Below are positions 1 through 64,000 of a stretch of 64,000 nt of DNA, piece after piece. The stretch is from positions 1-64,000 of the forward strand of contig NZ_JASCIS010000014.1 of NCBI RefSeq assembly GCF_029968015.1, read 5' to 3'. The stretch comes from Streptomyces luteolus. GTDB lineage: Bacteria > Actinomycetota > Actinomycetes > Streptomycetales > Streptomycetaceae. The position numbers and the translations under genes were made by a program. A model generated the notes under the pieces. It was not told the origin of the DNA and did not search any database. It was given only the letters and a program-made list of their open reading frames with translations. How positions within the stretch are numbered: the first letter of the stretch is position 1; every line of letters starts with the position of its first letter.

Positions 1-390
1 GGCCTCGACGGCGAGGACGACGACCCAGAAGAACCAGTACAGCCAGCCGATGGAGAACCCGGCCCACCGGCCCAGCGCGCGGTCGGCGTACTCGGAGAAC
101 GAGCCCGACGTCGGATTCGCCGCGGCCATCTCCCCCAGCATCCGCATCACGAGCACGACCATCACGCCGACGAGCGCGTACGAGATGAGGATGGCGGGAC
201 CGGCCGCCGCGATACCGGCACTGGAGCCGACGAAGAGGCCGGCTCCGATCACACCACCGATAGCGATCATGGAAAGGTGGCGGTTCTTGAGCCCCGCCTT
301 CAGGCCGTCACCGGACGGGACGGGCGAAGAGCTCTGCTCGGCGGGGCCGGACGGTGCGGCCACCTTGGTGGTCGTCGACTGCTCGCTCAT
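1..390 (-). CDS. Amino acid permease (APC family), 3' part missing
   Basis: Only the first 130 codons lie in the window; the gene runs off the left edge. The start is the ATG at 390. A polar N-terminus of about 35 residues leads into a segment reading HLSMIAIGGVIGAGLFVGSS, the typical first transmembrane helix of the amino acid-polyamine-organocation superfamily with its glycine-rich substrate motif. A second hydrophobic helix (GPAILISYALVGVMVVLVM) and the conserved GEMAAANPTSGSFSEYA loop follow. This is the pattern of GABA, asparagine or aromatic amino acid permeases that import substrate with protons. The substrate cannot be told from this fragment. Confidence 0.9.
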   Translation of the reverse strand, partial: MSEQSTTTKVAAPSGPAEQSSSPVPSGDGLKAGLKNRHLSMIAIGGVIGAGLFVGSSAGIAAAGPAILISYALVGVMVVLVMRMLGEMAAANPTSGSFSEYADRALGRWAGFSIGWLYWFFWVVVLAVEA

Positions 391-908
391 GGGTTCCTCG
401 GAGTTCGAAGGAGTGCGGGCCGTGCTTCAGCAAGGAATTGAGGGGGGAGTTGAGGGGAGTTGAGGCAGTGCCGCGGCATGGGCGGGCCCGGGCACGCCGC
501 GGCGAGCTCAGGTCCGGTTTCGGGAGTGCTGTACGCGAGGGTGCGGGCGAGGTGCACCGTGTGGCCGGGTGGGCCTTGCGTACGGCAGATTCCGCACTGT
601 TTCCAGTGGGCGCCGATTCCGGCGGCTGAGGGGACGTCCGTTCAGCGGACCGACGCCGATGCGGTGCCCGGGCGCCCCTTCAGGTCCATGACCGTAGGCC
701 ATGAATGAGGTCACAAGCTTTGAGCATGTGTATGAAACGGCGACTCAGGACTCTTGCATCTGTCCATGGTGCGGGCGAGCGGCCGATCCTACGGTCGCTG
801 TACGCGGGAATCCGCCGGGTGACCCCCGGCGCTCCCCTTCGGTCAGGGGGCCTCATCGGGCCCGGCGAGACCTGACGCTCCCCTCAACTCATCGGTCGCG
901 GCCGGTCG
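391..908. other. Intergenic region between permease and gluD
   Basis: No convincing gene lies here. The permease promoter should be in the part nearest 390, where a short purine-rich direct repeat (GGAGTTGAGG-like, about 440-465) sits just upstream of its start. Short reading frames on both strands lack Streptomyces third-position GC bias or a ribosome site. I found no clear terminator for the glu operon; only a weak CCCCC/GGGGG pairing near 820-855 is visible. Confidence 0.5.
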
Positions 909-1841
909 TCATGTGCTGGAGGTGCCGCCCGCTCCGCCGAGATCGTCATGACTCACGCGCTCGCCCGGTGTCGCCAGTTGGTCGACCGCGTCCGCGCCGA
1001 CCACCGCGCCGGTGGACCTCTTGCCGCGCCGCAGCCTGCTTTCCAACCAGCTCGCGAACGACGTGAGCGCGAAGTTCAGTACGACGAAGACGACCGCGAC
1101 CACGGTGAAGCTGGCGATGGTGTTCGCACCGTAGTTCGCGCTCATCGGGCGTACCGACGCGAGGAGTTCGGAGAAGCCGAGCAGTGCGCCGCCCAGGGCG
1201 GTGTCCTTCACGATGACCACGAGCTGGCTGACGATCGCCGGGAGCATCGCGGTGACCGACTGCGGCAGTAGCACGTGCCGCATGACTTGGCTCTTGCGCA
1301 TGCCGATCGCCTTGGCCGCGTCGCTCTGGCCGCTGGGCAGGGACAGGATTCCGGCTCGTACGATCTCCGCGAGTACGGAGGCGTTGTAGAGGACGAGTCC
1401 GGTGACCACGGCGTACAGCGGCCGGCTGTCGGGGCTGATGTCGGTGAACTCGGAGTACGCGGCGTTCGCGAAGAGCATCAGGATCAGCACCGGGATGGCG
1501 CGGAAGAACTCCACGACGATCCCGGCCGTACTCCGCACCCACCAGTGCTCGGAGAGCCGGGCGATGCCGAACAGAGCTCCCAGCGGCAGCGCGATGACCA
1601 TGGCCAGTGAAGCGGCGATGAGCGTGTTCTCCAGACCTGGCAGGAGGTACGTGGACCAGGCGCGGGAATCCGTGAAGAAGGGCCGCCACTTGACCCACTC
1701 CAGTTGGTTCTTGTCGGCGAGGCTCTGCACCACCCACCAGACCAGAGCGGCGAGTGCGATCAGGAACAGCACCGTGAGCAGCACATTGCGCTTCTTGGCA
1801 CGCGGTCCCGGGACGTCGTACAGGACGGACCGCGAGCTCAT
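909..1841 (-). CDS. gluD: Glutamate-type ABC transporter permease GluD
   Basis: This 310-residue inner-membrane permease is the last gene of a four-gene polar amino acid importer. After a cytoplasmic lead (about residues 1-20) come a first helix near 22-40 and a long periplasmic-side stretch. The HisM-type core then has the EAA loop AAKAIGMRKSQVMRHVLLPQ, which docks on the ATPase GluA. The tail after about residue 270 is long, charged and probably disordered, as in actinobacterial GluD. Its ATG at 1841 overlaps the gluC stop by four bases, so the two are translationally coupled. Glutamate is inferred from resemblance to the Corynebacterium/Streptomyces GluABCD family; aspartate or glutamine remain possible. 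Confidence 0.85.
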   Translation of the reverse strand: MSSRSVLYDVPGPRAKKRNVLLTVLFLIALAALVWWVVQSLADKNQLEWVKWRPFFTDSRAWSTYLLPGLENTLIAASLAMVIALPLGALFGIARLSEHWWVRSTAGIVVEFFRAIPVLILMLFANAAYSEFTDISPDSRPLYAVVTGLVLYNASVLAEIVRAGILSLPSGQSDAAKAIGMRKSQVMRHVLLPQSVTAMLPAIVSQLVVIVKDTALGGALLGFSELLASVRPMSANYGANTIASFTVVAVVFVVLNFALTSFASWLESRLRRGKRSTGAVVGADAVDQLATPGERVSHDDLGGAGGTSST

Positions 1842-2503
1842 CGCCGCACCGAAACCTTCTTGCTCACCCAGCCGAGGAACAGTCCGGTCGGCAGGGTGAG
1901 GCAGATGAATCCGAACGCGAAGATGGCGGAGATGAGGATGAGTTGAGCCTCGTTCTCGATCATGACCCGCATCAGCGCCGCGGCCTCGGCGACACCGATC
2001 GCGGCGGCCACCGTGGTGTTCTTGGTCAGGGCGATCAGCACGCTCGCCAGCGGCCCCACCACGGAACGGAACGCCTGGGGAAGGACGATGAGCCTCAGCA
2101 CCTGGGGGAAGTTCAGGCCGATGGCACGCGCCGCCTCGGTCTGGCCGACGGGCACCGTGTTGATGCCGGACCGCAGCGCCTCACAGACGAACGACGAGGT
2201 GTAGGCGGTCAGACCGAGCACGGCGAGCCGGAAGTTGATCGTCGTGAAGTCGGCGGCGCCGAGCGTGACGCCGAGCGTCTGGAACAGGCCGAGCGAGGTG
2301 AAGACGATGACCACGGTGAGCGGGATGTTCCGGACCACGTTGACGTAGGCGGTGCCGAAGCCGCGCATCAGGGGCACGGGGCTGACGCGCATGGCGGCAA
2401 GGACCGTTCCCCAGATCAGGGAGCCGACAGCGGAATAGAACGTGAGCTGCACCGTCACCCAGAAGGCAGCAAGGAGGTCGTAACCCTTGAGAAAGTCGAA
2501 CAC
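1838..2503 (-). CDS. gluC: Glutamate-type ABC transporter permease GluC
   Basis: A permease of 221 residues with the start taken as the GTG at 2503. The frame stays open upstream, but the extra residues are basic and unlike the family, and a GGAAGGCGGG ribosome site precedes this GTG. The protein begins FDFLKGYDLLAAFWVTVQLT, typical of the HisM/GlnP family. The EAA motif is TEAARAIGLNFPQVLRLIVLPQ-like, with GLNFPQVLRLIVLPQ clearly visible. It lies between gluB (71 bp gap) and gluD (4 bp overlap) and should form the heterodimeric channel with GluD. Confidence 0.85.
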   Translation of the reverse strand: MFDFLKGYDLLAAFWVTVQLTFYSAVGSLIWGTVLAAMRVSPVPLMRGFGTAYVNVVRNIPLTVVIVFTSLGLFQTLGVTLGAADFTTINFRLAVLGLTAYTSSFVCEALRSGINTVPVGQTEAARAIGLNFPQVLRLIVLPQAFRSVVGPLASVLIALTKNTTVAAAIGVAEAAALMRVMIENEAQLILISAIFAFGFICLTLPTGLFLGWVSKKVSVRR

Positions 2504-2574
2504 GGCCCGCCTTCCGCGTGGGTGAAGAGCGAGGCGCGCCGCTTTCCAGGGCGGCGCGCCGTGGGGCATCCGCT

Positions 2575-3411
2575 TCAGTCGACGATGACGCCGATCTTCG
2601 GTGCGGGCTCGTTCTTGTAATTGGCCGGGCCGAAGTTCTTCTCCACGGCCGCGTCCCAGGAGCCGTCCTCGACCATCTTCTCCAGGGCGGTGTTGATCTG
2701 CGCCTTGAGATCGCTGCCCTGCTGGACTCCGATTCCGTAGTTCTCATTGCTCAGCTTGAATCCGCCGAGCTTGAACTTGCCCTTGAACTCGGACTGCGCC
2801 GCATAACCGGCGAGAATCGAGTCATCGGTGGTCAGGGCGTCGATGACCTTGTTCTCAAGACCGGTCAGGCACTCCGAGTACCCGCCGTACTCCTGCAGTT
2901 GAGCCTTGGGCGCGATCTCGTCCTTGACGTTCTGCGCCGAGGTGGAGCCGGTGACCGAGCAGAGTTTCTTGTCGTTGAGGTCCGCGGGCTTCTTGATGGT
3001 GTCGTCGTCCGCCCGGATCAGGACGTCCTGGTGTGCCAGGAGGTAGGGGCCGGCGAAGTCGACCTTCTGCTCGCGCTCGGGGGTGATCGAGTACGAGGCG
3101 GCGATGAAGTCGACATCGCCGCGCTGGAGCAGCGTCTCGCGGTCGGCGCTCTTGGCTTCCTTCCACTCGATGTCGCCGGGCTCATGCCCGAGCTCCTTGG
3201 CGACGTACGTGGCCACGTCGACGTCGAAGCCGGTGTATTTGCCGTCGGGGGTCTTCAGGCCGACGCCCGGCTGGTCGTACTTGATTCCGATGGTGATCTT
3301 CTCGTCGCCCGAGCTCGTGTCGGCGGCGTCTTCCGAGCCACAGCCGGCGGCGGCCAGGGACAGCACGAACGCGGCGGCGGCCGCCGCCGCTGTGACCTTA
3401 TGAGGCTTCAT
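2575..3411 (-). CDS. gluB: Glutamate-type ABC transporter binding lipoprotein GluB
   Basis: The extracytoplasmic solute receptor of the importer, 278 residues. The N-terminus has Lys2 and Lys5, a hydrophobic core, and the lipobox LAAAGC with the lipidated cysteine at residue 24. The mature part starts with a short Ser/Asp linker, then ITIGIKYDQPGVGLKTPDG, typical of SBP_bac_3 (polar amino acid) receptors. An upstream in-frame ATG at 3420 is rejected because the AGGAA ribosome site abuts it, whereas it sits nine bases before the ATG at 3411. It lies 33 bp after gluA and 71 bp before gluC. Confidence 0.9.
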   Translation of the reverse strand: MKPHKVTAAAAAAAFVLSLAAAGCGSEDAADTSSGDEKITIGIKYDQPGVGLKTPDGKYTGFDVDVATYVAKELGHEPGDIEWKEAKSADRETLLQRGDVDFIAASYSITPEREQKVDFAGPYLLAHQDVLIRADDDTIKKPADLNDKKLCSVTGSTSAQNVKDEIAPKAQLQEYGGYSECLTGLENKVIDALTTDDSILAGYAAQSEFKGKFKLGGFKLSNENYGIGVQQGSDLKAQINTALEKMVEDGSWDAAVEKNFGPANYKNEPAPKIGVIVD

Positions 3412-3444
3412 GGTGACCATTTCCTAGTGCTCAAGGCCCCCGGA

Positions 3445-4233
3445 TCAGTGGTGCAGGATTTTCGAGAGGAAGTCTTTGGCGCGCTCGCTGCTCGGGTCGC
3501 TGAAGAATTGAGCGGGCGTTGTCTCCTCCACGATCCGGCCGTCCGCCATGAACACCACGCGGTTCGCGGCCGAACGGGCGAATCCCATCTCGTGGGTGAC
3601 GACGACCATGGTCATCCCGTCAAGGGCGAGCTGCCGCATCACTTCAAGGACCTCGTTGATCATCTCGGGATCGAGTGCGGAGGTCGGCTCGTCGAAGAGC
3701 ATGATCTTCGGGTCCATGGCCAGTGCTCGGGCGATCGCGACGCGTTGCTGCTGGCCACCGGAGAGCTGGGCGGGGTATTTCTCCGCCTGGGAGGCGACAC
3801 CCACCCGGTCGAGAAGCCGGCGCGCCCGGTCGTCCGCGGCCTTCTTTTCCTTCTTGCGTACCTTGACCTGGCCGAGCGTCACGTTGTGCAGAACGGTTTT
3901 GTGTGCGAAGAGGTTGAACGACTGGAAAACCATGCCCACATCGGCCCGCAAAGCTGCCAGCTCGCGGCCTTCGGCGGGCAGGGGCTTTCCGTCGATGACG
4001 ATCTCACCGGAGTCGATGGTCTCCAGGCGGTTGATGGCGCGGCACAGCGTGGATTTCCCGCCGCCGGACGGCCCGATGACGACGACGACCTCACCCCGCG
4101 CAATTCTCAGGTCGATGTTCTGGAGGACATGGAGCTCGCCGAAGTGCTTGTTGACGTTGCTCAGCACGACCAGATCGCCCGTGGCCGGGGCTGGAATTTC
4201 CTTGGTCACGGCTACTCCGCTCATTGCTTTCAT
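3445..4233 (-). CDS. gluA: Glutamate-type ABC transporter ATPase GluA
   Basis: The cytoplasmic ATPase of the importer, 262 residues, first gene of gluABCD. Walker A is GPSGGGKST (54-62), the ABC signature is LSGGQ (157-161), Walker B is IMLFDE (177-182), and the H-loop is VVVTHEMGF. This matches the PotA/GlnQ-type polar amino acid ATPases. The reading frame extends far upstream through the neighbouring oxidoreductase gene; I chose the ATG at 4233 because GGAAGA lies six bases before it and family similarity begins at about residue 19. The operon promoter should lie in the 79 bp gap or inside the 3' end of the preceding gene. Confidence 0.9.
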
Positions 4234-4312
4234 AGTCCGTCTTCCAATAGGAAGCCGCACGCCGAGAGCGGGGCGGAACGCCTTGTGCCGCCTGGAGACC
4301 GCCGGTTCGTAC

Positions 4313-5752
4313 CTAGCCCCGATAACCCTCCAACAACCGCAACCACACCTCACTGATCGTCGGGTATGCCGGCACCGCGTGCCACAGCCGCTCGATCGGG
4401 ACCTCCCCGGCCACCGCGATCGTCGCCGCCTGCAGCAGCTCGCCCGCGCCCGGGCCCACGAAGGTCGCCCCGAGGAGGGTCTCGCGGTCCAGGTCGACGA
4501 CCATGCGGGCGCGGCCCGTGTAGCCGTCGGCGTAGAGGCCCGCGCCCGCGACCGCGGACATGTCCTGGTCGACCGCGCGGACCCGGTGGCCCATCGCCTC
4601 GGCCTCGGCGGCGGAGAGGCCGACGGCGGCCACCTCCGGGTCGGTGAAGACGACCTGCGGTACGGCGGCGTGGTCGGCGGTGGCCGCGTGGGCGCCCCAG
4701 CGGTCCGTCTCCAGGATCGGCGTGCCGGCCGCGCGGGCGGCGATCGCGGCGCCCGCGATACGGGCCTGGTACTTGCCCTGGTGGGTGAGGAGCGCACGGT
4801 GGTTGACGTCGCCGACCCCGTACAGCCAGCTGCTGCCCTGCACCCGGCAGCTGTCGTCGACGCTCAGCCACGAGCCGTCCGCCAGGCCCACAGTCGTGAG
4901 GCCGATGCCGTCGGTGCGCGGGGCGCGGCCGGTGGCGAAGAGCACCTCGTCGGCCTCGACCATCGCGCCGTCCTGGAGGGTGAGCGTGACGGTGGCGCCG
5001 TCGCGGACGACCGAGGTGACGGAGACGCCGGTACGGACCTCGGCGCCCGCCTCGCGCAGCGCGTCGGCGACCAGCTCGCCCGCGAACGGCTCCATGCGGG
5101 GCAGCAGCCCCTCGCCGCGTACAAGCATCGTGACCTGGGCGCCGAGGCCCTGCCAGGCCGTCGCCATCTCGGTGCCGACGACGCCGCCGCCGACCACCGC
5201 GAGGCGGCCCGGCACGGCGTGCGCACTGGTCGCCTCCCGGCTGGTCCAGGCATGGGCGCCGGGAAGGCCCGGCAGCTCGGGCAGGACGGCGCGGCTGCCG
5301 GTGCAGACGACGACCGCGTGCCGGGCCTTCAGGGTGTGGTGCTCGCCCTCGGGGGAGGTGACCTTGAGCTGCTTCGGCCCGTCGAGGCGGCCCTGGCCGC
5401 GGTAGAGGCGCACGCCGATGGAGTCGAGCCAGTCCACCTGGCCGTCGTCCTTCCAGTCGCTGGTGTACGCGTCCCGGTGGGCCAGGACCGCGGACGCGTC
5501 GAGGGGGCCCTGCACCGCCTGGCGCAGGCCCGGCACGCGGCGGGAGTCCGCGCGCGCGATGACGGGGCGCAGCAGTGCCTTGCTCGGCATGCACGCCCAG
5601 TAGGAGCATTCGCCGCCGACGAGTTCGCTCTCCACGATCGCGGTGCTGAGGCCCGCCGCGCGGGTGCGTTCGGCGACGTTCTCGCCGACCGGGCCCGCGC
5701 CCAGGACGACGACGTCGTAGTCGGTCGCTGCTGTTGCGTGTGGCTGTCCCAT
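4313..5752 (-). CDS. FAD/NAD(P)-dependent pyridine nucleotide-disulfide oxidoreductase
   Basis: A 479-residue flavoprotein of the dihydrolipoamide dehydrogenase / mercuric reductase class. The FAD Rossmann motif is GAGPVG (18-23). The redox-active pair is Cys49-Cys54 in [14 protein letters not shown] second nucleotide-binding fold begins [12 protein letters not shown], and the FAD loop is YGVGDV. The C-terminal dimerisation domain carries AYPTISE where lipoamide dehydrogenases have HPTxSE, so the catalytic His of the His-Glu pair is Tyr463, while Glu468 is kept. The start is the ATG at 5752; the longer frame upstream would run into trxC's promoter. It is divergent from trxC, so a thiol-redox role is inferred. 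Substrate unknown. Confidence 0.85.
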
Positions 5753-5838
5753 ACTCGCCAGTCTTCCCGTATGTGTGCGCGCGGGCCACAGGGGCAGGGG
5801 CATCGGTGTCCTGAAGTTCCGGGGGGCCTGGAGGCACC

Positions 5839-5864
5839 GGAATAGGGAGCTGATCCGCGCCGTT
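5839..5864 (+). promoter_or_regulatory. SigR promoter of trxC
   Basis: GGAAT at 5839-5843 and GTT at 5862-5864 are separated by exactly 18 bases, matching the Streptomyces SigR consensus GGAAT-N18-GTT used for disulfide-stress genes. It lies 46 bases upstream of the chosen trxC start codon. S. coelicolor trxC is a known SigR target. Confidence 0.85.
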
Positions 5865-5910
5865 GTGCGGGGCAGTACGACGCATCCGACCGCGAAGAGG
5901 TAGGTCAACT

Positions 5911-6315
5911 TTGAGCACCCAGGAACTCACCAAGGAGAACTTCGACGAGATCGTGAGTGCGAACGATTTCGTCCTCATCGACTTCTGGGCGTCCTGGTGC
6001 GGCCCTTGCCGCCAGTTCGGCCCGGTCTACGAGGGTGCGTCCGAGCGTCACCCCGACCTCGTCTTCGGCAAGATCGACACAGAGGCGCAGCCGGAGCTCG
6101 CGCAGGCCTTCGGTATCCAGTCGATCCCGACGCTGGCGATCATCCGCGACAAGGTCGCGATCTTCGCGCAGCCCGGCGCGCTGCCCGAGGACGCCCTGGA
6201 GGACGTGATCGGCCAGGCCAGGAACGTCGACATGGGCGAGGTGCACAAGCAGATCGCCCAGGAGCAGGCGCAGCAGGGCCAGCAGGCGCAGCAGGCGCAG
6301 CAGCCCGAGGGGTGA
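5911..6315 (+). CDS. trxC: Thioredoxin (TrxC type)
   Basis: A 134-residue thioredoxin that reduces protein disulfides. The active site is WCGPC with Cys30 and Cys33 and the cis-proline loop is QSIPTL. I chose the TTG at 5911 because AGAGGTAGG stands six bases before it and the thioredoxin fold begins right after; an earlier in-frame TTG at 5863 lies inside the SigR promoter and cannot be translated from it. The C-terminus has an odd Gln/Ala tail (about residues 115-134, QEQAQQGQQAQQAQQ), probably unstructured. Disulfide-stress induction through SigR is expected. Confidence 0.93.
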   Translation: MSTQELTKENFDEIVSANDFVLIDFWASWCGPCRQFGPVYEGASERHPDLVFGKIDTEAQPELAQAFGIQSIPTLAIIRDKVAIFAQPGALPEDALEDVIGQARNVDMGEVHKQIAQEQAQQGQQAQQAQQPEG

Positions 6316-6320
6316 GCCGT

Positions 6321-6369
6321 CGTACGAGTGCCGGGTGCGGAGGAAGTCTCCGGGCCCGGCACTCGTGCG
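6321..6369. terminator. Bidirectional terminator between trxC and aldehyde dehydrogenase
   Basis: Arms ACGAGTGCCGGG and CCCGGCACTCGT pair around an inner CGGAG/CTCCG stem with a GAAGT loop. It sits 5 bases after the trxC stop and 26 bases from the end of the convergent dehydrogenase gene, so it can serve both. Confidence 0.8.
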
Positions 6370-6394
6370 TAGAGGCGCCCGTCGAAGGAGCGGC

Positions 6395-7831
6395 TCAGAA
6401 CGGGTACGTCGCCGCGTCCCCGCGCACCGTCGTCCAGCGCAGCTCGGTGAACGCCTCCAGGTTGGACTCGCCGCCGAACCGCGCGCCGGTCCCGGACGCC
6501 GCGATGCCGCCGAAGGGCGCGACGGCCTCGTCGTTGACCGTCTGGTCGTTGATGTGCGCGATACCGGTGGGGATGCGCTCGGCGAGGGCGAGGCCGCGCG
6601 CGGTGTCGCGGGTGACGATGCCGAGGGAGAGTCCGTACGGGCTCGCGGCGGCGAGGGCGGCGGCCTCGTCCTCGGTGCGGAAGGCGCGTACGGGCGCGAC
6701 GGGGCCGAACACCTCCTCGCGGTACGCGGGGGTGTCGTCGTCGACGTCCGCGAGCACCGTCGGCCGGTAGCAGAGGCCCACGTGGCTGCCGCCCGCGGCG
6801 AGGCGGGCGCCTGCGGCCGTGGAGGCCTCCACCAGGCCGTGCACCTTGGCGAGTTGGCCGGAGTCGATGAGCGGGCCGAGGTGCACGGGCTCGCGGTGCG
6901 GGTCGCCGACGGCGAGCGAGTCGGCCTTGGCGGCGAGGCGCTCCACGTACGCGTCGTAGAGCGAGGCGTGCACCAGGTGGCGGCCGGTCGTCATGCAGAT
7001 CTGGCCCTGGTGGAAGAAGGAGCCCCAGGCGGCTGTGGAGATGACCGCGTCGAGGTCGGCGTCCTGGAGGACGAGCAGGGCCGAGTTGCCGCCCAACTCC
7101 AGGTGGGCGCGCTTGAGATGGCGCCCCGCGGCCTCCCCGACGGCGCGGCCCGCCGCGGTCGAACCGGTGAAGGAGATGACGGGCACGCGCGGGTCGGCGA
7201 CCAGCGCCTGGCCGGTCGCGGCGCCGCCGGGCAGGACGTGCAGGAGCCCCTCCGGCAGGCCCGCCTCGGCGAACACGGCACCGAGCGCGAGGCCGCCGCA
7301 CACCGCGGTGCGCGGGTCGGGCTTCAGGAGTACGGCGTTGCCGAGGGCCAAGGCTGGGGCGACGGAGCGGATGGAGAGGATCAGCGGGGCGTTGAACGGG
7401 GCGATCACCCCGGTCACGCCGACCGGTACGCGCCGCGTGTACGAGAGCCGGGGCGCCTCGCTGGGCAGCACCTGGCCGGTGGGGCGGGAGGCGAGGGCGG
7501 CGGCCTCGTAGCACTCCTGGGCGGCGACGTGCAGCTCGAAGTCGGCCTTGCCGGGGACGGATCCGGACTCGCGGACCAGCCATGCGCGCAGCTCGTCGGC
7601 GTGTGCGGTGAACAGGTCACCGGCCCGGCGCAGTACGGCGGCCCGCTCGAAGTGCGGCGTGGCCGCCCAGGCCCGCTGTGCCGCCTGCGCGGCCTCGGCC
7701 GCCGCCGTGACGTCGTCGCCGTCGGCGAGGCCGAGCGTCCCGAGTTCCTCGCCCGTCGCCGGTTCGGTGACGGTGTGCGCACCGCCGAGCAGCGTGTGGG
7801 GCTGCCAGGTCTTCGGGTCGAGCAGGGGCAT
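6395..7831 (-). CDS. Aldehyde dehydrogenase (benzaldehyde/vanillin dehydrogenase-like)
   Basis: A 478-residue NAD(P)-dependent aldehyde dehydrogenase of normal length. The general base is Glu245 in HLELGG, the catalytic Cys279 lies in GQICMTTGR, the cofactor motif is FTGSTAAGR, and the conserved EEVFGPVAPV segment follows. The sequence GVIAPFNAPLILSIRSVAPALALGNAVLLKPDP resembles enzymes that oxidise aromatic aldehydes such as vanillin or benzaldehyde; that is inference from style, not a measured match. A palindromic operator-like site lies 91 bp upstream. The neighbouring PcaF-like thiolase fits a route from aromatic compounds to central metabolism. Confidence 0.88.
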   Translation of the reverse strand: MPLLDPKTWQPHTLLGGAHTVTEPATGEELGTLGLADGDDVTAAAEAAQAAQRAWAATPHFERAAVLRRAGDLFTAHADELRAWLVRESGSVPGKADFELHVAAQECYEAAALASRPTGQVLPSEAPRLSYTRRVPVGVTGVIAPFNAPLILSIRSVAPALALGNAVLLKPDPRTAVCGGLALGAVFAEAGLPEGLLHVLPGGAATGQALVADPRVPVISFTGSTAAGRAVGEAAGRHLKRAHLELGGNSALLVLQDADLDAVISTAAWGSFFHQGQICMTTGRHLVHASLYDAYVERLAAKADSLAVGDPHREPVHLGPLIDSGQLAKVHGLVEASTAAGARLAAGGSHVGLCYRPTVLADVDDDTPAYREEVFGPVAPVRAFRTEDEAAALAAASPYGLSLGIVTRDTARGLALAERIPTGIAHINDQTVNDEAVAPFGGIAASGTGARFGGESNLEAFTELRWTTVRGDAATYPF

Positions 7832-7860
7832 GCCGGGTCTCCGATCGACGTCGACGTTCC

Positions 7861-7910
7861 GCGTTGAGCGTTGAGCGTTGCGCGTTGAGCGTTGCGCGTT
7901 CCGCGTTCAA
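7861..7910. repeat. Short tandem repeats upstream of the aldehyde dehydrogenase
   Basis: Imperfect copies of GCGTTGAGCGTTGC follow one another between the gene start and the operator-like palindrome at 7922. The array occupies the expected 5' leader and has no coding potential. Confidence 0.7.
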
Positions 7911-7921
7911 CGAGTTAGTTC

Positions 7922-7936
7922 AGGATGCAACATCCT
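7922..7936. promoter_or_regulatory. Candidate operator: AGGATG-N3-CATCCT
   Basis: A perfect six-base inverted repeat, AGGATG CAA CATCCT, sits in an AT-richer patch (TTAGTTC on one side, AACC on the other). It lies 91 bases upstream of the aldehyde dehydrogenase ATG and beyond the thiolase stop. The size and symmetry suit a dimeric MarR, TetR or GntR-type repressor. No such regulator is adjacent; the nearest regulator is the LacI-type gene at 9286-10371. Confidence 0.5.
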
Positions 7937-8011
7937 AACCCTGGGGTACGGGAGTCAAGCCCTGCGGCACGCCGCCCGAGGAGCACTCAACTCCCGTACG
8001 TACAAGGGGAG

Positions 8012-9208
8012 TTACCGCTCAAGCACCAGCGCGATCCCCTGTCCCACGCCGATGCACAGGGCGGCGAGGCCGGTGCCCGAGCCCGCCGCGGCGAGCTGGT
8101 GGGCCACCGAGCCGGCGAGCCGCGCGCCGGACGCGCCGAGCGGGTGGCCGATGGCGATGGCGCCGCCGCGCGGGTTGACCTTCCGCGGGTCGAGCTCCGG
8201 CCACTCGGCGAGGCAGCCGAGGGCCTGCGCGGCGAACGCCTCGTTCAGCTCGAAGGTGGTGAGGTCGGCGAAGCCGCGCCCGGCCTTGTCCAGGGCCCGC
8301 CGCACCGCCTCGACCGGGCCGAGCCCGAAGAGCTGCGGCTCGATCCCGGTGACGGCCGACGCGCCGATCCGGGCGAGGGGTTCACGGCCGGTGGCGCGCA
8401 GCCCCTCCTCGTCGACCAGGAGCAGCGCCGCCGCACCGTCGTTGAGCGGGGAGGCGTTGCCCGGAGTGACCGTGCCCCCGTCCTTGCGGAAGGAGGGCTT
8501 CAGCTTGGCGAGGGCGTCCATGGAGGTGGCGTCGCGGATGCACTCGTCGCGGGCCAGGTCGACGCCCGCGTACGGGACCACCTCGCCGTCGTAGTGCCCC
8601 TCGGCCCAGGCCTTGGCGGCCTTCTGGTGACTGGCGAGGGCGAAGGCGTCCTGCTGTTCGCGGTCGATCTTGTGCTTGTCCGCGACGAGTTCGGCGCCCT
8701 CGCCGAGTCCGACGGTCCACTCGGCGGGCATCTCCGGGTTGGTCATCCGCCAGCCGAGAGTGGTGGAGTGCAGCTGCTGATGGCCCGCGGGAAAGGCGCG
8801 TTCGGGCTTCTGCAGGACCCACGGGGCGCGGGACATCGACTCGACGCCGCCCGCGATCGCCACGGACGCGTCGCCCAGCGCGATCGCGCGGGCCGCCTGC
8901 ACGACGGCTTCGAGGCCGGAGCCGCACAGCCGGTTGACGGTCACGCCCGGCACGCTCACCGGAAGCCCGGCGAGCAGCACCGCCATGCGGGCCACGTCCC
9001 GGTTGTCCTCGCCCGCGCCGTTGGCGTCGCCGAACACCACGTCGTCGATGCGCGCGGGGTCCAGGTCCGGGGTGCGCTCGACGAGGGAGCGCACCACGTG
9101 CGCGGCCAGGTCGTCCGGGCGTACGGACGCGAGGGCGCCGCCGAACTTACCGATGGGGGTGCGGACGGCGTCGACGACATAGACGTCGCGTACTGCGGGC
9201 CTGCTCAT
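8012..9208 (-). CDS. Thiolase, 3-oxoadipyl-CoA/acetyl-CoA acyltransferase type
   Basis: A 398-residue thiolase. The acyl-accepting cysteine is Cys95 (NRLCGSGLEAV), with His355 in GGAIAIGHPLGASGAR and the proton-relay Cys385 in CIGVGQG. The segment FGDANGAGEDNRDVARMA is typical of the PcaF/PaaJ branch, which splits 3-oxoadipyl-CoA into acetyl-CoA and succinyl-CoA in aromatic degradation. General acetyl-CoA acetyltransferase activity is the alternative. The gene is 180 bp upstream of the aldehyde dehydrogenase and read in the same direction. It is 77 bp from the LacI-type regulator gene, so the three may form one transcription group. Confidence 0.85.
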   Translation of the reverse strand: MSRPAVRDVYVVDAVRTPIGKFGGALASVRPDDLAAHVVRSLVERTPDLDPARIDDVVFGDANGAGEDNRDVARMAVLLAGLPVSVPGVTVNRLCGSGLEAVVQAARAIALGDASVAIAGGVESMSRAPWVLQKPERAFPAGHQQLHSTTLGWRMTNPEMPAEWTVGLGEGAELVADKHKIDREQQDAFALASHQKAAKAWAEGHYDGEVVPYAGVDLARDECIRDATSMDALAKLKPSFRKDGGTVTPGNASPLNDGAAALLLVDEEGLRATGREPLARIGASAVTGIEPQLFGLGPVEAVRRALDKAGRGFADLTTFELNEAFAAQALGCLAEWPELDPRKVNPRGGAIAIGHPLGASGARLAGSVAHQLAAAGSGTGLAALCIGVGQGIALVLER

Positions 9209-9220
9209 CCCTGCTCCTTA

Positions 9221-9259
9221 CGTTCCGTTCGTACGTTCCGTTCGTACGTTCCGTTCGTA
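9221..9259. repeat. Three perfect 13-bp tandem repeats
   Basis: CGTTCCGTTCGTA occurs three times without a break in the 77 bp between the regulator stop and the thiolase start, ending about 12 bases from the thiolase ATG. It must lie in the thiolase leader or promoter. Confidence 0.9.
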
Positions 9260-9285
9260 CTTCGCGTGCGCCGCCGGGGCGCGGC

Positions 9286-10371
9286 TCACGTGGAGTCTCT
9301 CGCGACGGCCTCGACGCCGAGGAGCGGGTGCACCTCCGAGGTGCCCGCGGGGTCGCGGACCACCCGGTCCACCAGTTCCGCGAGCCGCTGCCCCGTGGGC
9401 AGTTCCATCCGGACGGTGCTCAGGCGGGGGCGCAGCAGGCGGCCGAGCAGCAGGTCGTCGGCGCCCATGACGGCCGTCTCGCCGGGCACGTCGACGCCCG
9501 CGTCCTGCAGGGCGCGCAGCAGCAGCATCGCGTACTCGTCGTTGTAGGCGAAGGCCGCGTCGAGGCCCAACTCGCCCCAGCGCACGGCGAGTTGGTTCGC
9601 TGACCGCTCGTCGTAGCCGAGTCCGAGCGGGACGACGCGGGCGTCCGCGCAGGCCTCGGCGGCGGCACGGACGCCCGCGAGCCGGGGCGCGGAGAAGGTC
9701 TCGTAGCCCGGCTCGCGCGGCACGACCACGCCGATGCGGGTGCGGCCCCGGCCGATGAGGTGCGCGCCCGCGCAGTGGCCGACGGCGCGCTGGTCCATGA
9801 GCAGCGCGTGCGCCCCCTGCACGCGCTGCGGGCCGAGGGTCACGACGGCCTTCGCGCCGGAGCGCTTGAGCACGTGCACGCCGCGCGGGGTCAGGGTGCC
9901 GTCGCCGGGCGCGAGGACGGCGACGGGGCGCAGCTCGGCCCAGGCGCGGGCCGCGTCGTCACCGCTCATGCCGAGGCTGCCGAACTGCACGACGGTGTAG
10001 TCGAGTCGGCGCAGCGCCCACTGGAGTTCGTTGAACAGGTGGCTGTAGAGCAGGCCCACGGGCACGGCCGGCGCGGGCATCAGGACCATCCGGCTGTGCC
10101 CGGCACGCAGACTGCGGGCGGCGGCGTGCGGCACGTACCCCAGCTCGTCGGCCGCCTCCTGCACGCGCTGCCGGGTCGGTTCGCTGATCCGTACGGCGGT
10201 GGCGTTGTTCAGGACGTACGAGACGGTGGCTCGCGAGACGCCGGCGAGGCGGGCCACGTCCGCGCTGGTCGGAACGGGCGCGGCGGACCGCTGCCCCGCC
10301 CCGGCGTGCGCGCCCTCCGGCCTGCGCCGCGCGTCCCGCTGGGCTGACTGCTGCTCCGGTATGTGCCCCAT
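9286..10371 (-). CDS. LacI family transcriptional regulator
   Basis: A 361-residue regulator starting at the ATG at 10371. The helix-turn-helix is TSADVARLAGVSRATVSYVLNN (about residues 34-55), followed by the hinge RQRVQEAADELGYVPHAAARSLR and a periplasmic-binding-protein-like effector domain. An unusual basic, Ala/Gly-rich lead of about 33 residues precedes the helix-turn-helix. The gene is divergent from the amidase and upstream of the thiolase and aldehyde dehydrogenase, so it may control either side. The ribosome site is weak (AAGG 11 bases upstream), so the start is less certain than the fold. Confidence 0.88.
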   Translation of the reverse strand: MGHIPEQQSAQRDARRRPEGAHAGAGQRSAAPVPTSADVARLAGVSRATVSYVLNNATAVRISEPTRQRVQEAADELGYVPHAAARSLRAGHSRMVLMPAPAVPVGLLYSHLFNELQWALRRLDYTVVQFGSLGMSGDDAARAWAELRPVAVLAPGDGTLTPRGVHVLKRSGAKAVVTLGPQRVQGAHALLMDQRAVGHCAGAHLIGRGRTRIGVVVPREPGYETFSAPRLAGVRAAAEACADARVVPLGLGYDERSANQLAVRWGELGLDAAFAYNDEYAMLLLRALQDAGVDVPGETAVMGADDLLLGRLLRPRLSTVRMELPTGQRLAELVDRVVRDPAGTSEVHPLLGVEAVARDST

Positions 10372-10513
10372 GACGTCCGCATCCTTGCAGACGCCCGCAG
10401 GGACGGCACGAGCCGGTACCCGTACCGTGGACCACCCCGCCACGACCTGCGCCAACTCCCGTACGCGCATATCCATTTCGGTCGCGCGCAGCTAACGTTC
10501 GCGCATACGAACC

Positions 10514-10596
10514 AGTAACAACCGAAGTAACACCCCGAAGTAACACCCGAAGTAACACCGCCAAGTAACACCCCCATGAAGCAGCCGCGAGTAACC
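10514..10596. repeat. Array of AGTAACA direct repeats between lacI-type gene and amidase
   Basis: AGTAACA starts at 10514, 10526, 10539, 10551 and 10564, spaced 12, 13, 12 and 13 bases. A degenerate sixth copy (AGTAACC) is 26 bases further, at 10590. The units read AGTAACACCCGA. Because the spacing alternates, the array is out of frame and not coding. It fills the stretch just upstream of the amidase start. Confidence 0.85.
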
Positions 10597-10632
10597 CCCA
10601 GGCATGACCGAGTCCCGTCGAGAGGTGCCCCC

Positions 10633-12030
10633 ATGACCCCCGACCGCTCCGCAGGTCTCGCGCGCACGGCGCGGGCGCTCGCCGACGGCGACGTGTCGTC
10701 GCGGGAGCTCGTCGCGCGCGCACTGGCCCGGATCGAGGCCGCGCAGCCGACGCTCAACGCGTTCCGGCTGCTGCGCCCCGAGGCCGCGCTCGAAGAGGCC
10801 GAGGCCGCCGACGCCCGGCTCGCCGCGGGCGAACGGCTGCCGCTGCTCGGCGTGCCGGTCGCCGTCAAGGACGACATGGACGTGGCGGGCACGCCGACGG
10901 CCTTCGGCTGCGGCGGCGACTTCCCGGTGAAGACGGCGGACGCGGAGGCGGTGCGGCGGTTGCGCGCGGCCGGTGCGGTCGTCGTCGGCAAGACCAACAC
11001 CTGCGAACTGGGGCAGTGGCCGTTCGTCGAGGGGCCGGCCTTCGGCGACACCCGCAACCCGTGGAACACCCGGCACACCCCAGGCGGTTCGTCCGGCGGC
11101 TCGGCTGCCGCGGTCGCCGCGGGGCTCGTTCCGGCGGCGCTCGGCTCGGACGGCGCGGGCTCGGTGCGGATCCCCGCGGCCTGGACGCATCTGGTCGGCA
11201 TCAAGCCACAGCGCGGCAGGATCTCCACCTGGCCGGACCCGGAGGCGTTCCAGGGGATCACCGTCAACGGCCCGCTGGCCAGGACCGTCGCGGACGCGGC
11301 GCTGCTGCTCGACTGCGCGAGCGGCAGCCACCCCGGCGATCTGCACCGGCCACCCGCGTTCCGCCTCGGTGACGCGGTCGGCCGCGACCCCGGCCGGCTG
11401 CGGATCGCCCTGTCGACCCGGATGCCGTTCACGGGCACCCCGAAGAAGCTGGAGCCGGTGGTGAAGGCGGCGTTGTACGCGCTGGCGGACCGCCTCGCCG
11501 CCCTCGGCCACGAGGTCGAGGAGGCGGACCCCGCGTACGGCACGGTCGGGCTCACCTTCGTGCCGCGCGCGACGGCCGGGATCGCCGCCTGGGCCGACCG
11601 CGTGCCGGACCGGGCGCTGCTCGACCCGCGCACCCGGGACGCGGCCCGGCTCGGCCGCGCGCTCGGCGGTGCGCCGCTGCGCTGGGCGCGCCGCGCGGAG
11701 GTGGCGCTGCACCGGCGGGTGGGCGCGGTCTTCCGCCGCTACGACGTGGTGCTCGCCCCGACCACGGCCACTCCCCCGCCCCGCATCGGCACCCTCGCGA
11801 AGATGAACGGCGTGGCCACCGACCGGGCGATGATCGCGGCGTGCCCGTACGCCTGGCCCTGGAACGTCCTCGGCTGGCCCGGCATCAACATCCCCGCGGG
11901 CTTCACCCCGGACCGCCTCCCCCTCGGCGCGCAACTCCTCGGCCCGGCCCACAGCGAGCCCCTCCTGGTCTCCCTCGCCTCCCAACTTGAGGACGACCAG
12001 AAGTGGTTCGAGCAGTGGCCCACCGTGTGA
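10633..12030 (+). CDS. Amidase signature family hydrolase
   Basis: A 465-residue amidase with the Ser-cisSer-Lys triad: Lys79 in VAVKDD, cis-Ser154 in GGSSGGSAAAVAAG and nucleophile Ser178 in GSDGAGSVRIPAAW. The ATG at 10633 is preferred over the in-frame ATG at 10576 because GAGAGGTG stands just upstream and the earlier start lies next to the repeat array. The enzyme should hydrolyse a small amide to acid and ammonia; the natural substrate is unknown. It is divergent from the LacI-type regulator, which is a natural candidate for its control. Confidence 0.88.
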   Translation: MTPDRSAGLARTARALADGDVSSRELVARALARIEAAQPTLNAFRLLRPEAALEEAEAADARLAAGERLPLLGVPVAVKDDMDVAGTPTAFGCGGDFPVKTADAEAVRRLRAAGAVVVGKTNTCELGQWPFVEGPAFGDTRNPWNTRHTPGGSSGGSAAAVAAGLVPAALGSDGAGSVRIPAAWTHLVGIKPQRGRISTWPDPEAFQGITVNGPLARTVADAALLLDCASGSHPGDLHRPPAFRLGDAVGRDPGRLRIALSTRMPFTGTPKKLEPVVKAALYALADRLAALGHEVEEADPAYGTVGLTFVPRATAGIAAWADRVPDRALLDPRTRDAARLGRALGGAPLRWARRAEVALHRRVGAVFRRYDVVLAPTTATPPPRIGTLAKMNGVATDRAMIAACPYAWPWNVLGWPGINIPAGFTPDRLPLGAQLLGPAHSEPLLVSLASQLEDDQKWFEQWPTV

Positions 12031-12053
12031 GGGCGTGACGGGCGGGGTGACTC

Positions 12054-12222
12054 AGGGCGTGTCCGTAAGTCCCGTCGTGGGCCGAAGGGCGCCCTCGGAC
12101 TGGATGTACTTGGGCCTTCGCCCGGTACGGCGAATGGGGGGGTCCCCCGGCCGGAGGCTGGGGAGCGTGCATGGCGTCGCGGGGCTGGGGGCACCTCCCG
12201 GCCGGACTATGCGGACACGCCT
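12054..12222. mobile_element. MITE-like element with 10-bp perfect terminal inverted repeats
   Basis: GGCGTGTCCG at 12056-12065 is the exact reverse complement of CGGACACGCC at 12212-12221. The 166 bp between the outer ends have no gene but contain internal dyads (GGGGGTCCCCC, and CCGGCCGG on both sides of GGCTGGGGG blocks). This is the form of a non-autonomous miniature transposable element. No exact target duplication is visible: CAG precedes the left end and TAG follows the right. The right end abuts the stop codon of the small gene at 12221. Confidence 0.6.
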
Positions 12223-12463
12223 AGTCCGTGTCCGTGGCCGCGAGGAGGGCCAGGCGGTGGCCGTCGTCGGTGTGGGCGAGCAGGCCGAAGTCCCACGCCA
12301 CCTGCTCGAACCAGCGGGCGTCCGACTCGAATGCGTACCAGGTGCAGGCGCGGGCGCGCGCCTCCACGCCCGGGAACCCGGCGCTCTCCGGGGCGCCGGC
12401 CAGCGCGGCCAGGGAGCGCCACGCTTCGAGCCGGCCGTACGCACCCCGGCCGCCGGATCCCAC
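12221..12463 (-). CDS. Hypothetical protein, 80 aa, downstream of UvrA paralogue
   Basis: I do not recognise a named family. The frame opens with a GTG 18 bases after the UvrA-like stop and ends at a TAG whose last base is the terminal base of the MITE-like element. The protein is acidic and aromatic, with TWYAFESDARWFEQVAWDFG and LLAHTDDGHRLALLAATDTD, and it shows normal GC third-position bias, which argues that it is real. No good ribosome site is seen, so it may be translated by coupling to the upstream gene. Its C-terminus may have been set by insertion of the element. Confidence 0.5.
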   Translation of the reverse strand: MGSGGRGAYGRLEAWRSLAALAGAPESAGFPGVEARARACTWYAFESDARWFEQVAWDFGLLAHTDDGHRLALLAATDTD

Positions 12464-12481
12464 GCAACAGGTGGCCGTCGG

Positions 12482-14854
<2,373 letters not shown>

Positions 14855-14995
14855 GGTTCTCATGTCTCCGTCCATCTGCGGCGCCGCCTGCGCGGCCCGG
14901 CTGCTCGTGCCAGCCACATTAGAGGCGGCGCTCGGCCGGTGCTTCTCCATTCCTGACCCGTCGGGGCGGGACTCGTGGGTGGACCTGGACCCGGA

Positions 14996-15400
14996 CTAGG
15001 AGGGTGGAGTGGCCTCGGTGTAATGGGACAGGTGCAGCGCCACGCGCCGTATCAGCTCCCTCGCCCGCTTGGTGTCGGTGCCTGAGCTGACGCCGAAGAC
15101 AAGGCGGCCGAAGACATGGCGGCCGGAGACGACGGTCGCGTGGGCGACGGGTCACCGCTCACGTCCCGGAAACCGCCGTAGGACCCCTCGGAACGGGTCC
15201 ACAGGGTCTTCCCGGTGTCCGCTCGTACGGCGTGCAGGGTGGACGTCCCGTCGCTGATGCGCCGCTCGGAGAGGTACAGGACGCCCCGGTGCTCTCCCGA
15301 GAGGAACAGTTCGAAGCCCCGTTCCGTCGTGCGCCGCAGGAGCTCCCGGCCCGACGCCGAGTAGGCCAGGAGCTGGTCGTCGAGGTCACGCCGATCGTCT
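14996..15400 (-). pseudogene. Decayed PQQ-like beta-propeller gene
   Basis: Reading the minus strand from about 15390 gives DDQLLAYSASGRELLRRTTE, then ISDGTSTLHAVRADTGKTLW, the signature of a PQQ-like beta-propeller blade. Near 15140 the frame is lost. Another frame continues VAHATVVSGRHVFGRLVFGV through TKRARELIRRVALHLSHYTE to a TAG at 14998-14996. The combination looks like one gene C-terminus broken by a frameshift. No sensible N-terminal part or start is visible upstream, where the sequence to 15650 is low complexity in every frame. A sequencing error could mimic this. Confidence 0.45.
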
Positions 15401-15792
15401 CGCGGTGCGTCTGGAGCCGGATGTTCTCGCGCCGGCGCCCGACCTTCCGCTTCCGGACGAACCGGCCTTCCGCCGCGTCGGCTCGGGGGCGTCCTGCGGC
15501 GGCGCCGGGCTCGTGCGGGGGCGGCTCTTCGTGCGCAATGTGGTCCGGTTCCTCATCGCACCCCCCGTGCCGGGCGGCCTGCCAGGCCGTACCCGCCGCC
15601 CCCGGTGATCCCCGGTGGACTATCGTAACCACCGCTCACCGCAGGTGAGTTGGGCAGAAACCGGCCAGCCGCGGTGCGTCATGACCTTCGACCGGCGCGC
15701 GGCTCGCGCGGCGGTGCGCAGGGCGTGACTCTCCGGCCGGACGAACCGGATGAGCCGGACGAGCCGGACGGAAACCGGGGGACCAGACCACG

Positions 15793-17718
15793 ATGACGAG
15801 TGTGACCGGGGGCGGCGGCGAGGACTACGTGGAGGGCGGGATCAAGCGGCTCACCGCGTCCGACCCCACGCTGATCGGCCCCTATCTGCTGCTCGGCCGG
15901 CTCGGCGCGGGCGGGATGGGGCGGGTCTACCTCGCCCGGTCCGAGAGCGGGCGCACCGCCGCGGTGAAGGTGGTGCACGAGGAGCATGTCTCGGACAGCC
16001 GGTTCCGGGCCCGGTTCCGGCGGGAGATCGGCGCCGCGCGCAAGGTCGACCAGCGGTACACGGCGCCCGTCCTGGACGCCGACCCGGACGCCGAGTTCCC
16101 CTGGGTCGCCACCGGGTACGTGCCCGGGCTCTCCCTGGAGCAGGTCGTACGCGGCCACGGACCGCTGCCCGCCGAGGCCGTGCACGCGCTCACCGAGGGC
16201 CTGTTGCGTGCCCTGCACGACATCCACGGCGCCGGGATCGTCCACCGCGACCTCAAGCCGTCCAACGTGATGCTCACGGTCGACGGGCCGCGCATCATCG
16301 ACTTCGGTATCGCCCGTGCCGTGCAGACCTCCGTCGAGTCGATGCTGACCAGCACCGGCATGGTCGTCGGCTCGCCGGGGTTCATGGCGCCCGAGCAGAT
16401 ACTCGGCGAGGCCAGCGGCCCCAAGTGCGACGTGTTCGCGCTCGGTTGCCTGATCGTGTACGCGGCTACGGGACAGCTGCCGTTCGGCCACGCGGCGGGC
16501 AACCAGCACGCGGTGATGTACCGCATCGTCGAGGGCGAGCCCGAACTCGACGGGCTGCGGGACGAGGAGCTGCGGGCCCTCGCCGCCCGCTGCCTCACCA
16601 AGGACGTCGGCGCGCGCCCGGGCGTGGACGAGCTCCTCGCGGACCCGCGGCGGACCGCCGCCCTCCCGTCGGCGGACTCGGCGCACCTGCCCGGCCCCGT
16701 CGTGACGCACCTGGCGCAGCAGGCGGCCCGGCTCCTGGACGCCGAGGCGGCCACCCCCGTACGGGAGGAGGAACCGTCGGCCGTACGGGAGGAGGAACCG
16801 TCGGCCGTACGGGAGGAGGAACCGTCGGCCGTACGGGAGGGGTCCGGCCCCGCCGCCGGGACGCCCGCCGACCGGGACACGGCGAAGCTCCGCCCGGCCG
16901 CGGCGGCAGCCACCGTCCCTCCGGGCGGGGCCGCCACGCGGGAGCGGGATTCCGCCCGGCGCCGCCGCTGGTGGTCGTACGCGCTGCCGGTCGTCGCGGT
17001 GCTCGCCCTGGGCGGCGGCACGATCGCCCTGCTGGGGCCGTTCGGCGGGAACGGCGAGGACGAGGGGGCGCCGCCCGCGGACGGCGGCTCCACCGCGACG
17101 GCCGGGCCCGGCTCGCCCGCGTCCCCCAGCGGTTCGCCCTCCGGGAAGGGCGAGAAGACGCCGGACGGGAAGGGGAAGGACGTGGGCGGCAAGAAGGACG
17201 ACGGCAAGGGCGGGGCCGGTACCGGCGACGGCGAGGACGGCGACAGCGCCGACGGGGGCGGCTCGGCGGCCGACAAGGGCGGCGGCACCGACGCGTCCGG
17301 CGGCGGCTCGGGCGACGGAGGCGGAAGCGGAAGCGGGAGCGGGAGCGGCTCGTCCGAAGGCGGCTCGGGCTCCACGGGCGGAGGGAGCGCGGGGGCGGTC
17401 CCGTCGTACTTCGTCGACAGCTGGGCGTACGCCGACCAGTACAACATCGGCCAGCCCGGGACCATCACCGTCTCCGGCGGCGGCACGGTCCGCCTGGTCG
17501 TCAAGGGGAACGGCATCGACTGCACGTACTCGGCCAAGGTCACCTCGACGGCGAACGAGGGCAGCCGGATCGACCTGGGCACCCAGACCCTCTCCGGGGG
17601 CACGCCCGGGCCGTGCCACGCGACGAAGGACCCCTCGTACCTCACGATCAGCGGGGGCGGGGTCCGGTACGTGCCGGGCCCCTCGCACGGCGACGGCTAC
17701 CGCTACACACGCGGCTGA
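15793..17718 (+). CDS. Membrane Ser/Thr protein kinase with secreted C-terminal domain
   Basis: A 641-residue Hanks-type kinase. The P-loop is LGAGGMGRVY, the ATP lysine Lys59, the catalytic loop HRDLKPSN with Asp153, DFG at 170-172 and the APE-equivalent MAPEQ. After the kinase domain (to about 290) comes a linker with three perfect VREEEPSA repeats (about 323-346). A single membrane helix spans about 393-418, and a long Gly/Ser/Asp-rich outer spacer follows. The final 100 residues form a small extracellular domain (SYFVDSWAYADQYN) with two cysteines. Topology suggests it senses something outside. The ligand is unknown and no PASTA repeats are present. A weak GGGGGA precedes the ATG. Confidence 0.9.
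   Translation: MTSVTGGGGEDYVEGGIKRLTASDPTLIGPYLLLGRLGAGGMGRVYLARSESGRTAAVKVVHEEHVSDSRFRARFRREIGAARKVDQRYTAPVLDADPDAEFPWVATGYVPGLSLEQVVRGHGPLPAEAVHALTEGLLRALHDIHGAGIVHRDLKPSNVMLTVDGPRIIDFGIARAVQTSVESMLTSTGMVVGSPGFMAPEQILGEASGPKCDVFALGCLIVYAATGQLPFGHAAGNQHAVMYRIVEGEPELDGLRDEELRALAARCLTKDVGARPGVDELLADPRRTAALPSADSAHLPGPVVTHLAQQAARLLDAEAATPVREEEPSAVREEEPSAVREEEPSAVREGSGPAAGTPADRDTAKLRPAAAAATVPPGGAATRERDSARRRRWWSYALPVVAVLALGGGTIALLGPFGGNGEDEGAPPADGGSTATAGPGSPASPSGSPSGKGEKTPDGKGKDVGGKKDDGKGGAGTGDGEDGDSADGGGSAADKGGGTDASGGGSGDGGGSGSGSGSGSSEGGSGSTGGGSAGAVPSYFVDSWAYADQYNIGQPGTITVSGGGTVRLVVKGNGIDCTYSAKVTSTANEGSRIDLGTQTLSGGTPGPCHATKDPSYLTISGGGVRYVPGPSHGDGYRYTRG
16759..16840. repeat. 24-bp tandem repeat inside the kinase gene
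   Basis: Three perfect copies (16759-16782, 16783-16806, 16807-16830) plus a partial fourth of a unit beginning GTACGGGAGGAGG. Each encodes VREEEPSA, so copy-number change keeps the frame and only lengthens the juxtamembrane linker. Confidence 0.92.
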
Positions 17719-17794
17719 ACCGGACACACGCGGCTGAGCCGGGTGCCCTGCCCGCGCGGGCAGGGCACCCGACGGCCCCGGCAGGGACCGTCAC

Positions 17795-17854
17795 GGTCAG
17801 GTCAGGTCAGGTCAGGTCAGGTCAGGACAGGACAGATCAGGACAGATCAGGTCA
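17795..17854. repeat. Pentanucleotide array (GGTCA)n across a gene end
   Basis: Twelve consecutive 5-base units: six GGTCA, then GGACA and GATCA variants, then GGTCA. The array begins 77 bases after the kinase stop. It overlaps the stop codon of the convergent secreted-protein gene, whose stop TCA on the plus strand at 17847-17849 is part of a repeat unit. Confidence 0.9.
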
Positions 17855-20800
17855 GCGGCTCCACCCACACATCCCGGAACCGCACCTTGTTGCCGTGGTC
17901 CTGGAGCCGGATCGCCCCCGCGGCGGCGGACTCCGGGGCGCCCGCGCCGGTGGGGCCGTCCACGGCCACGTCGTCGTGCACCTTCTCGCCGTTCCAGACG
18001 ACGGTGATCCGGGCGTCCTCGGTCTTCTTCCCGTCGTCGCCGAAGCGCGCCGCCCGGAACGTGATGTCGTACGTCTGCCAGGTCTCCGGCGGCTTCGCCA
18101 TGTTCCGGTCGGCGGCCTTCTTCAGGTAGATCGCCGCTGCTTCGTTGTTCGCGAGCTCCTTCACCCCGTACGAGTCGAGGATCTGCACCTCGTAGCGCTC
18201 TTGCAAGTAGACGCCGCTGTTGCCTCGGTCCTGGCCGGTGACGTCGTCGGGGAGCTTCGGCACCCGGAACTCTACGTGCAGTCTGAAGTCCCGGAAGTGC
18301 TGTTTCGTGCGCAGGTCGCCGCAGCAGACCTCCATGGACCGCTCGGCGGTGTGCGGCCACTCGGGGGCGCGGCCGTCGGTGTGCTGCCATGCCGTGGCGA
18401 TGCTGCCGCCGGAGAACAGGTCGATCCGCTCGCCCGGGCGCCGCACCTCAAGGGCGTCGAGGTTCACGTGCCCGGTGTCGCCCGCGCCGACCGCGTACGT
18501 GATCGTGTTGCGGCCCTTGCGCAGGTCGAGGCGTTCGGTCGACGTCGACCAGCGGTTCCACTCGCCGGTGTCGGGCAGGCGGGTCCGGCGCGGCTCGCCG
18601 CCGTTGACGCTGACGCCGAGCGTCTTGGTGCCTGCCTCGGGATAGGGGCCGTTGGCGTAGCGGAGGCCCACGTCGTAGCTGCCCGCCTTGTCCACGTGGA
18701 CGTCGAAGCGCACCGTGGCGCCCTGCTCGCCGAGGCCGTCGACGAATCCGCCGCCGGTGTACCCGGCGTGCTCGGTGTCGATGGACGCGCCGCCGGAAAG
18801 CGCCGCCGACTCGGCGTCGTACGTGGTGACGGGTTCGTCCGGGCCCGGCTTGGCGTTGAGCGTGTACCAGGCCTCGGTGGACCAGAGCTGCTCCCCGCCC
18901 TCGGCGGAGAAGGGGCGCGGCGAACGGACGTGCACGACACGGTCGCTCTTCAGGCCGGGGATGGTCAGTGTGACCTTGCGGCGGTCGTCGGAGAGCTTCG
19001 CCGAGGTGACGGGCAGCGCCTCCTCGTCGACCTTGGGGCCGCCGTAGGCGGGGGTCGGCGCGTACCTCCATTGGGCGACGGAGTAGGCGCCCTCGGTCAG
19101 CTCGGCGGCGGTCTCGTCCGACAGGGGCTTGGTGTAGGTGAGTTCGAAGCCGTCCCGCGTGGCGCGCATGGTCTTGATGTCGAACGCGGTCTTGCCGTTG
19201 GGGGTGAGTTTCTGCAGGCCGAAGCGGAGTTTGCCCGCCTGGCCCCAGTTGCCGTCGGCGCCGAGGCCGCCGGTGTAGAGCGCGCCGTCGGGCCCGGTGC
19301 TGATCCGGCTGACGCCCGCCTCCAGGCCCTGGGTGTGCCGGAACACCGCGCCCTGGTACGCGCCGTCGACCTTCTCCAGGTCGGCGCGTTGCAGTCCGCC
19401 GTAGGTGACGTCGCCGAAGACCATCTGCCCGGCGAACGGGCCGTCCTTCAACCGCATCGGTGTACTGGGCGAGTTGGCGATCTCGTTCTGCGGCAGCCAC
19501 AGCACCGGCTTGGTGACGGGCTTGTCGTCGAAGGGGCCCGGCGGGTTGGTGCGGTGGTTGAAGAAGCGGTCCTGCTTGACGTGCATCAGCTTGGACGCGG
19601 GCAGCCAGCCGCCCTGGTTGTCGGTGACGAACAGTTCGTCGTCGGGGCCGCGCCCGATGCCGTTCGGGGTGCGCAGGCCGCCGGCGAGGTAGCTGACCTT
19701 GCCGGTGTCCTTGTCGACCTTGATGGTGGTGCCGCGGTTCTTCGCGGGCTGCGGATCGGTTGTCGCGCCGCCGTAGTCGATGGCCACGGAGAGGTTCAGG
19801 TAGAAGGAGCCCTTGTCGTAGAGCAGGCCGAAGGCGAACTCGTGGAAGTTCCCGCCGTAAGGCCAGTCGGCGACCTTGCGCTTCTCGTCGACGACGTCGT
19901 CGCCGTCGGTGTCGTCGAGCTCGGTGAGCTGGTGCTTCTCGGAGACGTAGAGCTTGCCGTCCACGTGCACGATGCCCATGGGCTCCTTGAGCCCGTCGGC
20001 GATCTTCTTGTACGTGACCTTCTCGGGGCCGGTGTCGCCGGTGACGTGGTCGAGGAGGTACACCTCGCCCCCGGTCTGCTCGCTGCCGCCCCAGGTGGTG
20101 ATCGCGAGCCGGTCGTCGGGGAGCCAGTCCATCGCGGAGACCTGCGGTTCGAAGCCCTCGGGGCGCAGATCGGTGAGGGTGTAGCCGGGGTTGACCTCGG
20201 TCAGCGGCAGCCCGTCGCCGGGGGTGTCGGTGCCGCCCTCGCACTCCTTGCGGCCGGGTGCGGTGACGCGTACGACGTCGGCGTCGGTGCTGAGCACGGA
20301 CTCCGGTACGGCCGTGAAGGCGGTGGCGCCCGGCGGCTTCCACTCCAGGGTGACCCGCTGGTCGCCGCCCGCGTCGAAGTGGTCGATGCGCAGCGACCGG
20401 TAGCCGGCGTCGAGCGTGATCTCGCCGTCCTTGGGCTCGGCCCCGTGCAGCCCGTCGTGGTCGATCACCTGCTGTCCGCCGAGCAGCAGTCGGGAGCCGT
20501 CGTCGCTGGTCAGCCGGAATCCGTAGGTGCCCGCCTCGGGCACGTTCAGGTTGCCGCTGAGCTGGGAGACGAAGTGGTCGCTGAACCCGAAGCCCTCGGT
20601 GGAGTTCCAGTCGGCCGCGGGGACGAGCTTGTCGACGTTCGGGGTCTGCGCGGGCTTGAGCGCGCAGAGTTCGGTGAGCGGGGTCTGGATGTCGAACACG
20701 CGAAGGGTGAGGCCGGGTTCCTGCGGCGGCAGGTCGGCGAAGGGGCGCGGGGGATCGTCGGCGGCCGCCGGTCCGGCCAGGCAGGCGCCGAAAAGCGCGG

Positions 20801-20873
20801 TGAGCAGCAGTCCGGTAGCTTGTAATGACGTACGGCGTCTGTGGCGTAAGGGCAGCGCGGGGCGTGGCTTCAC
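17847..20873 (-). CDS. Secreted multidomain protein: PA14, sorbosone dehydrogenase-like propeller, carbohydrate-binding module, DUF1080
   Basis: A 1008-residue exported protein, start taken at the GTG at 20873 with GGAGGAAGA just before it. The signal peptide (about 1-38) has a basic RHRRR stretch and a hydrophobic core ending AGPAAA. A PA14-type domain follows (about 45-185; GTYGFRLTSDDGSRLLLGGQ). Then comes a glucose/sorbosone dehydrogenase-like propeller (about 190-600; DGLKEPMGIVHVDGKLYVSE), then a galactose-binding CBM35/CBM6-like domain (about 690-800; GSYDVGLRYANGPYPEAG). The C-terminal DUF1080 domain (about 805-1008; NSGVYLQERYEVQILDSYG) is a fold of 3-keto-disaccharide hydrolases. 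A role in extracellular sugar breakdown is inferred; the exact reaction is unknown. Confidence 0.88.
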   Translation of the reverse strand: MKPRPALPLRHRRRTSLQATGLLLTALFGACLAGPAAADDPPRPFADLPPQEPGLTLRVFDIQTPLTELCALKPAQTPNVDKLVPAADWNSTEGFGFSDHFVSQLSGNLNVPEAGTYGFRLTSDDGSRLLLGGQQVIDHDGLHGAEPKDGEITLDAGYRSLRIDHFDAGGDQRVTLEWKPPGATAFTAVPESVLSTDADVVRVTAPGRKECEGGTDTPGDGLPLTEVNPGYTLTDLRPEGFEPQVSAMDWLPDDRLAITTWGGSEQTGGEVYLLDHVTGDTGPEKVTYKKIADGLKEPMGIVHVDGKLYVSEKHQLTELDDTDGDDVVDEKRKVADWPYGGNFHEFAFGLLYDKGSFYLNLSVAIDYGGATTDPQPAKNRGTTIKVDKDTGKVSYLAGGLRTPNGIGRGPDDELFVTDNQGGWLPASKLMHVKQDRFFNHRTNPPGPFDDKPVTKPVLWLPQNEIANSPSTPMRLKDGPFAGQMVFGDVTYGGLQRADLEKVDGAYQGAVFRHTQGLEAGVSRISTGPDGALYTGGLGADGNWGQAGKLRFGLQKLTPNGKTAFDIKTMRATRDGFELTYTKPLSDETAAELTEGAYSVAQWRYAPTPAYGGPKVDEEALPVTSAKLSDDRRKVTLTIPGLKSDRVVHVRSPRPFSAEGGEQLWSTEAWYTLNAKPGPDEPVTTYDAESAALSGGASIDTEHAGYTGGGFVDGLGEQGATVRFDVHVDKAGSYDVGLRYANGPYPEAGTKTLGVSVNGGEPRRTRLPDTGEWNRWSTSTERLDLRKGRNTITYAVGAGDTGHVNLDALEVRRPGERIDLFSGGSIATAWQHTDGRAPEWPHTAERSMEVCCGDLRTKQHFRDFRLHVEFRVPKLPDDVTGQDRGNSGVYLQERYEVQILDSYGVKELANNEAAAIYLKKAADRNMAKPPETWQTYDITFRAARFGDDGKKTEDARITVVWNGEKVHDDVAVDGPTGAGAPESAAAGAIRLQDHGNKVRFRDVWVEPLT

Positions 20874-21242
20874 TCTTCCTCCTGCGTGATTCCGCTGGGG
20901 CGAAGCAGAGTTCTGCTGGGGTTGCGCAGATTTCCGCGGCAGAGCGACGCTCAGCGTAGGGACGCCTGCGAGGCCCGTCCATGCCTTTGTCCTCAAAAAG
21001 GAGAAAGTGACAGGGAGTTGATGAAGAGCCGCTCCCGCGACCGCCCGACCTTCCGGAGCCCGACGCTCCTGAGCCGACGTTGCCGAGCCCGACGTTCCCG
21101 AGCCCGACGTTCCCGACGTTCATCGTTCATCCGCGGCCGGTGGGGCGGTCTTGTGCGGACGGCGGCGACGGTCTTGGGTTGATGGCTGTGCACGCGCCGC
21201 CCACGCTTCGCGGGTGACGCCCTTCGACAGAAGGATCGACCT
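20874..21242. other. Divergent intergenic region upstream of egtA
   Basis: This holds the leaders of the secreted protein (left) and egtA (right). No gene is convincing. A 14-15 bp tandem repeat (units near GAGCCCGACGTTCCC) occupies about 21056-21114. No SigR-type GGAAT-N18-GTT was found here. Confidence 0.6.
21056..21114. repeat. Four 14-15 bp tandem repeats upstream of egtA
   Basis: GAGCCCGACGCTCCT, GAGCCGACGTTGCC and two copies of GAGCCCGACGTTCCC follow each other, then decay into GACGTTC and ATCGTTC. They end about 130 bases before the egtA start. Confidence 0.85.
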
Positions 21243-22532
21243 ATGAGTGAGGCCGACTGTACGGAGCACGACGCTCCGGTCACCGAGGACGAGGTGGAGG
21301 CGCTCGTCCACGGCATCTGCTTCAAGACCGGTCCGCCCGCCGCCGTGGGCGTGGAACTCGAATGGCTCGTCCACGAGTTGCGCGCCCCCCGCCTGCCCGT
21401 CACCCCCGAACGGCGCGCGGCGGCGACCGCCGCACTGCGTGCCCTGCCCCTGAGTTCGGCCCTGACGGTCGAACCCGGCGGCCAGCTGGAGCTGAGCTCG
21501 CTGCCCGCCGCGTCCCTGACGGAGTGCGTCACCTCCGTCTCCGCCGACCTCCGGCTCGCCCGCCGCACCCTGGGCGCTCTGGGGCTCGGTCTCTCCGGCC
21601 TCGGCCAGGACCCCTGGCACCCGCCGCGCCGCCTGCTCGACGATGCGCGGTACGTCGCCATGGAGCGGTACTTCGACCGCACCGGGCCCGCCGGGCGCGC
21701 CATGATGTGCTCCACCGCGTCGGTGCAGATCTGCCTCGACGCCGGGTACGAGGAGCCGGGCCCGCTCGGGCACGGGCGGCGCTGGCGCCTGGCCCATCTG
21801 CTCGGCGCCGTCCTGGTCGCCGCGTTCGCCAACTCCCCGCTCGACCGGGGCCGTCCGACGGGCTGGCGCTCCACCCGGCAGGCGGTGTGGGCGGCCATCG
21901 AGCCGGGCCGCAGTGCCGCTCCCCCGGAGTCCGCCGAGCCCCGGGACGCGTGGGCGCGGCACGTCCTGGACGCTCCGGTGATGTGTGTCCGTACACCCGA
22001 GGGGCCGTGGCTGGTGCCGGAGCGGGTCAGCTTCCGGGACTGGCTGCGCGGCGGTGCGCTGCCCCGGCCGCCGACCCGCGCGGACGTGGACTACCACCTG
22101 ACCACGCTGTTCCCGCCGGTGCGGCCGCGCGGCCATCTGGAGCTGCGCATGATCGACGCGCAGCCGGGCCGGGACGGCTGGCTCGTGCCGCTCGCCGTGA
22201 CCGAGGCGCTGTTCGAGGACCCGCAGGCCGCGGAGCGGGCGTACCGCACCGTGAAGCCGCTGGCCGAGCGGGCGGCGGGCGAGGACGGCCGGGTCAGGCC
22301 CGCGCCCCGCAACCCGCTCTGGCTGGACGCGGCGCGCCACGGCCTGGCCGACCCGGAGCTGCGCGAGGCCGCCGCGGACTGTTTCACCGCCGCCCTGGAG
22401 GCGCTGCCGCGGCGTGGCGCGCCTGCGGCGGTCGTGGACGCCGTCGGCGCGTTCGCGGAGCGCCATGTCGCGCGCGGCCGCTGCCCCGCCGACGACCTGC
22501 TCGACGAAGTGAACGGGAGGACGACCACGTGA
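21243..22532 (+). CDS. egtA: Glutamate-cysteine ligase EgtA (ergothioneine pathway)
   Basis: A 429-residue GCS2-family ligase that joins glutamate and cysteine to gamma-glutamylcysteine, the sulfur donor for ergothioneine. The family motif VGVELEWLVHE lies near residues 38-48, and the ATP/substrate segments MERYFDRTGPAGRAMMCSTASVQICLD and ELRMIDAQP are conserved. A GAAGGA site stands seven bases before the ATG. It is the first gene of egtABCD, and its stop overlaps the egtB GTG by four bases. Confidence 0.93.
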   Translation: MSEADCTEHDAPVTEDEVEALVHGICFKTGPPAAVGVELEWLVHELRAPRLPVTPERRAAATAALRALPLSSALTVEPGGQLELSSLPAASLTECVTSVSADLRLARRTLGALGLGLSGLGQDPWHPPRRLLDDARYVAMERYFDRTGPAGRAMMCSTASVQICLDAGYEEPGPLGHGRRWRLAHLLGAVLVAAFANSPLDRGRPTGWRSTRQAVWAAIEPGRSAAPPESAEPRDAWARHVLDAPVMCVRTPEGPWLVPERVSFRDWLRGGALPRPPTRADVDYHLTTLFPPVRPRGHLELRMIDAQPGRDGWLVPLAVTEALFEDPQAAERAYRTVKPLAERAAGEDGRVRPAPRNPLWLDAARHGLADPELREAAADCFTAALEALPRRGAPAAVVDAVGAFAERHVARGRCPADDLLDEVNGRTTT

Positions 22533-23884
22533 ACGGCACCCCCATCGACGCCCGGGACGAGGACGCGCTGCGCACCGCCGCGCGCGCCGCCCTGACCGCC
22601 GCGCGGGACCGCACCCGGCTGCTCACGACCTGCGTGGACGAGGCCGAACTGACCGCGCAGCACTCGCCGTTGATGTCCCCGCTGGTGTGGGACCTCGCGC
22701 ACATCGGCAACCAGGAGGAGCAGTGGCTGCTACGCGCCGTGGCCGGGCGCGAACCGATGCGGCCCGAGATCGACTCGGTGTACGACGCGTTCGAGCACCC
22801 GCGCGCGGAGCGCCCCGCGCTGCCGCTGCTGCCGCCGGACGAGGCGCACCGGTACGCGGCGGAGGTGCGGGGCCGGGCCCTGGACGTCCTGGACACGAGT
22901 GTGCTGCGCGGCTCGGCCCTGGTGGACGCGGCGTTCGCGTTCGGCATGATCGCGCAGCACGAGCAGCAGCACGACGAGACGATGCTGATCACCCACCAGC
23001 TCCGCAAGGGCCCGGCCGCGCTCACGGCCCCCGAACCAGCCGCGGTGACAAGCCCGCCGAAGGCCCGCGAAGTCCTCGTCCCCGGCGGCCCGTTCACCAT
23101 GGGCACGTCGACCGAGCCCTGGGCCCTGGACAACGAGCGCCCGGCGCACCGCCGCGACGTGGCGGCGTACTGGATCGACACGACCCCGGTGACGTGCGGC
23201 GCGTATCTGGAGTTCATGGCCGACGGCGGCTACGAAGAGCCGCGCTGGTGGGACCCGGCGGCCTTGCCGCACATGCGCGAGCACGGTCTCGTGGCGCCGC
23301 TGTTCTGGCGCCGTGAGGGCGGACAGTGGCTGCGCCGCCGCTTCGGGGTGACGGAGCCGATCCCGCCCGACGAGCCGGTCCTGCACGTGAGTTGGTACGA
23401 GGCGGACGCCTACGCCCGCTGGGCCGGGCGCCGTCTGCCGACCGAGGCCGAGTGGGAGAAGGCCGCCCGGCACGACCCGGCCGCCGACCGCTCACGCCGC
23501 TACCCGTGGGGCGACGCCGACCCCACCCCAGACCGCGCCAACCTCGGTCAGCGCCACCTCCGCCCGGCCGCCGCGGGAGCGTACGAGGCGGGCCAATCAC
23601 CCTTGGGCGTACGGCAGTTGATCGGTGACGTATGGGAGTGGACGGCGAGCGACTTCCTGCCCTATCCGGGGTTCGTGGCGTTCCCGTACCGCGAGTACTC
23701 GGAGGTGTTCTTCGGCGGCGACCACAAAGTGCTGCGCGGCGGTTCGTTCGCCGTGGACCAGGTGGCCTGCCGGGGCACGTTCCGCAACTGGGACTATCCG
23801 GTGCGGCGGCAGATCTTCTCCGGATTCCGTACGGCGCGGGACGCGCGGCCGGAGGAGGCCCACGGGCAGGCGGAGGTGCGCTGA
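22529..23884 (+). CDS. egtB: Iron(II) sulfoxide synthase EgtB
   Basis: A 451-residue non-heme iron enzyme that couples trimethylhistidine (hercynine) and gamma-glutamylcysteine with oxygen to make the sulfoxide intermediate. The N-terminal DinB-like domain supplies the iron ligands His58 (LAHIGNQEEQW) and HX3HXE with His144 and His148 (QHEQQHDE). The C-terminal half is an FGE-sulfatase fold (PWGDADPTPDRANLG, GDVWEWTASDF, LRGGSFAVDQ, CRGTFRNW). The GTG start at 22529 overlaps the egtA stop, indicating coupling; the frame extends upstream inside egtA only as a shadow. Confidence 0.95.
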   Translation: MNGTPIDARDEDALRTAARAALTAARDRTRLLTTCVDEAELTAQHSPLMSPLVWDLAHIGNQEEQWLLRAVAGREPMRPEIDSVYDAFEHPRAERPALPLLPPDEAHRYAAEVRGRALDVLDTSVLRGSALVDAAFAFGMIAQHEQQHDETMLITHQLRKGPAALTAPEPAAVTSPPKAREVLVPGGPFTMGTSTEPWALDNERPAHRRDVAAYWIDTTPVTCGAYLEFMADGGYEEPRWWDPAALPHMREHGLVAPLFWRREGGQWLRRRFGVTEPIPPDEPVLHVSWYEADAYARWAGRRLPTEAEWEKAARHDPAADRSRRYPWGDADPTPDRANLGQRHLRPAAAGAYEAGQSPLGVRQLIGDVWEWTASDFLPYPGFVAFPYREYSEVFFGGDHKVLRGGSFAVDQVACRGTFRNWDYPVRRQIFSGFRTARDARPEEAHGQAEVR

Positions 23885-24651
23885 TGTGCCGCCATCTGGC
23901 CTTCCTCGGCCCGCCCGCACCCCTCGGCGACCTCCTCGTCCGCCCGCCGCACAGCCTGTTCGTCCAGTCCTGGGCGCCGCGCCGGCAGCGGCACGGGACG
24001 GTCAACGCCGATGGTTTCGGCGTGGGTTGGTACGCGGACGGCGACCCGGCGCCCGCCCGCTACCGGCGCGCCGGGCCTGTCTGGAGCGACCTGTCCTTCG
24101 CCGATCTGGCACGGGTGGTGCGCAGCGGCGCGTTCCTCGGCGCGGTGCGGGACGCGACGCGCGCGGGCGCGGACGGGGAGGCCGCGGCGGCCCCGTTCAC
24201 GTACGGGCCGTGGCTGTTCAGCCACAACGGGATGGTGGCGGGTTGGCCCAACTCGGTTGCGGAGCTTGCCCGTTCACTGCCGGTTGAGGAACTCCTCTCC
24301 CTGGAGGCGCGCTGCGACTCGGCGCTCGTATGGGCGCTGCTCCTGCACCGGCTGCGGTCCGGGGACGAGCTGCCGCAGGCGCTCGCCGACACGGTCACGG
24401 ACGTCGCGGCCGCCGCGCCCGGCTCGCGCCTCAACCTCCTCGTCACGGACGGCACGCAGATCGCGGCGACGGCCTGGGGCGACAGCCTCTGGTACCTGGC
24501 GGGGGGCGGGCGCGCGGTCGTGGCCTCCGAGCCGTACGACGACGACCCCGAGTGGCGCGAGGTGCCCGACCGGACGCTGCTGACCGCGAGCCGCACGGAC
24601 GTGCTGCCGACCCCGTTGAAGGACCCTGAGCCGAAGGAGCCGATGGCGTGA
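23884..24651 (+). CDS. egtC: Gamma-glutamyl hercynylcysteine sulfoxide hydrolase EgtC
   Basis: A 255-residue class II glutamine amidotransferase-like enzyme. The start ATG-TGC at 23884 gives an N-terminal Cys2 nucleophile (MCRHLAFLG), which pins the start. NADGFGVGWY and FSHNGMVAGW are the Ntn-hydrolase substrate loops. It removes the glutamyl group from the EgtB product. The start overlaps the egtB stop by one base, and the end overlaps the egtD GTG by four. Confidence 0.95.
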   Translation: MCRHLAFLGPPAPLGDLLVRPPHSLFVQSWAPRRQRHGTVNADGFGVGWYADGDPAPARYRRAGPVWSDLSFADLARVVRSGAFLGAVRDATRAGADGEAAAAPFTYGPWLFSHNGMVAGWPNSVAELARSLPVEELLSLEARCDSALVWALLLHRLRSGDELPQALADTVTDVAAAAPGSRLNLLVTDGTQIAATAWGDSLWYLAGGGRAVVASEPYDDDPEWREVPDRTLLTASRTDVLPTPLKDPEPKEPMA

Positions 24652-25610
24652 GCACGTTGCAGTTCACCCGCACCCTGCCCGAGGACGCGACCGGCGCCGC
24701 CCTGCGCGCCGACGTCCGCAGCGGCCTGACCGCCTCGCCCAAGACGCTGCCGCCGAAGTGGTTCTACGACGCGCGCGGCAGCGAACTCTTCGACGAGATC
24801 ACCACGCTGCCCGAGTACTACCCGACCCGGGCCGAGCGGGAGATCCTGCTGGCCCGCGCCGGGGAGATCGCGGCGGCGACCGGGGCCCGTACGCTGATCG
24901 AGCTGGGCTCGGGCTCGTCGGACAAGACCCGCCATCTCCTCGACGCCTTCGGCGAGTTGGCGATGTACGTCCCGGTCGACGTCAGCGAGAGCGCGCTGCG
25001 GCAGGCCGGTGAGGCGTTGCGCGCGGAGCACCCCGCGCTCGACGTGCACGCCCTGATCGCCGACTTCACCGCCCCGCTCACGCTGCCCGCCACACCCGGC
25101 CCGCGCCTGGTGGCGTTCCTCGGCGGCACGCTCGGCAACCTGCTGCCCGCGGAGCGCGCCGCGTTCCTCGCGTCGGTGCGCGCGCTGCTCTCGCCGGGCG
25201 ACGCGCTGCTGCTCGGCACCGACCTGGTCAAGGACGAGGGGACCCTGGTGGCGGCGTACGACGACGCGGCCGGGGTGACGGCCGAGTTCAACAAGAACGT
25301 CCTGAACGTCATCAACCGCGAGCTGGGCGCCGACTTCGACCCGGACGCCTTCACGCACGTGGCCCGCTGGGACCGGGAGCGGGAGTGGATCGAGATGCGG
25401 CTGCGGGCCCGCACGGACATGTCGGTGAAAATCGCCGAACTCGAACTGGCGGTGGACTTCGCGGCGGGCGAGGAGCTGCGGACGGAGATCTCGGCGAAGT
25501 TCCGCGAGGAGGGCGTACGCGCCGAGCTCACCGCGGCGGGTCTGACGCCGGCGCACTGGTGGACGGACGCGGAGGGGCGGTTCGCGCTGTCCCTGTCGCG
25601 GGTGGCGTGA
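24648..25610 (+). CDS. egtD: L-histidine N-alpha-methyltransferase EgtD
   Basis: A 320-residue SAM-dependent enzyme that trimethylates the alpha-amino group of histidine to hercynine, the first ergothioneine step. Characteristic segments are LTASPKTLPPKWFYDARGSELFDEITTLPEYY-type (with PPKWFYDARGSELFD visible), the SAM loop ELGSGSSDKT, and FLGGTLGNL. The C-terminus HWWTDAEGRFALSLSRVA is also typical. The GTG start overlaps the egtC stop. The C-S lyase egtE is not nearby, as in other Streptomyces where it is encoded elsewhere. Confidence 0.95.
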   Translation: MSTLQFTRTLPEDATGAALRADVRSGLTASPKTLPPKWFYDARGSELFDEITTLPEYYPTRAEREILLARAGEIAAATGARTLIELGSGSSDKTRHLLDAFGELAMYVPVDVSESALRQAGEALRAEHPALDVHALIADFTAPLTLPATPGPRLVAFLGGTLGNLLPAERAAFLASVRALLSPGDALLLGTDLVKDEGTLVAAYDDAAGVTAEFNKNVLNVINRELGADFDPDAFTHVARWDREREWIEMRLRARTDMSVKIAELELAVDFAAGEELRTEISAKFREEGVRAELTAAGLTPAHWWTDAEGRFALSLSRVA

Positions 25611-25647
25611 GGGCGCGGCGCCGGCGGGCGCGTGCTGCACTGGACGT

Positions 25648-25995
25648 ATGACGTATCACGCGATCGTCGTCGCCGACGTCCACGGGACGATCACGCAGTG
25701 GAACGACGGCGCGGAGCGGCTGTTCGGCCACTCCGCGCCGGAGGCCGTGGGCCGGAAGCTGGACCTGCTTGTCCCCGAGCGGCTGCGCGAGGCGCACTGG
25801 GCGGGGTTCGGGCGCGCGATGGCCCACCCGCAGATCAAGGACCTCGCGGCGGACCTGCCGGTCCTGTGCGCGGACGGCACGGAACGCCTGTACGCGGGGC
25901 GCCTGTTGGTGCTGTGCGACGGCCTGGGCGCGGCGCTCGGCGCGATGGGGATCTATGCGAGCGAGGGGAGCACGGGGGTGCGGCCGTTAGGCTGA
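25648..25995 (+). CDS. Single PAS-domain protein
   Basis: A 115-residue protein that is nearly all one PAS fold: IVVADVHGTITQWNDGAERLFGHSAPEAVGRKLDLLVPERLRE, then a C-terminal beta region (DGTERLYAGRLLVLCDGLGAALG). There is no output domain. It starts 37 bp after egtD and may be the last gene of the ergothioneine operon. Such lone PAS proteins can sense redox state or bind small molecules, and two cysteines are present (VLCADG, LLVLCDG). A link to ergothioneine is inference from position only. Confidence 0.75.
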   Translation: MTYHAIVVADVHGTITQWNDGAERLFGHSAPEAVGRKLDLLVPERLREAHWAGFGRAMAHPQIKDLAADLPVLCADGTERLYAGRLLVLCDGLGAALGAMGIYASEGSTGVRPLG

Positions 25996-26015
25996 GCGGC
26001 GCCGCCACGGGGGCC

Positions 26016-26125
26016 AGCCCCCGGACCCCCGCTCCTCAATCGCCGGAGGGGCTGATTTTCAGCCCCTCCGGCGATTGAGGAGGCCCGTCCGGCGAGGACT
26101 TTCGGGAAGGGGCGGGGAGGGGGAA
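26016..26125. terminator. Palindromic repeat, copy 1 (terminator-like)
   Basis: A perfect 24-bp stem (26032-26055 with 26059-26082) built on CGCCGGAGGGGCTGA and its complement with a TTT loop. The outer right arm CTTTCGGGAAGGGGCGGGG follows; the outer left arm is missing in this copy. It lies between the convergent PAS gene and the solute-binding lipoprotein gene. Confidence 0.85.
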
Positions 26126-26139
26126 ACGAAGGCGCGCCC

Positions 26140-27309
26140 CTACCCTCGCAAGGCCTTCGTGATCTCCGCGGAAGCGGCGCGCGGCGACGCCGGGGTCGCG
26201 CGTCCGCGGGCCGCGCCCTCGGCCATCGCGGCGACACCCGGCACGTCCCGTACCGCGTCCGCGAGCTTCGCCTTGTTGGGGACGTGGTGCATGGTGCGGG
26301 CCAGCTCCGTCTGCCACTTGCGCCCGACCAGCGCGTCGATGACGGCGACGGCGCCCCGCTGGACATCGCTGCGCTCGGGCACGATCAGGTCCGAGCCGCC
26401 GGTGAAGACGGCCGCGGGCTGCCCGGACCGGCGCCCCGGAATGGGGAAGAACCCCAGTTTTCCCTTCAGTTCGGGGTTCTTCTCCTCGATCGCCTCGGCC
26501 GCACCGGGTACGGACACGATCTGCGCGACGTCCCCGCGCGCGAACACCTCGGCCTGCGGCGGCGTCTCCTCGTCGGCGTCCTTGGGGCCCCGGCCCAGCT
26601 CCTGGAGCCGGCGGTAGAAGTCCATACCGCGCAGCGCGGCCGGGCTGTGCAGCGTGCCGCGCCAGCGCCCCGCCTTCTCCTCGGCGAGCTCGCCGCCCTC
26701 CTCCCAGACGAACCCGGCGAGCGTGTACCAGTCCTGCCCGGCCAGGTAGATCCCTTGGTTTCCGGCGGAGTTGAGACGCTTCGTGTACGTCAGCCACTCG
26801 TCCCGCGTGGCCGGCGGGCGGCCGAGGCCCGCGTCGCGGAACAGGTCCTTGCGGTAGACGACGACACGGTTGGCGGCGTACCAGGGGATGCCGTACTGCG
26901 CGCCCCGGTGGTTGCCGGGTTCGGCGAGGCCGGGCAGCCAGTCGTCCATGCCCCAGTCGCGCATGGACTCCAGGGACAGATCGAGCAGTTCGGCCTCGTC
27001 CACGTACTGCGCGACCTGCGTGTTGCCGACCTCGATCACGTCCGGAGCGGCGGCGGAGCCGCTGCGCAGCGCGGCGGTCACCTTCGCGCCGACACCGGTC
27101 CAGTCCTGTACCTGTACGTCGAGTCGGAGCCCGGTGTGCTCACGCTCGAACTCCGCCGTGAAGCGGCGGACGAACGCGTCGGAGGCGCTGCCCTTCATCA
27201 GCCACACCGTCACGGTGTCGCGTTCCTCCCCGCCGGGGAGGAGTCCGCAGCCGCCCAGCGGCAGGACGGCGGCCAGGGCCAGACAGGTCGCGACGAGGCG
27301 TTGCTTCAC
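26140..27309 (-). CDS. Extracellular sugar-binding lipoprotein (orphan ABC receptor)
   Basis: A 389-residue family 1 solute-binding protein. The GTG at 27309 has GAAGG eight bases upstream and gives a proper signal peptide ending in lipobox LPLGGC; the longer frame lacks one. The mature N-terminus VTVWLMKGSASDAFVRRF and DVIEVGNTQVAQYVDEAEL resemble DasA-type receptors for chitobiose and related sugars. No permease or ATPase gene is adjacent, so it must use components encoded elsewhere, as several Streptomyces sugar receptors do with the shared ATPase MsiK. A DasR-like site lies 115 bp upstream. Confidence 0.85.
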   Translation of the reverse strand: MKQRLVATCLALAAVLPLGGCGLLPGGEERDTVTVWLMKGSASDAFVRRFTAEFEREHTGLRLDVQVQDWTGVGAKVTAALRSGSAAAPDVIEVGNTQVAQYVDEAELLDLSLESMRDWGMDDWLPGLAEPGNHRGAQYGIPWYAANRVVVYRKDLFRDAGLGRPPATRDEWLTYTKRLNSAGNQGIYLAGQDWYTLAGFVWEEGGELAEEKAGRWRGTLHSPAALRGMDFYRRLQELGRGPKDADEETPPQAEVFARGDVAQIVSVPGAAEAIEEKNPELKGKLGFFPIPGRRSGQPAAVFTGGSDLIVPERSDVQRGAVAVIDALVGRKWQTELARTMHHVPNKAKLADAVRDVPGVAAMAEGAARGRATPASPRAASAEITKALRG

Positions 27310-27423
27310 GTGGGTCACCTTCGGTGTGCGGACACGGGAGGATCGCCCGACGTGGGGGGTAAGCGGGAGGGACGGTACGGGGGACGGCCGCCCGGCCGCT
27401 TGCACGGGTGTGGCTGGGGATTT

Positions 27424-27435
27424 TGGTATGGACCA
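27424..27435. promoter_or_regulatory. Candidate DasR-responsive element (dre-like)
   Basis: TGGTATGGACCA matches 10 of 12 bases of the DasR core TGGTCTAGACCA and keeps both TGGT and ACCA half-sites. It lies between the divergent sugar-binding lipoprotein gene (115 bp to its start) and dodecin (114 bp). DasR represses aminosugar uptake genes, which fits the receptor. Confidence 0.5.
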
Positions 27436-27549
27436 ACGGAAGGGTCAAGGTTCCGGCCCTGGGCATCTCGACGACCGTCGGTCGCCTCGCGCCCGCCCGC
27501 GCCCTGGGGCACGGTGGTGGAGTCACCACGCGAAAGGAGTGCGGCCGCC

Positions 27550-27768
27550 ATGTCCGACCACACCTACCGGGTCTCCGAGATCGTCGGCACCTCGCACGAG
27601 GGAGTCGATCAGGCCATCCGCAACGGCATCGCCCGCGCCGCCCAGACGGTGCGCGGCCTCGACTGGTTCGAGGTGACCCAGGTCCGCGGCCACATCGTCG
27701 ACGGGCAGATCGAGCACTACCAGGTCGGCCTCAAGGTCGGCTTCCGCATGGAGGACGCGGAGGGCTGA
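27550..27768 (+). CDS. Dodecin (flavin-binding storage protein)
   Basis: A 72-residue dodecin of full length. These proteins form hollow dodecamers that bind flavins and are thought to buffer them. The conserved start SDHTYRVSEIVGTSHEGVDQAI, the flavin-stacking Trp in GLDWFEV and the IEHYQVGLKVGFRME end are all present. GAAAGGAG lies ten bases before the ATG. It is divergent from the sugar-binding lipoprotein gene and stands alone. Confidence 0.95.
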   Translation: MSDHTYRVSEIVGTSHEGVDQAIRNGIARAAQTVRGLDWFEVTQVRGHIVDGQIEHYQVGLKVGFRMEDAEG

Positions 27769-28127
27769 GGCGCGGCGGGTTCGGCGTGCACTTCCCCTCC
27801 CCGCCCCTTCCCGAAAGTCCTCAGCGGACGGCCTCCGGGGGCCGCGCCCCCGGGCCCCCGCTTCGGGGCTCCGCCCCGGACCCCGTATCGCGCTCCGCGC
27901 TCGTCCTCAAACGCCGGACGGGCTGAATTTGCAGGACGAGGGCCGAAGGGGGCACCCAATAGGGGCGCGGGGCTGTGACATCTGCGGCTCCGCCGCGGGG
28001 CGCGACCAGCCACGACGGCGCGGCAGCCGAACGACGGGTCGAGCACAGCCCGTCCGGCGCTTGAGGACGAGCCCGGAGGGCGATCGACGGCGCCCGAGTC
28101 AACCGTGCCGGACGCCGTCCGACCGCC
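27769..28127. repeat. Composite dispersed-repeat region (palindromic repeat, copy 2, interrupted)
   Basis: No gene. The outer left arm CCCCGCCCCTTCCCGAAAG starts near 27797. Inner arms CTCAAACGCCGGACGGGCTG (27907-27925) and CAGCCCGTCCGGCGCTTGAG (28046-28065) face each other, but about 120 bp of other repeat-like sequence lies between them, including GGGGCGCGGGGCTGTGACAT and GGGGCGCGACCAGCCA motifs near 27965-28016. The latter resemble the dispersed motif at 41935 and 42016. Confidence 0.7.
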
Positions 28128-28616
28128 TCACGTCCGCCCCTCCCGCTCCTGCGCATCCCTCAGCTCGGCCGACGAGTCCGCCCAAGCCGCCCGTACGACC
28201 GTGAATCCCGCGTGCCGTGCGGCCTCGCAGACCAGTTCGTCGTCGTCCACGAGGACGCGGACCTCGCGGGCGCGGGCCAGTCGCCGCAGTACGTCCAGCT
28301 TGGTGTGCCGGGCGGGCCTGCGGTCGCTGTCGCGCCGCATCCAGATCCGCCCGTCGGGCAGCCCGTACCGCTCCAGCCAGTCCTCCGTGTCGGCGCGGCA
28401 GCGCTCGGGCCGGCCGGTGAGGTACTGGATCTCGCACTCCTCGGCGTGCGTCCGGACCAGGGCGAGCCCCTCGGCGAGCGGCGGGTCGTCGGGCGCGGCG
28501 GCGAAGAAGCCGTTCCAGTCGCGCGGCCTGACCTCCAGGAAGTGCTGCCGGTGCGCGGTGTCGGCGAGGGTGTTGTCCAGGTCGAACACGGCGACCGGGC
28601 GGGGTGCGTGGTCCAT
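28128..28616 (-). CDS. HAD-superfamily phosphatase (polynucleotide kinase phosphatase-like)
   Basis: A 162-residue HAD hydrolase. The nucleophile motif is FDLDNTLADTAHR near residues 10-22, motif II is YLTGRPERCR, and motif IV is VLVDDDELV. The DTAHR start and the WNGFF segment resemble the phosphatase half of T4 polynucleotide kinase-type proteins, suggesting action on a 3' phosphate, but the kinase half is absent. The ATG at 28616 has no ribosome site, so a leaderless transcript is likely. It diverges from the monooxygenase gene with only 58 bp between the starts. Confidence 0.75.
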   Translation of the reverse strand: MDHAPRPVAVFDLDNTLADTAHRQHFLEVRPRDWNGFFAAAPDDPPLAEGLALVRTHAEECEIQYLTGRPERCRADTEDWLERYGLPDGRIWMRRDSDRRPARHTKLDVLRRLARAREVRVLVDDDELVCEAARHAGFTVVRAAWADSSAELRDAQEREGRT

Positions 28617-28674
28617 CCGGCCAGCGTAACGAGAGCCCGGGAAGCAGGCGCAGGCGTCCCGCGTTGTACGGACC

Positions 28675-29820
28675 GTGACCTCACCGACCGCACCGCCCGC
28701 GCCACCCGCACCGACCTCACCGACCGCACCGCCCGCGCCACCCGCACCGACCTCGCCGACCTCGCCGACCTCGCCGACCTCGCCGGCCGCACCGACCGCG
28801 GCACTCCCGGCACCCGCCAAGACCCGGTTCTCCGTGCTCGACCGCTCCCGCACCCTGGAGGGCCAGGACGCGCCCTCGGCGCTCCGCGCCACCGTGGCGT
28901 TCGCTCAGCAGGTGGAGGCGCTCGGCTATCACCGGTTCTGGGTCTCCGAGCACCACAGCGTGCCCGGCGTCGCGGGTTCCGCGCCGACCGTGCTCGCGGC
29001 GGCGGTGGCCGGGGCGACGCGCACGATCCGGGTCGGCACCGGCGGGGTGATGCTGCCGAACCATCAACCCCTGGTCGTGGCCGAGCAGTTCGGCGTGCTC
29101 GAATCGCTGTTTCCCGGCCGGATCGACATGGGCCTCGGCCGTTCCGTGGGCTTCACGGGCGGGGTGCGCAAGGCCCTCGGCCGGGACAAGGACGACGCCC
29201 GCGACTTCGGCACCCAGCTGAACTCCCTGCTCGGCTTCCTCACCGGCGGCCAGACCGACCACCCGCAGGTGCACGCGCACCCGGCGGAAGGACTGCGCGT
29301 CCCGCCGTACGTCCTGGCGATGGGTGAGGGCGCCGATATCGCGGCGGCGGCCGGGCTGCCGCTGGTGATCGGCGATCTGCGCGGCCGCGGCCGCATGCTG
29401 ACGGCCATCGACCGCTACCGCGAAGGCTTCAAGCCGTCCGTCTGGGCCGACGAGCCGTACGTGATCATCTCCGGCACCGTGGCCGTGGCCCCCGACAAGG
29501 CGGCGGCGCGGCGGCTCCTGATCCCCGAGGCCTGGTCGATGGCGTACTCCCGCACCCACGGCGTCTTCCCGCCGCTCGCCCCGGCCGAGGAGATCGAGGC
29601 GCGCGAAATGACGCCCAGGGAGCGGGAGTTCTACGAGCAGGGCCTCGCCGGACACGTGCACGGCACGGAGGACGAGGTGGCCGCCGCCCTGGCGGACCTT
29701 GTCGTGGCGAGCGGTGCGGACGAGGTCCTGGTGACGACGTCGACGTACGACCGCGAAGCGCTGCTCGACTCGTACCGCGGGCTCGCCCGCGTCGCCGGCC
29801 TGGGAGCGGCCGCCGGCTGA
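28675..29820 (+). CDS. LLM-class flavin-dependent oxidoreductase
   Basis: A 381-residue luciferase-like monooxygenase. From about residue 50 the fold is standard: SVLDRSRTLEGQD, then ALGYHRFWVSEHHSVPGVAG, then RVGTGGVMLPNHQPLVVAEQFG. The substrate and the flavin source are unknown. The first 45 residues are an unusual Pro/Thr/Ser/Ala tract encoded by two 36-bp direct repeats and four 9-bp repeats. No ribosome site precedes the GTG at 28675, so the transcript may be leaderless or the true start may lie after the repeats. Confidence 0.85.
   Translation: MTSPTAPPAPPAPTSPTAPPAPPAPTSPTSPTSPTSPAAPTAALPAPAKTRFSVLDRSRTLEGQDAPSALRATVAFAQQVEALGYHRFWVSEHHSVPGVAGSAPTVLAAAVAGATRTIRVGTGGVMLPNHQPLVVAEQFGVLESLFPGRIDMGLGRSVGFTGGVRKALGRDKDDARDFGTQLNSLLGFLTGGQTDHPQVHAHPAEGLRVPPYVLAMGEGADIAAAAGLPLVIGDLRGRGRMLTAIDRYREGFKPSVWADEPYVIISGTVAVAPDKAAARRLLIPEAWSMAYSRTHGVFPPLAPAEEIEAREMTPREREFYEQGLAGHVHGTEDEVAAALADLVVASGADEVLVTTSTYDREALLDSYRGLARVAGLGAAAG
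28678..28785. repeat. 36-bp x2 and 9-bp x4 repeats at the 5' end of the monooxygenase gene
   Basis: Positions 28678-28713 and 28714-28749 are identical copies beginning ACCTCACCGACCGCACC. They are followed by ACCTCGCCG four times (28750-28785). Both units are multiples of three, so length changes preserve the frame. Confidence 0.92.
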
Positions 29821-29831
29821 CCCCCGGGAGC

Positions 29832-30128
29832 GTGCGGCCTGACCCCCGGGCCGTGCGGCCTGGCCCGCGGCGGTTCGTGGGCTCCGCGTCGCGCCGGGGT
29901 GCGGGGCTTCGTACGAGCCGCCTGCGCTACGACCGGCGCACTGCCGTATCAGGCTGGTTCATCCCCTTCGGCAACCTCGTGCTGCTGAGGCAGATCGCCG
30001 ACGACATCCGGCACGCGTCCAGTCCGCCCCGCCGGACCTGGGCATCCACGTGCTGGAACCGGCCCGCTCCCCCACTCGTCCTCGGTGGCAAGCAGCGGCC
30101 CGGTTCGGGCCCGCCCGCGCGGACGTAG
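29832..30128 (+). pseudogene. Remnant of a DUF4328 membrane protein
   Basis: The frame encodes LRYDRRTAVSGWFIPFGNLV followed by LLRQIADDIRHASSPP (about 29918-30036), which is the diagnostic core of DUF4328 proteins (WFIPxxNLxxPxQIxxDIxxAS). The rest of the domain, its other membrane helices and a start are missing, and sequence on both sides is unrelated in all frames. I read it as a decayed gene fragment in the gap before the SPFH gene. Confidence 0.55.
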
Positions 30129-30208
30129 CCCCCGATGGTGTGGGATGGGCGGCGGCAGACGCGCGCATCGACGTCTGCGGAGACGTGAACAACAGAAATG
30201 GGGGAATC

Positions 30209-31876
30209 GTGGCACGAGCACGGGCACAGAGAGTGCGCGGCGTGGCTCAGGCCCTGGCGTCAGGCAGCGATCCTCGGCAGCTCGCCGAGAACGAACTGCG
30301 GCGGCGGACCGGGGTGTCCGGCGGCGGGCAGGACGGCGCGGACCGGCGGCACGAGGCCGAGCAGGACGGCATGGACCCGGCGGACTTCCCCGCCGCCCGC
30401 GAGCAGGGCGGCTCCATCGACACCGTCATGGTGCAGAAGACGGTGTCGCTCGACGACGCCGGGGAGGCCCTCAACCGCAGCGAGCAGCAGCGGGACGGCC
30501 TGGAGAAGGTGCACGCCATCTGCCCGATGGTGCTGCCCAAGGGGCGTTCGCTGCTGAGCATGCTGCCGGTCCTGATGCTGCTCGTGGCCGGTGTCGTCGG
30601 GACCGTCATCGTCTCGGCGACGGACGCATCGCCCCTCACCAACCCGCTGTTCGGCATCCACTACTGGATCATCTCGGTGCTCGCCGTGGCCTTCGTGTGG
30701 TGGCGCCAGGGCATGGTGATGGTGCCGGACGGCTGCCACGCCCTGATCACCCGCTTCGGCAAGCTGGAGAAGGTGGTCGGCCCCGGCCGGGTGGTGCTGC
30801 TCAGCCCGTGGAAGCGGGTGTCGTACATCGTCAACACGACGCGTGAGTACCCCTTCAACGCCCCCGTGCGCGAGGCCCCGACCAAGGGCGGCGTCAAGGC
30901 GTCGATCGATCTGTTCATCCAGTTCCGGATCAGCGACCCGACCGAGTTCGTGTACACCCTCGGCGCGGTGCGCGGCTTCGAGGAGAAGCTCAACAACGCG
31001 GTCAGCGAGACCATCCGCTCGCTCATCTACGAGCAGGAGGCGGCCGGGATCTACGACATGGTCGGCGAGGACACCGGACGGCTCCTGGAGCAGCTGAACC
31101 AGCAGTTCCGTCCGGCCGTCGAGCTGACCAACGCGAACATCACGCACGCCGAACCCTCCGACCGCAACTACCGCATGGACCTGGCGGCCCCGGAGATGGT
31201 GCGGGTCGCCAAGGAGGCGTACACCCACGAGTACGCGCTGCAGCTGCGCAAGGAGCAGGACGAGGGCGATCTGACCAAGGAGCTGGCGACCAGCCAGGAG
31301 ACGCTCTCCGCGATCCAGGCGGACATCGCGCAGTACCAGGCGCAGATGGACACCGCCGTGGAGCGCGAGACCAACCGCGCCCAGGCCCTGGCGCGCCAGC
31401 GCTACGTCCAGGCCGAGTCCGAGGCCAAGGCGAACGCCGCGCTCCTGGAGGCGCAGGCGCTCGACATCCGCGCGGTGACCGCGGCGGAGGCGCCGGAGAT
31501 CCTCGAATACCGCTACCAGCAGCAGGTCTTCGACACCCTCGAACAGGTCGCCGACCATCTGCCGCGCCTCGTCCGCATCGGCGGCTCGGCGGACGGCGAC
31601 GGCGCGGCCGGCGTCGACTTCCTGCAACTGGCCCGTGAGCTGGTGGGCGAGCGCGGCACGGAGCTGTTCTCGGAGGCGGACATGGCGGCCGTACGGACCC
31701 GGCTCGGCGAGGTCGCCGAGCGGATCGCCGGACGCCAGACGGAGATCGACGCGCTGCTGCAGGCCGTCGAGACGGAGCGTCCCACCGTGCCCGCGGCACG
31801 CACCGAGGTCGTGGCCACCACCGGCACGGATCTGGACATCGAGGCGGACGGCGTGATCGAGGAGGCCGGCGAATGA
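30209..31876 (+). CDS. SPFH/band 7 membrane protein, first of a pair
   Basis: A 555-residue protein, start chosen as the GTG at 30209 after GGGGGAA; the frame is open further upstream. A polar lead (1-110) is followed by two membrane helices (about 115-137 and 149-165). An SPFH domain (about 168-350; DGCHALITRFGKLEKVVGPG, VKASIDLFIQFRISDPTEFV) comes next, then a charged Ala/Glu/Gln coiled coil (about 370-450). Flotillin-like proteins of this type assemble into membrane microdomain scaffolds. The ATG of the next SPFH gene overlaps its stop by four bases, so the two probably form a hetero-oligomer. Confidence 0.88.
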   Translation: MARARAQRVRGVAQALASGSDPRQLAENELRRRTGVSGGGQDGADRRHEAEQDGMDPADFPAAREQGGSIDTVMVQKTVSLDDAGEALNRSEQQRDGLEKVHAICPMVLPKGRSLLSMLPVLMLLVAGVVGTVIVSATDASPLTNPLFGIHYWIISVLAVAFVWWRQGMVMVPDGCHALITRFGKLEKVVGPGRVVLLSPWKRVSYIVNTTREYPFNAPVREAPTKGGVKASIDLFIQFRISDPTEFVYTLGAVRGFEEKLNNAVSETIRSLIYEQEAAGIYDMVGEDTGRLLEQLNQQFRPAVELTNANITHAEPSDRNYRMDLAAPEMVRVAKEAYTHEYALQLRKEQDEGDLTKELATSQETLSAIQADIAQYQAQMDTAVERETNRAQALARQRYVQAESEAKANAALLEAQALDIRAVTAAEAPEILEYRYQQQVFDTLEQVADHLPRLVRIGGSADGDGAAGVDFLQLARELVGERGTELFSEADMAAVRTRLGEVAERIAGRQTEIDALLQAVETERPTVPAARTEVVATTGTDLDIEADGVIEEAGE

Positions 31877-33204
31877 GCGGCGCGCGTACCAAGGAGAGGT
31901 CGGTCATCTCCGAGACCGTGGCCTCCTGGAGCAATATCGCCCAACTCCTTCGCGGCGGCGAGGCGGGCACCCTGATCCCCGTGATCATCCCCCGGCACCA
32001 GCGCAAGCTGTGGTGGATGCTGCCGCTCTGGGCCGGGCTCTTCGCCCTGGTCAGCGGTGTGATGCTGGGCCTGCGCGCGGGCGGTGAGGGCAGCGTCTCG
32101 GACGTCGCGTACGGCACGCTGTCCACGCTCGCGTACGTCGCCGGGGCGGTGCTGCTCCTCATCGGCGGGCTCTGGTGGTGGCGGTCCTCCATCGTCGAGA
32201 TCGAGCAGGGCACCCACGGCGTGCTGACCCGCTACGGCGCGGTCACCCGCACCCTGGACGCGGGCCGGCACTACCTGTGGCACCCGTGGTCGCGGGTGGA
32301 CTTCGTGGTCGACGTCGCCACCGAGATCCCGTACTCCGCGCCGGTGATGGCCTGTCCGACGCGGGAGAACGTGCCGCTGCGGTCGATCGAGTTCTTCCTG
32401 AAGTTCCGGATCACGGACGCGGTGCACTTCGTCCGTACGATCGGCGCGGGCAACTTCGACCTGGTGCTTTCCAGCGCCGTCCAGGACGCGATCCGGCAGC
32501 GGGCCCGCCTCATCCAGACCGAGCGGGCGTACGACCTGCGCGGCTCGGACGTGGCGGACATGCAGGAGCTGCTGAACAACCAGCTCTCCCGCTACGGCGT
32601 GCGGATCACCGGCTCCAACATCCCGGACGTGCAGCTGCCCGCCCAGTACCAGCAGCACCTGGCGACCCGCGAGCAGGTCGCCAAGGAGCGCACGGCCTAC
32701 GAGCAGGAGTGGGGCCTGACCCGCAAGCGCCGTATCGACCAGCTCGGTATGGACATCGAGCGGGCCAAGAAGGTGCGCGACGCCCGTATCGTCGAGGTGA
32801 AGGCGGCGCTGAACAAGGCCCGTGAGGAGGTCGCGCAGCTCCTGGAGGAGCAGGAGACCAACGCCCAGCGGGTGCGGTTCGAGATCGAGACGCGCGGCCG
32901 CAGCGGCCTGATCTCCGCGGAGAACGAGTCCCGTGCGCAGCGGGCCCTCGCCAAGGCCTACCGCGACAACCGCGCGGTGCTGCAGTACGAACTGGCCCGC
33001 CGCCGCCTCGAAGTGGGCGCCGAGCTGGCGTCGCGGGCGCCGCAGCCGGTGGTGGTCCGCACGGACGGTGCCGGTGACACCTCGGCCCTGTCGACGCTGC
33101 TCGCGGCCCAGCTGCTGCCGCGCCTCACGTCGACGCCGACCGCCCTGCCCGCGCTCGACACCCGGCTCCTGGGGCAGGACGAGGAGCACGGCGCCGAGGA
33201 CTGA
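31873..33204 (+). CDS. SPFH/band 7 membrane protein, second of a pair
   Basis: A 443-residue paralogue of the preceding protein with the same plan: polar start, two membrane helices (about 46-68 and 78-103), SPFH domain (about 106-280; QGTHGVLTRYGAVTRTLDAGRHYLW, VPLRSIEFFLKFRITDAVHF), and a long coiled coil (about 285-390; EQEWGLTRKRRIDQLGMDIERAKKVRDA). The two are clearly divergent in sequence, so this is an old pair kept together rather than a recent duplication. Cargo and function are unknown. Confidence 0.88.
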   Translation: MSGARTKERSVISETVASWSNIAQLLRGGEAGTLIPVIIPRHQRKLWWMLPLWAGLFALVSGVMLGLRAGGEGSVSDVAYGTLSTLAYVAGAVLLLIGGLWWWRSSIVEIEQGTHGVLTRYGAVTRTLDAGRHYLWHPWSRVDFVVDVATEIPYSAPVMACPTRENVPLRSIEFFLKFRITDAVHFVRTIGAGNFDLVLSSAVQDAIRQRARLIQTERAYDLRGSDVADMQELLNNQLSRYGVRITGSNIPDVQLPAQYQQHLATREQVAKERTAYEQEWGLTRKRRIDQLGMDIERAKKVRDARIVEVKAALNKAREEVAQLLEEQETNAQRVRFEIETRGRSGLISAENESRAQRALAKAYRDNRAVLQYELARRRLEVGAELASRAPQPVVVRTDGAGDTSALSTLLAAQLLPRLTSTPTALPALDTRLLGQDEEHGAED

Positions 33205-33288
33205 GTGACGGCACAGTGACGACACGGGGCGCGCGCGGACGACCTAGAATCGTGGGGTTTGCCCCCTCCAGTCCCCGCGGAGCGCCCC

Positions 33289-35661
33289 GTGTCGATCAGC
33301 CCCCATGAGCACGACCCGTACGTCCGCGTCCGCGGTGCCCGTGAGCACAATCTGCGGGGTGTGGACGTGGACGTGCCGCGGGACATGCTCGTGGCGTTCA
33401 CCGGGGTGTCCGGCTCGGGGAAGTCCTCGCTCGCGTTCGGGACGATCTACGCGGAGGCGCAGCGGCGGTACTTCGAGTCCGTGGCGCCGTACGCGCGCCG
33501 TCTGATCCACCAGGTGGGGGCGCCGAAGGTGGGCGAGATCAGCGGGCTTCCGCCGGCGGTCTCCCTGGAGCAGCGGCGCTCCGCGCCCAGCTCGCGCTCC
33601 TCGGTGGGCACGGTAACGACGCTCTCCAACTCGCTGCGGATGCTGTTCTCCCGCGCGGGCGACTACCCGGCGGGCGCCGACCGCCTCGACTCCGACGCGT
33701 TCTCGCCGAACACGGCCGCGGGCGCCTGCCCGGACTGCCACGGCCTGGGCCTGGTGCACCGTACGACGGAGGCGCTGCTCGTCCCCGACCCGGCGCTCTC
33801 GATCCGGGAGGGCGCGATCGCGGCGTGGCCGGGCGCGTGGCAGGGCAAGAACCTGCGGGACGTTCTGGACGCGCTCGGGTACGACGTGGACCGGCCCTGG
33901 CGCGAACTGCCGCGGCGGGAGCGGGACTGGATCCTGTTCACGGACGAGCAGCCGGTCGTCACGGTGCACCCGGTGCGGGACGCGGGCCGTATCCACCGCC
34001 CGTACCAGGGCACGTACATGAGTGCCCGGCGGTACGTGATGAAGACGTTCGCCGACTCGAAGAGCCAGACCCTGCGCGCCAAGGCCGAGCGGTTCCTGGA
34101 GAGTGCTCCGTGTCCGGCGTGCGAGGGGCGGCGGCTGCGGCCCGAGGCGCTCGCGGTGACGTTCGCGGGCCGCACGATCGCGGAGTTGGCGGCCCTGCCG
34201 CTGACCGCCCTGGCGTCCCTGCTGCGTGCGGCCGACGGCGACGAGACGGCCCGCGTACTCACCGCCGACCTGCTCGCCCGGATCGAGGTCATCACCGAAC
34301 TCGGCCTGGGGTACCTGGGGTTGGACCGCTCGACGCCCACGCTCTCCGCGGGTGAACTCCAACGCCTGCGCCTGGCCACGCAGTTGCGCTCGGGCCTCTT
34401 CGGTGTGGTGTACGTCCTGGACGAGCCGTCGGCGGGCCTGCACCCGGCGGACACGGAGGCGCTTCTCATGGTTCTGGACCGGCTGAAGGCGGCGGGCAAC
34501 TCGGTGTTCGTGGTCGAGCACCACCTCGATGTCGTACGCCGCGCCGACTGGCTGGTCGACGTGGGCCCGCGCGCGGGCGAGCACGGCGGACAGGTGCTGC
34601 ACAGCGGGCCGGTGGCGTCGCTCGCGGAGGTCGAGGAGTCGGCGACCCGGCGCTTCCTGTTCGGGCCGCCGCGGGCCGGTACGCGTGCGGTGCGCGAGCC
34701 GGACGGCTGGCTGGAGCTGGCCGGGGTGACGCGGCACAACCTGCGGGGTGTCGACGCGGAGTTCCCGCTCGGCACGTTCACCGCGGTCACGGGCGTCTCG
34801 GGCTCGGGCAAGTCGACCCTGGCCGGACAGGAACTCCCCCTGGTCGCCGAGGAGTTGGACTCCGTGAGCCGTGTGGTCCAGGTCGACCAGCGGCCGATCG
34901 GCCGTACGCCGCGCTCCAACCTCGCGACGTACACGGGCCTCTTCGACGTGGTCCGCAAGGTGTTCGCCGAGACGGACGAGGCGCGGGCGCGCGGCTACCG
35001 CGTCGGCCGGTTCTCCTTCAACGTGACCGGCGGCCGCTGCGAGACCTGCCAGGGCGAGGGCTTCGTCTCGGTGGAGCTGCTGTTCCTGCCCAGTACGTAC
35101 GCGCCGTGCCCGGACTGCGGCGGCGCCCGCTACAACCCCGAGACCCTGGAGGTCACGTACCGGGGGCGGACCATCGCCGAGGTGCTCGGCCTGACCGTGG
35201 AGGCGGCCGCCGCGTTCTTCGCGGACGTACCGGCGGTGGCGCGCAGCCTGGCCGCTCTGCTCGACGTGGGCCTCGGCTATCTGCGGCTCGGCCAGCCCGC
35301 GACGGAGCTGTCGGGCGGCGAGGCGCAGCGCATCAAGCTGGCCAGTGAACTCCAGCGGGCCCGGCGCGGCCACACCCTGTACGTGCTCGACGAGCCGACG
35401 ACCGGTCTGCACCCGGCCGACGCGGAGGTCCTGATGCGGCAGCTGCACGGCCTGGTGGACGCGGGCAACACGGTCGTGGTCGTCGAGCACGACATGGCCG
35501 TGGTGGCGGACGCGGACTGGGTGATCGACCTCGGGCCCGGCGGTGGCGACGAGGGCGGCCGGATCGTCGCGGCGGGGCCGCCCGCGCGGGTCGCGCGGGC
35601 GGCGGGGAGCAGGACGGCGCCCTATCTGGCGGCGGCCCTGGCCCTTGCTCAGGAGGCCTGA
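33289..35661 (+). CDS. UvrA paralogue, second copy
   Basis: A 790-residue UvrA-like double ABC ATPase with start at the GTG at 33289 (GGAG six bases before). Walker A motifs are GVSGSGKSS and GVSGSGKST. The first ABC signature is LSAGELQR rather than LSGGE; the second is the regular LSGGEAQR. Zinc-type pairs are CPDCHGLG, CPACEGRR, CETCQGEG and CPDCGGAR. Like the copy at 12482 it is short of true UvrA and has no uvrB or uvrC nearby. DNA protection or drug resistance is inferred. Its last 13 bases overlap the end of the convergent yceI-type gene. Confidence 0.87.
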   Translation: MSISPHEHDPYVRVRGAREHNLRGVDVDVPRDMLVAFTGVSGSGKSSLAFGTIYAEAQRRYFESVAPYARRLIHQVGAPKVGEISGLPPAVSLEQRRSAPSSRSSVGTVTTLSNSLRMLFSRAGDYPAGADRLDSDAFSPNTAAGACPDCHGLGLVHRTTEALLVPDPALSIREGAIAAWPGAWQGKNLRDVLDALGYDVDRPWRELPRRERDWILFTDEQPVVTVHPVRDAGRIHRPYQGTYMSARRYVMKTFADSKSQTLRAKAERFLESAPCPACEGRRLRPEALAVTFAGRTIAELAALPLTALASLLRAADGDETARVLTADLLARIEVITELGLGYLGLDRSTPTLSAGELQRLRLATQLRSGLFGVVYVLDEPSAGLHPADTEALLMVLDRLKAAGNSVFVVEHHLDVVRRADWLVDVGPRAGEHGGQVLHSGPVASLAEVEESATRRFLFGPPRAGTRAVREPDGWLELAGVTRHNLRGVDAEFPLGTFTAVTGVSGSGKSTLAGQELPLVAEELDSVSRVVQVDQRPIGRTPRSNLATYTGLFDVVRKVFAETDEARARGYRVGRFSFNVTGGRCETCQGEGFVSVELLFLPSTYAPCPDCGGARYNPETLEVTYRGRTIAEVLGLTVEAAAAFFADVPAVARSLAALLDVGLGYLRLGQPATELSGGEAQRIKLASELQRARRGHTLYVLDEPTTGLHPADAEVLMRQLHGLVDAGNTVVVVEHDMAVVADADWVIDLGPGGGDEGGRIVAAGPPARVARAAGSRTAPYLAAALALAQEA

Positions 35662-36233
35662 GCCTCGACGGGGGCCTGAGTCTGCGGGGCCACGAACTGC
35701 ACATCGAGGTTGATCTTCACGACCTCGCCGAGCAGGCCGGGCGCGAAGTCAAGGCCGTACTCGCTGCGGCGCAGCTCCCCGGTGGCCTCGAACCCGGCGT
35801 GCGTACCGCCGTCGATGGGCGACTCGACCAGGCCTCCGAACTCGACGGCGAAGCTGATCGGCCGCGTCACGTCGCCGATGGTCAGGTCGCCGGCGAGGGT
35901 CCAGTCCTCGCCCCCGCCCTCGATACGGGTCGACCGGAACGTCATGGTGGGCCGCTTGGCGACGTCAAGCAGGTCGGAGGCGCGGACGTGCGCGTCCCGG
36001 TCGGCGTTGCCGGTGTCGACGGAGTCGAGGGCGACGGTCGCGGAGACGGAGCTGGACCCCAGGTCCTCGCCGACGACGAGCGAGGCGTCGAGCTGGTTGA
36101 ACCGGCCCCGGACCTTGGCGATGCCGAGGTGGCGGATGGTGAACCCGACGGCGGAGTGCAACGGGTCGAACTCCCAGGTCCCGGCGGGCAGCGGCAGTAC
36201 GGGGGTGGCCTTGGCGGCGCTGTACGAAGTCAT
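35649..36233 (-). CDS. YceI family lipid-binding protein
   Basis: A 194-residue YceI-domain protein: AGTWEFDPLHSAVGFTIRHLGIAKVRGRFNQLDASLVV-type opening (with HSAVGFTIRHLGIAKVRG visible), SVSATVALDSVDTGNADRDAHVRASDLLDV, and DLTIGDVTRPISF. The lipocalin-like barrel binds isoprenoid-type lipids in relatives. No signal peptide is present, so it is cytoplasmic, unlike E. coli YceI. It diverges from the XRE regulator, which probably controls it, and its end overlaps the UvrA paralogue by 13 bp. Confidence 0.9.
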   Translation of the reverse strand: MTSYSAAKATPVLPLPAGTWEFDPLHSAVGFTIRHLGIAKVRGRFNQLDASLVVGEDLGSSSVSATVALDSVDTGNADRDAHVRASDLLDVAKRPTMTFRSTRIEGGGEDWTLAGDLTIGDVTRPISFAVEFGGLVESPIDGGTHAGFEATGELRRSEYGLDFAPGLLGEVVKINLDVQFVAPQTQAPVEAQAS

Positions 36234-36290
36234 ACGGCCACCCTGCGCGGCGGGCGGGCCCGGAGGAAGGCCGGGCCGAGGCGGGCAGCG

Positions 36291-36354
36291 GCTGGGCCGG
36301 TAGCGGGCAGGCTAGTAGCGCGCAGTCTGGTAGTGGCCAGGCTGGTAGTGGCAG
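36291..36354. repeat. 15-bp tandem repeats in the yceI/regulator divergent promoter region
   Basis: Units near GCTGGTAGTGGCCAG repeat about four times with growing divergence leftward (GCTGGGCCGGTAGCGGGCAG at one end). They lie 40-100 bases from the regulator start and may overlap the promoters of either gene. Confidence 0.75.
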
Positions 36355-36393
36355 GGCCACCCTGAGCGCGGGGCGCGACCGTACGATCGACGG

Positions 36394-37248
36394 GTGAGCG
36401 ACAACAAACTCGGCGCGTACCTGCGCGGCTGCCGTGAGTCCGTGACGCCCGCCGACGTGGGCCTGCCCGCCGGGCCGCGCCGCCGCACGCCGGGCCTGCG
36501 CCGCGCGGAGCTGGCGATGCTGGCCGGGATCAGCGTCGAGTACCTGGCCCGCCTGGAGCAGGGCCGCGACCGCCACCCCTCGGCGCAGGTTCTCGCCGCG
36601 CTCTGCGACGCGATGCGGCTGCCGCTGGAGGCCCGCGCCCAGCTGCGGCACCTCCTGAAGGCCGAGGAGGGGCACTACATGTGCGGGGCCGCGCCGATGC
36701 CGGCCCGCGAGGTGCGGCCCACGGTGCGCGCACTCCTCGACCGCCTCGAACCGACACCGGCCGTCGTCCAGAACCTCCTCGGCGAGTCAGTCGCCTACAC
36801 GGAGGCCTACGCGCGCCTGGTCGGCCCCGTCGGTGCCCTGGACGAGGACCCGCCGAGCCACCTTCGCTACCTCTTCACGGACCCGCGCGCCCGGGAGGCC
36901 TACCCGGACTGGGAGCATGTCGCGGACGAACAAGTGGCCGCGCTGCACTACGACTTGAGCCGCAAGGACCCGTATGTCGCGGAGCTGGTCAAGGAGTTGA
37001 CGATCACCGCGGGCGCCCCCTTCGCCGACCGTATCGCCGCCCCGCCCCACCTCCCTGCCCCGACGGGAGTGACCCGCTTCATCCACCCGGAGGTCGGCGA
37101 ACTCCGCCTGGCCTACGAGACGTTGGCCCTCCCGGAGACGGACGGCCAACACGTACTGATCCACTTGCCCGCGGACGCGGCGACGGGGCGGGCGCTTGAC
37201 CGGTTGCAGGGTTTGCGGCCGGGCGGGTTGCGGGCGGTGGGCGACTGA
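36394..37248 (+). CDS. XRE-type regulator with MmyB-like ligand domain
   Basis: A 284-residue regulator. The helix-turn-helix (RRAELAMLAGISVEYLARLEQGRDRHPSAQVLAAL, about 37-72) follows the family lead LGAYLRGCRESVTPADVGLP. The C-terminal MmyB-like PAS/ligand domain includes ALLDRLEPTPAVVQNLLGE, RYLFTDPRAREAYPDWEHVA and HPEVGELRLAYETLALP. In Streptomyces this family usually sits divergent to the gene it controls, here the yceI-type gene. The start is the GTG at 36394 with little ribosome site, so it may be leaderless. Confidence 0.9.
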   Translation: MSDNKLGAYLRGCRESVTPADVGLPAGPRRRTPGLRRAELAMLAGISVEYLARLEQGRDRHPSAQVLAALCDAMRLPLEARAQLRHLLKAEEGHYMCGAAPMPAREVRPTVRALLDRLEPTPAVVQNLLGESVAYTEAYARLVGPVGALDEDPPSHLRYLFTDPRAREAYPDWEHVADEQVAALHYDLSRKDPYVAELVKELTITAGAPFADRIAAPPHLPAPTGVTRFIHPEVGELRLAYETLALPETDGQHVLIHLPADAATGRALDRLQGLRPGGLRAVGD

Positions 37249-37261
37249 CCAGGCTGGATTT

Positions 37262-37434
37262 CCTCCCCTCCCCGCCCCTTCCCGAAATCCTGCGGAGCTT
37301 CGGGGGCTCCGCCCCCGGACCCCCGCTCCTCAAACGCCGGAGGGGCTGAATTTGCCGGTCTGGGGCTCAAATTGAGCCCCTCCGGCGATTGAGGAGGCCC
37401 ATCCGGCAGGACTTCGGGAAGGGGCGGGTAGGGG
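37262..37434. terminator. Palindromic repeat, copy 3 (terminator-like)
   Basis: Outer arms CCCCGCCCCTTCCCGAAA (near 37271) and TTCGGGAAGGGGCGGG (near 37413) enclose a small hairpin CGGGGGC-TCC-GCCCCCG at 37301-37317. Inner arms CTCCTCAAACGCCGGAGGGG and CCCCTCCGGCGATTGAGGAG are separated by about 28 bases. It lies between the convergent XRE regulator and sdhB genes. Its left 87 bases are identical to copy 5. Confidence 0.88.
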
Positions 37435-37446
37435 AAAAAAGAAGCC

Positions 37447-38195
37447 TCAGCCCCGCGACACCTTCCGAGTAGCCCGCAGAAACTCCTTGTTCATCGCCGC
37501 GATCGACGGCAACGGAATCCCCTTCGGGCACGCCGTCGCGCATGCGCCGGTGAGCGTGCAGCCGCCGAAGCCCTCCGCGTCCATCTGGCCGACCATGTCG
37601 AGCACGCGGGTCTCGCGCTCGGGGGCGCCCTGGGGAAGGACGTTCAGATGGTTCACCTTGGCCGAGGTGAACAGCATCGCCGAACCGTTCGGGCAGGCCG
37701 CGACGCACGCGCCGCAGCCGATGCACTCGGCGTGCTCGAAGGCGTAGTCGGCGTCCGGCTTCGGGACGGGGGTGGCGTGCGCCTCGGGAGCCGAGCCCGT
37801 CGGTGCCGAGACGTAGCCGCCCGCCTGGATGATCCGGTCGAAGGAGGAGCGGTCCACGACCAGGTCCTTGACGACCGGGAACGCGGAGGCGCGCCACGGC
37901 TCGATGTCGATCGTGTCGCCGTCCCGGAACGAGCGCATGTGCAGCTGGCAGGTGGTGGTGCGCTCGGGGCCGTGGGCGTCGCCGTTGATCACCAACGAGC
38001 AGGCGCCGCAGATGCCTTCGCGGCAGTCGTGGTCGAAGGCGACCGGGTCCTCGCCCTTGAGGATCAGTTCCTCGTTCAGCGTGTCCAGCATCTCCAGGAA
38101 GGACATGTCGGACGAGATGCCGTCGACCTCGTACGTGGACATGGAGCCGTCGGCGTCGGCGTTGCGCTGCCGCCAGACGCGCAGGGTCAGCTTCA

Positions 38196-38196
<1 letters not shown>
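37447..38196 (-). CDS. sdhB: Succinate dehydrogenase/fumarate reductase iron-sulfur subunit
   Basis: A 249-residue electron-transfer subunit. The [2Fe-2S] ligands are in [10 protein letters not shown] with a later Cys in TTTCQLH; the [4Fe-4S] and [3Fe-4S] ligands are in [13 protein letters not shown] and [15 protein letters not shown]. It carries electrons from the SdhA flavin to the SdhC haem/quinone site. The ATG at 38196 overlaps the sdhA stop by one base. It is last in the sdhC-sdhA-sdhB operon. The B-type three-subunit form uses menaquinone. Confidence 0.93.
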
Positions 38197-40199
<2,003 letters not shown>

Positions 40200-40913
40200 T
40201 CAGCTCACCACTCCGGTCATGACGGCGACGGGTACGGAGACGAAGCCCACGGTCAGGAGCAGTGCGAGCCCGTTGGCGGCGGTCTTCAGGGCACGGTCCC
40301 GGGCGGCACTGCCGACGCCGAGGGTCTGGGCCGCGCTCCAGAAGCCGTGCCGGACGTGGAAGCCGAGGGCGACCATGGCGACGAGGTAGATGACGTTGCC
40401 GTACCAGGTGGAGAAGGTCGCGACGACGTTCTGGTAGGCCTCGCCGTGCACCGCGTGCTCGTTGACGGTGAGGGTGGTCAGGTCGAGCAGGTGCCAGACG
40501 ATGAACAGGCCGAGGATGACGCCGCCCCAGCGCATCGTGCGCGTCGCGTAGCTCGCGCGCTTCCGCTTGTGCACGTACGGGGTCGGCCGCGCCTTGATGT
40601 CCCGCCGGCTCAGCTGGTACGCGGAGACGGCGTGTGCCACGACGGCCAGGACGAGGACGATGCGGACCAGCCAGAGCGTCCACTCGTAGTGCATGAAGGG
40701 CTCGCCGACGGTGCGCAGCCAGTGCGCGTAGCCGTTGAACTCGTCGGTCCCGAAGAAGATCTTGAGGTTGCCCAGCATGTGGACGACCAGATACAGGAGC
40801 ATGACGAGGCCGCTCACGGCCATCACCGTCTTCTTGCCGACGGTCGAGTCCCAGAAGGTGGGTGTCTTCGACGGCCGTCGGTCCGTCCGCGTTGCCCGCG
40901 TTGCCAGAGCCAT
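40200..40913 (-). CDS. sdhC: Succinate dehydrogenase cytochrome b subunit (B-type)
   Basis: A 237-residue membrane anchor with five hydrophobic helices (starting KKTVMAVSGLVMLLYLVVHMLGNL, WLVRIVLVLAVVAHAVSAYQL, WGGVILGLFIVWHLLDLTTL, YLVAMVALGFHVRHGFWSAAQTL, and the last near the end). The histidines in LVVHML, VVAHAV, VWHLL and GFHVRHG are the expected di-haem ligands of the B-type (diheme, menaquinone) family. It is first in the operon and divergent from a LysR-type gene 96 bp away. Confidence 0.93.
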   Translation of the reverse strand: MALATRATRTDRRPSKTPTFWDSTVGKKTVMAVSGLVMLLYLVVHMLGNLKIFFGTDEFNGYAHWLRTVGEPFMHYEWTLWLVRIVLVLAVVAHAVSAYQLSRRDIKARPTPYVHKRKRASYATRTMRWGGVILGLFIVWHLLDLTTLTVNEHAVHGEAYQNVVATFSTWYGNVIYLVAMVALGFHVRHGFWSAAQTLGVGSAARDRALKTAANGLALLLTVGFVSVPVAVMTGVVS

Positions 40914-40958
40914 GGTTCAAGACGCTAGAGGCCGAAGGCCCCAGAGGTCCAAGATCTT

Positions 40959-40999
40959 GTACGGCTCATCTCGATAGCTGATGCCTATCAACCGCGTAC
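40959..40999. promoter_or_regulatory. Candidate LysR operator between sdhC and lysR-type gene
   Basis: GATAG (40973-40977) and CTATC (40984-40988) form an inverted repeat with a six-base spacer. They are nested inside GTACGG at 40959 and CCGCGTAC at 40992. LysR proteins usually bind such dyads in the divergent gap and control both the neighbour and their own gene. Confidence 0.5.
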
Positions 41000-41009
41000 G
41001 CTGGTCCTT

Positions 41010-41906
41010 ATGCAGCTGCAGCAGCTCCAATACTTCGTCGCCGTGGCCGAGACCCGGCACTTCACCCGGGCCGCCGAGCAGGTCCACGTGGCGCAGCCCT
41101 CGCTCTCCCAGCAGATCCGGGCGCTGGAGCGGGAGTTGGGCGCGGCGCTGTTCAGCCGGGCACGGGGCAACATCGCCCTGACGGACGCGGGCGAGACCCT
41201 CCTCCCGCTCGCCCGGCGGATCCTCGCTGACGCGGACACCGCCCGGCAGGAGGTGCAGGAACTCGGCCGCCTGGAGCGCGGCCGGGTCCGGCTCGGCGCG
41301 ACGCCCTCGCTCTGCACGGGCCTGCTCCCGGACGTGCTGCGCGACTTCCACGACCGCTATCCGGGCATCCGCCTGCTCATCGAGGAGGGCGGCTCCCACG
41401 ATCTCGTACGCGAGCTGGCCCGCGGCGCGCTCGACCTGGCCCTGGTGGTCCTGCCGCTGCCGTCGCCCTCCCCCGCCCTGACGACGCTGGAGCTGCTGCG
41501 CGAGGACCTGGTGGTGGTCTCCTCACCGGAGGCGCCCGCGCCGGGTACGCGGGGCCGTTCCGTGCGTGTCTCAGACCTGCAGCGCGAACACCTCGTGATG
41601 TTCCGGCACGGCTACGACCTGCGGGAACTCACAGTCGCCGCGTGCCGCGCCGCGGGGTTCGAGCCGGACTTCGCGGTGGAGGGCGGTGAGATGGACGCGG
41701 TTCTCGGGTTCGTGCGGGCGGGGCTGGGGGTGGCGGTGGTCCCGCGCATGGTCGCTGCGCGGGCGGGCCGGGGTCTCCGGGTCACCCCGCTGACCCGCCC
41801 CGGCCTCCACCGGACGATCGCCCTGGCCCACCGCAGCGACGTGGCTCCGCCTCGGGCGGCCCGCGAACTCCAGCGAATGCTGACGGAGGCTTCCCGCACC
41901 GGCTGA
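41010..41906 (+). CDS. LysR family transcriptional regulator
   Basis: A 298-residue LysR protein. The winged helix-turn-helix is MQLQQLQYFVAVAETRHFTRAAEQVHVAQPSLSQQIRALERELG (1-44); the effector domain follows, with LLPDVLRDFHDRYPGIRLLIEEGG and GLGVAVVPRM. The ATG at 41010 leaves 96 bp to the sdhC start on the other strand. Control of this sdhCAB operon is the likely job; the co-inducer is unknown. Confidence 0.92.
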   Translation: MQLQQLQYFVAVAETRHFTRAAEQVHVAQPSLSQQIRALERELGAALFSRARGNIALTDAGETLLPLARRILADADTARQEVQELGRLERGRVRLGATPSLCTGLLPDVLRDFHDRYPGIRLLIEEGGSHDLVRELARGALDLALVVLPLPSPSPALTTLELLREDLVVVSSPEAPAPGTRGRSVRVSDLQREHLVMFRHGYDLRELTVAACRAAGFEPDFAVEGGEMDAVLGFVRAGLGVAVVPRMVAARAGRGLRVTPLTRPGLHRTIALAHRSDVAPPRAARELQRMLTEASRTG

Positions 41907-42469
41907 CTCCGGGTGCGGCCGGAGTGCCCCGCCAGGGGCGCGGGGAACTGCGCGACCAGCCCCCACCGGCGTGCACGCGGCTGCGCACCGACCCCGGCAG
42001 GACGTGCCCCGATAGGGGGCGCGGGGAACTGCGCGACCAGCCACGTTCGGCGTGCACCTGGACGCACAACGGAAACGCACCCGGCACCGGGGGCTGTGCC
42101 CACCCTCCCCCAAGCTCTCAACTTCGTTCGAGCAGGGGGGACCCCCATCGCCCCTGGCGGACCAGCTGCCCACAGCGGGGGGGGAGAGGGAGGGCACCGC
42201 CCTGCCGACCAGCTGCACACAGCGGGAAGGGAGAGGAAAGGCACCGCCCGGCGGACCAGCTGGCCACAGCGGGGAGGGAGAGCGAGGGAGGGCACCGCCC
42301 CGCCGACCAGCTGCACACAGCGGGAGGGGAGAGGGAGGGCACCGCCCCGCGGAACAGCTGCAGCTGGCCGGGGCGGGCCCAGGGAGTGGGAGGGGGACCC
42401 GCCCACCCGAGGGGAGGTTGACCGCGGCCGGAAGGCGAAGGGGAGGCAGGGGGCTTTGCCCCCTGTCGG
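41907..42469. repeat. Repeat-dense intergenic region, including a 47-bp tandem array
   Basis: No gene. GGGGCGCGGGGAACTGCGCG followed by ACCAGCC occurs at 41935-41961 and 42016-42042. A dispersed-looking motif CAAGCTCTCAACTTCGTTCG, with flanking CCCCC and GGGGGG, spans about 42104-42146. Then a tandem array has units starting at 42161, 42208, 42255, 42306 and 42353 (periods 47, 47, 51, 47). Each begins ACCAGCTG, runs through CACAGCGGG and a purine-rich GGGAGAGGGAGGG block, and ends CACCGCC. Confidence 0.8.
42447..42465. terminator. Terminator of rmdA
   Basis: CAGGGGGC-TTT-GCCCCCTG is a perfect 8-bp stem with a three-base loop, five bases beyond the rmdA stop codon on the minus strand. Confidence 0.75.
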
Positions 42470-44626
42470 TCAACCCGTCGCGTCGACCAGCGCCAAGGTA
42501 TGGAGACGATCCGGCGGCCCGGGGCGGGCGTAATACCACCCCTGAGCCGTATCGCACCCCAGCTCCCGCAACTGCTCCGCCTGTGCCCCCGTCTCCACCC
42601 CCTCCACCGTGACCGACAGGTCCAGGCTGTGGGCGAGGGAGACGACCCCCTCGACGATCTTCAGGTCCACCGGGTCCACCGGATACCGCTGCATGCCCTG
42701 CGTGAACGACCGGTCCAGCTTCAGCACACTCACCGGCAGCCGCCGCAGATTCGCCAGGTTCGAGTAGCCCGTACCGAAGTCGTCGAGGGCGATGTCCACC
42801 CCCATGTCGGCCAGCCTGCGCAGCGGCTTCAGCAGATCGTCGTCGGCGCCGATCAGCGCGGACTCGGTGACCTCCAGGCAGAGCGCGCCCGGTTCGAGCC
42901 CCACCCGCTCCAGGATCTCGACCGTGTCGGCGACCAGATGCGGGTGGTGCAGCTGCACCGGGGACAGATTGACGTTGATCCGCAGCGGACCGGCGTCCGC
43001 GTGCCGCTGCTGCCAGTCGCGGGCCTGGCGTACCGCCTCCTCCAGGACCCAGCGGCCGAGCGGCACGATGAGCCCCGTGTGCTCGGCGAGCGGAATGAAC
43101 CGGTCCGGGCCGAGCACTCCGTGCTGCGGATGCGTCCAGCGCACCAGCGCCTCGGCCCCGCTCACCGACCCGTCCGCCAGGTGTACGAGCGGCTGGTACT
43201 CGATGAAGAACTCGCCACGCGCCAGGGCCGCCGGGAGGGCCGTGGTGAGTCCGTGGCGGGTGATCGTACGGGCGTCCACCTCCGGGTCGGCGAGCTCGAA
43301 GCGGTTGCCGCCCGCGGACTTGGCCCGGTACATCGTGATGTCGGCGCTGCGCAGGACCTCGGCGGGGCTGCGCTCGCCCGCCGGGCCCTCGACGATGCCG
43401 ATGGAGCCGCGCACGGTGATCTCGCGGCCCTCGATCCTGATCGGTATGGCCAGCATCGACAGGATGCGCCCGGCCAGTTCGTCGACCTCGCGCTCGGTGT
43501 CCGTGCCCGTGGTGAGCGCCACGAACTCGTCGCCGCCGAGCCGCGCCACCATCTCGCCGGGCGCGGTCGCGCAGGACTGCAGCCGGTCGGCGACCTCGAC
43601 GAGCAGCCGGTCGCCGGCCGCGTGGCCGAGGCTGTCGTTGATGGCCTTGAAGCCGTCGAGGTCGAGGTAGCAGAGCCCGAAGCGCCTGCCGTCGCCCGCG
43701 GCGAGCGCCTTCTCCAGGCGTTCGAAGAACAGCGTGCGGTTGGGCAGTCCGGTGAGCGCGTCGTGCGTCGCCTCGTACCGGAGGCGCAGGTTGAGCAGGC
43801 GCCGCTCGGTGGTGTCCTCCATCAGCGCGAGCTGGTACTGCGGTCGGCCCTCGGCGTCGCGCAGCAGCGAGACGGTGAGGTTGGTCCACAGGACGGTGCC
43901 GTCGTGCCGGTAGTACGGCTTCTCGACCCGGTACTCCTCGCGCTCGCCGCGGACCAGCTCCTCGTAGAGCCGCCAGACCTGCGGGGCGTCGTCGGGGTGG
44001 GTCCATTCGCTGATGTTGCGGCCGCGGATCTGCTGTCCGAAGCCGCCGCCGAACATCCGGGTGAGGGTGTCGTTGACCTGGAGGACGGTGCCGTCGAGGT
44101 CGGCGATGCCGATGCCGATCGCGGCGCCCTCGAACACGGCGCGGAAGCGGGCCTCGCTGGCGTGCAGTGCCTCGGCGACCGCGTGCCGGGCGTCGAGCGC
44201 GGCCCGCGAGATGGCCTCCTGCTCGGCGAGCGTGCGCTCCTTGAGGGCCTGCGCGAAGCCGGCGGCGACGGCGTGCTGGAGCCGCGAGCAGCGCGACCTG
44301 AGCTCGTCCTTGCTCCGCCGGTCGTCCTCCTGAGCGCAGTACAGGACGAGGTAGGCGTCCACCACGTCGAGGGTGCGGCTGAGCGCCTCCGGGTCGGTGC
44401 AGTGCGTGCCGACCAGGGCGGCGCCGACCGCCTGGCCCTCGGCCGCGTCGAGGGCCCGCGCGGCGAGCGCGTCCCGCAACCGGCGGGCCAGCGGCACCAG
44501 TTGCTGCTCCAGCTCGGCCCGGCTGAGCGAGGTGGCCGTGGCGGGGAAGACCGCACGGCTCCAGATCGTGGCGAACCGGCGCAGTCTTCCCTCGGGCCCG
44601 TCCGGCGCGGCGCTCTTCTCGGTCAC
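42470..44626 (-). CDS. rmdA: PAS-GGDEF-EAL cyclic-di-GMP enzyme RmdA
   Basis: A 718-residue soluble protein. After an N-terminal helical region (1-145) comes a PAS domain (about 150-275; FRAVFEGAAIGIGIADLDG). Then a GGDEF diguanylate cyclase domain has an intact GGDEF at 364-368, and an EAL phosphodiesterase domain has EAL at 492-494 with the later metal/catalytic motifs NVNLSPVQL, DDFGTGYSNL and VEGVET. Both enzyme sites look intact. S. coelicolor RmdA (SCO0928) has this architecture and affects aerial development through c-di-GMP. The GTG start overlaps the methyltransferase stop by four bases. Confidence 0.88.
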   Translation of the reverse strand: MTEKSAAPDGPEGRLRRFATIWSRAVFPATATSLSRAELEQQLVPLARRLRDALAARALDAAEGQAVGAALVGTHCTDPEALSRTLDVVDAYLVLYCAQEDDRRSKDELRSRCSRLQHAVAAGFAQALKERTLAEQEAISRAALDARHAVAEALHASEARFRAVFEGAAIGIGIADLDGTVLQVNDTLTRMFGGGFGQQIRGRNISEWTHPDDAPQVWRLYEELVRGEREEYRVEKPYYRHDGTVLWTNLTVSLLRDAEGRPQYQLALMEDTTERRLLNLRLRYEATHDALTGLPNRTLFFERLEKALAAGDGRRFGLCYLDLDGFKAINDSLGHAAGDRLLVEVADRLQSCATAPGEMVARLGGDEFVALTTGTDTEREVDELAGRILSMLAIPIRIEGREITVRGSIGIVEGPAGERSPAEVLRSADITMYRAKSAGGNRFELADPEVDARTITRHGLTTALPAALARGEFFIEYQPLVHLADGSVSGAEALVRWTHPQHGVLGPDRFIPLAEHTGLIVPLGRWVLEEAVRQARDWQQRHADAGPLRINVNLSPVQLHHPHLVADTVEILERVGLEPGALCLEVTESALIGADDDLLKPLRRLADMGVDIALDDFGTGYSNLANLRRLPVSVLKLDRSFTQGMQRYPVDPVDLKIVEGVVSLAHSLDLSVTVEGVETGAQAEQLRELGCDTAQGWYYARPGPPDRLHTLALVDATG

Positions 44627-45432
44627 GCGCTGCGCCCCACACCCGCGTACCCGGAGAACGTGAAGGGGTCCTCCTGCTCCGGGGGCGTCTCGGGCCGCCA
44701 GTGCGGCATCTGCACGAGCCCTGGCTCGACCATGTCGTACCCCTCGAAGAAGCGCGCGATCTCGTCGCGCGTGCGCATGACCAGCGGATTGCGGGTCTTC
44801 TCGTAGACACCGACGGTGCCGGCGGCCTCCTCGCGCGCCGGGACGCCGTCGTACGAGGCGTGCGTGAGGACGAGGAGGCTGCCGGGCGCGAGCGCGTCCC
44901 GCAGTTCGGCGACGGCGGTGTACGGGTCGTCCGTGTCCTCGACGAAGTGCAGGATCGCGACGAGGAGCAGCGCCACCGGCTGCTCCAGGTCCAACAGGCC
45001 CTTGACCTCGGGGCTGTTGAGGATCTCCTGCGGGTTGCGCAGGTCGGCCGCCAGGGCCGCCGCCCCGTCGTTGCCGTCGAGGACGACCTTGCTGTGCTCG
45101 ACCGCGACCGGGTCGTGGTCGACGTACACGACCTTTGCCCGGGGATTTGCCTTCTGTACCACTTCGTGGACGTTTCCGAAGGTGGGAATGCCGGAGCCGA
45201 TATCGAGGAACTGCGTGATTCCCGATTCGACCGCGAAGCGTACGGCTCGCCGCATGAAGGCCCGATTGGCCTGCATGATCTTGGGAAGTCCCGGCATGAA
45301 CTCCATGGCCTTGCGGGCCGCTTCGCGGTCCACCTCGAAATTATGCGATCCGCCCAGGTAGAAGTCGTACATACGGGACACGCTGGGCTTCGAGATGTCG
45401 ATGCCCGGCGGGGCCCAGGCGGGTCGATCCAT
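44623..45432 (-). CDS. SAM-dependent methyltransferase (DUF574/Methyltransf_19 type)
   Basis: A 269-residue member of the actinobacterial family with the opening PGIDISKPSVSRMYDFYLGGSHNFEVDREAARK (family words: SRMYDFYLGG, NFEVDR). The SAM loop is FLDIGSGIPTFGNVHE, followed by VVYVDHDPVAVEHSK. Targets of this very large Streptomyces family are unknown. It is first in a two-gene operon with rmdA. Neighbours of this family are often regulatory or developmental genes. Confidence 0.88.
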   Translation of the reverse strand: MDRPAWAPPGIDISKPSVSRMYDFYLGGSHNFEVDREAARKAMEFMPGLPKIMQANRAFMRRAVRFAVESGITQFLDIGSGIPTFGNVHEVVQKANPRAKVVYVDHDPVAVEHSKVVLDGNDGAAALAADLRNPQEILNSPEVKGLLDLEQPVALLLVAILHFVEDTDDPYTAVAELRDALAPGSLLVLTHASYDGVPAREEAAGTVGVYEKTRNPLVMRTRDEIARFFEGYDMVEPGLVQMPHWRPETPPEQEDPFTFSGYAGVGRSA

Positions 45433-45610
45433 CGTGTCTCCAAGGCGTAGGCGAGCCGGTGTTCGAGCCGAGGCTACTGATCGCTCGCCAACGGGTCGAG
45501 CAGAACCGGAAATTGCTCATCCGTTCTCGGTCACGACCTGCGACGAGTGCACCTGCAGCTGCACGTGCACTTGACCGATTGCAGATGCACACGACGCACA
45601 CGCCGCACAC

Positions 45611-45653
45611 GCCGCAGCCCCGCTCCGTGGCATACGGAGCGGGGGCTGCGGCC
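45611..45653. terminator. Strong hairpin downstream of the SCO0930-type lipoprotein gene
   Basis: GCCGCAGCCCCGCTCCGT pairs with ACGGAGCGGGGGCTGCGGC (one bulged G) around a five-base loop, starting 21 bases beyond the lipoprotein stop on the minus strand. Upstream (45433-45610) is the leader of the methyltransferase gene, with a CACACGCCG-like short repeat. Confidence 0.85.
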
Positions 45654-45673
45654 TGAACCGCGCGGGCGGAGGG

Positions 45674-46624
45674 CTACTTCGGCGCCCCGACCAGCTTCCC
45701 CTCGGGCGAGACCGCGTACCAAGTGCCGCCCACGCCCTGGCCGTTGACGTCGCCGGGCTTACTGTCGCCGGAGAAGGTGTAGAGCGGCCAGCAGTCGATG
45801 GTCTGCTGCTTCTTCCCGTCTGGCCGGTCGAACACCGTGAACCCCTTCTTCAGGACACCTTTCGCGTCGTTCTTGTCCACAGGCTCCACGACGGGCCAGT
45901 TGTCCAGACAGGCACCAGTGCATGCGGACTTCATGGGCCAGGCGGAGTCCTTCTGGAAGCGGTAGACGGTCATGCCGCGCCTGTCCACGACGATCTCGCC
46001 GAGTTCGGGGTCCTCGCGGGTGGACATACCGGGCAGGTCCGTCGCCTGCTCGCCCGCGGAACCGCCCCCGGCTGCCGCCTTCGCCTTCTCGCCGTCGGGC
46101 GCCGCCGCGTGCCAGGTGCCGCCGACGCCCTGCCCCTTGGCGTCGCCGGGCTTCTTGTCGGCGGCGTAGCGGTACATCGGCCAGCCGGCGACGGTCAGTT
46201 GCTCGGTGCCGTCCTCGCGGGCGACCGAGCCGATGAGGGCGGGGTCGACGCCGGGCGCGGCCTTGGCGCCGTCGGCGGCGACCACGGGCCAGGTCTCGGC
46301 GCACTCCCCCGCGCAGGTGGACTTCGGCGGCTTCGCGGTGTCCTGGTCGAAGCGGTAGAGCGTGAACCCGGCGCTGTCGGTGAGGACGTCGCCGAACTTC
46401 TTGCTCTTCCACACGGCGAGCTGCCCGGCCGCCTTGGCCTCCGCCTCGCCGCTGCCGCCCGCCGCCGAGCCGTATCCGTCGCCGTAACTCCCGTTCGCCG
46501 GGGCGGCGTTGCCCACGGACTGCCCGTTCGCGTCCTCGCCGGACCGCTCCTGTCCGCACGCCGCCGTCAGCGTCAACAGGGCCGCGGCCGCCACCGCGAT
46601 CGACGCGCTCCGCCAGGTGTTCAT
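45674..46624 (-). CDS. SCO0930-type lipoprotein with two COG4315 repeats
   Basis: A 316-residue lipoprotein. The ATG at 46624 has AGGAG nine bases upstream and gives a signal peptide ending TLTAAC (Cys23); an in-frame TTG three codons earlier is rejected. Two homologous halves each contain the pattern TLYRFDQDTAKPPKSTCAGECAETWPVV or TVYRFQKDSAWPMKSACTGACLDNWPVV, and each ends GQGVGGTWHA/YAVSPEG. The paired cysteines in each half suggest disulfides or cofactor contact. The family is abundant in Streptomyces; function unknown. Confidence 0.88.
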   Translation of the reverse strand: MNTWRSASIAVAAAALLTLTAACGQERSGEDANGQSVGNAAPANGSYGDGYGSAAGGSGEAEAKAAGQLAVWKSKKFGDVLTDSAGFTLYRFDQDTAKPPKSTCAGECAETWPVVAADGAKAAPGVDPALIGSVAREDGTEQLTVAGWPMYRYAADKKPGDAKGQGVGGTWHAAAPDGEKAKAAAGGGSAGEQATDLPGMSTREDPELGEIVVDRRGMTVYRFQKDSAWPMKSACTGACLDNWPVVEPVDKNDAKGVLKKGFTVFDRPDGKKQQTIDCWPLYTFSGDSKPGDVNGQGVGGTWYAVSPEGKLVGAPK

Positions 46625-46738
46625 GCCGGTCAACTCCTGTGCTCGTAGAGGCAGTTGCTACGCATGCGGCACATCGCACGCACCCCTGGATACGGAGCAG
46701 CCCACGGCCGGCACTCAATCACCGCCGAAATTCTTTTC

Positions 46739-46882
46739 CGTACGGGCCCAGGGGCCGGGGCTTGCGTACCGGCCAGGGGGGCTTGCGTACGGGCCAGAGG
46801 CCGGGGCTTGCGTACGGGCACGGTCGCGGTCGCCGTACGGACCGGGCCGGGACGTCCGTACGGACCGGGCCGGGGCGTCCGC
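46739..46882. repeat. Imperfect tandem repeats upstream of the 77-aa gene
   Basis: Units near CTTGCGTACGGGCCAGGGGC repeat three to four times (46739-46820). These are followed by two 23-bp copies beginning CCGTACGGACCGGGCCGGG (46833-46878). They fill the gap between the divergent lipoprotein gene and the small gene at 46955. Confidence 0.8.
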
Positions 46883-46954
46883 GGGGACAGGGGACCTCTC
46901 CCGCCCGTACCGCTTCGAGCTGCGGCAGTCGCACCCCTGCCGCACTCTGAGGGC

Positions 46955-47188
46955 ATGCCCTGGCAAGCACCGATCGTCGTGCATCCGTTCACCTCGGGGG
47001 ACGGACGCCCGGTCAGCGTGCGCGGACGCCCGCTCGGGACCGCGCACAGCGACCGCGAGCTGGTGGAACTGCTGCGCGCCGCGGGCCTGGACGAGGCGGA
47101 CGCCGCGCTCGACGACCCGCATCTGGTGGAGTGGCGAGGCGCGCCCGCGCACGCGTGGCTCCCGCCGCACGCGGACCGCAGCGCCTGA
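46955..47188 (+). CDS. Small conserved-looking hypothetical protein, 77 aa
   Basis: I do not recognise a family. The protein MPWQAPIVVHPFTSGDGRPV continues SVRGRPLGTAHSDRELVELLRAAGLDEADAALDDPHLVEWRG-like (ending PHLVEWRGAPAHAWLPPHAD). It reads as a compact soluble domain with good third-position GC bias. GAGGG stands just upstream of the ATG, slightly too close. It sits between the lipoprotein and surface-protein genes. Confidence 0.65.
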   Translation: MPWQAPIVVHPFTSGDGRPVSVRGRPLGTAHSDRELVELLRAAGLDEADAALDDPHLVEWRGAPAHAWLPPHADRSA

Positions 47189-47276
47189 ACCGAAACCTTT
47201 CGTACCCACGTTCCCCTGTGTGGCCCATGCCCATGCCCCATTCGCCCGACACGGATCGCGACCACCGAAGGGCATA

Positions 47277-47285
47277 CCTAGCGTT
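47277..47285 (+). promoter_or_regulatory. Possible promoter element shared with the sortase gene
   Basis: CCTAGCGTT lies 73 bases upstream of the surface-protein ATG at 47359, and CTTAGCGTT (48848-48856) lies 52 bases upstream of the sortase ATG. The near-identical word in both leaders could be a shared -10 region or operator. No matching upstream element is clear. Confidence 0.25.
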
Positions 47286-47358
47286 TCGGGCATCGAGGTG
47301 CATCACCGGTTGCAGCGGAACAGGTCCGCGCCGCTCCTCGGGGACCCTAAGGATTGCT

Positions 47359-47919
47359 ATGCGCGCGATATCCCTCGCATCGGCGGCCGTCGTCACGGCG
47401 GGCGCCCTGGCCCTCACCACCCCGGCCGCCCATGCCACGGTCGCGGGGGACAACGACAACGACATCACGTCGTTCGGCTTCAGCGTGACGCCGTCGACGG
47501 TCGCCGCGGGAGGCCAGGTCACCTTGAAGGTGGACGGCTGCGACGCGACGGCACACGCCACCTCCGGCGTCTTCGACAAGGTGAGGATCCCCCGGGGCCG
47601 GACGGCCACCGCCACTGTCGACTGGGACGCCAAGCCGGGCGCGATGTACACCGTCACCTTCGAGTGCAAGGGCGAGACGGGCACCACGGATCTGACTATC
47701 GCCACCGGCGGCGGTCATCACACGGGTGGCCAGGACACGGGTGGCCAGGACACCGGTGGCCAGCAGCACAACATCCACCGCGGCGTACGGGCCGGTATCG
47801 GCGGGACCTTCGGCGACCTCGACTTCCACGACCTCGCCCTGGGCGCCGCCCTGATCACGGGCGCGCTTGGCTCCGCGTACTACTGGGCCAGGCGCCGCCC
47901 GACCGAGGACGGCGCCTGA
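47359..47919 (+). CDS. Small secreted surface protein with C-terminal membrane tail (I)
   Basis: A 186-residue exported protein. The signal peptide is about 26 residues (MRAISLASAAVVTAGALALT, cleavage after AHA). A beta-rich domain contains FSVTPSTVAAGGQVTLKVDGC with two cysteines (Cys in KVDGCDAT and FECKGET). Then come a GGQDTG repeat linker (about 120-137) and a C-terminal hydrophobic helix LALGAALITGALGSAYYWA followed by RRRPTEDGA. This tail resembles a cell-wall sorting signal without LPXTG. AAGGA precedes the ATG. It is near a class F sortase and convergent with a similar protein gene. Confidence 0.8.
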   Translation: MRAISLASAAVVTAGALALTTPAAHATVAGDNDNDITSFGFSVTPSTVAAGGQVTLKVDGCDATAHATSGVFDKVRIPRGRTATATVDWDAKPGAMYTVTFECKGETGTTDLTIATGGGHHTGGQDTGGQDTGGQQHNIHRGVRAGIGGTFGDLDFHDLALGAALITGALGSAYYWARRRPTEDGA

Positions 47920-48005
47920 GCGCGGGGCACGGACGCCGGGCCGCCGCCATGAACCCCATGAACCCTCGCCTCGCGTACGGGATGCCCCACCTCCCGTACA
48001 CAGAA

Positions 48006-48051
48006 CGGCACTTCGCCCCGGGATCCGCACCGGTCCCGGGACGAAGTGCCG
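48006..48051. terminator. Bidirectional terminator between the two surface-protein genes
   Basis: An 18-bp stem with one mismatch (CGGCACTTCGCCCCGGGA with TCCCGGGACGAAGTGCCG) and a ten-base loop. It lies midway between the converging stops at 47919 and 48081. Confidence 0.85.
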
Positions 48052-48080
48052 CCGTGCGCGCCGGTGGGCGCGCCGATGGG

Positions 48081-48572
48081 TCAGGCGCGGCCGGTCCTGG
48101 TCTCGCCGCGGCGGCGCAGCCAGAACACACCGCCGCCGATGAGCGCGGCACCCACGAGGGAACCGCCGATGGCGACGTCGGTCGACGTGGCACCGGTGCT
48201 GCTGCTGCCGCCGACACCGCCTTGGGAGCCGCCGTGGATCACGGTGAGGGCGCCCTCCCGCGTCACGCTGCTGCCGCCGCAGGTGGCGGTCACGCTGTGC
48301 GAGCCGATGTGGGCGTTGCGCTTGATCCGGACGTTGGCGGTGGCGACACCACCGTTCCAGCGCAGCCGGGTGTTCGGGAAGGCCGACGAGGAGACATGGC
48401 CGCCCGACCGGCACTCATGGGCGTTGACCATCACCGACACGGAACCGCCGCGGAAGGTGGTGGTCGGCGAGACGGTGATGGCGCTTCCGTCCCAAGCGCT
48501 CGCGGACGGTGCTGCGAGCCCGATGATGGCGCCGGCGGCGGCCGTGACCGCCAGGGTACGAGAAGTACGCAT
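48081..48572 (-). CDS. Small secreted surface protein with C-terminal membrane tail (II)
   Basis: A 163-residue exported protein with the same plan as its convergent neighbour. The signal peptide ends PSASA (residue 26). A beta-rich domain (ITVSPTTTFRGGSVSVMVNA) has two cysteines (HECRSGG, TATCGGSS), and a Gly/Ser linker leads to the tail VAIGGSLVGAALIGGGVFWL followed by RRRGE. GGAGG stands five bases before the ATG at 48572, which fixes the start. It is divergent from the class F sortase, a possible partner. Confidence 0.82.
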   Translation of the reverse strand: MRTSRTLAVTAAAGAIIGLAAPSASAWDGSAITVSPTTTFRGGSVSVMVNAHECRSGGHVSSSAFPNTRLRWNGGVATANVRIKRNAHIGSHSVTATCGGSSVTREGALTVIHGGSQGGVGGSSSTGATSTDVAIGGSLVGAALIGGGVFWLRRRGETRTGRA

Positions 48573-48908
48573 GAGAACCTCCGCGGGAGAGCGCCCCGAG
48601 GAACCGTCCCCGGGCAGGATTGGCGAGATCGCCCTCCCAGACCGACCCTCAGGTGCCGTGCACCTGCCCGCATTTCGGGGCTGGTCCGTCCTGGTGAGGC
48701 GACACGCCGGAGCGAAGTCCCGCGGAGGCGAGTAAGGGCAGGTCACGGGCCGTCAGAAATTGTCTGAGGCAGGAAACTCGGATGGCGCACGGACCGTTCG
48801 GCCGCCACCCGTTCGCCTCCTCCCTGTCGCCGCTTTTCCGAACGACCCTTAGCGTTCTGCCATGCGCAATGGACGCGGCAGGACTGTCGCGTTGAGAGGG
48901 GATAGAGA
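48573..48908. other. Divergent promoter region between surface protein II and sortase
   Basis: No gene is convincing here. It must hold the promoters of the two divergent genes. A short dyad AGGTGCCGTGCACCT near 48650 and the CTTAGCGTT word at 48848 are the only features I see. Confidence 0.5.
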
Positions 48909-49571
48909 ATGCCTTCGTCCCAGTCCGCCACCGAGGAGGAGCCGCAGAAGAGGCGCGCCCCATGGGGAGTGATAGCGCTTGTTCTGCTCACCGGGCTCGC
49001 CTTGATAAGGAATGGTTCCGGCGAATTCACCGTGGGACCGCCGCAGCCCGCTTCGGCCGCCGCGACCGACAACCGCGTGCACGGCCAGACCCATACCGGC
49101 GGCCCCGCGCCGCTGTCGTTCTCGCTCGCCGAGCGGGTCAGGATCCCGGCGATCCAGGTGGACGCCCCGATCATGCCCGTGGGCCTGGACGCGCAGGGCT
49201 GGGTGGACGCGCCGCCTCCGCAGGACCCGAACCTGGCGGGCTGGTTCAACGGCTCCGTCTCGCCGGGCGAGAAGGGCACATCCGTGGTCGTCGGCCATGT
49301 CGACAACAACACGGGGCCCGCGGTCTTCTACGGCCTCGGTGCGCTGACCAAGGGAAACCACGTCGAGATCACCCGCAAGGACGGCCGCACGGTCGTTTTC
49401 GAGGTCTACGGGATCGAGGTGTACGACAAGGAGAACGTCCCGGGCTCCAAGGTGTACGGCGACACCGGCGAGGCCGAACTCCGGGTCATCACCTGCGGCG
49501 GCGGATTCACGAAGGAGAACGGCTACGACGGAAATGTCGTGGCGTTCGCCCGGATGGTGAAGACGACCTGA
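48909..49571 (+). CDS. Class F sortase
   Basis: A 220-residue membrane-anchored transpeptidase. An N-terminal helix spans about 19-34, then a linker, then the sortase barrel. The catalytic residues are His130 (VVVGHVDNN), Cys196 (VITCGGGF) and Arg215 (VAFARM). The short barrel with VRIPAIQVDAPIMPVGLD is typical of the class F group of actinobacteria, whose substrates are poorly known. GAGAGGGGA precedes the ATG. Two proteins with sorting-like tails are encoded just upstream. Confidence 0.9.
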   Translation: MPSSQSATEEEPQKRRAPWGVIALVLLTGLALIRNGSGEFTVGPPQPASAAATDNRVHGQTHTGGPAPLSFSLAERVRIPAIQVDAPIMPVGLDAQGWVDAPPPQDPNLAGWFNGSVSPGEKGTSVVVGHVDNNTGPAVFYGLGALTKGNHVEITRKDGRTVVFEVYGIEVYDKENVPGSKVYGDTGEAELRVITCGGGFTKENGYDGNVVAFARMVKTT

Positions 49572-49594
49572 GCGGAACCGCACAGCGGCCGGAC

Positions 49595-49636
49595 AACTGC
49601 CGGGCGGGCTCGATGAAATGAGCCCGCCCGGCAGTT
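49595..49636. terminator. Terminator after the sortase gene
   Basis: A perfect 17-bp stem (AACTGCCGGGCGGGCTC with its complement) and loop GATGAAAT, followed by TT, 24 bases after the sortase stop. Between it and the deacetylase stop (49646-49693) are short GGAATCC/GGATTCC dyads separated by GTCGGT-like spacers. Confidence 0.9.
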
Positions 49637-49694
49637 TCGTGGGTCTATGGAATCCGTCGGTGGATTCCGTCGACGGATCCCTTCGGTGGATTCC

Positions 49695-50540
49695 CTACAT
49701 CAGCGCGCGGCTCGGCACCCCGATCCGATATCCCTCGTCGAGCAGCTTCGGCAGATAGGTCCGCAGGGCCTTCACGGTCTGGGAGCGATTGCCGCCCGCG
49801 TCGTGCGAGAGCACCACGACGCCGGGCCCCGCGCCCTCCAGGACGCGTCTGACGATGGTGCCGGTGCCCGGCTCCTGCCAGTCGAGGGTGTCGACCGTCC
49901 AGGCCAGGGGTTCCATGCCGAGCTCGGCACCGATCTCGAACGCCGAGCGGTTCCAGGCCCCGTACGGTGCGCGGAACCAGAGCGGTGGCCGACCCACGAC
50001 GTCCAGGACGGCGTCGCTGGTGCGCTCGATCTCGTCGCGGATCCCGGGGCGCCGCATCAGGGTCAGTTGGGGGTGCGTGAAGGTGTGGTTGCCGATGGTG
50101 TGACCCTCGTCGATCATCCGCCGCAGCAGGTCCGGGTTGGACTCGGCCATCTCGCCGCAGACGAAGAACATCGCGCGCACGTCGTGCTTGCGCAGGGTGG
50201 TGAGGACGTCCGGGGTGTAGCGGGGGTCGGGGCCGTCGTCGAAGGTGAGGACCATGCCCCGGCCACGGTCGTCCATCCGCAGAATGGGCTTGCTGCGTAC
50301 GGGAGTTCGCGCCACGGCGGCCCGCTGCGGACCGTAGCCCGTGATGGGCCGCAGCCGGTACGCGGAAGGCTTCTGGGGACGGGCCGCCTGGGCTCCCCCG
50401 GCGGGGCCCGGCGAGGTGGACGGTCGGGCGGTGGTGCCGGACCGTTCGGTGCCGGCACAGCCGGCGGTGGCCGCGAGGGCGAAGAGGGCGGCGCCGCGCA
50501 GGAGTACGCGGCGCCCCGGAAGCATTTCGTCCTTTTTCAT
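49695..50540 (-). CDS. Tat-exported polysaccharide deacetylase lipoprotein (CE4)
   Basis: A 281-residue NodB-type deacetylase. The signal has a twin-arginine RRVLLRG (10-16) and lipobox ATAGC with Cys28, so it is probably a Tat-exported lipoprotein. The catalytic fold starts near residue 95: TFDDGPD with Asp101 and metal Asp102, HTFTHP with metal His152 and His156, the RAPYG loop, and VVVLSHD near the end. It should deacetylate cell-wall or exopolysaccharide N-acetyl groups. It converges on the sortase gene. Confidence 0.92.
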   Translation of the reverse strand: MKKDEMLPGRRVLLRGAALFALAATAGCAGTERSGTTARPSTSPGPAGGAQAARPQKPSAYRLRPITGYGPQRAAVARTPVRSKPILRMDDRGRGMVLTFDDGPDPRYTPDVLTTLRKHDVRAMFFVCGEMAESNPDLLRRMIDEGHTIGNHTFTHPQLTLMRRPGIRDEIERTSDAVLDVVGRPPLWFRAPYGAWNRSAFEIGAELGMEPLAWTVDTLDWQEPGTGTIVRRVLEGAGPGVVVLSHDAGGNRSQTVKALRTYLPKLLDEGYRIGVPSRALM

Positions 50541-50785
50541 GACTTATGCGTCGCACGCTCGTGGCTCGTTGCCCTCCATCAACACGGCACCCCGCCGGAA
50601 AGCACCTGATGGGACCGGCTCGGGGTGCGGAACGGGCCTTCTCGGGTTAGAGGATGGGGGTGACGTTCGGGTCAATTGCGGCTGTCGGGGCAGCAGTTAG
50701 TGAGGGACGCACCCCGTTCACCGGCCCGCCGCAGCCTCCACGTACCGTGATCATCGCGCACGTCCGCACACCGAAGAGGAGAGCA

Positions 50786-51208
50786 ATGCCCCAGCTCACA
50801 CAGGACGTACGGGACCGGATCGCCGGGACCGGGATCTGGTTCGTGGCGTCCACCAATCCCGACGGATCGCCGCACGTGAGTCCGATGTGGGTCGACCTGG
50901 ACGGTGACCACCTCTGGTTCAACACCTCGGTGGGGCGGGTCAAGGAGCGCAACCTCCGCAACGATCCGCGGATCTGCCTCTCGCACGCGGACACCGTCGA
51001 CCCCTTCGACCGGGTGCAACTGCACGGCCGCGTCACCCGGTTCGTCGAGGGCGAGCAGGCCGAGCGGGACATGGACCGGCTCGCGCACAAGTACCTGGGC
51101 ACGCCGTACGAGTGGCTGCTTCCCGAGGAGCGGCGCATCACCGTCGTCGTCGAGCTGGAGCGAGTCCGGCGGATCGTGGGCGTGGAGCCCTTCGGCGCGC
51201 CCAAGTAG
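50786..51208 (+). CDS. PPOX-class F420-dependent oxidoreductase
   Basis: A 140-residue split-barrel protein: GTGIWFVASTNPDGSPHVSPMWVDLDGDHLWFNTSVGRVKERNLRNDPRICL-like (with HVSPMWVDLDGDHLWFNT visible). This matches small actinobacterial flavin/deazaflavin oxidoreductases annotated as F420-dependent. GAAGAGGA lies seven bases before the ATG. The substrate is unknown. The 245 bp upstream gap holds its promoter and that of the divergent deacetylase. Confidence 0.88.
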   Translation: MPQLTQDVRDRIAGTGIWFVASTNPDGSPHVSPMWVDLDGDHLWFNTSVGRVKERNLRNDPRICLSHADTVDPFDRVQLHGRVTRFVEGEQAERDMDRLAHKYLGTPYEWLLPEERRITVVVELERVRRIVGVEPFGAPK

Positions 51209-51266
51209 GTGAGACCTTCGGCGCACCCGAGCAGTGGGGACCTCCGGCGCGCCCGAGTAGCGTCGC

Positions 51267-54200
51267 TCAGCGCCGCCGTACCAGCGGGAACGGCAGCGTC
51301 TCGCGGATCGTCAGGCCCGTGAGGAACATGACGAGGCGGTCGACACCGACACCGAGGCCGCCCGTCGGGGGCATCGCGTACTCCAGGGCGTCGAGGAAGT
51401 CCTCGTCCAGCTCCATCGCCTCCGGGTCGCCGCCCGCCGCGAGCAGGGACTGCGCGGAGAGGCGGCGGCGCTGTTCGACGGGGTCGGTCAACTCCGAGTA
51501 GGCAGTGCCCAGTTCGGTGCCGAACGCGACCAGGTCCCAGCGTTCCGCGAGGCGCGGGTCGGTGCGGTGCTGGCGGGTCAGCGGGGAGACGTCGGTCGGG
51601 AAGTCCTTGTAGAACGTGGGGAGTTGGGTGCGCTCCTCGACCAGCCGCTCGTACATCTCCAGGACCACGTCGCCCCGCCCGTCCTCCGGGGTGTACGGGA
51701 CGTCCGCGAGGTCGCAGAGCCGGTGCAGCGCGGGGAGTTCCGTGTCGACGGTGACCTCTTCGCCGAGGACCTCGGAGATCGCGCCGTAGACCGTCTTGAC
51801 CGGCCACGCCCCGGAGATGTCGTGCTCGGCCAACTTCCCCTCCGCGTCCGGCTTGTGGGCGACGGGACGGCCGAACGCGGCGGTCGCGGCGCCCTGGATG
51901 AGCTCGCGGGTCAGGTCGAGCATCACGTCGTAGTCGGCGAACGCCTGGTAGGCCTCCAGCATCGTGAACTCGGGGTTGTGCTTGTACGAGACGCCCTCGT
52001 TGCGGAAGGTGCGGCCCATCTCGAAGACCTTCTCCAGGCCGCCCACGCAGAGCCGTTTCAGGTACAGCTCGGGCGCGATCCGGAGGTAGAGGTCGAGGTC
52101 GTACGCGTTGATGTGGGTGGTGAACGGGCGGGCGTTGGCGCCGCCGTGGATCTGCTGCAGCATCGGCGTCTCGACCTCCAGGTAGCCGCGCTCCAACAGC
52201 CCCTGGCGCAGGGCCTGTACGGCGGTCGAGCGGTGCCGTACGACGTCGCGGGCGCCCGGGTCGGCGACCAGGTCGACGTACCTGCGGCGCACCTTCGCCT
52301 CCGGGTCGGCGAGGCCGCGGCGCTTGTCGGGCAGCGGGCGCAGGCACTTGCCGGTGAGCTGCCAGCCGGTGACGAAGACCGACAGCTCACCCTTGTCGGA
52401 GGTGCCGATCTCGCCGGTGGCGGTGATGTGGTCGCCGATGTCGGTGCGCGCGGTGAATGTGTCGAGGGCCGCGCCGTGCTCGCGGGTGAACGCCAGTTGC
52501 AGATCGCCCGACCAGTCCCGCAGGACCGCGAAGGCGACGCCGCCGAGGTCGCGTACGAGCATGACCCGCCCCGCGACCGTGGCCTGCTCGCCGGTGCGGG
52601 TGCCCGGGGGAAGCGCGGGGTGGGCGGCGCGGATCTCGGCGAGGGTGTGGCTGCGCCGCGCGATGCCGACGGGGTACGGGTCGATGCCGTCGTCCCGGAG
52701 GCCGCGCAGCTTGCGGTGGCGGACGCGGACCTGCTCCGGCATTCCCGCCATGGGGTCGGCGGTGCCCGACTCCCCCGCGTGCAGGCCGAGTTGGTCGATG
52801 GGCGGCAGGCCCTCGGTGGTGGACGGCTGCACAAGGGCCGCCGAGCGGTGGCCCTTGCCCCACAGTTTGCGCATGCTCGGTACGGAGACGAAGCCCTCGG
52901 CGATGCCGGAGGCGAGCGAGATACGCGCGAGGGAGCCGGCGTCGCCGTAGCAGATGAACCGCGGGTACCACTCGGGGTCGTACTTGGCGTTGGAGCGGTA
53001 CAGGGCCTCCAGCTGCCACCACTTGGAGAAGAACAGCAGCAGTCGGCGCCATAGCCGCAGCACAGGACCGGCGCCGATGCGGGCGCCCTCCTCGAAGACC
53101 GAGCGGAACACGGCGAAGTTCAGCGAGACCCGTCGTACGCCCAACTTGCCCACGGCGGCGCACAGTTCGGCGACCATGAACTCCATGACGCCGTTGGGCG
53201 CGGTCCGGTCGCGGCGCATCAGGTCGAGCGAGATGCCGTCCCGGCCCCAGGGCACGAAGGAGAGCAGGGCGAGGAGCCGGCCGTTCGCGTCGTGGCACTC
53301 GACGAGCAGGCAGTCGCCGTCCTGCGGGTCGCCGAGGCGGTCGAGCGCCATGGAGAAGCCGCGCTCGGTCTCCGTGTCGCGCCAGGCGTCGGCCTTGTCG
53401 ATGACCTCCTCCATCTCCGTGTCGGAGAGGGTGGAGTGGCGGCGGACCCGGCAGGTCGCGCCGGTGCGCCTGACCCGGTTGACGGCCTGCCGGGTGACGC
53501 GCATGTCGCGGCCGTCGAGGTCGAACCTCGCCACGTGCAGGATCGCCTCGTCGCCGAGTTGCAGGGCGCCGAGCCCGTGCCGCGCGAACGCCTTGGCGCC
53601 CTCCTCGGAGGCGCCCATCACGGCCGGGGCCCACGCGTACCGGCGCGCGGCGCCCAGCCACTGCTCGATGGCCTGGTCCCAGGCGCCCGCGTCCCCCACC
53701 GGGTCGCCGCTGGCCAGGCAGACGCCGGCCTCGACGCGGTACGTGACGGCGGCCTTGCCGCTCGGCGCGAAGACGACGGCCTTGTCGCGCCGGGTCGCGA
53801 AGTAGCCGAGCGAGTCCTGCTCCCCGTACGCGCCGAGCAGGGCGCGGATGCGGGGTTCCTCGTCGCCGTGCAGGGCCGCGTCCATGCGCTGCGAGCGGAA
53901 CAGCACGTACACCGCGTACAGCAGCGACAGGGCGCCGAACAGGCCGAGGAAGAAGTGCACGGGGCGCGGCGGGGTGCCGTCGAAGGTGCCGGGCGCGACG
54001 ACGCCGCCGCAGACCCGGGTCACCGCCCACAGCAGCCGCTGTCCCCTCTCCAGGGTGCCGGGGAACAGCTCGACCAGACCCCAGCCCACCAGGGACGAGA
54101 GCGCGAGGCCCACGACGAGCGCGCCGAGCGCCCGCGGGAGCGCGCCGCGCCGGGCGTCCGCGTAGAACTCCCGGTGGGCGAGGACGAGGAGGACGAGCGC

Positions 54201-54599
54201 GAGTCCGCAGACGAGCGCCGAGGGCAGCGCCTCCATGACGTCGCCGAGGGCGATCTGCAGCCCGTCGAAGATGATCAGGATCGAGAGGTACGCGACCACC
54301 AGGCGCCACGCGATGGTCTTGCGGGACGCGCAGGCCGCGGCCAGCAGGAACAGGAACACCGCGTAGGCGAGGTTGGCGCTGACCGGCACGGTCGCGAGGT
54401 CCAGGGCCCGGGACACGGGGCGGAGCAGCCGCCGCAGCGGGGCGATCACGGCGATCAGTACGCAGTACACGCCGAGCAGGGCGAAGAACGTCGCGAATCC
54501 GCCGGGCACCCGGCTCAGGAACCCCGTGCGGCGCGGGCCCGTCTCCCGGGCGGGTGCGTCGGCTATCGCGGGCCCGGACTCCTGCGCGCCGGCACTCAT
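51267..54599 (-). CDS. lysX: LysX: lysylphosphatidylglycerol synthetase fused to lysyl-tRNA synthetase
   Basis: A 1110-residue fusion. Six or so membrane helices (about 30-260) lead into the DUF2156 lysyl-transferase domain (about 270-580; [38 protein letters not shown]). An anticodon-binding OB domain follows (about 625-745), then a class II LysRS core (about 760-1110) with motif 2 [19 protein letters not shown] and motif 3 [15 protein letters not shown]. It adds lysine to membrane phosphatidylglycerol, giving cationic-peptide resistance. GGAGG precedes the ATG at 54599. The ATG at 54623 lies in a 24-bp direct duplication of the start region and lacks a ribosome site. Confidence 0.92.
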
Positions 54600-54720
54600 G
54601 GACCCGCCTCCGCTGGCACTCATGGACCCGACTCTAGGAACGCGGCGCCCGGCCCGCCCGTCGAGCGGGCCCCATAGGGTGCCGGACGGGTCCGCGGCTG
54701 CGGCGGCTAGCCTCTTCGGC

Positions 54721-55167
54721 GTGACGGAGTTCGAGCGGGGCACGGACGGCCCCAAGGTGATCGTCGTCGGCGTCGACGGCTCGGAGTCGTCGCTGCGCGC
54801 GGCCGCGTACGCGGCGGGTCTCGCCCGGCGGCAGCGGGCGCTGCTCGCGATGGTCTACGTGCAGCCGGTGATGGTGGCGGGCGCGGCACTCGGAGCGCCG
54901 GTCGCGGGCACAACGGACGAGGTCGCCGAGTCCCTGATCCGCGAGATCCGGGCGGCCGCCGAGCGGGTGCGGCACATATACGACGTGCGCTGGGAGTTCC
55001 ACACCTTCCGCGGCGACCCGTACAACGGCCTGGTCGAGGCGGCAGACCAGCTGACCGCCGACGCCGTCGTGGTCGGCGCGTCCGAGCAGGCCGGACACCG
55101 CCTCGTCGGTTCGGTGGCGGTCCGGCTCGTGAAGGCGGGCCGCTGGCCCGTCACAGTGGTGCCGTGA
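54721..55167 (+). CDS. Universal stress protein UspA family
   Basis: A 148-residue single-domain UspA protein. The fold opens [26 protein letters not shown], and the C-terminal ATP-binding type motif reads [32 protein letters not shown] (G-x2-G-x9-G-S/V pattern partly kept). It starts at the GTG at 54721, divergent from lysX with 121 bp between. Its exact stress role is unknown. Confidence 0.9.
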
Positions 55168-55268
55168 CCCCAACGCACCCCTGAGGCGTCCCCCGTCTTC
55201 CGTCGTGCAAGCTTCTCGGCCATCATGATCGCCGTCACCCACTGGCCGTCCACGACGAGGTGAGGCTC

Positions 55269-56696
55269 ATGGCCGGGCTACGCACGGGACAGGGCATTCT
55301 GCGCCGCAAGCCGATCGAGCTGATCGAGGAGGGCGCGCCGAGCGAACAACTGACCAGGACGCTCGGTCTGTGGCAGCTCACCGCGATCGGCGTCGGCGGC
55401 ATCATCGGCGCGGGCATCTTCAGCCTCGCCGGCGCGGTCGCCAACGGCACCGCGGGCCCCGCGGTCCTGGTGTCCTTCCTCATCGCGGGCATCGCGAGCG
55501 CCGCCGCGGCGTTCTCGTACGCCGAGTTCGCCGGCATGATCCCGAAGGCGGGCTCCGCCTACACGTACGGGTACGCGGTCCTCGGTGAGCTGGCCGGCTG
55601 GTTCATCGGCTGGGACCTGCTCCTGGAGTACACGGCGATCGTGGCGGTGGTCGCGATCGGCATCTCGGGCTACTTCGGCTTCCTCGTCGAGGCGTTGGGC
55701 GCCGAGCTGCCCGTGTGGATGCTGGGCGCGCCGGGGACGGGCGAGGGGCACAAGATCGACCTGTTCGCGGTGGTCCTCTGCCTGTTCATCGCCTATCTGC
55801 TGACCCTCGGCATCAAGAACGCGGCGCGCTTCGAGACCGTCGTCGTGGTCCTGAAGGTGCTCGTGGTCCTCCTGGTGATCGCGGTGGGCTTCTTCCACAT
55901 CGACACCGCCAACTACAACCCGTTCTTCCCGTACGGGATCGGCGGCGCGTTCACGGGTGCGGCGACGGTGTTCTTCGCGGTGTTCGGGTACGACGCGATG
56001 TCCACGGCGGCCGAGGAGTCCAAGGACTCGCAGCGCCACATGCCGAAGGCGATCGTCTACTCGCTCGCGATCTCGATGGTCCTGTACGTCCTGGCCTGCC
56101 TGGTCCTGACGGGCATGCAGAACTACAAGGAGGTCGACAAGGAGAGCGGCTTCTCCACTGCCTTCGAGTCGGTGGGCCTCGGCGGGCTCGCGAACGTGAT
56201 CGCGATCGGCGCGATCATCGGCATCCTCACCGTGATGTTCACGTTCATGCTGGGCGTCACCCGCGTGTGGTTCTCGATGAGCCGGGACGGGCTGCTGCCG
56301 CACTGGTTCGCCAAGACCCACCCGACGCGGCACGTGCCGACGCGGGTGACGTGGATCGTGGGTGTGCTGTCGGCGGGGATCGCCGGGTTCATGCCGATCG
56401 GCGAGGCGGCCGAACTCACCAATATCGGCATCCTGTTGGCGTTCGTGGTGGTGTGCGTCGCGGTGATCGTGCTGCGGTACCGGCAGCCGGACCTGCCGCG
56501 CTCCTTCAAGTGCCCCGGCATGCCGGTGGTGCCCGCGATCGGCGTGGTGTTCTCGCTCTGGCTGATCACGTTCCTGCAGTGGCAGACGTGGGCGCGGTTC
56601 GCGGTGTGGTTCGCCCTCGGGCTGATCGTGTACTTCGCGTACTCGTACCGGAAGTCGAACTTGGCGCGTGCGGATCAGCGGGTGGACGGGGGCTGA
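55269..56696 (+). CDS. Amino acid permease (APC superfamily, cationic amino acid transporter type)
   Basis: A 475-residue protein with about 12 membrane helices. The first reads LGLWQLTAIGVGGIIGAGIFSLAG, with the APC substrate motif GxGIIGAGIF. The following EFAGMIPKAGSAYTYGYAVLGELAGWFIGW and FFAVFGYDAMSTAAEESKDSQRHMPKAI are characteristic of the YfnA/CAT group, which carries cationic or branched amino acids. The ATG at 55269 follows GAGGTGAGG; an in-frame GTG nine bases earlier is less well placed. Confidence 0.92.
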   Translation: MAGLRTGQGILRRKPIELIEEGAPSEQLTRTLGLWQLTAIGVGGIIGAGIFSLAGAVANGTAGPAVLVSFLIAGIASAAAAFSYAEFAGMIPKAGSAYTYGYAVLGELAGWFIGWDLLLEYTAIVAVVAIGISGYFGFLVEALGAELPVWMLGAPGTGEGHKIDLFAVVLCLFIAYLLTLGIKNAARFETVVVVLKVLVVLLVIAVGFFHIDTANYNPFFPYGIGGAFTGAATVFFAVFGYDAMSTAAEESKDSQRHMPKAIVYSLAISMVLYVLACLVLTGMQNYKEVDKESGFSTAFESVGLGGLANVIAIGAIIGILTVMFTFMLGVTRVWFSMSRDGLLPHWFAKTHPTRHVPTRVTWIVGVLSAGIAGFMPIGEAAELTNIGILLAFVVVCVAVIVLRYRQPDLPRSFKCPGMPVVPAIGVVFSLWLITFLQWQTWARFAVWFALGLIVYFAYSYRKSNLARADQRVDGG

Positions 56697-56701
56697 TTTT
56701 C

Positions 56702-56853
56702 CCCTACCCGCCCCTTCCCGAAAGTCCTGCCGGACGGGCCTCCTCAAGCGCCGGAGGGGCTGATTTTTCAGCCCCTCCGGCGTTTGAGGAGCGGGGGTCC
56801 GGGGGCGGAGCCCCCGTGCCGACGGCAGTCTTTCGGGAAGGGGCGGGGCGGGG
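56702..56853. terminator. Palindromic repeat, copy 4 (terminator-like)
   Basis: The most regular copy. Outer arms CCCGCCCCTTCCCGAAAG (near 56708) and CTTTCGGGAAGGGGCGGG (near 56830) enclose a 24-bp inner stem (56740-56763 with 56768-56791, CTCCTCAAGCGCCGGAGGGG and its near complement, TTTT loop). It separates the convergent permease and CapA-type genes. Confidence 0.9.
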
Positions 56854-56858
56854 AGCAA

Positions 56859-58163
56859 TCACCTGGCCGACGTCAAGCCCTGCTTACCCGCACCCCTGCT
56901 GAGGACCACCCCGCGAACCTGGTCCCGCGTCTCCTCGTACTCTCCCCGCTGCGCCGCCTCGTCCAGATTCAGGGCCCGGCCCGCTTCCGTGTCGAAGAAG
57001 AACGGGACGAACTCGGCTCGGGTCACCTTCCAGCGGCCGCCGGGGCTCTTCGGCGGTGTGAAGGTGAAGCGGCCGATCGTGCTCTGGTTGCCGCGGTCGT
57101 CCTGGGCGCCGTCGTGGTTGATCATCTCGCCTGCGACCTGGTCGCCCATGCCGTACACCACCCAGGTCCCGTTGACCTTCTCGTACGCCTGCGGGACGTG
57201 CGCGTGGGTGCCGATGATCAGGTCGATGTCGGGGCGGCCCGCGGTCCGGGAGGCGGTCAACTCCTCGGCCAGGCGCAGCTGTTCGGCGTCCGGCTCGTCC
57301 TGCCACTCGGTGCCCCAGTGCGGGGAGAACACGACGATGTCGGCGCCGGCCTCGCGGGCCGCGCGCGCCTTGGCGATCACCTTGTCCTTGTCGAGCGGGT
57401 CGACGGCCCAGGGCCTGCCCTCGGGGAGCGGGTAGCCGTTGGTGCCGTAGGTGGCGGCGATGTGGGCGACCTTGGCGCCGCCCGCGCTCAGCATGGTCGT
57501 GGTCCGCGCCTCCTTCTCCGTACGCGCGGAACCCGCGTGCTTCACACCGGCCTCGTCCAGGGCGCCGAGGGTGCGGTCGATGCCGTCGGCGCCGTCGTCG
57601 AGGGTGTGGTTGGAGGCCGTGGAGCAGCCGTCGTAGCCGGTGTCGGCCAGGGCGCGGGCGATCTGGGGCGGGGACTTGAAGGCGGGGTAGCCGCTGTAGT
57701 CGCCGTCCGCGCCGTAGACGGTCTCCATGTGGCAGAGGGCCAGGTCGGCCTTGGAGATCACGGGTTTGGCGCCGGCGAAGATCTTGCGGAAGTCGTAGCC
57801 GTCGCCGTCCGCGTCGGCGGCGGCCTGCCGGATGATCGAGTCGTGCGGGAGTACGTCGCCGCTCGCGGCGAGCGTGAACGCACGGGGCTGCCCGGCGCCG
57901 TTCGCGGAGGCGCCGGGCTTCGGGCCGCCCGGCTTCGGGGACGATTCCGCGTTCGGGGTGCCGGGGCCGGTGGGCGGGGTGTGCTGCTCGGTGGCGCAGG
58001 CCGTGGCTCCGAGGAGGAGGGCGGTGAGGGCGGCCGCTCCGTGGCGGGCGCGCCGGGCGGGACGAGCAGGACGACGGGGACGGGCGGGACGGGTGAGGTA
58101 GGTGAGACAGGTGAGATGGGTGAGATGGGTGAGGCAGGTCGGACGGGAGATCGGACGGGACAT
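56859..58163 (-). CDS. CapA family lipoprotein (PGA_cap metallophosphatase fold)
   Basis: A 434-residue protein of the poly-gamma-glutamate CapA family. Metal-site motifs are LAASGDVLPHD, ASNHTLDDG and IIGTHAHVPQ, with SPHWGTEW between. The leader is unusual: about 40 residues with (THL/TCL/TYL) triplets and a PRRPARPARRARH stretch before the hydrophobic core and lipobox LGATAC. The triplets come from 9-bp tandem repeats. No capBC genes are present, so true polyglutamate synthesis is unlikely. The ATG at 58163 has GGAG eight bases upstream. Confidence 0.85.
   Translation of the reverse strand: MSRPISRPTCLTHLTHLTCLTYLTRPARPRRPARPARRARHGAAALTALLLGATACATEQHTPPTGPGTPNAESSPKPGGPKPGASANGAGQPRAFTLAASGDVLPHDSIIRQAAADADGDGYDFRKIFAGAKPVISKADLALCHMETVYGADGDYSGYPAFKSPPQIARALADTGYDGCSTASNHTLDDGADGIDRTLGALDEAGVKHAGSARTEKEARTTTMLSAGGAKVAHIAATYGTNGYPLPEGRPWAVDPLDKDKVIAKARAAREAGADIVVFSPHWGTEWQDEPDAEQLRLAEELTASRTAGRPDIDLIIGTHAHVPQAYEKVNGTWVVYGMGDQVAGEMINHDGAQDDRGNQSTIGRFTFTPPKSPGGRWKVTRAEFVPFFFDTEAGRALNLDEAAQRGEYEETRDQVRGVVLSRGAGKQGLTSAR
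58092..58145. repeat. 9-bp tandem repeat in the CapA-type signal region
   Basis: Six units near GGTGAGATG (GGTGAGGTA, GGTGAGACA, GGTGAGATG twice, GGTGAGGCA, GGTCGGACG). On the coding strand each gives Thr-x-Leu-type triplets, lengthening the n-region of the signal peptide in frame. Confidence 0.88.
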
Positions 58164-58640
58164 CAGGTGTGCTCCGTGGTTCGGGGGCGTGACCCTCCGA
58201 ATCCACAGTCGTTACATATGACTAATCAAGCCGCAATACCGGCATACGCCCCGACGGACCTCCAAGCCCCCTCACCTGCGCGGCATCTGGCGGCGCGTCA
58301 GCGGTCCCCGGGGCTCCGGCCGCCGCCGTCCACCCCGGCCCACCCGCCTGTCGTAGACGAAGCGGTCCGGGTACGCCACCGCCTCACGGGCCGGGTACCG
58401 TGTGGTGCCGTGCGCGAGGCTCTTTCGTCGCGCACGGCAGCGCGGCGACCACCGTGTGACACCACAGGGGGACTCACGACCAGCGGCGAAACCGGGGGCC
58501 GGGTCAAGGATCCGTAAAACACCTTGCTCGCCGCCCCGTTGAGTAATCGGCTGATCCCAGCCGTACCGCGATGCGAGGGCAGCGGCTCGCCCGCGCACGG
58601 CCCTTCAGGCACCGGAGGAGATCTGAGGAAGGCGATCAGG
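58164..58640. other. Intergenic region with AT-rich patch and strong hairpin
   Basis: No gene. The unusually AT-rich run GTTACATATGACTAATCAAG (58211-58230) probably holds the promoter of the CapA-type gene or of the gene at 58641. A hairpin GCCGTGCGCGA / TCGCGCACGGC (58407-58417 with 58428-58438, ten-base loop) lies about 200 bases before the latter. It is flanked by a longer-range CCGTGTG repeat. Confidence 0.55.
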
Positions 58641-59150
58641 ATGCCGCACAGAAGCACCAACGGCGCCGACGGGCGTGGCGAGTTGACCGTGCCGATGGCC
58701 TGGCTCTACGCCGAGTACATCGCCGACGAACTGCTGCGCACCGGCGACCTGATGCCGCCCACGTCCTTCGAGTACCGGGCGGGCCGGGACGCCCTCGCGC
58801 TGACGATCTTCCTCTCCGACGTGGACCGCGAGCTCTCCGGTATCCGCGTCGTCTCCCAGCTGGAGACCTGGCTCTCGCTGACCGCGTACGAACGGGCCTG
58901 GGAGGAGTGGGTCGGCGACCGCATGGCCACCCTCGAGGCCGAGGCCCGCGAGTCCGGCGGCACGGACGCCGACCTCGACCTGGCCCGGGCGGCCTGGCGC
59001 TGGCTGGAGGAGACGGAACTCCTCGCCCCTGACCTGGACGCGGCGGTCCTGGAGGGCGACGGGCGGGACGAGGAGGACGGCCCTCAGGTGTGGACCCCGG
59101 CGTGGCAACTCGGCCTTCCGCTGGGTCACTTGGCGATCCATCTGTTCTGA
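58641..59150 (+). CDS. Hypothetical protein, 169 aa, acidic
   Basis: No named family recognised. The protein is acidic and mainly helical: LTVPMAWLYAEYIADELLRT, then TSFEYRAGRDALALTIFLSD, SQLETWLSLTAYERAWEEWV and AAWRWLEETELLAPDLDAAV. No signal or membrane helix is present. GAGGAAGG precedes the ATG at 58641, which fixes the start. It faces away from the CapA-type gene and converges on the Fpg/Nei gene, with a short repeat between. Confidence 0.8.
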   Translation: MPHRSTNGADGRGELTVPMAWLYAEYIADELLRTGDLMPPTSFEYRAGRDALALTIFLSDVDRELSGIRVVSQLETWLSLTAYERAWEEWVGDRMATLEAEARESGGTDADLDLARAAWRWLEETELLAPDLDAAVLEGDGRDEEDGPQVWTPAWQLGLPLGHLAIHLF

Positions 59151-59152
59151 GA

Positions 59153-59196
59153 ACCGGCCACCAACCGGCCACCAACCGGCCGCCAAACCGCCACCA
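59153..59196. repeat. Four 11-bp tandem repeats between convergent genes
   Basis: ACCGGCCACCA repeats four times with small changes, starting three bases after the hypothetical protein's stop and ending 22 bases from the Fpg/Nei stop. Confidence 0.9.
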
Positions 59197-59218
59197 ACCG
59201 GGTGCCTGCCCCCGCCGG

Positions 59219-60082
59219 TCACTTCAGCAGACGGGACATCCGTCGGTCCGCGAGCGGCTTGCCGCCCGTCTGGCAGGTCGGGCAGTACTGCAGGGACGAG
59301 TCGCTGAACGACACCTCGCGGATCGTGTCCCCGCACACCGGGCAGGGCTCACCCGTGCGGCCGTGCACGCGAAGGCCGCTCTTCTTCTCCGCCTTCAGGC
59401 GACCCGCCGCCACCCCGTGCGAGCGCTCCACGGCCTCGGTGAGGGTGGCGTGCAGCGCCTCGTAGAGGCCGGTGAGCTCCTCTTCGCTGAGGCTCCCGGC
59501 CGGTTTGTACGGGGACATCCGGGCGGCGTGCAGGATCTCGTCGCTGTACGCGTTGCCGATGCCGGCGATCAGGCTCTGGTCGCGCAACGCGCCCTTGATC
59601 CGGCGCCGTTCACCCGCGAGGAGCGCCGCGAGGGCCGCCTTGTCGAAGCCGGGGGCGAGCGGGTCGGGGCCGAGGCGGGCGACGCCGGGGACCTCGGCCG
59701 GGTCGGCGACCACGTACACCGCGAGGCGTTTCTGGGTGCCCGCCTCGGTGAGGTCGAAGCCGGAGCCGTCCTCCAGGGCGACGCGCAGCGCGAGCGGGCC
59801 CTTGCCGGGGCGCGGGGGGCCGTCGGGCAGCCGGTCCTTCCACTGCAGCCAGCCCGCGCGGGCGAGATGGGTCACCAGGTGCGGCCCGTCGGCGGTGCCG
59901 AGGTCGAGGAACTTGCCGTGCCGGGCGACCGCGGTGACCTCCTTGCCCTCCAGGGCGGTCAGCGGCGGGTCGTACGTCTTGAGGACGCTGATCGCGACGG
60001 GCAGGACACGCACGATCACGCGACCCACGAGATGCTCGTCGAGGAAGTCCCGCAGGGCCTCCACCTCGGGCAGTTCCGGCAT
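59219..60082 (-). CDS. Fpg/Nei family DNA glycosylase
   Basis: A 287-residue bifunctional glycosylase/AP lyase that removes oxidised bases. The N-terminal catalytic Pro-Glu is in MPELPEVE, so the ATG at 60082 is certain. The beta-hairpin lysine is in ARHGKFLDLG, the H2TH region is DQSLIAGIGNAYSDEILHAARMSP, and the zinc finger is CPVC...CPTC (GEPCPVCGD, YCPTCQ). GGAGGTGGAGG precedes the start. It lies 38 bp downstream of the SpoIIE-type gene and is probably cotranscribed with it. Confidence 0.95.
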   Translation of the reverse strand: MPELPEVEALRDFLDEHLVGRVIVRVLPVAISVLKTYDPPLTALEGKEVTAVARHGKFLDLGTADGPHLVTHLARAGWLQWKDRLPDGPPRPGKGPLALRVALEDGSGFDLTEAGTQKRLAVYVVADPAEVPGVARLGPDPLAPGFDKAALAALLAGERRRIKGALRDQSLIAGIGNAYSDEILHAARMSPYKPAGSLSEEELTGLYEALHATLTEAVERSHGVAAGRLKAEKKSGLRVHGRTGEPCPVCGDTIREVSFSDSSLQYCPTCQTGGKPLADRRMSRLLK

Positions 60083-60120
60083 GGTCCCTCCACCTCCGCC
60101 GCCAGTCTCGACCTCCGCCG

Positions 60121-62169
60121 TCAGTCTCGCCCCGGCACGATGAACTCGCACCAGACGCACTTGCCGCGCCCCCGCGGCTCCACGCCCCACACGTCGGCGA
60201 GCCGGTCCACCAGCAGCAGTCCGCGCCCGGACACCCCGTCGTCCCCGGCCTCCCGGCGGTGCGGCAGGGCGCTCGACGTGTCCTCGACCTCGACGCGCAG
60301 CCGCCGGTCCGCCCCGGAGAGCACCCGGAGCGTGACGACGGCGGCACCGTCGGTGTGCATCAGGGCGTTGGTGATCATCTCGTCGGCGACCAGTTCGATC
60401 TCGTCGGCCCGCTCCCCCGCGCCCCAGGCCCGGACCGCGGCGCGGATCATGTGGCGGGCGCCGACGAGGGCCTCGGGGTCGTTCGGGGCGACGTGCTCCT
60501 TGAGGCGGCCGCCGGACCGGGGCGCGTCGCTGAGGCGGCGACGGAGCAGCAGCAGCGCCACGTCGTCGGCGCCGTCCCGGTCCTCCACCGCCTCGCAGAG
60601 CCGGTCGGCCAGGTCGTCCAGGTCGAGGGGGCCCGCCCAGACCTGCCGGGTGAGGCGCTGCATGCCGTCGTCGAGGTCGGCGCCGGGCTCCTCCACCAGG
60701 CCGTCGGTGCACAGCAACAGCGTGTATCCGGGGTCGAGTTCGATGGTCGTGACCGGGTACTCGATCCGGCCGAACTCGGCGGACAGGCCGAGCGGGAGAC
60801 CGCCCTCGACGGGTACGCGGTAGCAGGTCGCGTCGATGCGGCGGACCAGCGGATCGATGTGCCCGGCCCGGACGAACTGCACGACGCCGGTGGTCAGGTC
60901 GACCTGTGCGTACAGGCAGGTGGCGAACCGGTCGGTGTCCAGCTCGTGCAGGAACACCGAGGCGCGGGCCATCACCGTGGACGGCGTGTGCCCTTCGGAG
61001 GCGTACGCGCGCAGCACGATCCGCAGCTGGCCCATGACGGACGCGGCGTGCGTGTCGTGGCCCTGGACGTCGCCGATGACGGCGCCGATCAGCCCTCCGG
61101 GCAGCGGGATCAGGTCGTACCAGTCGCCGCCGATGTCCCGGCCGAGCTTCGCGGACCGGTAGCGCACCGCGATGTCGACGCCGGGCACGGCGGGGATGGA
61201 GCGGGGCAGCATCGCCTGCTGGAGGCCCTGGGCGAGGTCCTTGTCCTGCTCGTACAGCATCGCGCGGGCCAGGTTCTGGGCGATGCCGCTGCCGAGGGCG
61301 ACGAGCAGGTTGCGGTCCTCGGGGGTGAAGCCGATCCTGTCGCGGAAGAGCAGTCCGAGCGCGCCGATGGGGCGGGCCTGGGCGATCAGCGGCAGATAGA
61401 CCGCCGACGTGACCTGCAGATGCGATATGTGCGGCCACAGGATCGGATACCCCGCGGCGAAGTCCTCGCGGCTCTCGATGAAGAGCGGGCTGAGGGTGCG
61501 GACCACCTCGCTCATCGGGTACGGCTCGTCGATGCGCGTGAAGCGGGTGCCCGGCACGAACGCGCCCTGCTGGCCCTCCGCGACCAGGTGGATCCGGCCG
61601 CCCTCGACCAGGCCCATGACGAGGCTGGCGGCGCCGAGCTGTGCGAGGCCCTCGTTGTGCCCCAGCACCTCGATGACGTCGTCGACGGTACGGGCGTACG
61701 ACAGGGCCGCCGTGGCGCCCTCGACCACGCTGGTCAGCCGTCGCGTCTCGGCGTCCCGCAGCATCCGCACCCGGGTGTCGCTGAGCTCCTGGGTGGCGTC
61801 CCGGACGACGCCGATGATGCGGCGTGGGCGGCCGGACGCGTCACGGCGGATGTAGCCCTGGGTGTGGGTCCAGTTGACGGTGCCGTCGCGGCGGCGGATG
61901 CGGAAGTACGTGCCGTAGTTCTCGCTGCCGTTCTTCAGGGCCTGCGCGACGATCGCGTCGAGCCGCTGGCCCTCACCGGTCGGTACGCGACTCGCGAGGG
62001 CCTCGGGGCGGCCGTCGTACTCCTCGGGGAGGAGGTCGAAGACCTCGAAGGCCATCGCGTCCATGTGCATCAGGCCGGAGTCGAGGTCCCAGTCGAAGGT
62101 GCCGAGCTGGTTGAGGGCGAGGATCGGGTCGGGCCGTGCCGGCCAGTCCCCCGCGTCCTGATCGACCAT
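60121..62169 (-). CDS. PAS-GAF-SpoIIE phosphatase with anti-sigma-type HATPase domain
   Basis: A 682-residue signalling protein. A PAS domain (about 15-130; LGTFDWDLDSGLMHMDAMAFEVFDLLPEEY) and a GAF domain (about 150-300) precede a PP2C/SpoIIE phosphatase (about 320-520; GGDWYDLIPLPGG, GDVQGHDTHAASVM, LLLCTDGLVEE, DDVALLLLR). A C-terminal HATPase_c kinase domain follows (about 545-682; ADEMITNALMHTDG, GRGLLLVDRLADVWG). In such proteins the phosphatase acts on an anti-anti-sigma factor and the kinase on the same or another. No partner genes are adjacent. The ATG is at 62169. Confidence 0.92.
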   Translation of the reverse strand: MVDQDAGDWPARPDPILALNQLGTFDWDLDSGLMHMDAMAFEVFDLLPEEYDGRPEALASRVPTGEGQRLDAIVAQALKNGSENYGTYFRIRRRDGTVNWTHTQGYIRRDASGRPRRIIGVVRDATQELSDTRVRMLRDAETRRLTSVVEGATAALSYARTVDDVIEVLGHNEGLAQLGAASLVMGLVEGGRIHLVAEGQQGAFVPGTRFTRIDEPYPMSEVVRTLSPLFIESREDFAAGYPILWPHISHLQVTSAVYLPLIAQARPIGALGLLFRDRIGFTPEDRNLLVALGSGIAQNLARAMLYEQDKDLAQGLQQAMLPRSIPAVPGVDIAVRYRSAKLGRDIGGDWYDLIPLPGGLIGAVIGDVQGHDTHAASVMGQLRIVLRAYASEGHTPSTVMARASVFLHELDTDRFATCLYAQVDLTTGVVQFVRAGHIDPLVRRIDATCYRVPVEGGLPLGLSAEFGRIEYPVTTIELDPGYTLLLCTDGLVEEPGADLDDGMQRLTRQVWAGPLDLDDLADRLCEAVEDRDGADDVALLLLRRRLSDAPRSGGRLKEHVAPNDPEALVGARHMIRAAVRAWGAGERADEIELVADEMITNALMHTDGAAVVTLRVLSGADRRLRVEVEDTSSALPHRREAGDDGVSGRGLLLVDRLADVWGVEPRGRGKCVWCEFIVPGRD

Positions 62170-62204
62170 GGGGTCACTTTGTCATCAGTTAAGGCTTTTT
62201 TCAT

Positions 62205-62355
62205 CCCCTCCCCGCCCCTTCCCGAAATCCTGCGGAGCTTCGGGGGCTCCGCCCCCGGACCCCCGCTCCTCAAACGCCGGAGGGGCTGAAGAATCAGCCC
62301 CTCCGGCGCTTGAGGAGGCCCGTCCGGCAGGACTCGGGAAGGGGCGGGTAGGGGA
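62205..62355. terminator. Palindromic repeat, copy 5
   Basis: Outer arms CCCCGCCCCTTCCCGAAA (near 62211) and CTCGGGAAGGGGCGGG (near 62333) flank the small CGGGGGC-TCC-GCCCCCG hairpin. A 24-bp inner stem (62266-62289 with 62294-62317, AGAA-type loop) follows. Unlike the other copies it lies between tandem genes, downstream of the DUF6777 lipoprotein and upstream of the SpoIIE-type start, so it may limit read-through. Confidence 0.88.
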
Positions 62356-62359
62356 CAAA

Positions 62360-63439
62360 TCAGCTGTTGAACGTGCCCGGTTCCGCCGGCTGGTCCGGGA
62401 CGACCTCCTCGGTGGCCCCGTCCGGGACCCCCTCGTCGGTCGGGGCGTCCGTCGGCACGTCGGTCAGCTCGTCGGTGGGAGCATCCGTCGGCCCATCGGT
62501 CGGTTCGCCCGTCGGACCGTCGGTCGGATCGTCCGTCTCCGTCTCGGTCTCCGTGGGGGTCGGGCTCGGAGACGTCGGGCTCGGCGACGTCGGGGAGGGT
62601 GACGTCGGGGACGGCGACGTCGGAGAGGGTGACGTCGGCGACGGCGACGTGGGGCTCGGCTTCGGTCGCGGGACGACCTTGTCCTTGCCCTTGTGGCCGG
62701 TCGGCCGCTCGATCCAGGTGTTGTTGGTGATGTTGATGATCACGATGTTGGTGATCACGGTGGGCGCCGGGGTGACCACGACGACCTTGGACGGCTCGTA
62801 GCCGCTCCACTTCTTGCCCCGGTACGTGGGGTTGCTCTGCACCGCCCCGGGCGGTGAGAGCGGGTTGCCGCAGGAGCAACGCACCCGCGGCACGCCCCGG
62901 TTGTCGACGAGGACGGCCGTACCGGCCTGGAGCACCGACTGGCGCGCGTCGGCGCGGCCGTCGACGTAGCCGTGGTTGGTCACCCGGGTGTCGGCGCGCA
63001 GTTGGACCGCGGTCAGCCCGCGCAGGTAGCCCGGCACGCGGTCCGGGGCGGCGCCGATGGTGTCCGCGAACGCCTGCTGCTTGTCACGGTTCGCGCCGAG
63101 GAAGCGGATCTGCGCCTCCACGTCACAGCTGGCCTTGTCCCGCGTACCCCCGTAGAGGCCGGGGGTGCCGCCGGAGATGACGCGTGCGCCGTGCTGCGAT
63201 TCGGTGGGACCCGTGACGACGGGTTCCGGCGTTCGGGTGACGGGCGGCGGAGTCCCGGTCGCCTCCGAGGTGGATTCGGTGAAGGGGTCGGGCCCCTCCG
63301 AGGCCACGGGTTCGAGGAAGACCTCCTGCTCGGGATCGGCAGCGGTCGGGGCCATCTGGTCGCTACTGGAACAGCCTGCGACCAGGAGGGCCGCGGTTAT
63401 CGCGAAGGCCGTTGCATAGCGCCTGGTCGTTCGGTACAC
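62360..63439 (-). CDS. DUF6777 lipoprotein
   Basis: A 359-residue lipoprotein. The GTG at 63439 has GGGAG eight bases upstream and gives a signal peptide ending LLVAGC (Cys23). The conserved domain (about 88-255) has TPGLYGGTRDKASCDVEAQI, AYLR-like GYLRGLTAVQLRADTRVTNH, and GVPRVRCSCGNPLSPP with three cysteines. The C-terminal third is low complexity: seven SPTSP-type repeats and then DGPT/DAPT repeats, from 12-18 bp DNA repeats (about 62560-62660). Such tails span the cell wall. Function is unknown. Confidence 0.85.
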   Translation of the reverse strand: MYRTTRRYATAFAITAALLVAGCSSSDQMAPTAADPEQEVFLEPVASEGPDPFTESTSEATGTPPPVTRTPEPVVTGPTESQHGARVISGGTPGLYGGTRDKASCDVEAQIRFLGANRDKQQAFADTIGAAPDRVPGYLRGLTAVQLRADTRVTNHGYVDGRADARQSVLQAGTAVLVDNRGVPRVRCSCGNPLSPPGAVQSNPTYRGKKWSGYEPSKVVVVTPAPTVITNIVIINITNNTWIERPTGHKGKDKVVPRPKPSPTSPSPTSPSPTSPSPTSPSPTSPSPTSPSPTPTETETETDDPTDGPTGEPTDGPTDAPTDELTDVPTDAPTDEGVPDGATEEVVPDQPAEPGTFNS

Positions 63440-63572
63440 GCCAGTTACTCCCGCCTGTTTTCGGACATTTCGTCCTTCATTGTCTGCGGGTGGCGGCGAG
63501 GCACCGCAAGCCGAGTGGGCGCGCGGAACCTCGGGGACGTCACCGGGGCGGGGCGGCGGGGGGCGCGTCACA

Positions 63573-64000
63573 ATGGGTGACGTGGAGTGGTTCACGGAAC
63601 CCGGCTACTGCCTCGCCCGACTGGTCTTCCAGCGGGCCCTGGCCGCCCTGTATCTGGTGGCGTTCCTGACGGCGGCACTGCAGTTCCGGGCGCTGATCGG
63701 GGAGCGCGGGATGCTTCCGGTGCCGCGGTTCGTGGCGCGCGTACCGTGGCGGCGGGCGCCGAGCCTGTTCCAACTGCGGTATTCCGACCGGCTGTTCGCG
63801 GTGACGGCGTGGGCCGGCGTGCTCTGGTCGGCGGCACTGCTCGCGGGGGTCGACGGGCTCGTTCCGCTGTGGGCGGCGATGCTGCTGTGGCTGGTGCCGT
63901 GGGCGCTGTATCTGTCGATCGTGAACGTGGGGCAGACCTGGTACGGCTTCGGCTGGGAGTCGCTGCTCCTGGAGGTCGGCTTCCTCGCAGTGTTCCTCGG
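63573..64000 (+). CDS. Lipase maturation factor-like membrane protein, 3' part missing
   Basis: The first 142 codons of a polytopic membrane protein that runs off the right edge. WFTEPGYCLARLVFQRALAALYLVAFLTAALQFRALIGERGMLPVP, then SLFQLRYSDRLFAVTAWAGVLW and YLSIVNVGQTWYGFGWESLLLEVGFLAVFLG, are the hallmark N-terminal words of the LMF1-like family. Bacterial roles are unclear. The ATG at 63573 follows a G-rich site and lies 133 bp from the divergent DUF6777 gene start. Confidence 0.88.
   Translation, partial: MGDVEWFTEPGYCLARLVFQRALAALYLVAFLTAALQFRALIGERGMLPVPRFVARVPWRRAPSLFQLRYSDRLFAVTAWAGVLWSAALLAGVDGLVPLWAAMLLWLVPWALYLSIVNVGQTWYGFGWESLLLEVGFLAVFL

Follow-up and report, generated by a model that had tools for sequence, protein, structure and literature searches.

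A class F sortase of Streptomyces luteolus and two neighbouring surface proteins with a glycine motif before the C-terminal helix: a candidate sorting system

The locus described here raises the question of whether a class F sortase acts on the two small secreted proteins encoded beside it and, if so, by which signal it would recognize them. In the available portions of the cited reports, the role of class F sortases is given as unknown (PMC6998099, PMC13251363) or as not conclusive (PMC13257024), and Streptomyces coelicolor is predicted to possess five class F enzymes, with sorting signals given for classes A to E only (PMC5148588). The genes lie in a 64,000-nucleotide stretch of Streptomyces luteolus DNA, hereafter the window, drawn from a genome assembly of 8.46 Mb in 113 contigs. 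Our answer, to which we assign a probability of roughly 0.78, is that a dedicated class F sortase cuts two paralogous substrates inside a glycine motif and anchors both to the cell wall. Plain membrane anchoring of the two proteins is its main rival.

Three genes and two proteins of one plan

The three open reading frames that a first-pass annotation had placed at this locus are real and stand where it had put them:

47359..47919, + strand: P0001, secreted surface protein of 186 aa (open reading frame)
48081..48572, - strand: P0002, secreted surface protein of 163 aa (open reading frame; divergent from the sortase gene)
48909..49571, + strand: P0003 (SrtF), class F sortase of 220 aa (NF033748, PF04203)

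The strands (- and +) bear out its claim that P0002 diverges from the sortase. Its picture of a sortase flanked by two small proteins was right about the neighbours and loose about the flanking, as both genes lie on the upstream side only. The class F assignment also held, P0003 scoring 204.3 bits against the NCBIfam class F model NF033748 (cut-off 166) and matching PF04203 at E 1.3e-24. The enzyme has a single N-terminal hydrophobic segment (residues 17-35) and a catalytic domain at residues 77-217.

The 80 named loci nearest to the P0003 profile are all from Streptomyces, and the order P0001(+) P0002(-) SrtF(+) is kept in 52 of them, some of the remainder being interrupted by contig ends. 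Two further genes lie close to the trio in the window. A polysaccharide deacetylase (49695-50540, - strand; PF01522, E 1.6e-38) is convergent to the sortase, has a homologue in 79/80 orthologous loci, and may share with it the same wall as target. Upstream of P0001, at 45674-46633 (- strand), lies the gene for a secreted protein in which PF03640 (Lipoprotein_15) is repeated four times, homologues of which occur in 43 of the 51 full-length orthologous loci. A sigma-70 promoter scan, of a type that is uninformative in Streptomyces, returned no match.

P0001 consists of a signal peptide, a two-cysteine Ig-like beta domain (approximately residues 40-114), a His/Gly/Gln linker, and a sorting-type tail; P0002 runs from its signal peptide through a two-cysteine beta domain and a low-complexity linker to the C-terminal helix and RRR. 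The common plan noticed at first pass (signal peptide, two-cysteine beta domain, linker, helix, RRR) is thus upheld by sequence, alignments, and AlphaFold, with the signal peptides assigned by inspection. The cysteines are invariant in the family alignments (C61/C103 among 40 members for P0001; C54/C98 among 41 for P0002). AlphaFold models the beta domains with 78 (P0001) and 70 (P0002) residues at pLDDT >=90, and the C-terminal helix of each protein as a separate element of lower certainty. A search of the own genome with profile A2, which has P0001 among its members, returned P0001 at E 1.6e-70. Compared by hhalign, the two families match at 99.7% (E 2.3e-25), with signal peptide and tail contributing, and by this profile alignment P0001 and P0002 are paralogues.

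Foldseek returned no match for either beta-domain model at E <0.001, just generic Ig-like folds, and because its matches are generic Ig-like domains, we drew no surface function for the beta domains from them. Both models weakly resemble a Clostridium perfringens pilin domain (8gsy, E ~0.002), and both paralogous substrates are present in 53/80 orthologous loci. Two paralogous Ig-like substrates per sortase, together with this pilin likeness, would fit an enzyme that couples P0001 to P0002 or builds a polymer from them, after the fashion of pilus sortases. We consider such a linkage highly improbable: the sortase belongs to class F, not class C, some loci hold a single substrate, most tail-bearing loci outside Streptomyces show just one, and the structural resemblance is of the generic Ig-like kind.

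The glycine motif and its association with class F sortases

As had been stated at first pass, neither P0001 nor P0002 contains an LPXTG-type pentapeptide (LPXTG, LAXTG, NPXTN, or LPXTA), and the LAXTG before the helix that characterizes class E substrates is accordingly absent from both. What had been missed is a glycine motif preceding each helix, GVRAGIGG in P0001 and GSQGGVGG in P0002:

47782..47805, + strand: P0001 motif G142-VRAGIG-G149, proposed sorting motif, with the proposed scissile bond between A145 and G146
47824..47898, + strand: P0001 C-terminal helix (residues 156-178) and RRR (178-180), from sequence, family alignment, and AlphaFold
48207..48230, - strand: P0002 motif G115-SQGGVG-G122, with the proposed scissile bond between G118 and G119

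Signal peptide, motif, C-terminal helix, and basic tail follow one another in both proteins in the order of a sorting signal. Within the P0001 family, G146, G148, and G149 are invariant (40/40), and G142 and V143 are conserved in at least 90%; within the P0002 family, whose consensus is GVRGGLGG, G119 and G122 are invariant (41/41), and G115, G118, and G121 reach at least 90%. Among the 80 Streptomyces loci, 56 carry a P0001-family gene and 76 a P0002-family gene. The pattern [A/G]-G-x-G-G stands before the helix in 56/56 and 74/76 of the respective tails; of the two exceptions, one is a masked stretch and the other a degenerate copy. Its distance to the basic cluster is nearly constant, at 28 residues in 50/56 P0001-family tails and at 30 (58 tails) or 28 (14 tails) among 74 of the P0002 family. 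GV precedes the motif in 52 P0001-family and 55 P0002-family tails (GVHAG, GVRAG, GVRGG, and similar); the P0002 of the window has lost this valine (GSQGG), which counts against its being a sortase substrate.

Presence of the two families follows that of the sortase across the genus. An SrtF orthologue (E ~1e-76 or better) occurs in 91 of 121 genomes. Strong P0002-family matches (E < ~1e-26) fall in 88 genomes, all among these 91 and none among the other 30, and strong P0001-family matches (E < ~1e-42) in 76, of which 75 have SrtF and one (G219) lacks it; the thresholds for "strong" were picked after the scores had been seen, and co-occurrence was counted per genome, not by adjacency. Counting against the pairing, weaker matches turn up in genomes that lack an SrtF orthologue, nine such genomes with the P0002 profile (E ~1e-13 to 1e-16) and five with the P0001 profile (E 1e-31 to 1e-36); these proteins may be paralogues whose partners are other class F sortases. 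At the level of the locus, P0002 is found in 48 and P0001 in 37 of the 51 full-length orthologous loci. A contrast genome of the genus (G089) has no class F sortase and no match, which points in the same direction as the pairing.

Adjacency counts from profiles A2 to A5 are biased towards the sortase-substrate reading because these profiles were built from sortase-adjacent tails (A2, A3, and A5 throughout; A4 except for two own-genome tails). With that bias, at least 43 of 64 motif-spanning A4 matches lie <=2 kb from a class F sortase, as does at least one of 34 helix-only matches. Counting against the reading, 27 of the 55 same-genus class F sortases listed have no A4-detected tail <=2 kb away.

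To look beyond the genus, 148 genomes were sampled from the class. Class F is matched at E <=1e-10 in 84 of them, with 64 above the model cut-off, and class E at E <=1e-20 in 119. At least 95 non-genus class F sortases were listed; 85 of these, in 80 regions, were examined, 10 were left out, and 40 class E regions formed the comparison set. By home-made, crude filters for tails and signal peptides, a protein with both features is found in 58/80 class F regions (65 tails in all) versus an open reading frame with both in 10/40 class E regions (13 tails). The 22 class F loci in which these filters found no tail protein count against the reading. The pattern L[PA]xT[GA] matches 0/65 class F-linked tails, and a loose form of the motif occurs in 54 of the 80 class F loci. 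Among the class E tails are four LPFTG proteins in three loci, in which the loose motif matches as well, a point against the reading; the other nine look like the C-termini of multi-pass proteins.

A de novo motif search on 64 class F-linked tails, from which tail L227 (start 3540, the C-terminus of a multi-pass protein) was left out, recovered [TAV]-P-x-G-G-[VAP]-x-[TA]-G, followed by the helix and Arg/Lys. Its score was 381.8, against a mean of 105.1 (sd 4.1, maximum 114.4) for 15 shuffles, the shuffles being run with 5 seeds and 25 iterations and the real tails with 12 seeds and 60 iterations. The commonest arrangement (38/64) has the tail gene upstream of the sortase and on its strand. In some regions (L224, L229, L230, L236, and L237) two class F sortases are accompanied by two or three tail proteins whose motifs differ slightly (GGAQTGEAP and GGAATGGGG, for instance), as though every sortase used a code of its own.

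A sorting-domain model of this type, NCBIfam NF058571 (GVDTG_CTERM), already exists in the annotation community. At E <=1e-4 it yields 68 matches in the 148 genomes, against zero in the 14 controls; 64 of the 68 span the motif, and for at least 53 of these 64 a class F sortase is found within 3 kb, the model having been built by others, possibly with the same gene context in mind. The helix-only matches are near a class F sortase in 0/4 cases, among the sortases listed. All 44 genomes with motif-spanning matches have class F, versus 84/148 overall (Fisher p 2e-14, phylogeny ignored). With profile A5, a class F sortase is no more than 3 kb away from at least 80 of the 102 motif-spanning matches, and 56 of 58 genomes have class F; G011 and G109 have A5 motif matches but no class F match at E <=1e-10. 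Among the sortases listed, none is near 11/64 NF058571 and 22/102 A5 motif matches, and one such unpaired match, in genome G111, sits at the end of its contig, with a class F sortase at the start. The proteins of the window themselves stay below the NF058571 cut-off of 29 bits (P0001 14.6; P0002 21.6, E 1.9e-4 over residues 114-155), which counts against the reading, and a paralogous tail on contig C28 of the same genome scores 36.8 bits. At E <=0.01 the model matches 36/41 P0002-family and 11/40 P0001-family members.

Further pairs are found elsewhere in the S. luteolus genome. Class F sortases on C28, C49, C89, and C70 each adjoin a secreted protein with a like tail, namely HVKTGVGG (C28), GMHTGGGG (C49 and C89), and QVRGGLGG (C70), and another on C30 abuts an RAGGGG tail. 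Five of the six best GVDTG_CTERM matches in this genome lie beside class F sortases (C28, C89, C49, C20, and C70), whereas the remaining one is a tail with LAHTG. Tails with LAETG or LAHTG, as is typical for class E substrates, are present at other sites of this genome (L010, L015, and L025). For two further motif tails, on C26 and C32, no sortase was listed on the same contig, and a third, on C39, lies at a contig end; all three may be served in trans. The class F loci of C49 and C89 (L043 3795-4586, L040 4261-4632) encode near-identical tails, and the C49 tail protein contains four copies of an internal repeat, KPKGGMRTGGGLLASVGGDDW, that resembles its own sorting motif.

It is against this distribution that the main rival must be weighed, namely that P0001 and P0002 are merely tail-anchored, that the sortase acts on other proteins, and that the glycine motif is a flexible linker. 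A helix followed by RRR would suffice as an anchor, and glycine-rich linkers are common among high-GC secreted proteins. Tail-anchored exported proteins do exist in Streptomyces, according to the available part of PMC10924467. A linker, however, needs no three invariant glycines set 28 or 30 residues from a basic cluster, and tail anchoring leaves unexplained why many families converge on PxGG[VA]x[TA]G; the presence of a class F sortase in every one of the 44 genomes with motif-spanning NF058571 matches likewise speaks against it. We therefore regard simple tail anchoring as unlikely. Among the checks that the first-pass annotation had named for its choice between substrates of a non-LPXTG class F system and plain membrane anchoring were a conserved pre-helix motif across homologues and genomic co-occurrence with the sortase. 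The motif was found within and beyond Streptomyces, and the co-occurrence both by locus and by genome, and together they favour class F substrates.

The sortase and the proposed reaction

Three codons of the sortase gene bear on whether the enzyme could carry out the proposed cleavage:

49296..49298, + strand: His130 (81/81 orthologues; 84/86 of the broad class F set)
49494..49496, + strand: Cys196, nucleophile by homology (81/81; 84/86)
49533..49535, + strand: Asn209, at the catalytic-Arg position of other sortases (81/81; 80/86)

P0003 has the His and TC motif of class F (His130 and Thr195-Cys196), with H, T, and C each found in 84/86 sequences. It lacks the classical His-Cys-Arg triad with Arg on strand 8, where the alignment places Asn209; the canonical catalytic Arg, which we take to lie at Cys+13 as in S. 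aureus SrtA, corresponds to this Asn. The first-pass claim of an intact His130/Cys196/Arg215 accordingly stands for the first two residues, which are conserved, and fails for the third: position 215 is Arg in 75/81 close orthologues and in 16/86 class F sortases compared, and the Arg position holds Asn209. As judged by alignment, Arg215 is not catalytic. Replacement of Arg by Asn in actinobacterial class F sortases has already been published (PMC6998099, available part). P0003 conforms to it, with Asn209 shared by 80/86. PMC6998099 cites for it an earlier analysis by its own authors, probably Malik and Kim 2019.

Arg192, Thr195, Cys196, Gly197, and Gly198 are conserved in the 80 orthologues because the search pattern demanded them; His130 and Asn209 were not required by it. 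Arg192 (49482-49484), four residues before the catalytic Cys, is also conserved in 78/86 class F sortases and might be a stand-in for the absent strand-8 Arg. When the P1 residue (Thr vs Ala/Gly/Ser) was compared with sortase positions in the 63 of 64 pairs that could be typed, eight positions were listed, none of them in the active site; at three of the eight, gaps predominate in one group, some tails were wrongly parsed by the regular expression, and the comparison was set aside.

In the wall-anchoring reading, P0001 and P0002 would be exported and, with the C-terminal helix and RRR keeping them in the membrane, presented to the membrane-bound sortase. Cys196, acting with His130, would cut within G-V-x-[A/G/T]-G-x-G-G, between A/G/T (P1) and the next Gly (P1'); a thioacyl intermediate would form after the cut, and the product would be passed to the wall precursor, lipid II. 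We infer the cleavage itself, its exact bond, the transpeptidation to lipid II, and whatever the beta domains may do at the cell surface. The step after the cut could go otherwise if the sortase were a site-specific protease that frees both proteins by hydrolysis without joining them to the wall, and Asn in place of the catalytic Arg could conceivably shift the balance between hydrolysis and transpeptidation. Such a releasing protease seems to us quite improbable, given that Cys and His are conserved and that the Asn is common to 80/86 of the family; the portions of the literature consulted here offered no example of a sortase dedicated to release.

Extending the wall-anchoring reading beyond this locus, we think it rather probable that, in Actinomycetia, the Asn-type class F sortases form a distinct transpeptidase branch with a code of their own, P-x-G-G-[VA]-x-[TAG]-G-x-G, and that many genomes run several such pairs beside class E and LAXTG. 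In such a branch, Gly-Val/Ala would occupy the Leu-Pro position, and Streptomyces would mostly use Ala/Gly for the Thr before the cut. The motif and the named neighbours make the role of class F accessible to peptide-cleavage and wall-fractionation tests and, if the reading is true, the enzymes would offer a ligation specificity distinct from LPXTG, with possible use in protein engineering.

Comparison with known sorting systems

The Streptomyces class E system (SrtE1/SrtE2, LAXTG, chaplins), as described in the available part of PMC5148588, belongs to the same genus and shares the tripartite substrate plan; it differs in sortase class, in the Arg329 of SrtE1, and in the LAXTG motif. The SrtF of Cutibacterium (Propionibacterium) acnes, the first class F sortase studied, shares the class name, but the accessible portion of PMC13257024 reports that it recognizes LPXTG, a difference that counts against our reading. 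PDB 5UUS, shown as a class F structure (PMC8361268), is distant kin, matching the broad profile of the P0003 family at E 0.0052. GVDTG_CTERM has the C-terminal plan and the motif position in common with the Streptomyces families, whereas its name has Asp-Thr where Streptomyces members mostly have Arg/His/Gln and then Ala/Gly. Nowhere in the literature searched, which includes few subscription papers, did we find such tails linked to class F, the broader consensus, or the Ala/Gly variant of Streptomyces.

The remaining comparison is with Actinoplanes missouriensis, for which a gene-context guess on class F substrates is already in print (2026; PMC13251363, as far as its available text goes). 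Deletion of all four class F genes there left the phenotype unchanged, which we count against the sortase-substrate reading. According to the same portion of that paper, its substrate search used LPXTG-type patterns, and such patterns miss a glycine-motif signal. AMIS_11010 and AMIS_36440, encoded beside srtF1 and srtF4, were named there as possible substrates and set aside, having no pentapeptide. By their description in the text available, they resemble the proteins of the present locus in signal peptide, helix, basic stretch, and class F neighbour; that text defines no motif for them, whereas the tails compared here share one drawn from many loci.
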